NCBI GenBank assembly: GCA_031761405.1
Contig: JASEVX010000001.1
Coordinates: forward strand, 26,078,261-26,142,260
Direction of reading: 5' to 3'
DNA length: 64,000 nt
From: Serripes groenlandicus
Taxonomy: Eukaryota > Mollusca > Bivalvia > Cardiida > Cardiidae
Shown piece by piece: positions 1 through 64,000 of the stretch. Below the pieces are notes generated by a model. It worked only from the letters and a program-made list of their open reading frames with translations. It was not told where the DNA came from and searched no databases. Position 1 is the first letter of the stretch, and each line of letters begins with the position of its first letter. Position numbers and translations under genes: made by a program.

Positions 1-430
1 TCTGTTTTTGGTGTTGTTTTCATGGTTTAACTTTTTAACGGCTCGAGGAGACGGTATAAAAATCCCAGAGAAACCAGTTAACTTATAACTTGATAAAACT
101 CTCTGCTTATAAGATGGCATGAACTCCTGTTCTTTCTCAATAACACATCGATAACCATATACTTTATACAATATATAAACGAACATTTCGGTTACAAACT
201 TGATTATTGCAAGTTTAAAAAAGTTCAACAGACGAAAGTGAACAACCGTACATGACGCAGGTACCAGAACAAATATAAGTCATCATAAAGCCTCTAATTC
301 TATAGAAAACGAAAATACCGTGAAAAATATGATAAATAGTCAATGAAGTGTTCCCACTCAGCAAGGACTAACCGCCACACTCGTATTCTTGCTTAGTTTA
401 GTTTAAACTTATTTATTTTACATCGATTGC
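1..430. other. no gene seen
   Basis: AT-rich unique-looking DNA with no recognisable coding or repeat signal. Confidence 0.6.
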
Positions 431-434
431 GAAA

Positions 435-600
435 CAAGCTTTCAGCTTATATTAATCACGCTCGATGTCTGCTTCCTGAAGACTTAACCAGTACTCGCGC
501 AATTTGTGTGGAAAAACCCGATCCCCACGGGACTCGAACACGGGACCTTTAGTAAGAGAGGCCGACACCCTACCTCTGCAGTACTGTCTTATTTAATTTG
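435..600 (-). mobile_element. SINE-5 copy
   Basis: Body gcttatattaatcacgctcg then cttaaccagtactcgcgc. tRNA-like head in reverse (cgggactcgaacacgggacc). Confidence 0.7.
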
Positions 601-947
601 TTTTGACGATACATTTTTAGTTCGAGACTGGTGTTGTAAATTTATCTGTCGCATGATGAATCTACGTGGACAATTTGTCATACGTCCTTAATTGTTGAAA
701 AGTGATGATCAGCGGAAACGTTTGGGTCAAACTAATCTGTCAAACTAATGTATGCGTCCCTTAAATACTTTCCATTCATTGCATCGATACATACGAGGAG
801 TGTTCGGGGGTTCATAGACTTTTAATACATTTTCTTTGTTTATCAATCAAATTATTCGCTTTTTTGAAACAGATATGGCTTTGTTTTACATGACAACCAA
901 CACCAAAGCTTAATATAATTGTCAGTACAACCTCATAGAGTAGTGTT

Positions 948-1260
948 TGAATGTGGTGGCAATATATGATTGCCCGGTTAGCTCTGTTGATTAGAACGCT
1001 AAGCTAGTGTTGTGGGGTCATGGGTTCGAGCCCCACATCGGGCTGACTTTTCCCCTCTTATGTTACTTTAATGGTGTCAGAAGTAAACTGGAATGCGCCT
1101 GGAGAGTGCTGTGTGAGTTGCAGAGGAGTGCAGTGTCTAAATGTGGTGGCAAGACATGATTGCCCGGTTAGCTCATTTGGTTAGAGCGCCAAGCTAGTAT
1201 TAAGGGGGTTGTTGGTTCGAACACAACTGCAGGCGGACATTTCCCCTCTTATGTTAATTT
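948..1260 (+). mobile_element. SINE-4, two copies in tandem
   Basis: Units begin aatgtggtggcaa at about 951 and 1140, each with a tRNA-like head. In unit 1 (973-1045) the gcccggt/atcgggc acceptor stem still pairs and the loop ctagtgt suggests a Thr-type origin. Both continue into ttcccctcttatgtta, which a true tRNA gene would not share. Confidence 0.75.
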
Positions 1261-1514
1261 AATATTAAGAATATACCGATTTGTGTATATAGTCAATGGA
1301 CACCATGAAAACATGGTGGAGGAAATCAGTAATCGCGTACAATGAACACATGCTGCTTTTCTGTTGAATGCTTTCTTTTATGTCGTTTCAATCGCTAGAT
1401 ATTTGTCACATGTGACTTATCTTAAAGAAACGTAAATACATTTATGTGAAGGACAGTGTCATTATAAACCCCATTTCCATAATACAACAAATCAACAATG
1501 AACGTCCTCGACGT

Positions 1515-2041
1515 TTAACCCTTTCCCTCATACGACAATTCTGCAGCAGATGACTTTGAACATATTTTGTCAAAAAATGGAAAATCTCTATAATTGAATG
1601 GATAACCTATGGCAAAAAGTGGCACACATTGTGGCAAAAGGAGAAATTGCACGTTCAAAAAGAGCAATGTCTCCTTCTGCCACAATATTTTCAACTCTAT
1701 TCAATATTTAAACTTTCATTTATACATGTATAGATATTCAAAAAAAATCCCCAGAAGTTGTCTGCTGCAGATTTGTTGTATGTGGGAAAGGTTTAATAAG
1801 AGAGAACTTTCAACAGTTCTTAAAAGATGTTGTGCGTACGTTTGGAAAGGGTTAAGGATAGCTGATAACACTTCTAGATGCAAACCAGTTAAGACACATC
1901 TGCAGCAGACTAAAAGTGGAAAACATTGTGTCAAAAGGAGAAATTGCTCGTTTTGAGCAATTTCTTCTTTTGTCACTATGTTTTCAAAAAGCCGTCGGCT
2001 GCAGAGGCGTCAAAAAGCGTCTATATTAGGGAAAGGGTTAA
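1515..2041. mobile_element. compound TTAA MITEs
   Basis: One copy at 1515-1800 has the toothed AATTCTGCAG type of end on both sides. A second, minus-oriented partial copy runs 1895-2041 and ends gggaaagggttaa. Confidence 0.85.
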
Positions 2042-2218
2042 AGGTCCTCGACGAGTTTAGTACGGTTTAAATTGTCATTAAATACAAAGAAGTCAATTAT
2101 TTTAGCATTGACTTTCCATTTTAAAAGTTGTAGTTTATGATAAAGGAGAAATACAACTTAATTAATTAGATAGTTAATGAAAATCCCTAGATATGAATAA
2201 GAAATAGGAATTCCTCCT

Positions 2219-2440
2219 TGTTAAATACAGACGCTTTCTGATGCCTCTACAGCAGACGACTTTTGAAGACATTGTTGTAAAAGGAGAAATTGCACATACT
2301 GACCAACTTCTCCTTTTGCCACAATGTTTTAAAGACCCCTAAAAAAGTATCCATTTGTTAATCGAGATATTTTATATCTATGTCTAGATGTTTTTAAACC
2401 TTCATCTGCTTCAGAATTTGTGTATGTGGGAAAGTGTTAA
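2219..2440 (+). mobile_element. TTAA MITE, diverged
   Basis: Starts ttaaatacagacgctttctg and ends gtatgtgggaaagtgttaa. Confidence 0.85.
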
Positions 2441-2610
2441 CTTGGTGGTAATGGGCCTGTTTTGTATACTGTTGGGTATATATCGGTAAGTGTAATAACT
2501 TCGAACATGACACTATCATACCGAATCATCGCGGGAAATTAAGAAATCGCAAATTGTCCATTTTGTCCAAATATATGTTCTAAGATTGTTCCCACACCAA
2601 GGACTTTAAC

Positions 2611-2785
2611 ACTGGAAGTAATGGCTGCCCTCCTAGTTGCGGGGTTAGCATTGCGACTGACTAGCTGGTAACAGGATAAATGTACCAGTATATATAGTAC
2701 TGGAAAAGTTACCCAGAAAACGCCGTGATATAACTAATAAAATTGTTGAAAGCGGCGTAAAACACCAAACAATCATAGGGATGTT
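2611..2785 (+). mobile_element. SINE-2, 5'-truncated
   Basis: Body taatggctgccctcctag, then gactgactagctggtaacag and tail cgccgtgatataactaataa, gcggcgtaaaacaccaaac. It corresponds to the reverse of the 14120 copy. Confidence 0.8.
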
Positions 2786-2845
2786 CGCTGAACAAAACGA
2801 CAGAACTCTTCCGTCCCAGGGAAGACGTTAATAGTAGTAATTATA

Positions 2846-3110
2846 TGAGCCGTTCCACGAGAAAACAAACAATATGGACTCTGCGTAATGTATCGACCCA
2901 GATCAGCATGCAGAGTTCGAGCAGGCTTATTTCGGCCGACACATTCCGTCTCAGGGGGAAAGAGGTATTGAGTAATGATTCCCGAAACAGAAAATCCACA
3001 GAAGGCGAAACGTGTCTGTCCTGGTTAGCGTGCGCGGCATACTTAGGATGATCCGGGTCGATACTTTACGCAGAGCCCACACTGATGGTTTTTTCTCGTG
3101 GAACGGCTCA
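2846..3110. mobile_element. MITE-D with 20-bp TIRs and TA flanks
   Basis: TGAGCCGTTCCACGAGAAAA at the left and its exact reverse complement at 3091-3110, flanked by tata on both sides. A second inverted pair lies inside (GGACTCTGCGTAATGTATCG / CGATACTTTACGCAGAGCCC). The TA flanks suggest Tc1/mariner mobilisation. Non-coding despite short open frames. Confidence 0.88.
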
Positions 3111-3232
3111 TATATCTCGCCCATTAATCACCCTATGTCACAGTTTACGCGTGTAAGATCGATTAATAATTATTGATTCCCGTATTGTATCATAATCAAT
3201 AACCACTATCAAGTAATTCATTCATACATTAA

Positions 3233-3455
3233 TTAACCCTTTCCAACATACAGCAATTTTGGCAGCAGACGATGTTGATAACATGTTTGTCCAAATGTGG
3301 AAACGGGTTAAGAATCAGATTGAAAATAGTTGAAAATATTGCGACAAACGGGGAAATAGCTCTTTTTTGAGCAATTTCCCCTTTTGTCACACACTGTTTT
3401 TAATAGTCGTCTGCTGCAGAGATGTAAGAAAGCGTCTGTACGTGGGAAAGGGTTA
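3233..3455 (-). mobile_element. TTAA MITE, diverged
   Basis: Ends ttaaccctttccaacat and cgtgggaaagggttaa. The central stem is ATAGCTC/GAGCAAT. Confidence 0.88.
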
Positions 3456-3586
3456 ATGATTGAGTCATGTATTGTATCATTACCCACAAACACCACCAAG
3501 TCATCGGTTCTCACATAACGTTGATTTTTTTTCCTTGTTATAAACAAGTAAGTATGGTATAAAACTGTTTTAACCGACGTCCATTT

Positions 3587-3781
3587 TTACCCTTTTCCTC
3601 ATAAAGACGCCTCTGCAGCAGACGGCTTTTTGAAAACATGGCGACAAAAGAAGCAATTTCTCCCTTTGTCACCATATTTTCAACACGATTCAATTTAATT
3701 TAAAGGGAGTTTCCCAAAAAAAAATCGGGTATGTTTTCAAAGTCGTCTGCTGCAGATTTGTTATATGTGGGAAAGCGTTAA
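3587..3781 (+). mobile_element. TTAA MITE, internally shortened
   Basis: The first block after the TIR is deleted (cataaagacgcctctgcag). It ends tatgtgggaaagcgttaa. Confidence 0.85.
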
Positions 3782-4480
3782 CTCCTTATAACATCCTCTC
3801 TGGGTTTATTTTAAGCAAAATCTTTACGCATATTCACCATTCACAAACCATGTAAATTTGTCCGGTATGAGGGCAAATGTTAAGATCTGGAGAAGTGGAA
3901 AGGTAATTATGATACATGTATATATAAAATGTAAATTTCCTCTTTTTCCCAATGATGTTCTGAAAAGTCCTCGAAATAAGAGAAAAGGCTGAACGAAACT
4001 CGATGACTTTCAAAAAAAGCCAGAGGAAAATATTCACTTTTGTCCAAAGATGTTCTCAAAAGTCCTACAGATATATCATTATAACAAGGCTAAACGAAGA
4101 CTGTAAAAGTCAGAGGAAAATGTCCACCTTTCCCCTCGATGACTGAAAAAGTCAGATATCCACGGATTGAAAGAGCCCCATTTTCCTGTTCAGAGTGAAG
4201 TCCCGTGATTGGCTGAGACAAACGTATGGATTTTATACCACATCCTGGGCACGAATAGCAATTAGGTCATCAGGAAGCAGTGTCTTGTTTTGAGCTAATA
4301 AACTGATTTTCAATATCTATTAGATTGCCTTTTAACATCACGATGTATAGATTATTAAGCCAATCTGTTAATAATGTTTGTTTGTATGTATAATTACCAC
4401 AATAATGCACTACTTGACAACATTTATTTATCCTGACCTTTTTCGAGGAACTACACATTATGATGATGTACATATGTTTC

Positions 4481-4861
4481 ATGGAATCTGCCGTGGTCGA
4501 GTGATTAACGCTTATTATAGAAATAGGAATCGAGTGTCCCTGGTTCGATCCCCAGTCGTGTTGGTCATGTTGGATTGCCCTTAGGCAATGCATATATCCC
4601 AGCCTGGTACAGAAGTGATTACCAAGGGATCATAAATAAGTGAACTGTCGTGACATAACTTTAATATGTTGACAATTTAAATAAAGTTGAACATTTAAAT
4701 AAAGTTGAACATTTAAATAAAGTTAAATAAAGTTGAACATTTAAATAAAGTTGAACATTTAAATAAAGTTGAACATTTAAATAAAGTTGAAAACTTAAAT
4801 AACGTTGAAAACGGCATAAAACCCACATAAAACAAAACAAAACAAACAAACAAACAAACAA
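4481..4861 (+). mobile_element. SINE-1 with an expanded tail minisatellite
   Basis: tRNA-like head (gccgtggtcgagtgattaac; B box ggttcgatcccc). Flanked by acatatgtttc at 4470-4480 and 4862-4872. The tail ends in (caaa)n repeats. Confidence 0.92.
4664..4805 (+). repeat. 18-bp minisatellite inside the SINE-1 tail
   Basis: Seven or so units of aaataaagttgaacattt expanded from the attgttgaaa part of the SINE tail. One unit is short. Confidence 0.9.
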
Positions 4862-5051
4862 ACATATGTTTCGTAAACTTTACACTCTGCGTTATTTATA
4901 ACTGGTTTTGTGTTTCCATGAAACAGATCACAAATTTGATGATAACGCACGTACATCAAGATACAGGGTGAACACAATAGCTCACCTTGAACACAAATAA
5001 CTTTTTAGCTCACCTGGCACAAACCAGCCTGCTGCGGGTTCATACTCATCT

Positions 5052-5264
5052 TTAACCCTTTCCCTCATACGGCAATTTTGCAGCAGACGACTTTGAACGT
5101 ATTTTGTCAAAACATAGAAAATCTCCATAATTGAATGGATAACCTATAACAAAAAGTGGAACACATTGTGGCAAAAGGAGAAATTGCACGTTTTGTCACT
5201 ATGTTTTCAAAAGGCCGTCTGCTGCAGAGGCGTCAGAAAGCGTCTATATGAGGGAAAGGGTTAA
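5052..5264 (-). mobile_element. TTAA MITE
   Basis: Good ends. Half of the central hairpin is lost (gcacgttttgtcac). Confidence 0.92.
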
Positions 5265-5378
5265 ACCAACACTGGTAACAATAACAATCAAGTAGAAAAC
5301 GTGAAACAAATCCCAAAGTTGATGATAATGAACCTTTACACAGGTTCAGGTCAATATTGTTGAGTAATACAATATAAT

Positions 5379-5640
5379 TGAGCCGTTCCACGTGAAAACT
5401 AACATTGTGGACTCTGCGTAATGAATCGACTCAGATCAGTCTGCGCAGTGCGCGCAGGCTAATCCGGGCCGACACATTCCGTCTCATGGGGTATAGGTAT
5501 AGAGTAATGATTCCTGAAACAGATAATCCACAGTAGGCGAAAAGTGTCTGTCCGGGTTAGCCTGGGCGGCATGCTTAGGCTGATCCGGGTCGATACTTTA
5601 TGAAGAGTCCACAATGTTGGTTTCCTCTCGAAATGGCTCA
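5379..5640. mobile_element. MITE-D copy
   Basis: TGAGCCGTTCCACGTGAAAA at the left. The right end is decayed (ctctcgaaatggctca). Same subterminal inverted blocks as the 2846 copy. Confidence 0.85.
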
Positions 5641-5814
5641 ATTGTATTGCAATAAAAGCGGAGAATATATTTATTATAAATGGAGATGTGTGGCAAAAAG
5701 CGTCGATATAAAAGTATGGTAAATGTATTTTGAGTTTTATTAACATCCTCGTTTTGTTTGTTTATTCATGAAATCAGACAAGCACTTTACAAGCAGAATA
5801 ATTTTAAAGTTTGC

Positions 5815-6110
5815 CATTGTACCCCTATTCAGATTATAACCCGTCAGTCATGTTTTTCAACCAGGTAATATGGTTTGATCAATTTTAGTAGAGGGTCACC
5901 TAAGGAGCATTCTCTATTGTTATTGAGAATTTATTGCATTGTTATTTAACCCCCTTTTTATGTCGCCTGCCGAACATTTCTTATTCAATCAATGAGTATA
6001 GCTCGAACACTTTTTGATAACGCACAATGTATGTCAACCGAATAGGTGATCGCAATAGCTCACCTTGAGCAGCACAAGACGTTGTGTGCTCAGGTGAGCT
6101 AAAAAAAACA
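5815..6110. repeat. diverged agagggtcac repeat, right end
   Basis: tagagggtcacctaaggagc and, at the end, atagctcaccttgagcagca ... gtgtgctcaggtgagctaaa, a terminal hairpin. Confidence 0.6.
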
Positions 6111-6290
6111 ACAAAGCTGCAGCAGACGACACGGAAAACGCCTTGGTAAAATTACGGAAACTCTATATGGGAAAGTTTAAATATTGAAAAAAGTTGAAAA
6201 CATCATGACCAATTTCTTCTTTTGTCACAATGTTTTTAACATTCGTGCAGATGTGTCAGAATGCGTCTGCAATTTGGAAAGAGCTGCATC
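6110..6290 (-). mobile_element. MITE remnant
   Basis: gctgcagcagacgacacgga at the left, ttcttcttttgtcacaatgt and gtgtcagaatgcgtctgca at the right. Ends decayed. Confidence 0.6.
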
Positions 6291-6383
6291 AACACTGGTA
6301 CCAATAACATTCCAGTAGATAACGTGAGATTTGAAGACACATAGTGTCGATCTAGTAAAAAGACAACTACGTTGAAATGCAAC

Positions 6384-6596
6384 GAACCCTTTCCACCATA
6401 TAGACACTTTCTAGTGTCTCTGTAACAGACGACTTTTGAAAACATTGATAACATATTGAGATTTTTTCCCATTTTGGTACAAAGTGTTCAACTCTAATCG
6501 ATTGTTCAACATTCCTCTTTAAATATTAAACACATTTTTGTCTGGATGGTTTCAAACTGGTCTGCTGCACTTTTGATGTATGTTGGAAACAGTTAA
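6384..6596 (+). mobile_element. TTAA MITE, diverged
   Basis: Starts aaccctttccaccatataga and ends tgatgtatgttggaaacagtt. Confidence 0.78.
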
Positions 6597-6880
6597 AAGG
6601 ACGCTGTTAAATAATCACCGGCTATACAACTAAGCTAGCAATGATTTATGATTGTTTTTCAGTACGTGCAACTTCTGCTGTCAGATCATAACAACCAAAC
6701 CTAGCTGATAAATGACGACATTAGAAATGCACTTCTCTGTACTGTACGCTTACTTAATACTCGCCCATTAACCTGTCCGTTAACAAAACTTCTTTTTCTT
6801 CTAGATTTACAACAAAAATGCATGTTTAAAAACAAATCAGTAAACTAAAACCTTGTCTTACAATCAATATCAAAACAAAA

Positions 6881-7300
6881 TTTCAGCTTATATTAATCAC
6901 GCTAGATGTCTGCTTCCTGGAGACTTAACCAGTACTCGCGCCGTTTGTTTAAAAAAAAAAAGCGAGAAGGCAGAACCTGCTTAACCCTTTCCCTCATACG
7001 ACAATTCTGCAGCAGACGACTTTAAACTTATTTAGTCAAAACATAGAAAATCTCCATAGTTGAATGGATAACCTATGACAAAAAGTGTAAAACATTGTGG
7101 CAAAAGGAGAAATTGCACGTTTTGTGAAATTTCTTCTTTTGTCACTATGTTTTCAAAAGGCCGTTTGCTGCAGAGGCGTCAGAAAAGCGTCTATATGAGG
7201 GAAAGGGTTAACACGGGATTCTAATCCGGGATTCTAATCCAGGATCTTTAGTGCGGAAGGTCGACGCTCTACCAATGAACCACTGTCGTCCGCTCTAACC
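6881..7300 (-). mobile_element. SINE-5 copy split by a TTAA MITE
   Basis: Body gcttatattaatcacgctag at the left. The head after the insertion (ggtcgacgctctaccaatga) is reversed. It matches the 435-600 copy on both sides of the insert. Confidence 0.78.
6981..7211 (-). mobile_element. TTAA MITE inserted into a SINE-5 copy
   Basis: TTAA at 6981-6984 and 7208-7211, element between. The flanks on both sides belong to one SINE-5 copy, so the TTAA duplication can be read directly. Confidence 0.93.
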
Positions 7301-7479
7301 TGAATTATCACCATTTTCTTCGTTTATCATTACATTGCATAAATCTCCTTTATCGTTCCTGGTGTTGGGGCAATATTGACTTTTCTCTATGAGCCACACT
7401 ACGGGAGTTGGTGTCTTGTTTCAGTAAAGACTCGGGTGGGTCTGTGCATAAGAGCCTCAACCTTCACATGTATCTACTC

Positions 7480-7755
7480 AATGTAAGGACAATATCTAGA
7501 AATGAAGGTAGAATTACTGAACAAAATTGAAGACATTGTGACAAAAGGAGAAAATGCTCATTTCCAAAGTCGTCCGCTGCAGATGCGTCTAAATGCGTCT
7601 GTAGGTGGGAAATGCGTAAACGCCGTGTACATGTTAACACTACTGAAGCTGAGAAGTAAATAGATCTCATTTCGCACGACGCGACTTGTATTCTTTCCCG
7701 AATTTCCTAATTTAAAACATTGTGACAAAAGAAGCAATTTCTCCTTTTGTCACAA
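7480..7755 (-). mobile_element. MITE remnants
   Basis: 7480-7619 holds a right half ending tgtaggtgggaaatgcgtaa. 7715-7755 holds only the palindrome core and abuts MITE-B at its TTAA. Confidence 0.65.
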
Positions 7756-7972
7756 AGGGTTAATTCTTTCGGCGCCAAAGGCAATATTGAAATTTTTGCA
7801 AACAATACTGATTCAGGCGAGTCAGCTCGTAACGAGCTGTCTCACCTGAAATCAGCATTGTTTGCCTTTTAGTTATCAAAATAGACCAAATTGTTATTAC
7901 ATGAGAAATGGAGACGCCCGATTTTGAACATGGAAGGGTCTACTTTTAACAATTCGGCGCTGAAAGAGTTAA
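7750..7972 (+). mobile_element. MITE-B, a second TTAA-flanked family
   Basis: Ends TTAATTCTTTCGGCGCC and GGCGCTGAAAGAGTTAA. An inner palindrome, caggcgagtcagctcg then cgagctgtctcacctg, is centred near 7835. Non-coding. Confidence 0.88.
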
Positions 7973-8054
7973 CGCCGTGTACATTTTAATGCTGCTGAAG
8001 CTGAGAAGCAATTCGATCTCATTTCGCATGACGGGACTTGTACACATTCCAAAT

Positions 8055-8372
8055 GGAATAAGGCTGATCCCTGGTAGCTTAATCGGTAGCGACACGGGCT
8101 GTAAATCCGTGTGTTGTGAGTTCGAACCAAGCTCGGTCAACATTATTTCCAGCGTTTGATAAAAGTCACTGCAACACGCGTCATTCGTCTACCACCAATG
8201 GGCTCACAATCTATGTGGAAAAACAGTCAGTTGCTTTGAAAGACTGTAATGGGCAGAACTGGTACGAGAAGGCCAGGAAACGCAGGGGTATGCGAATTGG
8301 CCGCCGTGATATGACCGAACAATTGTTGAAAAGGGTCTTAAACTCCAATCAACCAGTCAACCAAATAGTATA
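8055..8372 (+). mobile_element. SINE-3
   Basis: tRNA-Tyr-like head (ctggtagcttaatcggtagc; ctgtaaatc loop; gagttcgaacc). The body includes ccaccaatgggctcacaatc. Tail gccgccgtgatatgaccgaa then attgttgaaaagggtc. Short reading frames through it are not genes. Confidence 0.85.
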
Positions 8373-8379
8373 AAAGGAA

Positions 8380-9265
8380 TGCATGTATAATTCAATTATA
8401 TTTATTCGACACAAAATACATGCCCGTCATAAATTTAACAATATGATATTATATATTTATACACAGAGGTCAAGGGCATGCCATTATTGTCAAGCAATAA
8501 CAAATTCTTACACCGAGACAAGTTTTACGACCACTGGGGATGTCTAGGTATGTCAACATCAAGCTTGCGTATATTGACTCATTTCAGCAATCTGATCCTT
8601 TCGGCTGAAGTCGTTTGCACAATTTATTTAATTTCCGTTGAAAGCCAATTTGGGATCGTTAACCTATTCGTATAATCCGTTCCCGTTAGACTCTTCCTTG
8701 CTTGGATAGCGCTTTATACAATACAATACTATCAACTTATTAGCGTACGAACTACAAGTGTTATAGCAAGTTTTTAACGAAATCATGACAAAATACAATG
8801 GATTTTCTAAAGAGCCCCGCATATAGCCAGGCGTACATATTAAACCCAGAAATATTTTTTTCAATTTTATATCTATCAAACATATTGTGTCATGTCACCG
8901 AGTTGTAATGTAGCTACCCTGCTGCGGTCCCGATGGTTTCGTTACCAAGTTGCAAACACGCAAGTCATGTTAGCAGCTATTTAGCATCTATGTATCAACC
9001 CTTTTGTTTAAACATGCGCTGGTATAGATCGTAAAGGAAAACATCATTTGACTGCCTTGAATCATAACAGGTTTTTTTTCTATACACACTTTACGAAAAT
9101 AGCCATGCAACACAAAACAAATAGACCAGTTACGTTTAATAAATATATTTATTAAAACTATATAGCCTAGTATCAGAGCATTACTTTCCATTATTTGATT
9201 TAAATAATATATATATTTTTTTCAACATACTTAAACATATGCAGCGGTCTACTATAAAAATAGCT
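8380..9265. other. no gene seen
   Basis: AT-rich. Reading frames up to 71 codons have no family features. Confidence 0.6.
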
Positions 9266-9267
9266 AG

Positions 9268-9360
9268 ACGAAAATATGGCTCATGAGCGATTTCTCCTTT
9301 TGCCACAATGCTTTCAATCATCGTCTGTTCAAATTCGTTAAGATGTCTCTGTATGAGCTT
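9268..9360. mobile_element. MITE remnant
   Basis: Core gcgatttctccttttgccac followed by a decayed right half. Confidence 0.55.
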
Positions 9361-9721
9361 CATTTTAAAATGGTCGTAAAAAGGCAAAAGTGGAGTTCAC
9401 ACACGACTTGGTAAATTCACTATTGGGATCGTAGCAGACTGGCCAAGTTACGTTTGGGAAATAAGTACTCAGCAACTCCTGTTTTGATGAATATCCCTCT
9501 GTCATATAATAATTTGTAGGTCGCAAAAGTTGTGAGTGAGGTCAACGGTTAGTTGATGCGTTGAAAGGAGCAGGGAGTCACTAGAGGTCACGTGTGTCGC
9601 ATACTCATCGACCATAAACGACAATATATTAGCGGTGTCAATCGAAACTAGCCGTTATATTATAGTCTTAAAAATTGCGACCCCGTAATGGGGGCATGAA
9701 CGGCCAAGCATTGTGCGTGTT

Positions 9722-9891
9722 TTAACCCTTTCCCTCATATAGACGCTTTCTGACGCCTCTGCAGCAGACGGCTTTTTGAAAACATAGTGACAAAAGAAGA
9801 AATTGCACAAAACGTGCAATTTCTCCTTTTGCCACAATGTTTTCCACTTTTTGTCATAGGTAACCCATTCAATTATGGAGATTTTCTATGA
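9722..9891 (+). mobile_element. TTAA MITE truncated on the right
   Basis: Perfect left end and GCACAAAACGTGC centre. Sequence departs after ggagattttctatg. Confidence 0.9.
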
Positions 9892-10038
9892 TTCTCACAG
9901 ACTCGCCGTTAACTCCAACGTTCGATTCTACTCCGAGTATTTGACCTGTAGGACGTAGCACATAGTTTTATGACTGAGCTGTATGCATCCTATTCACTAG
10001 TATATAGTTTGTTTAAAATGGCATTACTCTTTGGTTGT

Positions 10039-10251
10039 TTAACTCTTTCAGCGTCAAAGGCAATATTCCGGTTTTTGCAAACAATACTGATTCAGGCGAG
10101 TCAGCTCGTAACGAGCTGTCTCACCTGAAATCAGCATTGTTTGCCTTTAAGTTATCAAAATAGTCCAAAATTGTATTATATGAGAAATAGAAACGCCCGA
10201 TTTTGAACATGGAAGAGTCTACTTTAAACAATTTGGCGCTGAAAGAGTTAA
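10039..10251 (+). mobile_element. MITE-B copy
   Basis: Ends TTAACTCTTTCAGCGTC and GGCGCTGAAAGAGTTAA. Same inner palindrome as the 7750 copy, to which it is very similar. Confidence 0.9.
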
Positions 10252-10407
10252 ACAAACTGAGAAATGTTTTATATCATGTATACATGTATATATATTTGTA
10301 TAAAGCATGTACTATCTACTAAACCTTAAAGCATCCCATCACTAAGTAAAATAGTTTGATTTAAACTTTAATTTGTATAGTTTCTCGAGTTCCCTAAATA
10401 GATAATG

Positions 10408-10510
10408 TCTCTAATATAGACGGCCTTTGACGCCTCTGTAGCAGACGTCTTTTGAAAAAAACTTAACCAAAAGATATCCATTCAAGATGAATCGTCATCT
10501 GCCCACTGTA
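10408..10510 (+). mobile_element. MITE remnant
   Basis: tatagacggcctttgacgcc and ctgtagcagacgtcttttga. The core is lost. Confidence 0.5.
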
Positions 10511-10839
10511 GCTATTAGTATTGTTCACATATAGCAAGAGTATATAAGACCATGCGACACCAAACGTGGTTATAACACTCATATTTGGGTAGTATGGTCC
10601 ATTTCACACGCGAAACCCGACCTTCGAAGGCATATTGATTAAAAACAGTATTTACGATAAGGATTCGTACTTTGGATATTGTAATGATGCACGTAAGACT
10701 AGATTGCGAACAGGATAATTTCTGATATTTCCAGTACTGGTCGCAAAACCCACTGAACTTCGTTCTTTCGTGTGACGTGGCTTTTTCTAACATCCAACTT
10801 TACTCGTTACACGCCGCGAACGATGGTCAACATGGTCAC

Positions 10840-11059
10840 ATATCGAGGGCTTGGCGTGAAACGGTTGTAACTAAAAACCTATTTTGAAAACCCTTGATTA
10901 GGGGCAATTTCGACTCTTTTGTAAACAATGCAAATTTAGGTGCAATTACTAAGAACGAAAAATGAAATAACGCTTATAAAGAATTTAGGGCGAGGTGATT
11001 AACCATGGTAAAAAAATACCAATTTCAGTTACAACTGTTTCACGCCAAGCCCTCGATAT
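10840..11059. mobile_element. MITE-C, 220 bp with long TIRs
   Basis: ATATCGAGGGCTTGGCGTGA is inverted at the right end (cacgccaagccctcgatat). A second inner inverted pair, ggttgtaact/agttacaact, is also present. Non-coding. Confidence 0.88.
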
Positions 11060-11261
11060 GAACTGGCGTGTCTGGACTTTGGAAAGTTTTTTCTTTTCAA
11101 AATAGCTCGGCCCATCAGCTGTCAGTACTCTCAGTTCTTTGAATCCTTAATGTTTTCAATAATGCACCAAACTTGCAGGGGCGTTGCTCCCTTTAGGCAC
11201 TGTAGGCACGTGCCTACACATTTTTTCTCAAAATGCCCTAAAATGCAGCTATGGCGATAGA

Positions 11262-11488
11262 CATCTGCGTAAAGTATCGACCAGATCAGCCTGCGCTGTC
11301 CGCGCAGACTGATCAGGCCGACACATTCCGTCTTAGGGGGATAGATGTATAAAGTAGTACTAAAACAGAAAATCCACAGGAGGCGAAAAGTGTCTATCCG
11401 GGTTGGCCTGTGTGGCATGCTTAGGCTGATCCGGGTCGATACTTTACGCAGAGTCCACAATGTTGATTTTCTCACGAGACGGCCTACA
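11262..11488. mobile_element. MITE-D copy, left end lost
   Basis: Starts within tctgcgtaaagtatcgacca. The right part, cgatactttacgcagagtcc then ttctcacgagacggcc, is intact. Confidence 0.8.
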
Positions 11489-11576
11489 CATGGTTTATTG
11501 CAAAGCTACGCCCCTGACTTGCACTTTCAAATAATCAGGGTGCGTATTTCTCACTATATGTTCTAACCAGGCAACC

Positions 11577-11925
11577 CTTTACCCTTTCACAAATACAAAT
11601 AAACCTGCAGCAGCAGACGACTTTGAACAGATATATATGCACACGTATGGAAAGGGAATCAACCGAGGCCGAATAGTTAGCGACGGGTTTTTTGGAACCG
11701 GACGTCACGGGTTTGATCCCCAGTCACTGCGGTCATGGTAGAGTGCCCTTTGGCAAGGCGCATTTCTTTAGCCTTGTACTGGTTTGTCTACCCAGAGATA
11801 CGTGAACTGTCGTCATGAATTAACTGAAACAATGTTGACAACGGATAAAACAAAAGTATGGAAAATCTCTACAAATAACAGCACATGCATTGGTTAAAGT
11901 TGAAAACAATTGGTGGAAGATCGAG
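11577..11925 (-). mobile_element. MITE split by a SINE-1
   Basis: Left part has cctgcagcagcagacgactt. After the SINE it resumes atctctacaaataacag and gttgaaaacaattgg, then decays. Confidence 0.7.
11654..11855 (+). mobile_element. SINE-1 inserted in a MITE, 9-bp TSD
   Basis: gtatggaaa at 11645-11653 and 11856-11864. Head ccgaggccgaatagttagcg with B box gggtttgatcccc. Tail aaacaatgttgacaacggat. Confidence 0.9.
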
Positions 11926-12111
11926 ATATTGTTTTAACCAAAAGTTATTTTCTCGAGTGGAAATGCAACGAGTGAAAAGATAAATGTTCACTGAAATAGA
12001 TTTTTAATAATAGATAGATAAAGAATAGAATAGATAATTTGTATTTCCTGTCTTTATTTAACTGATGTCATGTTCAGTCGGTTTAAAGACAGCAAATAAA
12101 GAAACTTATTT

Positions 12112-12332
12112 CTAAACCCTTTCCCACATACAACAAGTATGCAGCAAAGGACTTTGAACACATCTAGACAAATGTATGGAAAATCTCTTTAAAAGAATGT
12201 TTGACTTTTGAATAGAGACGAAACTAGTGTGGCAAAAGGTGAAATTGCTAAATTTCTCCCTTTGTCACAATGTTTTCAAAAAACCGTTTGTTGCACAGCC
12301 GTCTGAAAGCGTATATATGTGGGAAATGATTG
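12112..12332 (-). mobile_element. CACAT-type TTAA MITE, diverged
   Basis: Starts aaaccctttcccacatacaa and ends tatatgtgggaaatgattg. Confidence 0.85.
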
Positions 12333-12334
12333 AT

Positions 12335-13590
12335 TTAATAAATCCACTGTTTAAAAGAGTGGGTTTATCGGGATATAATTCACTGTCACGTAACTTCTAA
12401 ATAACAAACCGGAATACATGCTAATGTCACTGCAACTTGCTAAATAAAATAAGTCGTCTCGCATCAACAATTTAGCGTTACTGACATATAAATAGTTAGG
12501 TTTACACTTACTTATATTGCTAGTGGAAGACACAGTTAACCATTTTAAATTTTTAATGCAAAACAAATCGCATTTAGATTATGCTTGTTTACAAAACTCT
12601 AGATAAGGGGCGTTTTTGCATCTCCTAAAAACCGTATTTGACCCATTAATCTTATATCGTGGGTACTCAAAGAGACGATTCTTTTGAGCTCCAACATAAT
12701 ATGATTGGTTTGATGATACAAGAGATATTGTTGGAAAAAGAGCTGTACTCTTTATGACCTCTGCTTTGATACATTCATCCTCCCAAGAATAACAGCTGGT
12801 GGACGAAAGAATGTAGCCGTTTTAAACGTGGTGTTCCATTGAAAGATTAAAACATTCTCCCCGTAGAAACACGTTTTGACAGACCCGAATGTAGACCTTG
12901 CTAGAAACCATTATAGTTCAATGGAAAAATTCCCGTGTCGAGCAATTCCTCCTTTTCCAGCAATGTTTTCAACTCAATCCCAAAATAATATTTTTTTTTT
13001 TTCGAAATGTTTGCACGAATTATCGTGGGACAAATTACATATTGTTCTAAAGAGGTTTCCATTCTGCAGATTTGCCGCTTTTAGAGATATAGACACTTTA
13101 TTCGACTTACAACAGCGAACAGCAACTCTTCGCAGAGATCTGTCTATAATAATGGGCTGTTATGACGCCACAGCTCGGTTAAAGCCTTTTCGAGGTTGTT
13201 TGTACAGATAAACTTGAAATAGTAACCCGACATTGACCATCTGTATCTCCCGTTTTAATTTGATAAATTGAATATGGGCTGGACAGTGTGCGTTGTTGAA
13301 ATCTAGCCTCTTAATATATTAAATTTCTGTTTTATTTCTTTTTCTTTCCATGTCCACGTTACAGCGAATAGATCAGCCTTCAACATTAAAGGGCTTATAA
13401 AAAGGAGTGAGTTTAAAGCTAATTTTGGCCAATACCTTTTGGTGGCAACTTTTTGACGAAGGTAAGTTATTGAAAGCGCCGAACAGGCGGACCGTTGAAG
13501 GCTCTGGTGAGATGTTTACATCAGCATACATGAAAGCAGACTCATCTTGGTATTCACTCGCAGATGTAACACGATTCATTTGCGCTATTT
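12335..13590. other. no gene seen
   Basis: A 111-codon frame at 12876-13211 includes a decayed MITE core (cgagcaattcctccttttcc near 12,938), so it is taken as non-coding. Confidence 0.6.
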
Positions 13591-13593
13591 TAT

Positions 13594-13956
13594 ACTTTCC
13601 CACATACAACAAGTCTTAACCCTTTCCCTCATACGACAATTCTGCAGCAGACGGCTTTGAACATATTTTGTCAAAAAATGGAACATCTCTATAATTGAAT
13701 GGATAACCTATGACTAAAAGTGGAAAACATTGTGTCAAAAGGAGAAATTGCTCGTTTTGAGCAATTTCTTTTTTTGTCACTATGTTTTCAAAAAGCCGTC
13801 AGAAAGCGTCTATATGAGGGAAAGGGTTAAGCAGACGACACACCCACAAATATATGGAAAACGCCTGAAAATGAAAGTGTAATCACTGAAAAGCCGGAGT
13901 TGAAAACATTGTGACGAATGGAGAAATTGCAGAAATCGTCTGTATGTGTGGAAAAC
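13594..13956 (-). mobile_element. older CACAT-type MITE split by the 13616 insertion
   Basis: Halves at 13594-13615 and 13831-13956. It keeps gttgaaaacattgtgac and ends tctgtatgtgtggaaaacgg. Confidence 0.75.
13616..13830 (-). mobile_element. TTAA MITE nested in an older MITE
   Basis: Left flank ends ...cccacatacaacaagtc and right flank resumes gcagacgac, the two halves of a CACAT-type copy. The centre is GCTCGTTTTGAGC. The right end lacks the CTGCTGCAGAGG block. Confidence 0.9.
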
Positions 13957-14137
13957 GGAGATAAAGCAACTTGGAAGCAATGCAACTTGCAGAACGGATT
14001 CTTGTGTCAAGTTCAAGTAATGATGTGTTGCCTAACAACCTATTTAATGTATGGTTGTTAGGCAACACATCATTAGTGAACGACAAATGAAATAGTTTGC
14101 AAGTTGATTGCTTCCAAGGTGCTTTATGCCGTTTTCC
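13950..14137. repeat. fold-back inverted repeat
   Basis: Arms of about 90 bp around a 12-bp loop at 14,040. The innermost 22 bp (gatgtgttgcctaacaacc part) pair perfectly, and outer blocks ataaagca(a/c)cttggaagca and ggaaaacgg also pair. Confidence 0.88.
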
Positions 14138-14345
14138 ATCAATTGTTCAGTTATATCACGGCGTTTTCTGTGTAAGTTACCAGTACTTCTGGTCCATTCA
14201 TCCCGACACCAGCCAGTCAGCCAAAATGGTAACCCTTGCTGCAACCCTAAGAGGAGGACAGCCAGTACTACCCTTTTTAAAGTCTTTGGTATGACCTGTC
14301 GGGATCAAACCCGCGACCTCCTGCACCCGAGCCGTTCAAATATTT
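14120..14345 (-). mobile_element. SINE-2 copy
   Basis: Tail ttatatcacggcgttttctg at the left. tRNA-like head with ggatcaaacccgcgacctcc at the right. Confidence 0.85.
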
Positions 14346-14924
14346 TGTAAAAGAACACAATGTAAATGTTATATGTCATGTTCGAGTTCGATACCATAAG
14401 CGAATACAATGAAGAACTATCTAAATATCTAATCCGTTTTGTTTATATGTTCTGTATTGTATGGACGATGACATGTCCAACTGACACAATTAAACGAAGG
14501 CACGTGTAAGTGCTGACGTATTTTAATGTAGATTTATGACAGCTTGGTGAGTGCTTTTCAAAGTTACATACCACAAGGCGGCTGGTTTTTGCCTGTTTTT
14601 ATTGTGTCACAATTGGAATACATTAACCCAGATAATTTACACATTTAAATAGTTGGCATACGTTTTACGTAACAATTAAAAATAATCTCGCGTAATACTC
14701 ACCCCTCCACATTCGAAAACCAGTGATGAACATTACAGACCTACGCGTATATGCAATTTTGAAATTGACCCCGTGATACGAGTGCAAAAGTAGACATACT
14801 GTTTGAACAAAAGGACCACCAAGATGCTATATCGCTCAACCTTTTTCAACAGAAGCGACATGTCCTTATGGAAGGCCATGTGTTGGACCAATTAAGATGT
14901 AGGAGCAATCTTTGATTGTTTGCT

Positions 14925-15120
14925 TGTATGGCGTTTTACACTTTCATCATTTTAGTTATGTAACGACAATTCCTGGGTAAGCCACCAGTACTACTGTTCA
15001 AGTTATCGTTACAACAACCGCGGAGTCAGTCGTTATAGCAACCCCACAGCCTTGAGTGCCAAGGAGGCAGAGCAATTACTGATATTTTTAAAGTCATTGG
15101 TAGAACTTTATTTGAAGGCG
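14925..15120 (-). mobile_element. SINE-2 copy, head lost
   Basis: tatggcgttttacactttca, then cctgggtaagccaccagtac and ggaggcagagcaattactga. It ends near ttggtagaacttta without the B box. Confidence 0.8.
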
Positions 15121-15369
15121 GTCAAAAAGTCATATTAATTAATAAATGTACATGAATATGAATGGAAAGCCAACCGTATTGTATTTGCGATCAGTGAAGA
15201 TTCACATCAATCTGTGAAGTCTGATCTGGCTCTTCAATAATTCACAGAAGCTTTCAAGAAACTTCTCATATTGTACTTTCAAATTTTGTCAGAAATCAGA
15301 AAACCAATACAACATGGGTTGATCATAAGTTACACTTGTCAAAAAAATACATGTACTCTGATTGGTTCC

Positions 15370-15594
15370 ACCTTTTCGCCAAATACAGACACTTTCTGAT
15401 GCCTCTGCAGCAGACACTTGTGAAACATTGTGACAAAAGGAGAAATTGCTCATACTGAGCAATTACTCTTTTTGTCACAATGTTTCAACTCTATTCAATA
15501 CTTATAATTTCATATATAGATAGGTTTCCATAGTTTTGCCAATATATGCTCAAAGTCGGATGCTGCAGTTTTTTTGTACGTGGGGGAGGGATAA
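15370..15594 (+). mobile_element. TTAA MITE, diverged
   Basis: aatacagacactttctgatg at the left; tgtacgtgggggagggataa at the right. Confidence 0.83.
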
Positions 15595-15829
15595 ACACAC
15601 TTGCAAGAAAGAAATGGCATATATAGACACAACAAGCAGCTGGTAAATAATATATATTCTTTATTTAAATGACATATACTCCGTTTTGACAAAATAACAG
15701 ATACATATGATTATTTTTTTATATTTATTTTACACAAAACACTAATTAAAAAGAATTAAAGATGTGTGCTCAGAGCATGCCCACCCTTTCCTAGACATAC
15801 ATGCATAACCCTTTCCCTGATATAGTACA

Positions 15830-16500
15830 TACAAGTTTTCAGGCCTCAGTAACCTAACACACATTGATGAAACAAGAGCTCTAGCAGGATAGCATAGTTC
15901 ATTGGATTTTATTGGAAATAGTTGTCAAGTACACTTATCAAAATTTCAAACTAGGTTTTCACTGATGTACATAACACATGTGATATATCTTTAGTCTTGT
16001 TGGGGGTTTTAAGTTGATTTCAACAGCTAAGGTCATATCACAGTGGACAGGAAAGATGATATTGGTCCTATATTTACATTGAGATCAAAATATATTAGGT
16101 ATGAAACCAATACCACCCTACCTGCTGGAGCTCAAAAATTGCATTGACTCTAATCATTCAAACCCATTTAGCCGGTTCTTACAGTTTGGGCAAGGGTCAG
16201 ACTGTGGCTTTCATTCTTATTGAGTGTCCCCCAGCCGCCACAGGAGCTTTATTATTAGTAACAGTGACCTTGACCCAAATACCCATTAAACATTACAGAC
16301 AAGTTTTACAGCCTTGGTAACCTAACAAGCATTGTGGAATCAAGATCTCTAGCAGGATAGCATTGTTCATTGGGTTAGGGCTTTATAAAAAATAGATATC
16401 AAGTACACTTAGCAAAATTTCAAACTAGGTTTTTACTGATGAACATAACACAGGTAAAATGTTTTTAGCAACAGTGACCTTGACCCTTAAAACAATCCTA
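15830..16500. repeat. two copies of a 160-bp block, 471 bp apart
   Basis: tctagcaggatagcatagtt and tcaagtacacttatcaaaat in 15,830-15,990 recur at 16,301-16,460. Between and after are cagtgaccttgaccc motifs at about 16,265 and 16,473. Confidence 0.75.
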
Positions 16501-16537
16501 GGCATCCTTTCTATCCGAATACCTTCCTATAAAATCC

Positions 16538-16566
16538 TCATATAGACGCTTTTTGACGCCTCTGCA
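16538..16566 (+). mobile_element. MITE left-end fragment
   Basis: catatagacgctttttgacg and cctctgca only. Confidence 0.7.
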
Positions 16567-16792
16567 ATATACCAATCTGACAAGCAATAAGACAATAAAA
16601 GAATGGAAACAAGGGTTTAACGCCTGCATACCTAAAAGCACAACCAATCTAATGATCAGGTTTCAACTTTGTTAAACATCTTGTTAAAAATCTTTTTAAC
16701 CAATTGTGAATGCACTGATAACAAAGACAAGGACACAGCAAAATCTGTGCTGGTACTCAGCCTCAGTGAGCTAAAGAGGTAAAACAAGCATA

Positions 16793-17046
16793 TTAACCCT
16801 TTTACAAATAAATACGCTTTCTGACGCCTCTGCAGCAGACGACTTTTGAAACCAATGTGACAAAAGGAGAAATTGCTCATAATAAACAATTTCACCTTTT
16901 GCCACTATGTTTTCAACTTTATTTAATAATTAAACCCTTAATGATGAAAATTGTTCACGTTTTTGCAATTATGTTTTTGAAGTCGTCTTCTGCAATTATG
17001 TTTTTGAAGTCGTCTTCTGCAGTTTATTTTATGTGGGAAAGGGTTA
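16793..17046 (+). mobile_element. TTAA MITE with an internal duplication
   Basis: A 27-28 bp segment (gcaattatgtttttgaagtc...) is repeated in tandem at about 16,964-17,018. Good terminal TTAA. Confidence 0.9.
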
Positions 17047-17099
17047 ACCAATTCCCACATAGAACACACCTTGAAAATATAAAGGAAAGAATATGAAAA

Positions 17100-17370
17100 A
17101 CAAAAGGCCCACTGCATTAGACAAAGATTAAATCAGTAAAGCCATATTAGGCAAAACAGCCCCATCCCCTGGTGTCCATGTTTTTCGACCAATCAACATT
17201 GAATCTAATAGAGGGTCACAAAAGGAATATTCCTACCAAATTATTTAGAACACAGCCAGATACTTTTGGAGATGAAGATTTTTAAAGTTTTCACTATAGC
17301 CATATAAGGCAAAAGAGCCTTGCCCCCTGGCTGCCTTGTTTTAAGACCAATCAATATGGCTTGAAGGAAT
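17100..17370. repeat. diverged pieces of the agagggtcac repeat family
   Basis: tgtttttcgaccaatcaaca then atagagggtcacaaaaggaa and a second half with gaccaatcaatatggcttga. Confidence 0.65.
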
Positions 17371-17593
17371 CAGAACATTCCAGTTGTTCTCTTCAGGTTG
17401 CAATTGAAACCAGAATTCTGCAAAAATGAAGAAATATGGGAGAGGACATAGAGACATACTACCTGTGATGTTTCATGCCAATTCGCCCAGTGGTAACAAG
17501 AGGAGAAATCGTTTGAAGCAAAACATTGACACACAGGTGCATGGATCCAAAAAACACACATCCAATTTAAACCATTTTACATTAAGCCACATG

Positions 17594-17906
17594 TTAACAC
17601 TAACACCTCTGCAGCAGACATTTGAAAATGTTGTGGCAAAAGGAGAAATTGTTAACAATGAGCAATATCTCCTTTTGCCACAACTGTTGTCACTTCTTTT
17701 CATTTATCATATTTCATCAATAGAGATTTTCACAGACAAACTTAAATCATTTCCCTCATATAGACGCTTTCTGATGCCTCTGCAGCAGACAGCTTTTTGA
17801 AAACATAGTGACAAAAGAAGAAGTTGTCCTTTTGCCACAATGTTTTCCACTTTTAGTCATGTTCAAAGTCGTCTGCTGCAGAATTGTCGTATGAGAGAAA
17901 GGGTTA
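17594..17906 (+). mobile_element. two MITE copies in tandem
   Basis: First copy 17594-17745 lacks its right end. The second, 17749-17906, is intact at both TIRs but shortened in the middle and ends gagagaaagggttaa. Confidence 0.85.
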
Positions 17907-18212
17907 AGCTTAAAATATTAAACAGAATAAAACATTTAATGTAAACATTACAAGGGACTAGCCCAGACATAACTTAATCTAGTGTAGAATTTCTGAGATA
18001 TGATCACAATTTTGAATGATTTGAGAAAAAACATGTAAATGGACGGTCACACATCAATGATTAAAATAATTTAATAAAAATAAAACATGGCAAAAATATC
18101 AAATCAACAATCAACAATTCCAGCTGTACCCGACTCATATAAACAAAACAAAGGGCCATGTTTGAATTTTGGAAGCTATCTTCTACAGCTGAGTCAAACA
18201 TTTTGAGCAATC

Positions 18213-18425
18213 TTAATCCTTTACCTCATATAGACTCTTTCTGACGCCTCTGAAGCAGACAGCTTTTTGAAAACATAGTGACAAAAGAAGAAATTGCTCA
18301 AAACGAGCAATTTTTCCTTTTGACACAATGTTCTCCACTTTTTGTCATAGGTTATCCATTCGATTTTTTGACAAATTACGTTCAAAGTCGTCTGCTGCAG
18401 AATTGCCGTATGAGGAAAAGGGTTA
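18213..18425 (+). mobile_element. TTAA MITE
   Basis: Sister of the 21376 copy in its left end and left flank, but the centre is GCTCAAAACGAGC and a short stretch near the ...ccattc boundary is deleted. Confidence 0.92.
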
Positions 18426-18507
18426 ATAGACAGCAACCCAGAGGACAAGATAAGGAGGAGTAAATAGGTCTTGCTTCAATGATATCTCTGTAAGCACTCA
18501 TATAAAC

Positions 18508-18573
18508 CTATGTTGTTGGTATTCAAAAAATTGTCTCACTTCGACAATTTTTTGAGTACCCACAACATAGGTC
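18508..18573. repeat. 30-bp-arm hairpin
   Basis: acctatgttgttggtattca... and its near-perfect complement (2 mismatches) around tcacttc. Stand-alone, not part of a MITE seen here. Confidence 0.85.
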
Positions 18574-18804
18574 TTGGAGGTAAAATAAGGATTTAAGAAC
18601 ATGTAATATGGAACATTTGTTTGAAATTGTTTTGAAATTAAGCCAGTGGTATAGGAAAAGATGCGAGTTGAAGACAAAATGTTAAGCGGCGCTGCAGCAG
18701 ATGGACCAAGGATATCAAAAGAAACGGATTATACATAAAATAAATATTATTAAAATTATCACATTAGGTAACTTACTACACCCACAAACTTCTGTGTTAG
18801 TATA

Positions 18805-20700
18805 AAAAACAAGAGGGCCAAGATGGCCCTAAATCGATCACCTAATTGATAGTAAATTAGTAGCAAATATTTAACTGCAAATATCTGGGAAAATTTTATC
18901 AGGGAGTGTAAATGAAACTGCAAAGGAGTGGACACTTCTCAAGAAACAGCTTATCAGTAAAGGCCATTTATATCTTGAAATCTAACAAGAACTTTAATAA
19001 GAATGGAATTATAAAGTTTTTGTCATTTTGCACCTTTCCTGATGCCGCCTTGCTGTCCTGTTTTTCAACGAAATCAATATGGCTTCAACAGTTTATTTAG
19101 AGGGTCACTTAAGGAACATTTCTACCAAATTATCTTGCAATCGCACAAGTAGATTATGGAGGAAAAGGATTTTAAAATTTGGGTATTTTTCTCACTTTCT
19201 GATGCCGCAGCAACCAAAGTTATCAATGGAATTTAAATCTTTGAACAAGTTTGAAAGAGGACCACCAAAGGAACATTCTTGATTCGTATTATATTTTCTT
19301 AAAATCAGACAAACACTTTCATAAAAATGGAATTTTCAAATTTTGTCATTTTGCCCCTTTTCTGATGCCGCCTGACTGCCATGTTTTTCGACCAATCAGT
19401 ATGGCTTGAACAATTTTTATAGAGGGTCACCCAAGGAACATTTCTACCAAATTATATTTGAATCTGACAGGCAGATTCGGAGGAGAAGATTTTTAAAGTT
19501 TGGACATTTTGTCCCCTTTCTGATGCCGCAGCAACCAAAGTTCTCATTGGAATTTTAATCTTTGAACAATTTTGAAAGAGGACCACCAAAGGAACATTCC
19601 TGTGATGTTTTGTGGAAATTGGTCTATTGGAATGGTAGGAGTTGGTTGTCATTTGTAGCTAAAAGTTCAATTTACCCCTTTTGAGATGACGCCTGGTTGC
19701 TATGATTGTGTTACCAATCAAAACGCCTTAATCAAATTAAATAGAGGATCATTACAGTAAGATTCATATTATATTTTCTTAAAATCAGACAAGCACTTTC
19801 ATAAAAATGGAATTTTCAAATTCTGTCATTTTGCCCCTTTTTTGATGCCGCCTGACTGCCATGTTTTTCGCCCAATCAGTATGGCTTGAATAATTTTTAT
19901 AGAGGGTCACCCAAGGAACATTTCTACCAAATTATATTTGAATCTGACAGGCAGATTCGGAGGAGAAGATTTTTAAAGTTTGGACATTTTGTCCCCTTTT
20001 CTGATGCCGCAGCAACCAAAGTTCTCATTGGAATTTTAATCTTTGAACAATTTTGAAAGAGGACCACCAAAGGAACATTCCTGTGATGTTTTGTGGAAAT
20101 TGTTCTATTGGAATGGTAGGAGTTGGTTGTCATTTGTAGCTAAAAGTTCAATTTACCCCTTTTGTGATGATACCTGGTTGCTATGATTGTGTAATCAATC
20201 AAAACGGCTTAAACAAATTAAATAGAGGATCATTACAGTAAGATTCGTATTATATTTTCTTAAAATCAGACAAGCACTTTCATAAAAATGGAATTTTCAA
20301 ATTTTGTCATTTTGCCCCTTTTTTGATGCCGCCTGACTGCCATGTTTTTCGCCCAATCAGTATGGCTTGAATAATTTTTATAGAGGGTCACCCAAGGAAC
20401 ATTTCTACCAAATTATATTTGAATCTGACAGGCAGATTCGGAGCAGAAGATTTTTAAAGTTTGGACATTTTGTCCCCTTTCTGATGCCGCAGCAACCAAA
20501 TTTCTCTATGGAATTTAAATCTTTGAACAACTTTGAAAGAGGCCAACCAGAGGAACAGTCCTGTGATGTTTCACGGAAATTGTCTTTGGAGTTTGGGAGG
20601 AGATGATGTTTAAAGCTAAAAGTTAACGCCGAACGGACGACGGACAAAAAGTGATCAGAATAGCTCACCTTCAGCCTTCGGCTCAGGTGATCTAAAAAGA
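18805..20700. repeat. 480-bp tandem array with hairpin-type ends
   Basis: Units start near 18,930 (diverged), 19281, 19761 and 20242; periods are 480 and 481. Shared blocks: agagggtcacccaaggaaca, tctgatgccgcagcaaccaa, cctgtgatgttttgtggaaa. The left end is aacaagagggccaagatggc. The right end is agctcaccttcagccttcgg then aggtgatctaaaaa. Short frames repeat in each unit but are not genes. Confidence 0.85.
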
Positions 20701-20839
20701 GTCAAATGACAAGGGGAGATACAATGCCTGATTGTCAAGCAGGGAAGCTACGACTTCTATTTTTAAAGTCTTTAGTATGCCCTCATCTGGAATTGAACAC
20801 TCCTTTCCCTATCTGACTGACCACAACACTACTGAGGCT

Positions 20840-21010
20840 ATACAGTTGAAATGTTTTGAAAGGTCGTGTGCTGCATAGGTGTCAAAAGGATATGTATGTT
20901 GGAAAGGGGTGTGTTTTGAGACTAATGCAGGAATAATTTTCCTTTTTCTTCTGCAGACATGCTTGGAAATATTGTGAAAAATGGAAACCATGAGCAATTT
21001 CTATTTTCCA
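20840..21010. mobile_element. MITE remnants
   Basis: ggtcgtgtgctgcataggtg...tatgttggaaagggg near 20,860-20,910. Core remnant ccatgagcaatttctatttt near 20,990. Confidence 0.45.
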
Positions 21011-21375
21011 ACAAGGTTTTCTGCTACATGTAGCATTTGTCCTTTCAGATGATGGAATATTTCTAGACATATATGTACATGGATTTTTTTAAAATACATT
21101 TATGTTCAATTTTACTTCAGCCTCTACACAGAAAACTTTGCATCTAAATATTTGCAACCAGTGAAGATCAAGAATAGGTTGTGCATTCAGTCTGATCAGG
21201 CTTCACACCTATTGCTATTTGGTCAATAACAGTCTTTTAAAAAATAGTTGGAACATTGGCAAGGTTCACAGAATGAATTGGTAGATCTTACACTTCAAAA
21301 AGTTCATCTTACATTTCAAAATGTTTGAATTTTGGAAGCTATCTTCTACAGCTGAGTCAAACATTTTGAGCAATC

Positions 21376-21604
21376 TTAACCCTTTACCTCATATAGACTC
21401 TTTCTGACGCCTCTGAAGCAGACAGCTTTTTGAAAACATAGTGACCAAAGAAGAAATTGCACAAAACGTGCAATTTCTCCTTTTGCCACAATGTTTTCCA
21501 CTTTTTGTCATAGGTTTCCATTCAATTATGCAGATTTTCTATTTTTTGACAAAATACATTCAAAGTCGTCTGCTGCAGAATTGCTGTATGAGGGAAAGGG
21601 TTAA
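21376..21604 (+). mobile_element. TTAA MITE, full length
   Basis: Left end reads ccctttacctcat and ctctgaagcag, the same private variants as the copy at 18213. The 50 bp before it also matches. The centre (GCACAAAACGTGC) differs from that copy. Confidence 0.93.
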
Positions 21605-21605
21605 G

Positions 21606-21843
21606 CCACTTTCACTATTTTCCATTTATATCACAGTGTTTCCTGGGTAAGTTTCCAGTACTACTGGTCCATTTATCTCGACACCAACGAGTCAGTCGTA
21701 ATGCTAATCCCACAACCCTGAGCGCGGAAGAGGGCAGCCATTTCTAACATTTTTATAGTATTTTGTATGACCTGGTAGCGGATCAAACCCCCAATCTCCT
21801 GCACTTGAGGCGGACGCTCTAGCACTACACCATCGAGGCGGTT
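21606..21843 (-). mobile_element. SINE-2 copy forming the start of the sulfotransferase 3' UTR
   Basis: tRNA-like head at the 21843 end (promoter B box gggtttgatcc in the minus sense), then the SINE-2 body. The tail region (tatatcacagtgtttcctg in plus) is at the 21606 end. It lies 12 bp after the gene's TAA and in the same orientation, so the transcript must contain it unless it ends immediately. Confidence 0.8.
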
Positions 21844-21855
21844 ATTGAAATATGG

Positions 21856-23193
21856 TTAGCAGCCCCTCTTTGGCCCTTTCAACACCTCGTCAGGAGCCTT
21901 CCAGGATTCCTCATTGTCAAATCTATTCTTTATAAATGTCAACAATTCAGCTCCCATGATTAAACAGAAATCCTGTGTCACAATAAAGGCTTCATTAAAT
22001 TCTGAAGCTGAAATCTTCAATGGCTCCTCCTTGTCGAAAACATACTGACAGTAATCACTAACTTGCCGTTGAATTAGATTATATGCTGCAACCTCTTTAT
22101 GGAAACTGTCATCCTGTTCGGCTATCTTCCGCCAGAATGTTCTGTTAAAATGGTTGTACAGGACGTAATCCACACTGCTCCATTGATGGTGTATCTTTAG
22201 GTGACCAGGATCGGGAGTTCCCCGTTTGTATGTGTAATTACCCACATTGGAGGTATGATAGATGATGTCTTCCAATGACCAGCACATGATGCGTTTTAGT
22301 AACACTAAAGATTCATGAAAATATTCCATTATCATGACGAGGCTAAAGTCTCTATCTAACTGTTCTATGTATGTTAATACAGCTGTCAGATCACTAGTGA
22401 GGTCCTCCCTGCCAGCTGGAAATCCAAGAGGCATCCCCAAACAGTGTGATAACAGATTCTTTGTTACCGAGAACCCATCTGGTATACAATATCGGAGAGG
22501 GGAGCCTTCATGGCTTCGATAAAACTGTTCATACCCGTCAATGTTATAAATATATTCTGAGAGGCGGTCCTTAACAAACTTCACCTTGGATATGTTTGCA
22601 ACATTGAAATAATGAAACGCGGACTTAAAATGACTGTATGGTTCACGTAGTATTGTAATGTACGAGGTATTCTTCGGCATAAGATTAGACAAGACTGTTT
22701 TATTATAAATAGAATGTTCTATCAGAATATTAAAGGATTTGTCAGATTGGCGATAATCGATCTCTTCCATAATAAACGGCCATCCCAGATAGATATTCTT
22801 CTTCCTCGGCAACACGAAATTTAAACGTCGTAAGTAACCAAACCTTCGAAGAATGGAGGCTAGGGTTTCAGTCGCACATTTCATTGTCTTAATGAAAACA
22901 AGGTTACGCTTTTCTCTGCACTTCTCTCCATCTATCTTGTTCCGCTTCCTGTTCTTTATGAGAAGTGAATCAAAGCTGTCAATAAAGTAATCCGAATCCG
23001 ATTTATACGCCCTTGTTGAAGGCTCATCTTCCACTGCACCCTCGCCTCCATGCACCACATAAAAGTCCTCTTTTGCAACATACGTGTTCAGTTCCTTAGC
23101 CGTTTTAAAATTCACAATGTAGACTATCACAGATGTGACTAGAAGCACAGCAATTATGGACGATCTGATAGTTTTGAAGTGTTTTCTCCCCAT
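21856..23193 (-). CDS. galactose-3-O-sulfotransferase family protein
   Basis: 445 residues, close to the 423-residue length of human GAL3ST1. The family transfers sulfate from PAPS to galactose 3-OH on glycolipids and glycoproteins in the Golgi lumen. A short basic N-terminus (MGRKHFKTIR) is followed by one membrane segment at about 11-29, giving a type II topology. The PAPS 5'-phosphosulfate-binding segment is near 98-113 (LVFIKTMKCATETLASIL), with the invariant Lys of the KT pair. The 3'-phosphate-binding segment is near 177-196 (TSYITILREPYSHFKSAFHY), with the Arg and Ser expected there. NxS/T sites occur at about 164, 175 and 200. The coding region is uninterrupted. The start is the first Met, in front of the membrane segment. 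The exact acceptor sugar cannot be told. Chondroitin or other carbohydrate sulfotransferases are less likely because the REPYSHFKSAF form is GAL3ST-like. Confidence 0.86.
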   Translation of the reverse strand: MGRKHFKTIRSSIIAVLLVTSVIVYIVNFKTAKELNTYVAKEDFYVVHGGEGAVEDEPSTRAYKSDSDYFIDSFDSLLIKNRKRNKIDGEKCREKRNLVFIKTMKCATETLASILRRFGYLRRLNFVLPRKKNIYLGWPFIMEEIDYRQSDKSFNILIEHSIYNKTVLSNLMPKNTSYITILREPYSHFKSAFHYFNVANISKVKFVKDRLSEYIYNIDGYEQFYRSHEGSPLRYCIPDGFSVTKNLLSHCLGMPLGFPAGREDLTSDLTAVLTYIEQLDRDFSLVMIMEYFHESLVLLKRIMCWSLEDIIYHTSNVGNYTYKRGTPDPGHLKIHHQWSSVDYVLYNHFNRTFWRKIAEQDDSFHKEVAAYNLIQRQVSDYCQYVFDKEEPLKISASEFNEAFIVTQDFCLIMGAELLTFIKNRFDNEESWKAPDEVLKGPKRGC

Positions 23194-23249
23194 CTCTTTT
23201 ATACAATTACTGTTGTTTCTTCTTTGACCAATGTTTATTCTTTGTTTCT
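23194..23249 (-). promoter_or_regulatory. 5' UTR and splice acceptor of the sulfotransferase gene
   Basis: Reading the minus strand, a run of T followed by ACAG ends at 23248. This is a good 3' splice site 54 bp before the start codon. It suggests one or more non-coding upstream exons joined to a single coding exon. No in-frame ATG lies in between. Confidence 0.5.
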
Positions 23250-23296
23250 GTAAAAAAAAAATGGTACATCATGCACAAACTTTTTCCTGACAATAA

Positions 23297-23570
23297 ATGC
23301 AGTGCAGGCAACTTTTAAAAACATTGTTGATACAGGATTGCTTGCTCAAAGAAAACAATTTTTTCTTTTCCCACAATGTTTTCTATTCTTTAGCCACGTT
23401 TTTAGAATATATCCAAATTTCTGACAATATGTGCAGCAGGCGACTTTTAAAAACATTGTCAATACAGGAATGCTTGCTCAAAGTAAGCACATTTTTCTAT
23501 TCCCACAATATTTTCCCTTCTGTAACCAAATTTTATATATCCAAAATGTCTAGATGCTACAATATTTACT
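23297..23570 (+). mobile_element. two degenerate MITE-like units in tandem
   Basis: Units of about 137 bp begin gcaggcaacttttaaaaaca and gcaggcgacttttaaaaaca. Each keeps a ttcccacaat(g/a)ttttc core. They lie just upstream of the sulfotransferase acceptor. Confidence 0.6.
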
Positions 23571-23720
23571 TGCCATATTTTCAAAGCAGATATCTCATAA
23601 CACGGTTTGTCAGGAAAACAGTCACACTACCGGTGTAATTTTATTGATTTACATAATCAACTGGCTAATATAAAGTATTCAAACTGAACTCCTTATCTTA
23701 AGAAGCCACATGTATAATTA

Positions 23721-24151
23721 TGAACCCTTTCCCACAAATAGACGCTTTCTGACACATCTGTAGCAGTCGACGTTTGAAAACATTTTGGCAAAAGGAGAAA
23801 TTGCTCATCATGAGCAATTTCTCCATTTGCCATAATATGTTCTGCTTTATTAAAATCTTTTAATTGTAGAGTTTTTCATACTTTTCGCTAAATGTTTTCC
23901 AAGTCGTCTGCCGGAGTTTTGTTGTATGGGAAGAAGAAATTCACCCTTTCCCACATGTAGAATCGTTTACGTCTGCCATGGATGACAATTTAAAAATGTG
24001 GCAAATGAAGAAATTGTACATAATAAGCAATTTCTCCCTTTACCACAAAGTTTTCCACTCTATTAAATTATTATACTTTTTTTGCTAAACATTTTCCTAA
24101 TTTTGGCAATGTTGCCTGCAGCAGATCTGTTTTGCATGTGGGAAAGGGTTA
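23721..24151 (+). mobile_element. two CACAT-type MITEs in tandem
   Basis: 23721-23942 has the central stem GCTCATCATGAGC. 23943-24151 has gtacataataagc and ends gcatgtgggaaagggtta. Confidence 0.85.
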
Positions 24152-24315
24152 TTGAATGTAGTATCAACATTGTCATAGCATTATCTGTGAATCTCTGTTT
24201 CTATAATCTGTAATAAATCATCCATTGTTTTCGGCACAACATTTATTTAAATCAGTGATTGAATGAAGATAGCCCTTTACCTTATACTCTTATCAAACTG
24301 AAATGATAATATATT

Positions 24316-24543
24316 TTAACCCTTTCCCTCATATAGACGCTTTCTGACGCCTCTGCAGCAGACAGCTTTATGAAAACAGTGATAAAAGAAGAAATTGCTC
24401 AAAACAAGCAATTTCAGCTTTGGCCACAATGTTTTCTACGTTTCGTCATAGGTTATCCATTCAATTATAGAGATTTTCTATTTTTTGACAAAATATGTTC
24501 AAAGTCGTCTGCTGCAGATTTGTCATATGAGGGATAGGGTTAA
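24316..24543 (+). mobile_element. TTAA MITE
   Basis: Complete, with centre GCTCAAAACAAGC and a terminal change gagggataggg. Confidence 0.93.
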
Positions 24544-24646
24544 GAAAAGGAATAGAAAATATAGGATAGATAAATGGAGTTGAATGATTTTAAGAATAGC
24601 TTGGCATAAAAAGAGAAAAGGCTACCGGTATTATTTTTAGTGAAAC

Positions 24647-24953
24647 TTAACCCTTTCAAACATACAGAGGCTTTCTGACGCCTCTACAGCAGACATCTTC
24701 TGAAAACATTGTGTCAAAAGAAGAAATTGCTCATAATAAGCAATTTCTCATTTTGCCACAATGTTTTCAACTTCTTAAAGTGATAATACTTTCATTTATA
24801 GAGATATTCCATACCTTTAGTTTTATGTAGATGCTCTCAAAGTCGTGTGCTCCTGATCTGTTGTAAGTGGGAAAGGGTTATAGAGATTTTTTCAGGTTTT
24901 TGTCAATAGAGTCGTTAGCAGAAGAATATTTTGCTGTATGTGGGAAAGGATTA
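24647..24953 (+). mobile_element. TTAA MITE plus right-end fragment
   Basis: Complete copy at 24647-24880, followed directly by a 70-bp right-end fragment ending tgtatgtgggaaaggattaa. Confidence 0.85.
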
Positions 24954-24957
24954 AGTA

Positions 24958-25161
24958 GGCCCTTTCCCTCATACGACAATTCGGCAGCAGAATATATTTT
25001 GTCAATTATAATTGAATGGATAACCTATGACTTAAAGTGGAAAACATTGTGGCAAAAAGAGAAATTGCTCGTTTTGAACAATTTCTTCTTTTGTCACTAT
25101 GTTTTCCAAAAGTCGTCTGCTGCAGAGGCGTCAGAAAGCGTCTATATGCGGGAAAGGGTTA
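24958..25161 (-). mobile_element. TTAA MITE with a small internal deletion
   Basis: ccctttccctcatacgacaa to atgcgggaaagggttaa. Centre GCTCGTTTTGAAC, one stem pair broken. Confidence 0.9.
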
Positions 25162-25479
25162 AAACAGGCAAACCTGAATTTCTGTGTACTTTTACTCTTA
25201 TAACAGAGAAAAAAAGTAGTCTGGAAAAAGTAGTAACAACTGGTATGTTATGACATCATTCTGCTGAAGAGCATTTTGATATGTTTCAAAAAGAATGTCA
25301 CAGAACATGTAATATAGAAAGGCAATGCACTGATCAGAGACAAGGGGTTTAGAAAACAAGTCACATCTTTCATTAGACATGCTTTGATCGCTGAATGATT
25401 AAAGATGAGTATCTAGATCCAGCTCTCATCAGATTCTGATCCTTGAATTTAATTAAACAAACATGTAAAATTCATAATT

Positions 25480-26400
25480 GTGCCTATCTTTCCCTCATTA
25501 CAAAAAATATTGTTGTCAGGAATTTTTGACCCGATGAACTCAAAATCAATAGAGGTCATGATGATCATCTACTGGTCACCCTCAGCCTCCATGTCAAGTT
25601 TTAGGGCCATGGGTGCAGGCAATGTGGAGTTATCACTCTTACAAGCTTTTTGTGTTCAATGTCACTGTGACCTTGACCTTTCACATGATGACCTCACAAT
25701 AGCGGTCATCTACTGGTCGACCCCCAGCCTCCATGTTCAGTTTTAGGGTCATGGGTGCATGCAATGTCGAGTTATCACTCAGACAAAATTTCACATTCAA
25801 GGTCAATGACCTTGACGTTTGACCTGATGACCTCACAATCAATAGGGGTCATCTACTGATCACCCCCAGCCTCCATGTCTATTTTGAGGGCCATGGGTGC
25901 AGCCAATGTTGAGTTATCGCTCGGACAAGCTTTTCGCCTTCAAGGTCACTGCGACCTTGACCTTTGACCAAATGACCTCAACATCACTAAAGGTCATCTT
26001 CTGGTCACCACCAGCCTCCATGTCAAGTTTGAGGGCCATGGGTGTAAGCAATGTTGATGTATCACTCGGACAAGCTTTTCAGGTTCAATGTCACTGTGAA
26101 CTTGACCTTTGACCCAATGACCTCACAATCAATAGGGGTTATTTACTGGTCAGGCCCAGCCTCCATGTCAAGTTTGAGGGCCATGGGTGCAGGCAATGTC
26201 AAGTTATCACTCGGACAAGCTTTTCAGGTTCAAGATCACTGTGACCTTGACCTTTGACCCAATAACTTCAAAATCAGTAGGGTTCGTCTAATGGTCATCC
26301 TCAACCTCCAAGTCAAGTTTGAGGACCATAGGTCCAGGCAATGTCCAGTTATCAATCGGACAAGCTTTCGTCTACCGACGGACCGGTTAAAGTTAAAAAA
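25480..26400 (+). repeat. 145-bp tandem array with TGACCTTGACCTTTGACC motifs
   Basis: Units contain catctactggtcacc, cctccatgtcaagtttgagg and gccatgggtgca. The receptor-like motif starts at 25668, 25807, 25952, 26097 and 26242; spacing 139, 145, 145, 145. Open frames of 68-88 codons across it are repeat-phase artefacts. Confidence 0.9.
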
Positions 26401-26947
26401 CTGATTGTTCATATTGAACATTTTCTGCTTTTGCCACAATGTCTTCAAAGGTCTTGACCTCACTGAGTCTTGTATTGCAATGTAAGTTCAGATGCATCTC
26501 TTTATACCAATGCTTTTGTTAACCCTTTCCAACTTACAGCACATCTGCAGCTAAAACATTAAGTCTAAAATATTGAAACACTCTATAAATGAAAGGGCAA
26601 TTATTGAATAAAGTTGGAAACAAGGTTGTTGTTGTTGTGGCAAAAGGAAATTTGTTTCAAATTTGTTGACAAAAAGGGGAAAACATTGTGGCAAAAGGAG
26701 AAATTGCACGTTTTGTGCAATAATCACTTTTGTCACTATGTTTTCAAAAAGCCGTCTGCGGCAGAGGCGTCAGAAAGCGTCTATATGAGTATTATTACAA
26801 CAAATCTGCAGCAGACGACATCGAAAACATCCCGGAGAAAAAAAAATGAAGGTATGATAATTGAATCGAGTTGATAACATTGTGGTAAAAGGAAATATTA
26901 TTCGATATGATTAATTTCTTCTTTCATCACAATGTTTTCAGAATTTG
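26395..26947 (-). mobile_element. compound MITE cluster
   Basis: Core fragment at 26395-26455. From the TTAA at 26519 a CACAT-type left half joins a CTCAT-type right half (gcgtctatatgag near 26,788). Another partial copy follows to 26947. Confidence 0.75.
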
Positions 26948-27529
26948 GCATCAAAATATTTATGCATCCTTATTGAGGAAATGTTTAAAGTTTAAAGTTC
27001 TCTTATTCATAAAGACCAGCTACTACTTCTACCTATGTAATGTGATTAATTAACCCTAAAAATCCATTGTGAATGTGTATAGGATGCATTGGAAATGATT
27101 GATTAGATCACTTTTAGTATTTTGACCTTGTTTCAAAGTGAAAGTAGAGAATGCTAAACACCGGTTTTGTCAGGGCCTGATTTGGTCCAAAATGACGGTT
27201 ACCATTTTCGCCTGGCGAGTTCTTTCTTGCATAATGCATGACCCCCACATCTTTGGATTGTTTTAAACCCTGGAGGTAACTCTTTTCAATGATATACGTC
27301 TATGATACCTCTATGATGGTTTTTGGGCTCCAAAGTAAGGATAATCTCCTTTTTTAGCCCGTCTTCTTCTGCACTGGTTTGTTTACTTAGACTTTTACAT
27401 CCTTATATGCTGGTTTTTAATATTTTGGGGTACAGGTTTGTGTAGTAATGTTACAGTTTGAAGTATGTATGATTTACATGAAACATACATAACATGGTAG
27501 ACTTAAACTTTCCGTTGAATTGTGTTTAT

Positions 27530-27835
27530 CTTATGGCACAGGTTTGTATGTTGAAGTCACAGTTAGCACAGATTGTGGATTAAGTCACACATGGCACATT
27601 GAATGTCCCATTTAGCACAGGCTTGTAGATTGATTTTCACAATTTGCAGTTTGTAGACAGTAATGTAGATTTAATGTAGATTTATTGCCACAATTTGCAG
27701 TTCTGTAGACAGTATTGTAGATTGGTTGTCACAATTAGCAGTATATATGCTTATAATGCTTATAATTTACACAGGTTTGCAGCTTGAAAGACACACTTTG
27801 CAGTATATATGTTCAATAAACATCCATGACATGGT
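27530..27835. repeat. degenerate tandem repeat next to the LINE 3' end
   Basis: Recurring cacaatttgcagtttgtag and tgtagattg blocks of about 50-60 bp. Confidence 0.55.
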
Positions 27836-27838
27836 TGA

Positions 27839-28363
27839 TCAAAATTTGTATATTATATCGTGATTCCAGTGTTGGTCCAGTTTTGATTTGAAATCATTTA
27901 AATCTTTTGAGTTGACAACATACTTTGGGAGTGAATTCCATTCGTTGATAATCCTCTGAGAAAACTGTTGAAGCCGAAAAGCTGTATTACAACGAGGTTT
28001 GGCTAGTCTAAAGTCATGCCCTCTAGTAGTTGAAGGACAAATATTAAAAAATCTGTCTGGTGTTATGCCTTCAATGCCTCTAATAATCTTGAAAGCCTGT
28101 ATCATATCCCCCCTTTTTCTCCTGTGTGACAATGATGGAAGTTTTAGTTCTTTTAATCTGTCAATATACTCAAGGTTCCTCAGCTGAGGTACAATCTTAG
28201 TTGCTCGCTTTTGAACTTTTTCGATACTAATTATGTCCTTCCTCAAGAATGGGTACCAAATAGTATTTCCATACTCAATATGCGGTCGCACCATAGTTTT
28301 ATAGAGCATGATAAATGAGTCCTTATAAATGTGATCGAATGAACGTACGATTAATGAAAGCAT
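27839..28363 (-). pseudogene. LINE RT C-terminal (thumb/tail) part in a shifted frame
   Basis: Contains MVRPHIEYGNTIWYPFLRKD, KVQKRATKIVPQLRNLEYID and LPSLSHRRKRGDMIQAFKII, the usual tail of CR1/jockey-type RTs. A frameshift of one or two bases near 28,360 separates it from the RT core. Confidence 0.85.
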
Positions 28364-29665
28364 ACTATTTCATAATTTGCCTTGTTAACTTTTGAGGCAA
28401 TGTGATGACTGAATTTTAGATTGCTCTGAAATGTTATACCTAAATCCTTCTCTTCGGTCACAATTTCCAGATCAACAGAGTTCATTGAGTATGTATGTTC
28501 TTGATTATTGATTCCATAATGAATGGCCTTGCATTTATCGACATTAAACCGTAATTGCCACAATTTTGACCAGCTACACAGGGCTTCCAAGTCCTGTTGA
28601 ATTATGTTAAAATCACTGTCATGTGAATAAAGTTTAGTATCATCCGCAAATATCTTGACTGTACTACTTACTACTTCAGGTAGGTCATTAATGTAAATAA
28701 TAAACAGTATAGGTCCTAGGACGCTGCCTTGGGGTACACCACTTATGACGTCCTGCCATGACGAACAATGTCCCTTAACCGCTACGTATTGTCTACGTTC
28801 AAATAAGAAATCCGAGATCCATGCTAGAAGGTTACCCTTAATACCATACGACGAAAGCTTGCTACGTAAACGTTGGTGAGGAACACTGTCAAATGCTTTC
28901 GCAAAATCCAAGTACACTGTATCCCATGCGTTTTTGTTCTCAATAAACGTAGACCAGTCCTCCATGACGTCAAGTAGTTGAAGAACACAGGAACGACCCG
29001 AGCGGAATCCAAATTGCGCACTAGATATGAGATTATTTGTATTTAAGTGTTCTAGAACGGCAGCTCGTATCAGTTTCTCCAAGCATTTACAAACGATAGA
29101 TGTCAGGCTTACCGGCCGATAATTACCAGGTGATGTCTTACTTCCTTTCTTGAATAATGGAGTTACACGGGCCTCTTTCCACACTTTGGGTAATTTGCCA
29201 GTCAATTGATTTTTGGAATAACAATACTAGTGGGGTTGCAAAAACGTTAGCCATAGTTTTTAATAATAATGGAATCAACTCGTCAGGTCCCATCGATTTA
29301 CCACCATCTAGTCCCAACAAGATTTTCAGAACACTATCTATTTTAAGTTGTATACTTTCAAGGGGTACATTAGAGACACGATCAGGTACAACAGGAACAT
29401 TTTCTGTATTCGCTTGTGTAAATACACTGGCAAAGAACCCATTTAAAACTTCTGCTTTATCCAGGTCCGTCCTGGTTATTGACCCATCATCTTTGACAAG
29501 ATTTGTTACATTTGATACTGTTTTTATTTTACTTTTCACATATTTCCAGAAATGTTTACTTTCTGTCTTTGCCTTGGCTGCAATTAACCTTTCATAGTTT
29601 CGTTTTGCTGTCCTAATACTTTCAGTAGCAGTATTTCTTATTTTACTATAATTTACAAAATCCAT
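28351..29665 (-). pseudogene. LINE reverse transcriptase domain
   Basis: RT motifs in order: VTPLFKKGSKTSPGNYRPVS, QFGFRSGRSC, YLDFAKAFDSVPHQRL, SGVPQGSVLGPILFIIYIND and the catalytic FADDTKLYS. A frame change near 29,205 separates the N-terminal part (MDFVNYSKIRNTA... onward) from these motifs. Confidence 0.9.
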
Positions 29666-29689
29666 AGGACATTTTGTTGCCTTGTAACG

Positions 29690-31443
29690 TTACCACGCAT
29701 GCTTCTTGTCCTTTATACATTTTAATGACTCACTAGTTATCCAAAGTGGTTTAGGTTTACAACCTCTCCTAGGTATTACCTTTGGCACATGTTTGGCTAC
29801 AGAGTTTTTATAGCGGTTTGCAAAAATATCCCACATATCGTTTATGTCGCGCTCATCAAATTCTTTCTTCCAATCTATACCAATCCATTCTTCCGAGAAA
29901 CCCTTAAAATCACACTTGCCATATTTCAGTTTTGAAGCGCCTGTGTGATATTCTTTAAAGGAGCACAAATAGCTGAACAATATTGTGACATGATCACTCA
30001 CACCTAAGGAGGGTAAAATCTCGATTTCCTCGATGTCATTTTCGTCATTTGTTAGAACAAGATTAAGAATATGAGGAGTTTGATTAACTCTAAAACGTGT
30101 CGCCTCAGAAATATGTTGAAATAGAAAATTGTCCTGGATACACTCAAGAAATTTATGTTCATGATGAGTTTCACTATGAGAGGTTGTATACTGTGTCCAA
30201 TCAATGTCCTTCATATTGAAGTCTCCGGCAATAAGCACTCTTTTACAACTATCCGTTGCATCCTTTATAAGTCTATTTATTTTGAGATGTGAATCATGTG
30301 ATGATTGGCTTCTGTAAATTGCGCCAAGTATTATAGTCTGATTTTCAAAGACCCAGTTACACCATGAAGCATCGTCATAGAGATTGTTAAGATGAATATT
30401 AGGCGAAACATTCATATCCGACTTTGTATATATAATTACACCCCTTCCACTGTCTTTACTTGGAAATGCACAATAACCATCCAGCTGATACAATACTGAA
30501 GAACACGACATATCCGACGACACCTTAGGCAAGACCTCAGTACCTGGGTCACAAATTTGTTCACTGGAATGAGTAAGTGTACTTGTGAATAAATGAGAAT
30601 CTTAGGCAAGACCTCAGTAATGAAAATAATATCGGGATTCTCTAAAGATAGTTGTATTTTAAGCTCATCCAGCTTATTTCGCAACTGATCCGCATTTGTG
30701 TATAAACATTTAGTTTTGTTGATAATTACATCTATTATATTTGTATCACTACTAGAAATTATTGGCACATCTAAAATCACATTGTCTTGACTAGAAACTA
30801 ATGGCACATCCAAATACTCACTGTCTTGACTAGAAATTATTTTAGGTACATGTCTCGTTCCACTGGACGGAGTCAATGTACTTGGATTATATACATGAGA
30901 AACACTACTAGGAACACTGAGATTGCACATTTCTCCACTAGAATGAGAAAGCTTATTCACATATTTATGAGAAATATTACCAGAAGCAACTAGATGAGAA
31001 ACATTTCTAGAAGCACCTGGGTCACAAATTTGTTCACTGGAATGAGTAAGTGTACTTGTGAATAAATGAGAATCTTGACTAGAAACACCTAGATCACACA
31101 TTTTATCACTGGAATGATTAAGTGTACTTGTAAATGCCTGAGAAACATTACTAGACACACAGAGATCACACATTTCTTCACTGGAATGATTAAGTGTATT
31201 TGTAGCTATATGAGAGTCCTTTCCAGAAACACCACCAGAATGAATCTGTGCACTTGAATTAATAACATTTTGAATGATAGTCTCACTAAAAACATTGAGA
31301 TCATTTGAACTATTTAAATTAACATCAACATTAACTTTAACTTCATTATTTTTATTTACAGAGTCAGAGGGTGCAAAACTATCTTGACTGGGCCGGAAAC
31401 CGATGTGCCCCTCCTCCTCCACTTGTACCTCCCGCCTGCCCAT
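29690..31443 (-). pseudogene. LINE Ser-rich linker and APE endonuclease domain
   Basis: Residues after 31443 form degenerate 22-26-aa repeats (SSQDSHLFTSTLTHSSEQIC type). The endonuclease starts at TNADQLRNKLDELK and continues with LIAGDFNMKDIDW and LGVSDHVTILF; GDFN and SDH are catalytic APE motifs. A 77-bp insertion at 30524-30601 splits the domain into two frames. A TAA at about 29,689 ends it before the RT. Confidence 0.85.
30524..30619. repeat. templated insertion inside the LINE endonuclease
   Basis: The 19-bp cttaggcaagacctcagta occurs at 30524-30542 and 30601-30619. Between them lie 61 bp (30542-30602) identical to 31015-31075 in the Ser-rich repeat part of the same LINE. Confidence 0.9.
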
Positions 31444-31954
31444 TAATATCCTTCCTATCTATAATGCTTCCTCTGTAGATTACTAAGTTAGGGTTATTAA
31501 TCTTTCTGTGTTCCAATTCCATTCTTAACTCCCTATTTAGATCTCTTTCCTGTTTCGTTAAATCCGGCGTGATATATATATTGCTCCATCCGTGATCCAC
31601 TGCTCCGTCCCCATTTTTCTTTCTTAGGAATTTAGTTCCTCCTAACAGCCTACGCTTAGACGAAACCGATTCCAACATTACCTTTAGTAATCTAGGTTTG
31701 TAGGAGCCGGGCCTACCCAACCTCACAAATGCCTTTGGAACGACATCATCGCACTCTATTGTGGAGAAAATGTTTTGAAGTTTTTCGAGATCCTCTCTTT
31801 TTTTGTCCTCATTTGTTGGCTCCGGGATGTTGTGTACAATGATATTCAACTTCCGTTCCTCCCGCTCCCGGAATTCTTCAATTGCGATTTCCACGCGCTT
31901 ATTAACTTTTTCATTGATGCTTTCTTCAATGTCTTGATATATGGTGTTCTAGTA
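31379..31954 (-). pseudogene. LINE ORF1-like protein
   Basis: Basic coiled-coil-like start (IEEFREREERKLNIIVHNIP), then RLGRPGSYKPRLLKVML and an ITPDLTKQERDLNREL block. This is the RRM/C-terminal arrangement seen in ORF1 proteins of LINEs. It ends in a Gly-rich tail that overlaps the next frame. An upstream stop lies just beyond 31954. Confidence 0.75.
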
Positions 31955-32094
31955 CTTCTACATGTGAAATGTTAGAAAGTGTGACAATTTAGGACTGAAA
32001 CGGGTCGATTTACATGGAAAGAAAGAAGGATTTTTTTTTGGTGTATTGTAACCTATATTCTAAAATATTGATCAATTTAGTTAGGTCATCCAAT

Positions 32095-32484
32095 TGTAAC
32101 GTGCAGGGCTTAAAGACACAGAAGATCCCTTCAGCGAAAAGTATACTCAACCCTGAAGGGGTCCACTTGTCTTATATATCTAACCCTAAACCTCATCACC
32201 CCGAAACGGTGATGCTAATTTGCATATTCGTTACAATACTTCCCACTACGAGAAGACTCGTCCCGAGTCTTGGCCTGGGAAACCCAGGGGTAAGGCAACT
32301 CCGGTATGGCAGTTGTCTTCATCCCCCCACATTGGCCACCAAATGTAACGTGCAGGGCTTAAAGACGCAGAAGATCCCTTCAGCGAAAAGTATACTCAAC
32401 CCTGAAGGGGTCCACTTATCTTATATATCTAACCCTAAACCTCATCACCCCGAAACGGTGATGCTAATTTGCATATTCGTTACA
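32095..32484 (-). mobile_element. TRIM-like miniature LTR retrotransposon
   Basis: Two 141-bp direct repeats (32095-32235, 32344-32484) differ at two positions. Each starts TGTAACG and ends CGTTACA. They flank 108 bp of non-coding DNA. A 4-bp CAAT duplication lies outside (32091-32094, 32485-32488). On the minus strand the inner side of the 5' repeat reads TTTGGTGGCCAATGTGGGG, a possible primer-binding site starting TGG. No coding capacity. Confidence 0.8.
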
Positions 32485-33388
32485 CAATGAAACAAGAAAT
32501 CGTACGATAATTGTTGAGGACGAACTCATATTGAGGAGTTTCCCCAAAAAATCAACACCGTTCATTTGAGATTTTTTTTTACTTCTAAGCTATCTCAGTA
32601 GACGATAAAGGCTCATAAAACTATCAAGGCCAGTATCAAAATAGTCGATTTGCGTTTTATTCTAAAAAATAAAAGTTACGAACCTTTGACGGAATTTGAG
32701 ATATACTTTTTTGGTAATTTGTACAAAGTTCTTTCCCCTGATCCCTCTTCAACCTTCAAAAATAATAATAAATTTCCTCCCACTCTATCTTTTTTTTCTG
32801 TAACCTTTCGTTGTTTTGAATCCCACTAGGGACGATGTTTAACACTTAATGAAGGGAAAATGTCTGCTGGATGCTTACTTAACGATCAACTGTTTATCCC
32901 AAAACATCATCAACGGAATTTATCTACAGATCGTGTCGTATGTCTGGTAGGTATCGCCCAATGAACGATTCGCTCTAAAAATTACTCGCCCCATCTTTTG
33001 ATTGTCAATTTGTCATCGGGTCCTTTCACCTTTATTTTTAGTTTCGGCCCTGGTCCATTAACCGTTCTTGTTATATCTCATATGATTTATATCTTGTGAG
33101 TATTTGCGTATAGGCAGGATATTTATTAATATGTTAATAGGCAAAGCCTAGGTCGTGTGAAAGCAAGAACAATTAATTAAGCACTGTCAGTCCAAGAACA
33201 AGAAACAAATTAATAGGCAAATTGTAGAAAGTTACCGAAACAGAATTTGAAAAACATATTGAAAAAACCCAAACTTATCATGCATTTAAGTTTAATTAAT
33301 TTGTACATATGTTTTATTTTTTATTAGGTCAGAATTGTAACAGACTGTAAGATTTCCAAAGATGTTGATGGAAAACAACACTAGAAGG
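32485..33388. other. no gene seen
   Basis: AT-rich spacer between the TRIM-like element and the MULE-like element. No repeats recognised. Confidence 0.6.
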
Positions 33389-36332
33389 GGGTATCACTAA
33401 ACAGAGTCTGGTAGAGTCCGGTAGAGTCTGGTAGAGTCTGGTCGTCAAATATCCCATTATATCACTGTTTTGTTGTGTTTTTGTATTGAAATGAATAAAA
33501 TAAAGTGCTATTGTATCATATAAATGAAAAAATAAAAGGTATCTGCCTATTTTAGTTCATTTTCGAGTGAATATAGCAATATTATATGCGTGAACACGGA
33601 CACTGGTAGAGTCTGGTCATTATTAAGCAATAAATACAAAGTTTTATACGATTTTTAAGTTATAAAAAGTTTAATTTGATTTATATGTGTATTATATATT
33701 TATTTCTTATATTATTTCAGCTGATAATCGGGAAAATAGTGGAAGATTGAGGATTTTTAACGATAACATTGTGTTTCGTAAATCAAAATGGCTGACGTGA
33801 AATTTCTGTTTATAATGCGGCCCTATCGTACATCCTGTAAGAGTAACACACTAAATTCTCTCTCTATTATGGGCCAACTAATTGATTAGGTGTGATCAAC
33901 AGATTAGTGTTATAATTACCAAGATTTTAAATGTATGTTAACTACTAGATTGGAATAATTTTATGTATTATATGTCATAAACATTAATTAAACCAACTGC
34001 TTAGAGAGCTATATACTTACTTAAAAGTAATTCATATGAAATTGCAGGATAAATTGAGTGACATCGACCAGAGTAAATTAATATTTTGTTCCTACGAAGA
34101 GTTTTCGACTTGTAAAGCCATTGACATATGTTTCCCACAAGCCACAAGAGTTCTTTGCGCGAAACATTTGAAGGATAATGCGGTAAATTTACTCAGTGTC
34201 TTCCTCAACCTTAGGTTAACCGCATTATTTGTAAACTCTTCGGACCTCATTCACAGAAATGGACCAAGAAATATCCAATACACATCCAAATTTGACATAT
34301 TTACAACGGATACTTACCAATTTGGAGAAGCATATGTTTCTCCCCAAACTCAAACATTCCTGGCTACCACAACAATGGTTTAATAATGCAAATGAGTCGT
34401 ACAACCATGTTATCAAAAGGACGACAAACTGGGTAGTCCAGAAATTGCCGACATGATAGAAAAGTTACAAGAACTTGAACAGTGTCAAACTCTTGATGTG
34501 AGAGGCGCAATGCACGACTCGGGTAAATATTGTTTGGTGACACAAGCGTCGGTGCTACACGTTTCTCATGCTACATGGACACAGTTAAGTCCTGACCAGA
34601 GATCAAGGTGATTTATGAAATTATTGAACTTTAAGTCGCATCACATTTCAAACATCACATCAACAGATAAGCAACTAACATTACCCTCCATTACGAGAAT
34701 TGAACGAAAACTCGGCACGCGCAAACGCCTGAAAAATTGCAAAACATACACAATTGAAAATAAAAAAACACAGATTATATTGAAACACATTCATGTTAAA
34801 AGGACTGCATATTTTAGTTGCAAACCAACAACAATATATTTTTTATCAATCATTAGCTAATACCTGTATGTCAGTTGTACATTCGACATTTTCAACAATA
34901 ATTCCTCTATATCTGTCTAAAATGTTAACGCTAGGACCAGGTTTAAATTTGAGTACTGGTTATGTCACCAGGAAGCAGACATAAAGAAGCGGAAAATATA
35001 AACCAAAAACAATGAATTAAAATCCAAAAAAAATGGAGCTCTGTGTATGGTCTTTTTTGTTAACCTACAATGAGATCACGTCACCAATTAGAAACGAATT
35101 GAATCAAACACACCTAAATCTTGAGGATACAAAAGAAACCGGCATACATCTGTTAGAGATTCGGGTTGAGACAAATGTGTTAAGGGACAATTCCTGGTTT
35201 GTCCTTTGCGTATCATTCGATTTAATAGCGAGCTGGCAGGGGAAGGGCTCTATATTGACTTATGAGTTTCGTGGGTAATGTTGGCCCCGGGTTCACATGT
35301 TGCCAATGTCTGCATACTAAACAAGCGCTGCGAGCACCCTAAGCAAGCACGCTCAACAGTGGTGCAGACACGGCCGGTAGCTGGGTGCTGCTGCTCGGCC
35401 ATGCTTTTGATCTTTATCATATGAATGTACATAGAACCAAAATCATAGAATAAAAAATTTAAAAAATGGAGCTCTGTGTAGGGTCATTTACGGCCCGGGT
35501 CCTCGTCAGGCGCACGGGCTCTATTTTGGTAACCTAAAATGGAAAACATAAAAATAATAAATAAAATAAAAGAATAAAATTCCCAAAATGATATAATATA
35601 GATCCAAACATTAAATTTTGGACCATGAGAGAGTTCCTCCACGTGGTGTGGCCTGAATACAATATTTCGCAAAATGCATTTTATGAACTATATCAGGATA
35701 TATATTTATTTTTCAAGTTAAAATATTTTTGCATATTTTTAAAAAAAAATGCAAATATGGTTTAGTTTGATTCTATTTTTTGCGGAATGTAGTAACTACA
35801 CACTCTCTTTAGTTTCATATGAATTACTTTTAAGTAAGTATATAGCTCTCTAAGTATTTGGTTTAATTAACGTTAATGACATATAAGACATAAAATTATT
35901 CGAATCTAGCAGAAATTTTTCGTCAGCCATTTTGATTTACGAAACACAATGTTATCGTTAAAAATCCTCAATCTTCCACTATTTTTCCGATTATCAGCTG
36001 AAATAATATAAGAAATAAATATATAATATGACACATATAAATCAAATTAAACTTTTTATAACTTAAAAATCGTATAAAACTTTGTATTTATTGCTTAATA
36101 ATGACCAGACTCTACCAGTGTCCGTGTTCACGCATATAATATTTCTATATTCACTCGAAAATGAACTAAAATAGGCAAATACCTTTTATTTTTTTATTTA
36201 TATGATACAATAGCACTTTATTTTATTCATTTCAATACAAAAACACAACAAAACAGTGATATACTGGGATATTTGACGACCAGACTCTACCGGACTCTAC
36301 CAGACTCTACCAGACTCTGTTTAGTGACACCG
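33389..36332 (+). mobile_element. MULE-like DNA transposon with long TIRs
   Basis: Ends (C/G)GGT(A/G)TCACTAAACAGAG are inverted. The left arm is about 650 bp (33389-34043) and the right about 520 bp (35812-36332); the right has lost some 130 bp. An 8-bp CTAGAAGG duplication flanks the element (33381-33388, 36333-36340). Four 10-bp AGAGTC(T/C)GGT subterminal repeats sit in both ends (33403-33442, 36280-36319). The interior has a degraded transposase and unrelated AT-rich DNA. Confidence 0.88.
34036..34613 (+). pseudogene. MULE-like transposase remnant
   Basis: Frame fragments read CKAIDICFPQATRVLCAKHL and WLPQQWFNNANESYNHVIKR, resembling the second half of a MULE transposase core (FP...C..H.. 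and NNA.ES.N..IK). A frameshift near 34,450 leads into MIEKLQELEQCQTLDVRGAM. Only part of the catalytic core is present, so the copy is dead. Superfamily assignment is by eye. Confidence 0.55.
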
Positions 36333-36599
36333 CTAGAAGGCATTGAAGAATGTTCTGATTTATTTTTACAAATGCTAGTTATTTGTAAACTGGTCATACA
36401 TATAATTGGAAACTGACTCTTACCATGGTTGATTGAATGACTTGAGCTTAACATTACTTTCGATGGTATATCAGTTCACCTAACATTTTCCCCTGGCTTT
36501 CTAGAATACTAAAATACTCCACATAACAATCTTCCAAGGCACATGGCTAACTTTGCATGATCTGGCTGAATGTTTTTAAGATGAAAACACTATGCATAC

Positions 36600-36675
36600 A
36601 GACTGAGAAAACTGTAATTTTTGACAAATATTTTCAAAAGTCCCATTTATAATGATGTATGTTGGAAAGGGTAAA
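36600..36675 (+). mobile_element. MITE right-end fragment
   Basis: ttttcaaaagtcccatttat and gatgtatgttggaaagggta. Confidence 0.5.
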
Positions 36676-37184
36676 GTTTAGCCCCTTGCCTGATGTAAAT
36701 TACTTGATTTCTGTGACTAATCTGAATACATTGTCAGAATGGTGTAATTGATCCAAAATGAACATATCCAAAATGAACAATATATGTTCCTATTCAACAA
36801 CATTTCCCTTTGAACCCCTATCTCCTTTTCTGGTCTTTAATTTGTAAAACATGAAACAGCATCAGGTTATTTGTTAATAAGTTCCAGACTTAGTGTCTGA
36901 ACAACTGATTATGTATGTATATAATTATGTTGTTTGAAAAAAAAGTGGATAGTGAAAGATCTTATCAGACCTTGAACATGTACAGATTCTCAGAGTTATC
37001 AATGATGATAACTTTTCCTTTTTTTAATTGTTGTTGCGCAATTATAAAAGCTTTTGAAAAGGGTACAGGGAGTAAACTATTTTTACTAGAAGCCAGGATA
37101 AAAATGTAATAAGTGTTTAAGTAAGACTACTCCCCACACAATTGTTTCATGTATAAATTGTTAAGTTTAGTTGCTTCTTTCAAA

Positions 37185-37258
37185 TCATGTACCTGCTGAG
37201 ATTTGAACTCAGAACTCTTGTTAGACCAGGTGTTCTACCATTAAACTACAGTATAGGT
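37185..37258 (-). mobile_element. tRNA-like sequence (Val-like loop), probably SINE head or pseudo-tRNA
   Basis: Minus strand gives tagtttaatggtagaaca, loop ctaacaa, and the T arm ctgagttcaaatctcag. The acceptor stem does not pair, so a working tRNA is unlikely. Confidence 0.45.
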
Positions 37259-37891
37259 TTTTACTTTGAGCAGCAGTTTATGAAAATATGTATAATTTTA
37301 TTACCAGTAAAGTATAAGATTTTTTTTTGTTACAATGAATGTATACTAGTTTAAATTTTACCAGAAAAATGGATTTCACAATAAATTACATAGAAAACAG
37401 AAAAGATATACATTTCGGTGGTATTTCAGTTATATCAGAGGACAGAACAATTATGTGAGGTCACTGGGTGACTTATAACTGACATTAATTATGATTTATA
37501 ATATAGCCTTTTCTGTTGAAAAACAGTTCTATGACATCATTGGTTGTTGTGCATGAAAGTGTTTTCCTCTCTTTTAGGTTGGAGGATATATGGCTTAAGA
37601 CATTTACTATGTATACCTCAAAACCAGGGTGAACTGATTCTGGTCATCCTTTCATGATTTGACAAATGCTAGGTCATAGACATAAACTGTTAAACTGTAC
37701 AATGTAAAAAAGTATATTGAAGGCAAATAATTTGAAATTGACTGAAGTTTTGTTTGTTTACTACATTTACTTAAATATATTAATAAACGTCTTAAAGTAA
37801 ATACAACTAGACAGTCGAAGATATGATAGTTTAGCTATTTCCATGAGTGGGGTCAACATTTGACAAGACAAGACAGCTTCGGCTTCAAATG

Positions 37892-38019
37892 ACAGATACA
37901 GACAAAAACAATACACACTATGTGACGTAACGCGATGTGACGTAAGCATCGTGGAACAGATACAGACAAAAACAATACACACGATGTGACGTCACGTGAT
38001 TTGACGAAAGCATCGTGGA
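37892..38019. repeat. 64-bp tandem duplication with TGACGT(C/A)A sites
   Basis: Two copies of a unit beginning acagatacagacaaaaacaa, with a period of 64 bp. Each copy carries two TGACG motifs. The second contains a palindromic CRE at 37987-37994. Confidence 0.7.
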
Positions 38020-38389
38020 ACGGTTCTCAACAGATACTAACAAATAATTTAGAAATGAAGTTATATTTTTAAGCAAATTATTGATATAATAAATATCCTA
38101 CCTTGAAATGAAGCTATGTCGATACAGAAACAGAATTGTTCGTCCTTTTCAGTTTAAATAATATCCGAGGCCAGTGTAACGAACGATAACTTCCGTTGAA
38201 ATATTTACAATCATTTTCAAGTGTTAATTGCTTCTCTATATTGCCAAGATATAAAATCCATGAAATAACTATGACAGGTACAAAAGAATAGTCGACTTAC
38301 CCTTCATAAAGTCCTTGCAGTGAATGAAATCCATTTGTGACGAGTCAAACTATCTTTTCCTACCATTCCTGTCGTTTTCCTTTTGTTAA

Positions 38390-38800
38390 CTATTTATTAC
38401 TTGCCTTACAATGACGTTACTTTCGTTGCAATGACGTCACATTTGGATGTGTTTACTTCCGGTTGAGAAAATATCATTTTAAAATTAGAAAACGAGTGCA
38501 ATTACACGCAAATTATCACGTGTCAGATTCCTTGTTTTCTTTCCTTTATCGAGAAGGAATTTAATTTAATTTTTCTCTCTAGTTCTTAGTATTTTTTTAT
38601 TTGTCAAAACATACGAATATCGTGAATGCGGGTTTTACCGGTTACGAAATTAATAGGTTACGGTAATTTGTCCGTCCAGTAAGACCGGAAGCAAAATGGC
38701 CGAAAAAAAGTGCTATGGGGTTGAGATTTGATATGTGAAAAACAGTAAGATTGTAATGAATTCTCGTTGTTTTGATCTCGTATGATGTGTTCGTACGGGT
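38390..38800 (+). promoter_or_regulatory. candidate promoter / TSS region of WDR81
   Basis: A perfect CRE (TGACGTCA) is at 38432-38439, with a near-CRE (TGACGTTA) at 38412. An ETS-type ACCGGAAG directly precedes CAAAATGGCCG, a YY1-like start-site motif, near 38,683-38,704. The stretch is richer in CpG than its surroundings and lies 1.4 kb before the first recognised exon. A short ORF opens at the ATGGCC but stops after 11 codons, so it is not the WDR81 start. It could also serve a divergent transcript. Confidence 0.4.
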
Positions 38801-39041
38801 AACCTATAGGCGTGCTTCGCTCGAGCCTTTGGCTCGAGCTTTCACACGTATAACATAAACATTTATGATTAAGCGTTAATTAGCCATTTCATGTCGCAGA
38901 TCAATAGTGAAAGGTTTATTACGAGCAAACAAGTTGTGTCTTCTGCATCAGGCCTGATTGTTTTATAGAAAATAAACATTATATCTGTTTTTCTATTATT
39001 GTGTCAGTGTGATCAATCAACCATTACAATAGCTGTTATTT

Positions 39042-39166
39042 AACCTTTTCCCACTTATTAAAAAAATAAATATAGATGCATCTGCAGCAGACGACTTTTG
39101 CCACAATGTTTTTAACTTTATTAAAATGTCATCTGCTGCAGATGTGTTGTATGTGGGAAACGGAAT
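39042..39166 (+). mobile_element. short MITE derivative
   Basis: Only about 125 bp. TIRs and CTGCAGCAGACGAC/GTCATCTGCTGCAG are kept while the central hairpin is deleted. Confidence 0.82.
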
Positions 39167-39470
39167 AGGGAAATGAACCTATTTTGGGCCTATTTTGGGC
39201 CTCTATTAAAGGGCTAATTCCTGAGTCTGTTTTCATGTAGCCGCCTGTCCGCTCTATTCTTTTTTCGTTCTATGTCTTTCATGAATTTTGAAACTATGTA
39301 GGGAGAATTATGTTTTAGGTACAAATTACTGTTTGGCATATATATGTAAGGTATCATGATCTTTTGCATTTTCAGCAATACTTTAAAGTACTATTTGAAG
39401 ATGCACATTTTGGAAGTTAACTAAGTTAGGAAATTTAGATTATTCTTTCATTTCTAGGTACATAGTGAGC

Positions 39471-39708
39471 TTAACCCTTTCCCACATATAAAGCGCTTGT
39501 TGATACCTCTGCAGCAGACAACTTTTGAAAACATTGTGATAAAAAGAGAAATTGCTTAGAACGAGAAATTTCCCCCTTTTGCCACATTGTTTTCAACTTT
39601 AATCAATTATTACACTTTCATTTATCAAGTTATTATATAGATTAGCAATGATGATTTCAAAGTAACAAAGTAATCTGCTGCAGATTTGTTGTATGTGGGA
39701 AAGGGTTA
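39471..39708 (+). mobile_element. CACAT-type TTAA MITE
   Basis: ttaaccctttcccacatata to tgtatgtgggaaagggtta. In the region upstream of WDR81 exon a. Confidence 0.9.
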
Positions 39709-39909
39709 CAAACCTTACATTTGGTTCTGCTTACATGACATAGTGATCCTCAAATTGGTCAACATGTTCTTACTTTGCTCCTAGCAAACAAAAGAATATT
39801 TGTGGATGCAGGATAGGGGAGATAAACCTGCAATGTCTAAAACTTAAGTTATGTTTATTATTATTGTTTAACTCTAAGCTAAACTCATCTAGTTTATAGG
39901 ACATATCAA

Positions 39910-40103
39910 GCCTTTCCCACATGCAGGCACATTTTAAAACTACTGTTGCAGGTGACTTTTGGAAATATTGTGGTAAAAGGAGAAATTGCTAATTATACAT
40001 TTGCTACAATAATTCTACTTTCACTTTCAGAGATTTTCCACTTTTTTGCTTCAATGTTTTCAACTTTGTCTGCTACAGATTTGTTGTATATAAGAAAGGG
40101 TTA
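39910..40103 (+). mobile_element. TTAA MITE, diverged
   Basis: Ends gttgtatataagaaagggttaa. The WDR81 exon a acceptor follows 36 bp later. Confidence 0.8.
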
Positions 40104-40139
40104 AGATGAAAACTTATATTTTATGTTTGCAAATTTCAG

Positions 40140-40318
40140 GTGCATGAAGAATGGCTATCGGGATTGAGACAGAGATCGATAAAAGATCTAACAAAAACAA
40201 GAACACTAAGCAAGGCAGATGCAGCTCTTTTCCTGGCCCCATCTAATCAGTCTCTTCCAAAACACTGGTCCCGTGTATGCATCAAAGTTGTCAACAAAAG
40301 CAATAATCTGGTCACAGG
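40140..40318 (+). CDS. WDR81: WDR81 exon a (N-terminal, first one recognised)
   Basis: Acceptor ...aaatttcag, donor gtaagc. It reads [13 protein letters not shown] and matches the WDR81 block before the kinase-like region. The exon has no usable in-frame Met, so at least one upstream coding exon must supply the start. It ends with two bases of a codon, and exon b completes a glycine. A TTAA MITE ends 36 bp before the acceptor. Confidence 0.85.
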
Positions 40319-43300
40319 GTAAGCTTTCTATAAGTAAACATCAATGTTCCTGATACAGACAACATTCGATACCTCTGCAGGAGACAACGTTTTGAGAAGT
40401 TTTGATAATTGCAAAAAAAAAGCATTTTTTCCCCCTAGGAGTAGGATTGCTTTTCTCTCAAGTCAACAAATTAGTGAAAGTGAGACTAAGATGTTGCTTT
40501 TCTGGTGGAGAATATTTGAATTTAGCTCAAAGTTAAAGTTTTTGTTTTTTCACTTTTATCACATAGAACAAGTGCTTAGGGCTTTCAAACTTGGATCAAA
40601 TACTTCCATCACATTGTATGCTGTAGATGTAGATTCATGATTGTCACTTATTGTTTTGAGTAAAAAAGTATGAACTTTGGTGGTTTTTGAGAATTGGATA
40701 TATAGATTCTTCAATTTTTGTGAGATTTGCTTCCAATTATTTTACAAATATTTTGTCTTTTTTAACCCTTTTCCTCATATAGACACTTTCTGACGCCTCT
40801 GCAGCAGACACCTTTTTGAAAACATAGTGACAAAAGCAGAAATTGCTCAAAACAATCAATTTCTCCTTTTGCCACAATGTTTTCCACTTTAAGTCATAGG
40901 TTATCTGTTATCAGCAGACGACTTTGAACATGTTTTGCCAAGAAATAGAAAATCGTTATAATTGAATGGATAACCAATGACTAAAAGTTGAAAACATTGT
41001 GGCAAAAGGAGAAATTGCACGTTTTGTGCAATTTCTTCTTTTGTCACTATGTTTCCAAAAAGCCGTCTGCTGCAGAGGCGTCAGAAAGCGTCTATATGAG
41101 GGAAAGGGTTAAAGAAACTCAAATACACTGCTAATTTAGAGCTCTGTCATTTTATCAAATACCGTGTTTTATTGTCAGCAAAATTGTTCATCATATATTT
41201 CACATTATATCTTGATATATTCTTCAAGAAACCATTATACTGATGCTGACGATTTTTCATGCAGCAGATGACTTCTGAAAACATCAAAGTATGCAATTTC
41301 TCCACTCCCACAATAACAACATAACCCTTTCCCACCTGTAGACGCAATGTTTTCAAAAGTCTGTCTTCTGCAGATGCGTCAAAATGCATCTATTGGTGGG
41401 AAAGGGTTAAGTATAATTTGTTCCAGGCTTCACAATGGACCACTGTATAACGCTAAGCCAGCTTCATCCTGTATGGAACATCTGGTACAGAGTGCACATG
41501 AAAACTTCAGGACCTTGTGGGCGGTTGCGCATGTGCAATACAGTCTGGAAGATATGGAGACATTCCATAGAGCCGAGAATCAGGTACAATATTGATAAGA
41601 GCTGCACTCTAGGAAAACCTGCCTTTATAGTGTATTTGTCACAAGCATCAAAAGAGATCTGTTTACACTTCTTTGCTAACTGTTTGACTCATTCACGAAG
41701 AGTGCAGATCCAGATCATACTGGGCGGATGCACCACTCCTAAGGAAAAGTTAGCATTATTGAAGCTGACATTTGAGTACATTGTTATGAAAGTAAAACTT
41801 CCTCATGATAAGTAATTAAAGCCATTTTCCACCTGAGGACGAATCTTGTCACATCTGCAGCAGAAAACTATGGGAAAAGGAGAAATTGCTTATAATGCGC
41901 AATTTCTCCTTTTGAAGCAAAGTTTTCTACTCTATTGAATAATATAGTATTATACCCCCAGATACATAGTATATGGGGGCTATATAGGAGTCACGCTTGT
42001 CGGTCCGTTGGTCTGTGGACATTTCTTGTGAACACTTTTTCTCAGCAACCCTTGGTCGGAATTCAATATAACTTAACAAGAATGATTGATACCAAGCCTA
42101 GTTGTGCATATTGTTGGCGTGTTGCACTGGAATTATTTTTAAATGAGTTATGGCACCTAGAATTTCTCATACATATGTATATTGTCAGGCACCAGCTGGG
42201 GGTATTCATCCCCTTCAGTGATATTTCTTGTTCATTCAAAGATATATTCCATATTTTTACCGAAATGTTTTCAAAGTTGTCTTTTGTAGATTTGCTGTAT
42301 ATGAGAAAGAATAAACTTTCCCACAATTTCATTCAACACTATCATCTCTTTAACTATTTTGCCAATTTGAAGCAAACTTCACATGGAAGATTGTTCAAAG
42401 AATAAAATTCTATTTAGAACTCTTGTTGCTGCATCATCAAAAAGGGAAAATGACAAACCTTTTAAATTCTTCTTCTCTGAAATTGCTTGTTTGATTTCAT
42501 GAGTTTGCAGATTTGTATTTTTAAGTGACCCTCTACTAAAAATCTAAAATTGTCTAAATATTATGTCCACTAAGAGGCATAATAAAAGGGGTAAAATGAA
42601 ATTATTTAATCTGCTCTGAAAGGGATTTTCTAATTTCAAGATAATCTGTCAGAAAAGTTACTTAGGAGATCTTTTTCGAAGTCTGTTCAAATTATTTTGA
42701 TCTATAGGTTAAAAAAAAAAGTGGTCCCTTTGGGTATGGACATATGTTGCAGATTCACTTTAATTTTTAAAAAAGCTTTAAGTTGCTTTGATCATGATAA
42801 TTCAATGTCCTGTAAATATTGATCCTTTCCCTCATATGACAATTCTGCAGCAGACGACTTTGCACATATTTTGTCAAAAATTAGAAAATCTCTGTAATTG
42901 AATGGATGACCTACCGGTATGACTAAAAGTGGAAAACATTGTGGCAAAAGGAGAAGCAATTTCTTCTTTTGTCACTATGTTTTCAAAAAGCTGTCTGCAG
43001 CAGAGGCGTCAGAAAGTGTCTAAATGAGGGAAAGGGTTAAAGAGTACATTCTCGGATGAAAAATCCGGGCTCTCATTGCCCTCTTGTTTTAAAAACGGAA
43101 ACACTGGTGGAGAGGAATGGAAAATCGGGGCAAAGAGAGTGTTTGAGATAAGGTTGAATTGAGGTTTAACAAAACCAAGAGTTTGTAAGAAACATGATAC
43201 CTGAAATTTATCTTATTTTGTTTTGTTGCAGCTGACCAAGGTTCTACGAAGTTACTTCCAAAGATTGAATCCGACAATAAACATAAAAGTTCCTGAACAT

Positions 43301-46300
43301 TCTGCTGAAAGTCAGGCCTCCCCAAGACACAACACATATCTCCATGACAACTATCACCATGGAAACAACATCATTCCTACTTATGCTGTGATAGAGTTGA
43401 AATCCACATTTTTCCTAGTTCAGCCATTTGTTAGCAGTTCTGTTAAAGACATAGTGTCGTATAGTCCTGCTGTATTTAACACGTCCCATGCCAAATCTTT
43501 GTTTGTGTTGTATCAGATATTAAGGGCAATTCTTCACTTACACCAGATGGGTTTAAACTGTGGGGATCTACATCTGCATAATGTGAGGGTGGATGATAAA
43601 CTATGGGTACAACTGTCTGTACCCCATGTGGATTCTTTAGTGAGGATGGCCGAAGGAAATGTTTCTTCTACACATTTCAATCAAATAAATACGCATCATT
43701 CATCCAGGGATAATGTTAGTTTAGTTAGTAATTTGTCACACGAAGGTAAGGGAGGGAATGATGGGAGGGTTAGTGAATGTGAAAGTTTTGTGATTGATGG
43801 TGTGAAAATTGTGGAGGAGCTCAGAACTTTAGATTTCGAAATTGAGGATTTAGCTAAACTAACGGAAGACTGGGTTCAATATCGAATGAATAATTTCAAT
43901 TATTTGATGATACTCAACTATCTTGCAGGACGCAGAATGGATGACCCAAACCATCACCCCGTGTTACCCTGGGTCATGGACTTCAGCAGCTCAAATCGGG
44001 GCTATAGGGATCTCTCCATGTCTAAGTTTAGAATTAACAAAGGGGACAGTCAACTAGATTTCACATATGAGGCTATGGGAGATATGACTGGGAATTCATC
44101 GGAACATATTCCACCTCATCATGTGTCTGATGTGCTATCTGATATAACTTACTATGTATATAAAGCCCGAAGAACGCCGAAAAATATCCTTTGTACATAT
44201 GTACGGACAAAATGGGTACCTAATGAATACCCTTTGAGTATAGAAAGGATGTATCACTGGACCCCGGACGAATGTATCCCAGAATTATTCACCGATCCAT
44301 CCATTTTTACCTCCACTCATGAAGATCTACCTGACCTTGAACTTCCTACATGGTGCTCATCTGCTGCCGAGTTTATAGAACGTCACATGGCGGTGTTGGA
44401 GAGTGATCAAGTATCCAGAAGGTTGCATCATTGGATTGATCTGACATTTGGGTGTAAGGTAAGTCAATCTTCAAGATCTTTAGATCTCTAGATAAGGGCT
44501 GAATTTAATATTCTTTATCCTTTCCCGATTATGAAAACGTCTGATTTAAAATCTGTTAAAGCTCTTCAAATGAAGGTTTAATTATTGATTAGAACGGATT
44601 GTGGCAAAAGGAGAAATTGCTGATCATGACACTTAAATCTTAAATGGAAGAGTCACTCATGAGATTGTATAGAGAAACTGGCTTTACACATTATTGTTAA
44701 ACTGATTTGACAGGGAAATGATTTAATAATTCATTTCCAAGAATACTGGCACCTTTTGACACTTCTTCTGGGAACGACTTTTGAAAACATTGTGAGAAAA
44801 GTGGAAATTGCTCAGAACTAGAAATTTCTTGATTCCTGCAAATCTTTCTTTAAATTATACATTCATGCACATTTCACTTAATTTCCCCCAGACGATCCAG
44901 TCTTCATCTTTAGATTTCTTTTGTTGGAAAGGGCGTTCAAATACATTTGATAAAACTGAATACAACTTATTTGTGTTCCTTTATGTACAGCTATCAGGGT
45001 TGTCTGCAGTTCGGTCCAAAAATGTTTACCTCCACTTGGTAGATCAGCATAAAAACTTGATGAACCATGGGGTGGTACAGTTATTCAACCAACCACACCC
45101 GAAACGCGTCCCCAGTGACCAGACATCTACCATATTTGCTCCCAGAGTCAGGAAAAAAGAGGTAAGTTGTTGTTTTACTATGGACAGAAGGAATTCATGA
45201 GGCCTTTATTATAATCATTACATGTATATATTTATTAATTTAGTGTTTTACTTTAGAAGAAATTAACGTTTCCTTCATAATAATCATGATATATTTATTA
45301 AGCTGGTGTTTTACTTCAGAAAAAATGAATGATGTCTTTACTATAATCATGATGTATTTATTAAGTTGTTTTTTCACTTCAGAAAGAATCAATGATGCCT
45401 TTATTATAATCATGGTACATGTATATTTATTATGTTGTTTTTTTTACTTCAGAAAAAATGAATGATGCCTTTATTATAATCATGATATATTTATTAAGTT
45501 GGTGTTTTACTTCAGAAGAAATTAATGTTTCCTTCATAATAATCTTGATTAAGTAACTAGTTGGTATTTTACTTCAAAAGAAATTGCCGATGTTTTTATT
45601 ATAATCATATCAAAATGCGACTGTATGTTGGAAAAGGTTTATATTGAATTATATGAGGAGTTATTTTCCTCTTTATATGTCACAGACTATATCTTTGATT
45701 AACCTTTCCCACTTGTAGACCCATTTTGACGCATCTACAGCAAACGACTTTTGAAAACATTTTTATTTTTATTGAAAATTAAAAAATAACTTACAGAGAT
45801 TTTTCACATTTTTATTCAGATGTTTTCAAAGTCGTCTGCTGCTGCTTTGTTGTATGTGGGAAAGGATTAACACTATCCCACATACAAAAAATCAGCAGCA
45901 GACGACTTTGAAAACATATGAGGGAAAGGGGTAACTTAACAGTTACATTGTTCATGTTTATGTTTACATTCTGCTTTTACAGATGATTATCACAGCAAGT
46001 AAAGACCCTGCATCATCAGAAAGGTAAAATATAGTTAGGAATAGCTTTGTTAAGAGCGAAGTTGAAGAGACTGTATACATGAGGGAGAAAGTTTGTTTTG
46101 TTGGGGTTTTACGCCGTTTTCAACATTATTTCAGATATATCACAACGATATTTCACACATTCATGATCCCTGGTTGAACAAACCAGTACTAGGCTAGGAA
46201 ATGTGCCTTGCCCAAGAGCACTCCACTATGATCACAGTGCCGCGACCAGGGATCGAACCTGGGACACCCGGATCCAAAATCCCTGATGCTAATCGCTCGG

Positions 46301-49300
46301 CCAGTGCAGATTCCTGAGCATGAAAGAGAGGGGGGATGTAACTCTTGCAACACAGGGGAAATAAAAGAAATGAAATTATGCAGAAATATAAGAAATTAGT
46401 GGTTAAAATAATAATTTGTTCTTTTCCCACAGTTTTCCAACTCAATCCAATTCATACTACAGCATATGACATCTTACAATAATTGTTATGTATATATTCA
46501 AAACAGACAACAATTAAAATGGCATAGAATGTATCTGGCAACAGTATGAAGAAATATTTTTAGATTCAGTTGGAATGATTTTTATTGATTATCTTTTAGA
46601 GAAGCAGTACGACCGGAGACAGCCAGTATCAAGCTTCCAGACGACTTTGATCCCACATCTCCTCTGGATCAATTTGAAGCTTTAAATTCCTTCACAAGTA
46701 AATCATCTGAGACACTGCCTCCCTCCACAAATAAACTGAAGGTAAAGTCATAAGGGGGAATAAATAAGTCTTTCTAATTATTCAATTAACCCTTTCCCAC
46801 ATACAACAAATCTGCAGCAAACAACTTTAAAAACATACCCAAATTTATTAAGTAACTCCCTTTAAATGAAGGTACAATAGTTGAATAGAGTTGAAAATAT
46901 AGTGACAAAAGGAGAAATTGCACATTATGAGCAATTCCTTCTTTTGCCACAATGGTTTCAAAAGTCGTTTGCTATAGAGGAGGGTCTACATGCTGTTACT
47001 CAAAGAATCATCTCAGTGAGTACCACGGTCAAACAAAGATTTTAGAACATGAAATATAACACTTATCTAGAGCTCTGTAAAATACTGACATTTCGCCAAT
47101 ACAGTCAAACTTATGAAATCACCTGCTACAGATGTGTCTAGGGTTAACCTTTTCTTGGTAAAGATGACCTAAAACTCTACTGTTGCAATGTCGTCAACAT
47201 TGCTCTTTATCTAACAGTGCCTTGTATTTTTCTGCCAAACTTTTGATTCGAAAGAAACTAACAATGATTTATCAAGTCATAGGTTAAATTTGTTCATTTA
47301 AACTGTTTAACCCTTTCCCATAAACAACACATTTGCAACAGAGGACTTTGAAATCGTGGTAACAAAAACCTGAAAAATCTCCATAAAGATAGCTTAATTG
47401 TTAAATAAAGTTGAAAAGATTGTGGCCAAATTAGAAATTGCTCACCATGAGCAATTTCACCTTCGGCCACACTGTTTTCAAATGTCGTCTGCTGCTATCA
47501 CGTCAATATGCATCTGCAGGTGGGAAAGGGTAAGTCCTGATTTGGTTAATAAGAAGAGATTTTAGTTTTCTTCCTTAACCCTTTCCCTTTTCCCTGACGG
47601 CTTTTTGAAAACATAGTGACAAAAGAAGAAATTGCTCAAATGAGCAATTTCTCCTTATGCCACAATTTTTTCCACTTTTAGTCATAGGTTATCCATTAAA
47701 TTATAGAGATTTTCTATTCTTTGACAAAATATGTTCAAGGTCGTCTGCTGCAGAATTGTAGTATGAGGGAAAGGGTTAAGGGATCTATCAGTGAAGAAGT
47801 GATGAATGATCAGAGATTCATCAGCTGCAAATTGGTCAGATTGAGCAATTTCTTTTATCATTTCTATCTAGGACCCGTCCCTCACGCTAAGCGACATAAA
47901 CGATACAATGCGGAGTGTCTGGATGGATATGCAGCAGTTTGGCTGTCTAATGTGTGAACTGTATCTGGCCAATAGAATTCAAACACAGAGACCAGATAAC
48001 AGCCTCGTTGAAAGATACAATCTCATTGGTCGAATCTATACAATGGATAAAACTAGTCTACCGAGGTAAGGCATAGAGGGTGTTGTAAGCTCTTCTGACT
48101 GAAAGCATGAAAACTGTTCATATTTGCAGCAGACGAATTTGAAAACATCTGGACAAGAATGTGAAAAATCTCTGTTTAATACTGGAAATCTTGTCATTGA
48201 ATAAAGTTTTAAACATTGTGACAAAAGGAGCAATTTCTGCTTTTGCCACAAAGTTTACAAAAGTTGTCTGCTGCAGATGTGTTAAAATGCGTCTACAAGT
48301 GGTAAAGGGTTGTTAGTTCTTCAAATCTAAATGGAACTCTTCAAATAACACATAGATGGATCCAGGCCCTCATGGCCTTCTTTTGAATGGATTCTAAAGA
48401 CATTTCATTTGAAATTCATTTAACCTTTCCTCACTTGTAGATGCATTTGGACGCATGTGCAGCAGTTCACTTGAAAGCATTGTGACAACCAAACTCTCCT
48501 TTTGTTACAATCATTTCAACTCATCTCAATATTTATGCTTACATTTAAGGAATATGTCACCATATATTTGCCTAGATATTTTCAAAGTTGTCTGCTGCAG
48601 ATTTGGTGTATGAGGGTAACTATTCAATCTGATCATGGTTATTTGTGTATGCTTGCAATTGAATGCAAAAGGTTGTCAAAAGGAAGAAGCCATTTATTCT
48701 TTACAATTTAAATACATATAGTTATATTGGTAGTTGAACAAGATTGGTATAGTAAAAGGGTCTGTTTGTTCCGTCAATAGACAATGAGTAGTTGGATATT
48801 TTTTAACCCTTTCCCACCTGCAGATGCATTTTGAAAACATTGTGGCCAAAGGTTGAAATTGCTCATGATGAGCAATTTCTCCTTTGTCCACAATGTTTTC
48901 AACTTTATTTAACATTTAAACTATCTTTTATGAAGATTTTTTAGGTTTTTGTTTGTGCTTTGTTTTCAAAGTTGTCTGCTGCAGATTTGTTGTATGTGGG
49001 AAAGGGTTAAGAAGACACTTATACTGAATAAGCTTTTGTAGCCCAGGTAAAGCAGAACAATTCATCAGATTCAAAATATTGGAATCCACTAAGTAACAAG
49101 GAGTAGGTAGGTAGTTGTAGTTATAGTGAACCCTTATACTGTCTTGCTACTGAGCTATTTTTTATAGCAGCATGTTAAAGTGTTTTCCTTTGATACGCAA
49201 AAGAACTTGGCTATGTGTATTTAATCATTTACGAGTATGATCTTTTATCACATCTGCTGCAGACGGCTTTGAAAACATGCTCAATTTGTTGGCATAAACA

Positions 49301-52300
49301 TGAAAAAGTTCCATAAATGAGAGTTTAAGTATCAAATAGAGTTGAAAACATTGTGGCAAAAGGAAAAATTGCTCATTATGAACAATTCCTTCTTTTGCCA
49401 CAATGTTAGAGGCTTTAGAAAGCGTCTGTATGTGGGAAAAGGTTAAGAGATGTCTTAAGCATCTGATGACAGACCTAAAATACCTGGACAAATAGAAGTA
49501 TTGCATTGATACAGGATTGAAAACATTCTGAGTTTTATAAGGAAATGACTCAATTTGAGCAATTCCTCCCTTTCCCACATTGTTTTCAATAGATGTCTGC
49601 TTCAACAGCAACAAATGTTGTCTGTATTGGGTAAGCTGTAAACCCTTTCCCACATATAGACACTTTCTGACACCTGAGCAGATGACTTTTTGAAAACATT
49701 GGACAAAAGAAAAAATTATTCAAAACGAGCAATTTCCCTATTGCCACAATGTTTTAAACCATTTTCAGTAACTATACCTGCATTTATAGAGATTTTATGT
49801 GTGTTTTCCAATATGTTTTCAAAGTGGTCTGCTGCAGATTTGTTGTATGTGGAAAAAAGATTAATTAGAAAACATTGAACTGTTTGTGACGGCTGACATA
49901 GTTTCTTTTGCAATTTTCTTTCAGATTTGCACAGGATGCAGCTGAATATCTACTAAGGTTGGAAACATTCCATGATGTGAGAAAAAAGGTGAAAGCAGAA
50001 GACAAGGAAAGGGATAATCCAGATTTGTTGTTCGACTACCCCATTGTTGACAGTAAAGGACTACCACCCCCGAATCCCGGACTATTACTGCAGCAATATA
50101 GCCATATAATACCTTTCCCCGAGTACTTTGAAGAGCTTTATTCCGTTTTAAATGAGCTGAAAAATGTTGACAAAGATGTAGAGGCTGAAAGATGGGACGC
50201 AACAAAATCAAAACCAGAGAAACGAACAATTGAAAAAGTTATGTCAAGAAGGAAAGTTACATTAATTGAAACCTTCTTACTTAAACAGAATGGTAACTTA
50301 TCCCATGAAGGTTATGAGTTGATTCTACCATACATTAAAGAATTATTTAGTGATCCCATTACAACAGTTCAGGCCGCTTGGTCTCTCATTAGTTTGGTGG
50401 GGAAAGATGTCGGTCCGTCGATGTTGAAACAAAATATGTTGCCATACCTGACGTCGCTGTTCAGCGGAGGAGAAACGACACCAAAGCACATGAAACTTTA
50501 TCATCGCTCATTTCTTGTTCAGTTACTTCTCTATTTAGGGCTGGAAACGTTTCTCACCAATTTCTGTACATTACTTGTGGAGGCTGTTGCTGGTTATAAG
50601 AATTTCGTTGTTGACGTGGAAACGGAGACATCTCAAGATGACCTTGATGATGACCTTGAAGAAAATGTGTTTCTAAGCAACCAACAGGAGAATGAAGATA
50701 ACTTAGATGCAGGGGGACCTGAATTCGATGAGGCTGAAGGTAGGGTATTGGATGTCTTGGACACTCGCTTAAACCTTTTCCAACTCTTTGGTTTTTCATT
50801 CAAAAGTATGTCTAATTAAAATGTTGTTAAGATGTTTATTTTCTTGGATGCAATATAAAAAGTCTTTTGACAAAACAGACAACTTGCTTGATATTCTAGT
50901 TAACCACAGTTACAAATTTTTTTAAAAACAATGCAGGGATTTGATAAATAATAATTTCACGCCAAGCCCTCGATATGGGAAAGGGATAAGATGAAATATT
51001 ATTGGTTTACATATAAAATATCTAAGATGAATTTAATATTGATATACATATATATAACCCCTGATTCATTTTTCATTACAGAAAACGATGATATAAGACC
51101 AGACCAGACAGAGGATTATCTCCATGACGACAATGTAGAAGACAATTTTGATGGTACTGATGATGATATACTTGAAGAAGAGTTTCCAAATTTATCTATT
51201 GAGAGTGCATCGAAGTCAGGAGGATCACTAAGCACTGATCAAGTAAGTTATCTTTTTATAGATCACTTCTGGTAGAAAACTAGGTCATAAGGCCAAGTTT
51301 TTATGCAAAGATTGTGGAAATTTTAAAAACATGTATGTACTGGACTGTCTTTCAATTTGACACATACCACAAATCTGCAGCAGACAACTTTGAAATAATT
51401 TTTTTTTTTTTTTTAAATTATAATGAAATTCCTCCTTTTGCCACATTGTTTTCAAACTCTGTTTAGGAACTGTGCTTTCACTGCTAGAGATTTTTAATAA
51501 TTTTGCCATGATGTTTTCAAAGTCGTCTGCTGCAGATTTGTTGTATGTAGGCAAGGATTAAATCTTTGCCTGGCAGATGGTGGAGATACTCATCAGGCTG
51601 CTTAAAAACACAGAAATATTCACTGCATGCACTGTTTAGCCCTTTCCCACTAACTGCTTCAGACTACTTTTGAAAACACTGTGACAAAAGGATAAATTGC
51701 TCATAATCATTTCTACTTTTATCAATAATCATATGATCATTTATAATGAATTTCTATAGTTTGTACTTGATTATTTCAAAGTCATCTGCTGCAGATTTGT
51801 TGTATGTGGAAAAGGGTAAATTCTCATATGAATTTTGATATACACAGAACTGTAGGTAAGGGACATATTACATGTTCTGAAGTCTATAGGTGATCCTCGA
51901 ACCCCCATTCCTTTCTCACATATATATGCTTTCTGACGACTTTTGAATTCATTGTGACAAAGTGAGAAATTGCTCAAAACAAGCAATTTCTCTATTTGCC
52001 GCAATATTTTCAACTCTTTGCAGTAATAATATTGATTTTCTGTGTTTTCAAAGTCGTTTGCTGCAGATTTGCTGTATGTGGGGAAGGGTCAATTAATAAA
52101 AAGTTGTAAAAAAAGAGTTGCGAAACATTTTGCTTTCAAAAGGGGAAATATTTGGCTCTAATGTCCAGAAAGTGGCGATATCTTTTCAGACTTTGCGATA
52201 ATGTCAAAGAAATAAAAGTTAAGTGGAGGCCCTGTTATGAGTATACACAAAATAGGGTTTGGTTTGGTTATTAACCCTTTCCCTCATATAGACGCTTTCT

Positions 52301-55300
52301 GACGCCTCTGCAGCAGACAGCTTTTTGAAAACATAGTGACAAAAGAAGAAATTGCACAAAACGTGCAATTTCTCCTTTTGCCACAATGTTTTCCACTTTT
52401 AGTCATAGGTTATCCATTCAATTATGGAGATTTTCTATGTTTTGATAAAATACGTTCAAAGTGGTCTGCTGCAGAATTGCCGTATGAGGGAAAGGGTTAA
52501 AGAGATATTTTGCCTGTTTATTCCCCTTCTTATCTAGCCCTCTGTTTTATATTAAACAGATATCCGGTAAAAGTATAGAGAGTGACAGTTTACAGGAGGA
52601 TGGGTCTGGTATGGATCAGGGAAGTGGGGATTCCACTTCCATTCATAGTATATCACACATCATCGATATCAGCATGGATATCAAACAGGTTACCATGGAT
52701 ACAGACTCGCTGGAGGGAGACTTCAGGGATAAATACATGCATAGTGTACGCTTCGATCAAGATGACTCGGGTTCGAGCCTGACAAACCGATCCAGTAACG
52801 TTGACGATGCATCTAGAGAAATTCAGTTTGCGGAGGATCAGTTAAACGACACAGATGATAAAACAAGCACTCATATGATCCGGAGTGAGACGGACGAGTT
52901 CCGACAGATACACTACAGTCATACCATAAATATCTGTGATGTTGCAGCGGAAAGTATAAAGTGGCTGTCCCATCGCCTTGGGCCACTTTTAACGGCGAAA
53001 TATTTGTCGAAGAATCTAATTCGAATGTTAGCGCTTTGTTACCTTGGAGATGAACAGATTGCGGTGATAGAGGATGAAGGTGAGCACTGACTTCTAAAAA
53101 ATGGCAATAGAACTTTAATTTTGTTTTGTCATTTGTTTAACCCTTCCCAGTCACAGACGCATTTTGACGGCATTTGCAAACATTGTGGCCATATTTTATG
53201 ACCTTAACCCTTTCCCGTATATAGAAGCCTTTAGAGCAGACGATTTTTTAAAACATTGTGAGCAATTTCTCCTTTTGCCAAATTTTTTCAACTAAATTAA
53301 ATAAACTTATTTTCATTTAATAAAGTTTTTTTACATTTTTGCCTGGATAATTTTAAAATATCTGCTGCAGATTTGCTGTATGTTGGAAATATGGAAACCC
53401 TATACTGTGAATACTCAAATGAATCATCACAGGGAAATGTTTGTTTTAGTTTAAACATATTTATTTCTTGTATATTTTACATAATGAATATACAATACAT
53501 TGGAAGCGCAAAGCTTATTTTTAGGTCCTCTCCAATAAGGATTGTTTTACAGAAAGCTATGTGAATATGATACATTGCCAGATAATATCAGCTTACTTTA
53601 GCTGTATGATTTAACATATAAGAAAATAATATACATGTTATTATGCTTTCATTTATAGAGATTTTTCACATTTTTGCCAAAATGTTATTTGCTCATGATA
53701 AGCAATTTCTTCATTTGATACAATGTTTTCAACATTTTTCAGTAATAACACTTTTTGTCAAAATTATGAAAAAATATTCTAAAACAAAAACCATTCCATT
53801 TATTATTGTAGTAAGAGAGGGAAATTGCTTATTATGAGCAACTTCCCATATTGTCACAATGTTGTCAAAAGTCATCTGCTGAAGATAAATCAAAATGCAT
53901 CTTCAAGTAGAAAATGCTTAATTTTATAAATTTCAGAAGAGAAACTGCCAAAGACTACCCGTCTAGTCCAGGGAGACAGAAATGCCCAGAAGATTCTGGA
54001 ATGTTTGACCTACGTATCCTCTCTGTATGGGGAACAAGTGATACTCTTACAGTACATTCCATGTATAGTGGATCTGGTATGTTCAAATGTCGTCTTATAG
54101 TACATTCTATGTATAGTGGATGTTCTAATGTATTCTTACAGTTTTACATAGAGGATTGTGTTTTTAGCTTGTCTGTTTTTCGAAGAAAAAAAGTTGGGGT
54201 ATTGTGATACCCTTGGCGTCGTCGTCGTCATTTTTAGCTCAGCAGAAACTTTGTCAGAATGTTTGTCTTAGTGATATCTAGGACAAGATCAAAACTGGGT
54301 CATGTCCGGTTAAAAACAAGGTCACTAGGTCAAATTTAAGGAAAATCTTGTTAATACTCTGGAAGCTACATTTTTGGCTTGAGCATGTTGAAACTTTGTC
54401 AGAAATGTTTGTCTTAGTGATTTTTAGGCCAAGTTCGAAACTGGGTCATGTCCGGTCAAAAACTAGGTCACTAGTCCAAATTTATGAAAAATCTTGTTAA
54501 CACTCGTGGCTTGAGCATGTTGAAACTTTGTCAGAATGTTTGTCTTAGTGATTTCTAGGCCAAGATCGAAAATAGGTCATGTTTTGCTTAATTTAAGGAA
54601 AATCTTGTTAACACTTTAAAAGCCGCATTCTAAATTGAGCATATTGAAACTTTGTTAGAAAGTTTGTCTTGATGATATCTAGGTCAAGTTCAATTATGGG
54701 TCATTTTGAATCTTTGTCAGAATAATTGCCTAGAAGATATCTAGGCCAAATCAAACATGTGTTTGGTCATGTTGAAAACTAGGTCACTAGACCATATTGT
54801 ATAAAAATCTTGTTAACGCTATAGAGATTGCATTTTTGACTTTAGCAGCTTAAAATTTTGTCAGAAAGTTTGTCTTGATGATATTGCCATTGGCGCTGAA
54901 AGAGTTAAGTCTTAAAAAGCCCATTCTCAGGTGAACGATCCAGGGCCTCATGGCCCTCTTGTTTTTTAACCTTCCCTCATAACTCCAAAAAAGTTCAACA
55001 ATTGTAAATTAAACTTGGCACACATGTTCCTAGGAATATTATCCATGTCTATGCCAAGACACATAATTCTGGCTTTAATAATTATTCAGTAATATCCCTT
55101 TTTTCAATTTAGAAAAGCAGACAAGCGTATGCATTCGCTTGCGGCCTCTTGTTATTCCCCAACTTTTATAAAAGGGGTTTGTCATTCTCCCTCTGTCTGT
55201 TTTTTAAGTTTGTTACAAAAGTCCAGCCTATTTCCAATATATTATGAGCTGGAATCACGAAACTTAACAGGAATGTTCATCAGCATACAAAGTTGTACAC

Positions 55301-58300
55301 CTGGGGTTTTATTTGTTGTTTTTCCCTAATGTTTCATAGCCGGCCAACCATGGTTGTTGACTCCGTAACGCTCCAAACATCATGTAAAGCGGAGTAAACA
55401 ACTGTGTGTGTCTGACGTCACAATGTTTTAGCTTTGTATCAAAGTCATATTCCAAATAATTTCACATGTTGCATATTCTCAAAATAGGCAATGCAGAAAT
55501 ATCATATCAAGTAAACTTACACTTTTGAGTCCAGCATTACTTTGGCAAGAAAAGTTCATTCAAAACATCTGCTTGTCATGGTAGCTCGGTCGGTATTGAC
55601 TCCGGCTGTCAATCCAGGGATTGAAAGTTCGAATCCCAGGGTTAATAATCTTTCCTTCTCCACACTGTTTTGAACTCTGTATAAACATTTGGATAGATTT
55701 CTCTCTAAGTTTAAAACATGAGGATATCAGGTAACCAGTTAACCCTTTCCCACATACAACAAATCTGCAGCAGACATTTTTGAAAACATCAAGAAAAAAA
55801 TATGAACAATCTCTTTAAATGAATGTTTAATGGTAGAAAATAGTTGAAATCATTGTGGCAAAAGGATAAATTGCTCATTATGAGCAATCTCTCCATTTGC
55901 CACAATGTTTTCAAAAGACGTCGGCAGAGGAGTCAGAAGGTGTCTACATGTGGAAAAGGGTTAACGTCAAACATTCTTTTTTTCTTCATAATCATTAGAT
56001 CCATGTTGCCAAGAGACGTACTACAGTCAGAGCCGAAGCAGGTCTGGTAGCAGCTGTGGTACTGTTGAGAAAAATCATTCCATTATTGTCCGATAAAACA
56101 TTCCTAGAAAACTTACAGGTAATTGTAAAAATGAACCCGCTGAAGGTATTAGCTTTTTTTTTATATACCCAGATTTTTTTTTAAAGCTAATCCAGTAGAA
56201 CGTCAATGACACAATGGCATATAAGAGGTGAAAAGCTTGGGTCATTGTAATGATTCGAGCTGTAATGTTAGGAGAAAAGACCTTTGGTCAAATGTGATTG
56301 GTGTTAACAGAATAAATTAACTGCGCACCGTAATTTTAGCAGTGGCATAGGAAACATAGGCCTTTGGACATTTGTAACCAGTTTAGATTCAGAGCATCTG
56401 GTAAGTCACTGACAAGAAGCTTCATTTGTCTTCCACCAATGGGCTAACAGTCTATGTAGAAAAGCAGCCAGTTGTTTGGAAATAGTGTTGTGTTGGGTAC
56501 TGATGTGAGAAAGCCAGGAAACACATGAGTAGGTAAACTGGCCACCGTGATATGACTAAAAATAATTGGAAAAGGGCTCTTAAACCCAATTAATCAATCA
56601 GATCATCTGATAAAAATATATGCACACAGTCTGATCAGAATTTGATCAGTGTTTGCTGATGCAACAGTCAATGTGTTAGTAAAGAATCTTCATGTTTAGA
56701 ATCAAAGGACCAACAAGACTGTAGGAATGTGCCTGATGATCCTAAGCTTTTCCCTCAAGCAGACACATCTTGACCCATCTAAAGAAGACAGCTTGTGAAA
56801 AGTCTGGAAAACGGTTAAATTGCTCATAATGAGCAATTTCTCCTTTTGCAGCAATGTATTTGATAAGATGCTTTCCGTTTGTCAACTGCATATTTATTGG
56901 ATGTGGTCAATGGTTAAGATACACATGAGGTAAATTTCAAAAAGCTCGGTTTTTTATATTCGTCTCTTTACCTTCAGGATTCCATTTTGAAGGATGCTGT
57001 TAAACCCTTGTTACGGTTGATCGTCTCCACTTCAACATCATTCCCCAGTGGCACAGAGATGCGAAGACTGATCCTATACAAAATGATTGATGTCATATAC
57101 ATATTGGGCCTCAGGCTGGGGTTTGAAATGACACGGAATTACATGACAGATGTCATGCAGACCTTCTTCAAGCCGTTTGAACATATTTATTCCAATGGTG
57201 AATTTAGATCGATGACTCCAGTCGGCAGTACATCCGACTTGCAATATTTACAGTCCAATTTGAAAGGTAGGGTAGTAATTTTAACCCTTTCACACATACA
57301 ACAAATCTGCAGCAGACGACTTTGAAAGCATACCCGAAAAAAGTTGGTAACTCCTTTTAACCCTTTTCCTCATACGACAATTCTGCTGCAGTCGACATTG
57401 AACATATTTGGTCAAATTATAGAAAATCTCTATAATTGAATGGATAACCTATGACTAAAAGTGGAAAACATTGTGGCAAAAGGAGAAATTGCTCATTTGA
57501 GCAATTTCTTCTTTTGTCACTATGTTTTCAAAAAGCTGTCTGCTGAAGAGGCGTCAGAAAGCGTCTATATGAGGGAAAGGGTTAAATGAAAGAACAATAA
57601 TTGAACAGAGTTTGAAAACATGCTGACAAAAGGAGAAATTGCTTCTTTTGTTGACATGTTTTCAAAAATCTGTCTGCTTCAGAGCCGTCAGAAAGCATCA
57701 ATCTGAGGGAAAGGATTGAGTGTCTAAGAATTCAAACTGTTCATCTGGTATGATAGATTTAGTTGTCTGCTTTAACCCACCTTTCCCGCATACAACAAAT
57801 CTTCAGCAGACGACTTTGAAAATAATAAAGGCAGGAATATGAAAAAATCTCTCTTAATGAGAGAACAGTTAGTGAATAGAGTTTAAAACGTTGTGACAAA
57901 AGGAGGAATTGCTCATGATGAGTAATTTCTTTTTTTGCCACAATGTTTTCAAAAGTCTTCTGCTGTAAAGGCGTCAGAAAAATTGGTGAGGAAAGAAGTG
58001 TAACATCTGGAAAATTAGAAGTTTTATTATCCCTTTCCCTCATATTGATGCTTTCTGATGCCTTTACAGCAGACAGCTTTTTGAAAACATAGTGACAAAA
58101 GAAGAAATTGCTCCTTTTGCCACAATGTTTTCCACTTTTAGTCACAGGTTATCCATTCAATTAAAGAGATTTTCCAATTTTTCGACAAAATTTGTTCGAA
58201 GTCCTCTGCTGCAGAATTGCTGTATGAGGGAAAGGGTTAATGCTAAGATTTTAAAACATAATGGTTAAAAGGGAAATTATTTATTTTGGGCAATTTCTCC

Positions 58301-61300
58301 GTTTCCCACAATGTTATCTAAATTTGTCTGTATGAGGTTGAAGGTGAACACTTAACCCTTTCCCTCATATAGACGCTTTCTGACGCCTCTGCAGTAGACA
58401 GGTTTCTGAAAACATAGTGACAAAAGAAGAAATTGCACAAAACGTGCAATTTCTCCTTTTGCCACAATGTTTTCCACTTTTTGTCATAGGTTATTCATTA
58501 AATTATGGAGAATTTCTATTTTTTGACAAAATATGTTCAAAGTCGTCTGCTGCAGAATTGTCGTATGAGGGAAAGGGTTAAACATACAGGTATATTGTCA
58601 TCATCTTTGTGTCAAGGAATGGGTTGATACTGTTATAACCTTTATCTTGCTATTTGCCACTTCAAATAACATTCATGTTTGTCGTAATGCATGATATTAA
58701 ACAACATTTGTTAACAAATTGCATCAAGACAAGCTTGGATATTCATGCAGTCTAATCTTACTTTACATGGTTCCCTACAAATTTATCAAAAAGTAGCAAA
58801 AACTAATTTATATAATTATAAAAAACATTAAAAATATTAATATTGATGATTTCAATCATAAAACTTGTTAAAAAATCGGTCTGGCTATTATTTATAAAAC
58901 ACTACTTCCAAAGCTAAACACAATAACATACTTGTTAAAACACAATGTCTTTTGCTTCGAACACATCTGTTTATCCTTTGTGAGAGTAAATTAGGGTGAC
59001 GTATATGCGATAATTGGTCCAATCAACTATGACGATTGTGTGCTGTTATTGTTCACTGCTGTTTGGTAGATAATACACTTGGTATAGGTCTTCTTTTAAA
59101 CTTTGCCCGGACCAATTTAGATTTCAAAGTTTCCGGAGCCCAGCTTGTCCTATATAAATTGTGGTTGATTTTCCTGGAGCATCATTTGTTTATGGTAGCA
59201 ATGCAGGCTGTCAATCCAGGGGTTGTGAGCACCTTTCATATATACATGTCCATGTTATTACTCTGTTTCAGATTCAGGGTCCATGGATGAGGCTTTTCTG
59301 AACATCAAGATGGATAAGGACACCAACCAGTACACCATTGGTTCCCCTATTACCCTACACTTACATTCTCCGGGCTTTGTAGAGCCAGGAAAAAGGTCCA
59401 AACCGGCTAAAACTAATTACAGTTTGTCAGAGAATCAGGCTGGGGATGATAGAGGTATCTCAATTGCTAACCAAAGGAACTATTTCTGAATAATCTTCTG
59501 TTTTTAAACCTTTCCCACTTGTAGACCCATATGAAAACATCGTGACAACAGGAGAAATTCTCAATCAATCATATTATTGATGATATGCAATAATTATAAT
59601 GATATCAATCATAATATGCAATTATTAAACTTTAATTTACAGATTTTTTTTCATATTTCTGCAAAGATGTTTTCAAATTGTATGCTGCAGATTTGTTGTA
59701 CGTTGGAAAGGGTTAATTACAAAGTCAGAACTATTTTATATTGACCACATTTTTTAACTTAAGAAAGTAAAGAAGTTGCCACAATGTTTTAACTACAATA
59801 CCTACAATTCTAGAGATTTTCCATATTTTTTAGAAGACATTTTCAAAGCTGTCTGCTGCAGATCTGTTGTATGTGGGAAAGCGTTAGGTGGAAACAGGGT
59901 TCAAGTTTTTGTATAGATTACTATGCAATGACAGATTCTTTTCATATTAGGACTGTAGTTGGATATTAGTCTGGAGATTTCATACTTATATTTTGTAGAT
60001 GACATGTCAGAGGGTAAAGGAAAGTCTGGTGAGATCCTCCAGTCCGAATTGAGGGCCACATTTAGCCCAGATCTAGCACTTGCGGCATACATACCTCTCA
60101 CATCAGTGTTTGGAAGGTAAGCCAAATAGTTTTATTTACTGGCTGAAACAGTCCTTGTCATTTCAGTATTAACGCTTTCCCACATACAACACATCTTCAG
60201 CAGACGACTTCGGAAACATGTGGACAAAAATACAGAAAATCCCTATAAATGAGGGTAAATTTGCTTAAAAAATTGAAAACATTGTGGCAAAAGGAGAAAT
60301 AGCTTGTTTTGAGTAATTTCTTCTTATGTCAAAATGTTTTCAAAAGTCCTCTGCTGCAGAAGCTTCAGAAAGTGTCTACATGTGGCAAAAGGTTAACATA
60401 TTGTTTTACAATCTGAACGTCAAAGTTTGGAAGGATAAGTTTTTCTCATGGCGTGTTTTCCTTGTATGTATATTTCACCAAATTTTAAAATTATTGTCAG
60501 ACATGTTCCGTCTGTAACCCTCTACAAGGAATGTATCAATTATTTTGCATGGACACCAGGTGGCATGCTTGTTTTACCTGTAGGTTTATAGTAATAACTT
60601 AAAAAATGTTCTTGTCCAAAAGTATACACCCTATTTGAAAATAATGTGGCATTTTCTTTCCTTGGGTGATCCTCTCCCAAGATTGTTAAAAGTATTTCAA
60701 TCCGTTACAAAGCATTACTGGCATGGGTTTGGATTTATTTAAAATCTTCCTGTAAAACAGAACTGGTCTGATTTTTAAAATGATATGGCACAAATGTTCC
60801 TTGAATGACTCTGTACCAAGATTGTTCAAATTATTCTGATTCGTTGACAAAAAGTGGGCTCGTTTTCTATAAGTGTATAGCACAAATTTAGTAAACTTCT
60901 ATTAAATCAGGTGAGCTAAAACATTGTCCTCTTGTTGTGTAATTATGTTTTAAAATTTGTGTTTTTGTGGTTTTGAATGCCTTATTACAAATGTCCTTTA
61001 CTGATATGCTGTGTTCTTTCAGTTTCTTTCCCACTCTTGATCAAATTTGCACTAACATGAGCAGTTACACATTTGCTACTAAACCATCACTCAGGTGATC
61101 GATTTATGGCCATCTAGGCTCTCTTGTTATTTAACCCTTTCCCTCATATAGACGCTTTCTGACGCCTCTGCAGCAGACGGCTTTTTGAAAACATAGTGAC
61201 AAAACGTGCAATTTCTCCTTTTGCCACAATGTTTTCCACTTTTTGTCATAGGTTATCCATTCAATTATGGATATTTTCTATTTTTTGACAAAATATGTTT

Positions 61301-62702
61301 GTTTTCAGCCACCACATGGAGGAATATCTGACAAGTGATGATCTTATACGTAAACTGTGTTCTCAATATGACAAGGCCCTATATAGTGAAAATAAAAGTC
61401 TAGAATCCGGTAAGTCTACTATATGGAGGAATATCTGACAAGTGATGATCTTATACGTAAACTCTGTTCTCAATATGACAAGGCCCTATATAGTGAAAAT
61501 AAAAGTCTAGAATCCGGTAAGTCTACTATATGGAGGAATATTTGACAAGTGATGATCTTATTCGAAAACTGTGTTCTCAATATTACAAAGGTACTGTACA
61601 ATGAAGATAATAAAAGTCTAGAATTCAGTAAGTCTACTGTTTAAGGTACCAACCTAAAGTAGGAATATGAAAATCATTAAAGTCCAATCAAATAATCTGT
61701 ATAACTTTTACCTTTTTCTGATATAATTGACTTTTAAAACTACTAAAGCAGACAACATTTTACAACACTATCATGAAACAAGCATTTTTTTCTTTTCCCC
61801 TCAACGTTTTCAACTATGTATTAATAAGTTTTCTTGCAATTTTAAATGGACACTGTATTGATTGTCAGCAAAACGAGCATGTTTCACTGATTGTATAGAT
61901 TGATTCCATCCAATATTACACCATTATCTCTTTTTGTTACATTAAAAATTGCATACTGATATATTCATTTTGAAAAATCTCCCTACCTTTTTCATTCCAT
62001 TACAAATAGTTATGCATGCAGTCCAATAGCAGCTCTTGTAAAGATTGTGTGTGATAATAGCTTAGCATTTTTTTTTAAATTGCGTTAAAAGGCCTAGTAT
62101 GAATATCATATTTTCAGAAGACAGCCCTGTTTCTCCTTTTGAGGAACCAGGAGATATCGGCAGCAATGTTGCCATGGTCGGGAACCGGATATGTATACAG
62201 AATGATGCAGATGTGGGAGCCATTCCTGAAAGCAGCTCTTTGAAAAAACATTTTCAGCATAGAGGTATTCTCCGAATAGACCCAGATGAAACAAAGTGGT
62301 GAGTGCATGCATGGTTCTAATGCCTCTCCTTTTCTTCTAGATTTAAGCCTCTAGAGCTGACAAAAAAAATCCCCCACATTCAAGTTTTTACAGGTTATAA
62401 TGGAATCAAAACATCTTGAAAAAAGCATGGAAACTTTCTATGAATGAAAGAAAAATTATTGAATAAAGTCTAAAGCATTTTGGCAAAATGAGATTGTTTC
62501 TTTCTCTAAATTCAAAGATCCTAACCAAATTTTCAGCAAATTTGCCTACAATTCTAATATCTCGGCAAGTATGATTTCAAGCACCAGAATCGTGAGATAT
62601 TTCTTTTCGAGATATGTTTTTACTTTTTTAGTAAAGACACTGATCATAACCAACACAGACATTTGAGGGGAAATTGGCTTGCCTACTGGGAACACGAACT
62701 AG
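40140..62702 (+). CDS. WDR81: WDR81 (BEACH/WD40 endosomal protein), 18 coding exons, both ends missing
   Basis: Spliced model: 40140-40318, 41427-41583, 43232-44458, 44991-45161, 45983-46023, 46600-46741, 47872-48065, 49925-50739, 51082-51242, 52560-53079, 53937-54076, 55999-56118, 56978-57266, 59272-59454, 59999-60116, 61309-61409, 62118-62298, 62632-62702. All junctions are AG/GT and the phases agree throughout. It encodes about 1,603 residues, against about 1,940 in human WDR81. The order of conserved blocks matches that protein: a kinase-like N-terminal part, the BEACH domain, a long helical middle with acidic linkers, and the [13 protein letters not shown] block that precedes the WD40 repeats. 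From family knowledge, WDR81 works with WDR91 on endosomes to restrain the Beclin-1/class III PI3-kinase complex and promote endosome maturation. It also acts in clearance of ubiquitinated aggregates. The WD40 propeller must lie right of the window. The first exon with the start Met was not identified. Confidence 0.95.
40350..40420 (+). mobile_element. MITE remnant after WDR81 exon a
   Basis: acagacaacattcgatacct and ctgcaggagacaacgttttg. The rest has decayed. Confidence 0.5.
40762..41112. mobile_element. inverted MITE dimer
   Basis: A plus copy (40762-about 40910) is fused at ggttatctgttatcagcaga to a minus copy (about 40911-41112). Both outer ends are complete (TTAA...TTAA). Confidence 0.88.
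41255..41410 (-). mobile_element. MITE fragments abutting WDR81 exon b
   Basis: gcagcagatgacttctgaaa, then a second left end at 41,323 and the right end ttggtgggaaagggttaa. Confidence 0.75.
41427..41583 (+). CDS. WDR81: WDR81 exon b
   Basis: Acceptor ttgttccag, donor gtacaa. It encodes GLHNGPLY...[13 protein letters not shown], matching the NYRNLWRHAYHTYG-type block of vertebrate WDR81. The upstream MITE ends at 41410, only 16 bp before the exon, so nearly all of the region where branch point and pyrimidine tract would lie borders MITE sequence. Confidence 0.85.
41816..42312 (+). mobile_element. MITE interrupted by another repeat
   Basis: Left half to about 41,945 with a GCTTATAATGCGC centre. 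Right half from about 42,230 (attccatatttttaccgaaa) to gtatatgagaaagaataaa. Confidence 0.75.
41945..42228. mobile_element. inserted repeat with ACCCCCAG-type ends
   Basis: Begins tattatacccccagatacat and closes gctgggggtattcatcccct. Not coding. It sits inside the MITE, so it is younger than the MITE. Family not recognised. Confidence 0.5.
42440..42735 (-). repeat. diverged agagggtcac repeat (reverse)
   Basis: aagtgaccctctactaaaaa near 42,522, with surrounding AT-rich blocks of the same family in the intron before WDR81 exon c. Confidence 0.5.
42822..43040 (-). mobile_element. TTAA MITE
   Basis: Good right end (aatgagggaaagggttaa). The central hairpin is nearly lost (gagaagcaatttc). Confidence 0.9.
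43232..44458 (+). CDS. WDR81: WDR81 exon c: kinase-like segment and most of the BEACH domain
   Basis: This is the largest exon, 409 whole codons (acceptor ttgttgcag, donor gtaagt). It opens with [12 protein letters not shown], then a stretch resembling a kinase catalytic loop ([16 protein letters not shown]). After an acidic/polar linker comes the BEACH core: [22 protein letters not shown], then [45 protein letters not shown], and the run [17 protein letters not shown] to [12 protein letters not shown]. These blocks are nearly identical to vertebrate WDR81 and make the family call secure. The BEACH core begins about 215 codons into the exon. Confidence 0.96.
44517..44930 (+). mobile_element. 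degenerate MITE sequence after WDR81 exon c
   Basis: Core gtggcaaaaggagaaattgc at about 44,600. Second core gaacgacttttgaaaacatt at about 44,774. Confidence 0.55.
44991..45161 (+). CDS. WDR81: WDR81 exon d: end of the BEACH domain
   Basis: 57 whole codons; acceptor ttatgtacag, donor gtaagt. It encodes [18 protein letters not shown], then [13 protein letters not shown], the WDR81 signature that closes the BEACH domain. Its donor region was the seed for a 63-70 bp tandem repeat in the following intron. Confidence 0.93.
45163..45612 (+). repeat. 63-70 bp tandem repeat in WDR81 intron after exon d
   Basis: Six or more units, each with tattataatcatgat, tttattaagttggtg and ttttacttcagaa. Anchors at 45211, 45280, 45343, 45406, 45476 and about 45539. 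The first unit begins at the exon d donor itself. Confidence 0.85.
45699..45935 (+). mobile_element. TTAA MITE plus a mini-copy
   Basis: 45699-45867 is a core-deleted copy. 45868-45935 has both ends of a MITE with almost nothing between. Confidence 0.8.
45983..46023 (+). CDS. WDR81: WDR81 exon e (41 bp)
   Basis: Very short exon between gcttttacag and gtaaaa. It encodes [13 protein letters not shown] plus two bases of an Arg codon that exon f completes. The sequence is not conserved enough to identify alone; the call rests on phase and splice sites. Confidence 0.6.
46090..46305 (-). mobile_element. SINE-1 in the WDR81 intron
   Basis: Minus orientation: tail gttttacgccgttttcaaca at the left, head with gggatcgaacctggg and gctaatcgctcggccag at the right. 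Confidence 0.88.
46600..46741 (+). CDS. WDR81: WDR81 exon f
   Basis: Acceptor tatcttttag, donor gtaaag. It encodes [19 protein letters not shown] followed by a Ser/Thr-rich tail. The LPDDFDP stretch aligns with the ILLPEGFNPM stretch of human WDR81. The exon ends on a codon boundary. Confidence 0.75.
46786..46993 (-). mobile_element. CACAT-type MITE, intact at the ctccctTTAAatgaag site
   Basis: It shows the unoccupied form of the sequence that carries the nested insertion at 57357. Confidence 0.88.
47307..47533 (-). mobile_element. CACAT-type TTAA MITE
   Basis: Centre GCTCACCATGAGC is a perfect stem. It ends gcaggtgggaaagggtaa. Confidence 0.9.
47575..47779 (+). mobile_element. TTAA MITE, left end shortened
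   Basis: ttaaccctttcccttttccc replaces the usual left block. Centre GCTCAAATGAGC. Confidence 0.9.
47872..48065 (+). CDS. WDR81: WDR81 exon g
   Basis: Acceptor tttctatctag, donor gtaagg. It encodes [19 protein letters not shown], equivalent to the human block DMQALGVLLAEMVFATRVR. It ends two bases into an Arg codon. Confidence 0.88.
48119..48311 (-). mobile_element. MITE, left TIR lost
   Basis: tttgcagcagacgaatttga to acaagtggtaaagggtt. Confidence 0.8.
48420..48618 (+). mobile_element. TTAA MITE, diverged
   Basis: ttaacctttcctcacttgta to gatttggtgtatgagggtaa. The left half of the central hairpin is lost. Confidence 0.8.
48803..49010 (+). mobile_element. CACAT-type TTAA MITE
   Basis: Centre GCTCATGATGAGC. 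It ends tgtatgtgggaaagggttaa. Confidence 0.92.
49249..49446 (-). mobile_element. MITE, diverged
   Basis: catctgctgcagacggcttt to tgtatgtgggaaaaggttaa. Confidence 0.82.
49510..49864 (+). mobile_element. MITE remnant plus MITE before WDR81 exon h
   Basis: Core remnant 49510-49612. Fuller copy 49639-49864 ending tgtatgtggaaaaaagatta. Confidence 0.8.
49925..50739 (+). CDS. WDR81: WDR81 exon h: helical middle region
   Basis: 815 bp; acceptor ttttctttcag, donor gtaggg. It carries [19 protein letters not shown] and [14 protein letters not shown], direct counterparts of vertebrate WDR81. HEAT-like amphipathic helices follow ([32 protein letters not shown]). It ends in a strongly acidic linker ([10 protein letters not shown]). 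The reading frame continues past the donor to 50819, so intron retention would add a short tail and stop. Confidence 0.93.
50956..50988. mobile_element. MITE-C end fused to a TTAA-MITE end
   Basis: tttcacgccaagccctcgat runs straight into gggaaagggataag. Confidence 0.6.
51082..51242 (+). CDS. WDR81: WDR81 exon i: acidic linker
   Basis: Acceptor ttttcattacag, donor gtaagt. It encodes an Asp/Glu-rich low-complexity segment ([16 protein letters not shown]) like the long acidic linker of vertebrate WDR81. It is supported by phase, splice sites and composition rather than by residue conservation. Confidence 0.78.
51357..51561. mobile_element. MITE, both ends of the AATCTGCAG type
   Basis: A long T run replaces the left half of the core. 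It ends ttgtatgtaggcaaggatta. Confidence 0.8.
51637..52092 (+). mobile_element. two diverged MITEs
   Basis: 51637-51829 ends tgtatgtggaaaagggtaa. 51905-52092 has centre GCTCAAAACAAGC and ends gtatgtggggaagggtcaa. Confidence 0.82.
52271..52500 (+). mobile_element. TTAA MITE, full-length reference copy
   Basis: Type copy of the dominant family: TTAA, then CCCTTTCCCTCATA, ending TATGAGGGAAAGGG... TTAA (one end reads cgtatgaggg). Inward from the TIRs are inverted CTGCAGCAGAC/GTCTGCTGCAG blocks. Near the middle is a hairpin with stem AGAAATTGCAC/GTGCAATTTCT. Total 230 bp with no coding capacity. The orientation called plus here has AGACGCTTTCTGACGCC at its left end and GAATTGCCGTATGAG at its right. 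A second type has CACAT in place of CTCAT in the ends. Confidence 0.95.
52560..53079 (+). CDS. WDR81: WDR81 exon j
   Basis: 520 bp; acceptor tattaaacag, donor gtgagc. The first two thirds is a variable acidic/Ser-rich linker. The last third, [17 protein letters not shown]...[11 protein letters not shown], aligns with human KMVRWLSAKLGPTV...LLRLLTSCYVG. The acceptor lies 60 bp after a full-length MITE copy. Confidence 0.9.
53137..53392 (+). mobile_element. MITE left-end fragment and MITE
   Basis: 53137-53202 is a left fragment. 53204-53392 starts ttaaccctttcccgtatata and ends tgctgtatgttggaaa. Confidence 0.8.
53640..53922 (+). mobile_element. degenerate MITE sequence before WDR81 exon k
   Basis: Two cores: gctcatgataagcaatttct at 53,690 and gcttattatgagcaacttcc at 53,826. 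Confidence 0.6.
53937..54076 (+). CDS. WDR81: WDR81 exon k
   Basis: Acceptor ataaatttcag, donor gtatgt. It encodes [20 protein letters not shown], matching the human [20 protein letters not shown] block. A degenerate MITE reaches to within about 15 bp of the acceptor. Confidence 0.88.
54180..54970 (+). repeat. 123-145 bp tandem array in WDR81 intron
   Basis: gaaactttgtcag at 54245, 54390 and 54522, and a variant at 54645. Each unit carries aaggtcacta(g) motifs. It ends cccattctcaggtgaacgat then gggcctcatggccctcttgt, a terminal hairpin. Confidence 0.8.
54885..54908 (+). mobile_element. MITE-B end fragment
   Basis: gccattggcgctgaaagagttaa, the right TIR only, embedded in the 54.2-55.0 kb repeat. 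Confidence 0.6.
54980..55560. other. WDR81 intron, no exon seen
   Basis: Contains gcattcgcttgcggcctctt (similar to the hairpin ends of other repeats here) and one CRE-like tgacgtca at about 55,421. Confidence 0.5.
55580..55660 (+). mobile_element. tRNA-like SINE head
   Basis: A box tggtagctcggtcgg, loop ctgtcaa, B box agttcgaatccc. The acceptor ends do not pair. A short related piece, ctgtcaatccaggggttgtg, recurs at 59208. Confidence 0.6.
55739..55964 (-). mobile_element. CACAT-type TTAA MITE
   Basis: Centre GCTCATTATGAGC. It ends tacatgtggaaaagggttaa, 34 bp before WDR81 exon l. Confidence 0.92.
55999..56118 (+). CDS. WDR81: WDR81 exon l
   Basis: 40 whole codons; acceptor aatcattag, donor gtaatt. 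It reads [20 protein letters not shown], equivalent to human [20 protein letters not shown]. A MITE copy ends 34 bp upstream. Confidence 0.9.
56398..56595 (+). mobile_element. SINE-3 body and tail
   Basis: ccaccaatgggctaacagtc and ggccaccgtgatatgactaa. The tRNA-like head is missing. Confidence 0.82.
56747..56916 (+). mobile_element. MITE, diverged
   Basis: cttttccctcaagcagacac to atgtggtcaatggttaa. Centre GCTCATAATGAGC is still a perfect stem. Confidence 0.75.
56978..57266 (+). CDS. WDR81: WDR81 exon m
   Basis: Acceptor taccttcag, donor gtaggg. It encodes [20 protein letters not shown], then [20 protein letters not shown] and [10 protein letters not shown]. The vertebrate counterpart runs from LTSLVTGFPSG to VATFFQVFS. 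A nested pair of MITEs starts 15 bp after the donor. Confidence 0.92.
57281..57719 (-). mobile_element. CACAT-type MITE split by the 57357 insertion
   Basis: Starts ttaaccctttcacacataca and ends gagggaaaggattga. Removing the insert and one TTAA restores the layout seen at 46786 (ctccctttaaatgaaggtac). Confidence 0.92.
57357..57585 (-). mobile_element. TTAA MITE nested in another MITE
   Basis: TTAA at 57357-57360 and 57582-57585. Centre GCTCATTTGAGC. The host copy reads ...aactcctt before and atgaaagaacaataattgaa after. Confidence 0.95.
57772..57992 (-). mobile_element. CACAT-type MITE
   Basis: taacccacctttcccgcata at the left. The right end is decayed (gtgaggaaag). Confidence 0.8.
58027..58336 (+). 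mobile_element. TTAA MITE plus core remnant
   Basis: 58027-58240 has good ends with half the central hairpin deleted (aattgctccttttgcc). 58248-58336 is a core remnant. Confidence 0.88.
58352..58581 (+). mobile_element. TTAA MITE, full length
   Basis: 230 bp including both TTAA sites, with a GCACAAAACGTGC central stem. It is among the best-preserved copies and lies in the WDR81 intron after exon m. Confidence 0.95.
59272..59454 (+). CDS. WDR81: WDR81 exon n
   Basis: Acceptor ctctgtttcag, donor gtatct. It encodes [20 protein letters not shown] and a basic, Pro-containing stretch. Conservation is poor, and the call depends on the phase (1 in, 1 out) linking exons m and o. Confidence 0.75.
59503..59886 (+). 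mobile_element. two CACAT-type MITEs, diverged
   Basis: 59503-59717 with a rearranged AT-rich centre. 59768-59886 is a right part ending tgtatgtgggaaagcgtta. Confidence 0.78.
59999..60116 (+). CDS. WDR81: WDR81 exon o
   Basis: Acceptor tattttgtag, donor gtaagc. It encodes [20 protein letters not shown], equivalent to human [20 protein letters not shown]. It ends two bases into a codon that exon p completes as Ser. Confidence 0.85.
60169..60396 (-). mobile_element. CACAT-type TTAA MITE
   Basis: ttaacgctttcccacataca to catgtggcaaaaggttaa. Confidence 0.9.
60500..61130. repeat. diverged repeat with aggtgagct/ctcttgtt ends
   Basis: ctattaaatcaggtgagcta then tgtcctcttgtt at 60,895-60,935. A second terminal hairpin, ctcaggtgatcgatttatgg then ccatctaggctctcttgtta, just before the MITE at 61131. 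Confidence 0.5.
61131..61300 (+). mobile_element. TTAA MITE, right-truncated at WDR81 exon p
   Basis: Perfect left end and body up to ttgacaaaatatgtt, where it changes into the acceptor tgttttcag. The right TIR is missing. Confidence 0.92.
61309..61409 (+). CDS. WDR81: WDR81 exon p, with a MITE-bordered acceptor and tandem copies downstream
   Basis: Acceptor tgttttcag, donor gtaagt. It encodes [20 protein letters not shown] and a short polar tail, like the IIPNHELVGELAGLY block of human WDR81. The 170 bp directly upstream is a 3'-truncated MITE whose end sits 8-10 bp before the exon, so the 3' splice-site region is partly MITE-derived. Two further copies of most of the exon plus its donor follow in tandem. 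Confidence 0.85.
61316..61640 (+). repeat. WDR81: tandem triplication of most of WDR81 exon p and its donor
   Basis: 107-bp units start at 61316, 61423 and 61530 (each atggaggaatat). Units 1 and 2 differ at one base. Unit 3 has about a dozen changes, including ones that break the frame. The units lack the acceptor and first seven exon bases, so copies 2 and 3 are intronic, each with a donor-like gtaagt or agtaag end. Confidence 0.92.
61680..61830 (+). mobile_element. possible MITE remnant
   Basis: aaagcagacaacattttaca and a ttttcccctcaacgttttca core. Ends decayed. Confidence 0.4.
62118..62298 (+). CDS. WDR81: WDR81 exon q
   Basis: Acceptor atattttcag, donor gtgagt. It encodes [20 protein letters not shown], aligning with human GTFGSVLVGNRIQIPNDS. 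Phase 1 in and 2 out fit the neighbours. Confidence 0.88.
62632..62702 (+). CDS. WDR81: WDR81 exon r, last in the window
   Basis: Acceptor tacttttttag, donor gtaagt. It encodes [17 protein letters not shown], the strongly conserved block just before the first WD40 repeat (human SGNWLAYWQYEIG). No later exon was found before 64000, so the WD40 exons lie outside. Confidence 0.9.
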
Positions 62703-62704
62703 GT

Positions 62705-62880
62705 AAGTCCCTCATACACTGGATTTCTGGTGCTTCTGCACCAGTGAAATTTGAAACATCATTGAAAAAGGAGTAATTAGTCGAAACAAGCAATTTATTC
62801 CTTTTCCGAAAATATCTCCAGCTTCAAATTGAAATTAATTGATCTACTTACAATTTTCAGGATGTTTCCTGTTTTATCTT
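62705..62880 (+). mobile_element. MITE remnant after WDR81 exon r
   Basis: gtccctcatacactgg at the left. Core gaaacaagcaatttattcct. Confidence 0.5.
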
Positions 62881-63015
62881 GGATGTTTTTAATGCAGATA
62901 ACTCCAAAAAAAAAAAGTTCATATAAATAAATAATGTAGTAGGGTGCAAGGAAAACAAAACCTTAGGGAATACGCGACCAGGGTCCAATTCCACCAACCG
63001 TACTTAGGGTAATAC

Positions 63016-63245
63016 TTAACCCTTTCCCTCATATAGACGCTTTCTGATGCCTCTGCAGCAGACGGCTTTTTGAAAACATAGTGACAAAAGAAGAAATTGC
63101 ACAGAACGTGCAATTTCTCCTTTTGCCACAATGTTTTCCACTTTTTGTCATGGGTTATCCATTCAATTATAGAGATTATTTATTTTTTGACAAAATATGT
63201 TCGAAGTCGTCTGCTGCAGAATTGCTGTATGAGGGAAAGGGTTAA
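63016..63245 (+). mobile_element. TTAA MITE, full length
   Basis: 230 bp with intact ends and a GCACAGAACGTGC central stem. Confidence 0.95.
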
Positions 63246-63475
63246 ATACTTAAAACCATATTTCATCATTTTTGTTTTCTTAATAAAAAAGCCAAGAGAT
63301 ATCATTTCTTAACAAGTATTGTTAGTCAGAAAGGTAATCATGTATGTCAACTTATATGTCATTTGACTAAATATATTCCACCATTCGTGTTTCATAAATT
63401 ATAAGGGAAACAAAAATTGTGAAATATTCTTGTAAGTCTTTAAGTATAACTTAGCGCTAAAGTAAGGTTGGTGGA

Positions 63476-63705
63476 GGAATCCGCTGTGGTCGAGTGGTTA
63501 GCGTCGGGGATTTCGAAACCAGGTGTCCCGGGTTCGATCCCCAGTCAAGGCACTACAGTCATGGTGGAGTGCCCTTGGGCAAGGCACATTTTCTAGCCTA
63601 GTACTGGTTTGTTTACCCAGGGATCATGAATAAGTGAACTGTCGCCGTGATATAACTGAAATATTGTTGAAAGCGGCGTAAAACCCCAATAAATAAATAA
63701 ATAAA
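63476..63705 (+). mobile_element. SINE-1, complete with 13-bp TSD
   Basis: tRNA-Ser-like head (gtggtcgagtggttagcg; B box gggttcgatcccc), body, tail tgatataactgaaatattgt then gcggcgtaaaac and an (aaat)n end. Flanked by taaggttggtgga at 63463-63475 and 63706-63718. Confidence 0.93.
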
Positions 63706-63708
63706 TAA
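63683..63708 (+). repeat. (aaat)n microsatellite
   Basis: Six to seven units forming the SINE-1 3' end. Confidence 0.9.
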
Positions 63709-63780
63709 GGTTGGTGGAATTGGACTCTGGGATCATCTGGATCAACATGTGTATTCACGCAGATTGATCTAACCTTGGAT

Positions 63781-64000
63781 TGTTTCCCACATACAACAAA
63801 TCTGCAGCAGATGACTTTGGAACTATATAATAAAAAATATAGAAAAATCTCTTTAAATGAAAGGTCAATTATTGAATGAAATTGAAAACATTGTGGCAAA
63901 AGGAGAAATTGCTCATTACGAGCAATTTCTTCTTTGTCACAATGTTTTCAAAAGTTGTCTGCTGCAGCGGCATCGAAAAGTGTCTGTATGTCGGAAAGGG
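63781..64000 (-). mobile_element. CACAT-type TTAA MITE, cut by the window edge
   Basis: tttcccacatacaacaaatc to tgtatgtcggaaaggg. Centre GCTCATTACGAGC. Confidence 0.9.

What the first reader, a model, noticed from the sequence alone, without database searches (positions are those of the whole stretch)
57281..57719. Nested MITEs show TTAA target duplication: a piggyBac-type family
Seen: the inner copy is bounded by TTAA at 57357-57360 and 57582-57585, inside a relative whose unoccupied form is visible at 46786 (ctccctTTAAatgaag). Removing the insert and one TTAA restores that form. The element therefore starts CCCTTTCCC and duplicates TTAA. Known: TTAA duplication and CC(C/T)-type ends are the hallmark of piggyBac. 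Inference: this very abundant family (about 75 copies or fragments in 64 kb) is moved by a piggyBac-like transposase elsewhere in the genome.
Basis: partly seen in the sequence, partly recalled or inferred. Interest (0 to 1): 0.8.

Follow-up and report, generated by a model that had tools for sequence, protein, structure and literature searches.

The report
A piggyBac-type miniature transposon family
A fifth of this animal (probably clam-like) DNA stretch is made of short, gene-less jumping elements that insert at TTAA sites and carry piggyBac-style ends, so they were most likely moved by a piggyBac enzyme coded elsewhere; the family looks undescribed but is of an ordinary, known kind.

Summary
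The inner element (57361-57581) is flanked by TTAA on both sides and sits in an older relative (57281-57719) whose empty form exists at 46862-46865. Three filled/empty comparisons each fit best with exactly one TTAA in the empty site: this one, 13616-13830, and 63016-63245 (in a non-family repeat). All four TTAA bases are strongly kept at copy ends, which argues against TA and TWA target duplications. There are two layers: a younger subfamily (median 4.7% from consensus) and an older one (13.8%), together 88 copies or fragments, 22% of the window. Anatomy matches piggyBac: CCC...GGG tips, 14-bp terminal repeats, subterminal repeats at unequal distances (base 22 left, 33 right). The consensus 9-bp tip CCCTTTCCC equals that of two published coral piggyBacs, one tied to a coral MITE family. 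Kolobok, a rival that also duplicates TTAA, has AG tips, not met here. The decisive test, an autonomous partner in the same genome, could not be run: the genome search did not complete in 13 tries. No piggyBac domain was seen in 58 window ORFs. Verdict: a new family of a known kind (piggyBac/TTAA MITEs).

The parts
57357..57360 (.). left TTAA of the inner copy (target site duplication)
57361..57581 (+). inner MITE, young subfamily (fam1)
   Evidence: 259-bit full-length match to the fam1 model, 57357-57585 with both TTAA
57361..57374 (+). left 14-bp terminal inverted repeat (CCCTTTTCCTCATA)
   Evidence: 14-bp length from the consensus
57382..57392 (+). left subterminal motif (consensus TCTGCAGCAGA, an 11-bp palindrome; this copy differs from it), base 22 from the tip
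   Evidence: for the consensus; position read by eye
57464..57529 (+). central palindrome (foldback, 32-bp arms)
   Evidence: I3, 91% complementary; whole element folds with z -9.37
57539..57549 (-). right subterminal motif (this copy differs from the consensus), base 33 from the tip
   Evidence: for the consensus; position read by eye
57568..57581 (-). right 14-bp terminal inverted repeat
57582..57585 (.). right TTAA of the inner copy
57281..57719 (+). host MITE (best matched by the older subfamily, fam2, when joined) split by the inner copy; left TTAA intact, right TTGA
46786..46995 (+). uninterrupted relative of the host; empty TTAA at 46862-46865
13616..13830 (+). second nested case: young copy with both TTAA, inside an older copy
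63016..63245 (-). third filled site: young copy in a non-family repeat
63399..63475 (-). unfilled copy of that non-family repeat, one TTAA
6981..7211 (+). full-length young copy including both TTAA
52271..52500 (-). full-length young copy with the best score to the fam1 model (275 bits), including both TTAA

Best explanation
A non-autonomous, non-coding DNA transposon family (MITE), about 222 bp without the TTAA, that was moved by cut and paste by a piggyBac-superfamily transposase supplied in trans. Shown from sequence: TTAA duplication on insertion, CCC...GGG tips, 14-bp terminal repeats, a second repeat at unequal distances (base 22 and base 33), two subfamilies of different divergence, and young copies nested in old ones. 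Inferred: the enzyme bound the tip plus the subterminal palindrome TCTGCAGCAGA, cut next to TTAA and joined the element to a new TTAA, as described for piggyBac. The foldback core (with a diverged second copy of its arm on the left) is probably a relic of how the MITE arose; no function is claimed for it.
For: Three filled/empty comparisons fit exactly one TTAA best: 57357 (scores with 0/1/2 TTAA 110/127/116), 63016 (49/66/62), and 13616 against five of five relatives tried (the non-family site also). TTAA stands in the young subfamily at 14 of 16 left and 19 of 22 right ends, in the older at 17 of 34 left and 12 of 31 right ends; in the young ends the outermost T is kept in 16 of 16 and the outermost A in 22 of 22. 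TIR 14 bp, subterminal repeat offset 11 bp in both subfamilies. The published coral piggyBacs AmiPB1 (CCCTTTCCCGTCC) and AmiPB3 (CCCTTTCCCTACTA) share the 9-bp tip, and coral MITE family I shares the AmiPB1 TIR (PMC2872659, Results part 1 of 2 read). Canonical piggyBac has CCC...GGG tips with 19-bp subterminal repeats 3 and 31 bp inside the terminal repeats (PMC2533014, passages), called identical palindromes arranged asymmetrically (PMC11707139, passages). CCCTT is the most conserved piggyBac end motif in a survey that included molluscs (PMC10813416, passages).
Against: No autonomous partner was seen: 58 of 58 window ORFs of 75 aa or more that are less than half covered by MITEs or earlier noted ORFs show no piggyBac domain, and the own-genome search did not complete. 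All three empty-site cases are young-subfamily insertions; the older subfamily is assigned by similarity and its ends. In the 13616 case the relatives carry TGCA or TTCA, not TTAA, at the site, so TTAA in that host is inferred. In the 63016 case one TTAA beats two by only 4 score units. The subterminal palindromes are not significantly more conserved within subfamilies than random pairs of 11-mers (fraction reaching observed 0.70 and 0.058). Asymmetric subterminal palindromes are not universal: piggyBat lacks that pattern. Annotated piggyBac content of a clam genome table is very low (0 and 228 copies in two columns; PMC8905726, passages).
Confidence: 0.86

Rival explanations
1. Kolobok-type MITE: Kolobok transposases also duplicate TTAA and are common in bivalves, so the family could be moved by Kolobok.
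For: TTAA target shared (PMC6004289, passages). Among the molluscs of one study Kolobok is almost exclusive to bivalves, and its curated bivalve library holds 43 Kolobok against 27 piggyBac elements (PMC10294476, passages). piggyBac is scarce in a clam genome table (PMC8905726, passages). The window looks bivalve-like.
Against: Kolobok is described as having RR tips, AG in all ten full-length Xenopus elements of that paper; here the tips are CCC.
Confidence: 0.07
2. Sola3-type or an undescribed TTAA superfamily moved the family.
For: Sola3 is recalled to duplicate TTAA; this comes from no call, and the source paper was not held.
Against: No positive evidence; the tips match published piggyBacs. 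Sola3 tips were not seen in any call.
Confidence: 0.05
3. TTAA is part of the terminal repeat, or the true duplication is TA (Tc1/mariner) or TWA (PIF/Harbinger, recalled) at preferred TTAA sites.
For: TTAA is palindromic, so the ends alone can be parsed in several ways.
Against: Empty sites fit one TTAA, and the outermost T and A, free under TA or TWA parses, are kept in 16 of 16 and 22 of 22 young ends (p 1.3e-8 and 1.2e-11). Caveats: two of these copies share a flank, and one left end (TAGG) keeps only its first base.
Confidence: 0.02

Closest known systems
CMITE family I and the piggyBacs AmiPB1/AmiPB3 of the coral Acropora millepora (PMC2872659)
   Same: TTAA duplication, tips CCCTTTCCC, non-coding MITE, a filled/empty pair, several families sharing an internal region
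   Different: CMITEs are about 100 bp and beyond the 9-bp tip their listed TIRs differ; the window family is about 222 bp with a large foldback; the internal sequences could not be compared because they are not in the parts I read
canonical piggyBac (Trichoplusia ni; PMC2533014)
   Same: CCC...GGG tips, TTAA duplication, subterminal repeats at unequal distance from the two ends
   Different: no transposase gene; the second repeat starts at base 22 and 33 here, against 3 and 31 bp inside the terminal repeats (13 bp long, recalled) in piggyBac; tip sequence beyond CCCT differs
T2-MITE / Kolobok of Xenopus (PMC6004289)
   Same: abundant short elements with a TTAA target
   Different: tips AGGRR / AG, not CCC

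Membership tests
piggyBac/TTAA MITE | TTAA target duplication | tested here: met
   three filled/empty comparisons; end tallies
piggyBac/TTAA MITE | tips CC(C/T)T | tested here: met
   consensus CCCTTTCCC(T/A)CATA at both ends; rule from PMC2872659
piggyBac/TTAA MITE | terminal inverted repeats of 12-19 bp | tested here: met
   14 bp perfect in both consensuses; range from PMC2872659
piggyBac/TTAA MITE | asymmetric subterminal repeats (canonical piggyBac; not universal in the superfamily) | tested here: met
   12-bp (young) and 18-bp (old) perfect repeat at base 22 and 33
piggyBac/TTAA MITE | short, non-coding, many similar copies | tested here: met
   88 copies or fragments, 36 with both ends
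piggyBac/TTAA MITE | autonomous partner with a DDD transposase and the same ends in the same genome | not tested
piggyBac/TTAA MITE | precise excision restoring one TTAA | not testable with these tools
   needs alleles or a cell assay
Kolobok | TTAA target duplication | tested here: met
Kolobok | RR (AG) tips | tested here: not met
   tips are CCC; rule from PMC6004289
Tc1/mariner | TA duplication with free outer bases | tested here: not met
   empty sites
PIF/Harbinger | TWA duplication (recalled) | tested here: not met
   empty sites
Sola3 | characteristic tips and transposase | not tested
   source paper not held

The most novel reading that the evidence does not exclude
An undescribed molluscan MITE lineage that ran through at least two waves on the same CCCTTTCCC tip found in coral piggyBacs, keeping palindromic subterminal motifs at a fixed 22/33-base asymmetry. 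It would make these motifs the paired binding sites of an undescribed piggyBac transposase, and would mean that one end-recognition code persisted across distant animal phyla.
Probability: 0.3. Interest if true: 0.45.

Novelty: new member of a known kind. Interest (0 to 1): 0.27.

Why it matters
It gives an apparently undescribed, very dense piggyBac-type MITE family with an order of waves and usable empty sites, and a concrete prediction of which subterminal motif a transposase would bind. For genome annotation it explains about a fifth of this window. It does not change the understanding of piggyBac elements.

Tried and rejected
Regex search of long degenerate ends timed out and was replaced by nhmmer models. 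The outputs were cut; the counts come from one search, which re-read the stored tables. A first joined-flank scan of 35 copies gave 92 spanning alignments, those visible being mostly within-family, so it was repeated with family sequence masked. That scan over 36 two-ended copies gave one convincing non-family empty site (63016) and two weak spans with E 1.1 (52271, 58352), which I do not count. A count of TTAA restricted to alignments reaching model position 1 (14 of 14 left, 18 of 19 right) was biased towards intact ends and was replaced by an extrapolated count (14 of 16, 19 of 22). Exact search of the ends in viral and prokaryotic contigs found 0, as expected for an animal element. In the 63016 test the forward-strand alignment was a trivial self-match of the flank and was ignored. 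TA, TWA and Kolobok readings were set aside as above. Conservation of the subterminal palindromes within subfamilies was tested as support and was not significant. Of the 58 window ORFs, three gave only weak, below-cutoff Pfam matches (MULE E 0.051; DUF4874 E 0.0044; PRiA4_ORF3 E 0.008). That the family looks undescribed rests on literature searches only; Repbase and Dfam were not available.

Full report
What is there. The inner copy is bounded by TTAA at 57357-57360 and 57582-57585 and lies in an older relative running 57281-57719. Profile models of two subfamilies find 88 non-redundant copies or fragments above 20 bits: 27 best matched by the young model, 61 by the old one. They cover 14,029 bp, 21.9% of the window; 36 have both ends, 14 young and 22 old. 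Median divergence from the consensus of the same copies is 4.7% for 14 young and 13.8% for 22 old copies. None of the 88 lies between 26.95 and 39.1 kb, a stretch that holds a LINE and other sequence.

Target duplication. In three cases the filled site can be compared with an unfilled one, and each time exactly one TTAA fits best. First, 57357 against 46786: 110, 127, 116 for 0, 1, 2 TTAA. Second, 63016 against a repeat copy at 63399-63475 that is not of this family: 49, 66, 62, a narrow margin over two. Third, 13616 inside an older copy: one TTAA best against five of five relatives tried, although those relatives read TGCA or TTCA there, so the TTAA of that host is inferred. A profile scan of the joined flanks of the two-ended copies (36) for host copies of the same family found only the first and third cases spanning the junction. 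In both, a young copy sits in an older one.

TTAA or a shorter duplication. Because TTAA is palindromic, TA or TWA parses must be weighed. I extrapolated each copy whose alignment comes within about 9 bases of the end. Young subfamily: TTAA at 14 of 16 left and 19 of 22 right ends; outermost T 16 of 16 (one of them in TAGG), outermost A 22 of 22. Old subfamily: 17 of 34 and 12 of 31, as expected from decay. Two young copies share a flank, so the ends are not all independent. A four-base target fits best.

Anatomy. Both consensuses have perfect 14-bp terminal repeats, CCCTTTCCC(T/A)CATA. A second inverted repeat (TCTGCAGCAGAC, 12 bp, in the young; 18 bp in the old) starts at base 22 from the left tip and base 33 from the right tip. 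TCTGCAGCAGA is an 11-bp palindrome around a central A, read by eye from the sequence. The centre is a foldback with 32-bp arms; the inner copy folds as single-stranded DNA at -49.4 kcal/mol against -19.5 +/- 3.2 for 200 shuffles, z -9.4. In the old consensus the left half holds what looks like a second, diverged copy of the foldback arm (1 of 2000 base shuffles reached the score).

Comparison. Canonical piggyBac has CCC...GGG tips and 19-bp subterminal repeats 3 and 31 bp inside the terminal repeats (PMC2533014, passages), described as identical palindromes set asymmetrically (PMC11707139, passages). The coral piggyBacs AmiPB1 and AmiPB3 share the 9-bp consensus tip, and coral MITE family I shares AmiPB1's TIR (PMC2872659, abstract and outline, passages, Results part 1 of 2). 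A survey including molluscs found CCCTT the most conserved end motif and TTAA in most elements (PMC10813416, passages). Kolobok also duplicates TTAA but has RR/AG tips (PMC6004289, passages), so TTAA alone does not settle the superfamily; the tips do the work. Kolobok is well represented in bivalves (PMC10294476, passages) and piggyBac scarce in one clam table (PMC8905726, passages), which keeps this rival alive. Sola3 could not be checked (passages of PMC5199201 and PMC4455052 give no Sola3 tips).

Host. The best named match of the WDR81-like ORF is from the clam Ruditapes philippinarum at 55% identity; the six higher-ranked matches are unnamed, and 120 of 334 matches were listed. A bivalve or other mollusc is likely, not shown.

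What is missing. No piggyBac domain was found in 58 of 58 ORFs of 75 aa or more that are less than half covered by MITEs or earlier noted ORFs (57, one; list). Shorter or decayed remnants would be missed. Against a special role of the subterminal palindromes: they are not significantly more conserved within subfamilies than random positions.

Verdict. It is a new family of a known kind, of modest interest. On re-check I lowered the piggyBac confidence from 0.87 to 0.86 and raised Kolobok from 0.06 to 0.07, because the low piggyBac counts had been left out.

Noticed in passing
18158-18426 and 21321-21604: Two young copies share an identical 55-bp flank beyond one end and an adjoining stretch of about 75 bp with one difference, while the other flanks are unrelated: a copied tract that crosses the element end, perhaps gene conversion or repair copying.
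   Followed up: partly
57263-57284: The host MITE's TTAA begins about 14 bases after a splice-donor-like AAAG|GTAGGG at the end of a WDR81-like exon; the splice site was read by eye.
   Followed up: no
27839-31948 (- strand): LINE-type retrotransposon with endonuclease and reverse transcriptase domains, inside a 12-kb gap without any of the 88 MITE matches.
   Followed up: no
21859-23268 (- strand): 470-aa open frame with a galactose-3-O-sulfotransferase domain.
   Followed up: no
33988-34380 (+ strand): ORF with a weak, below-cutoff match to the MULE transposase domain (E 0.051).
   Followed up: no
37193-37251 (- strand): tRNA-like match, 32.5 bits against a cutoff of 29; possibly a SINE or pseudogene.
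   Followed up: no
31999-32490 (+ strand): ORF whose translation holds the same block of nearly 50 residues twice.
   Followed up: no
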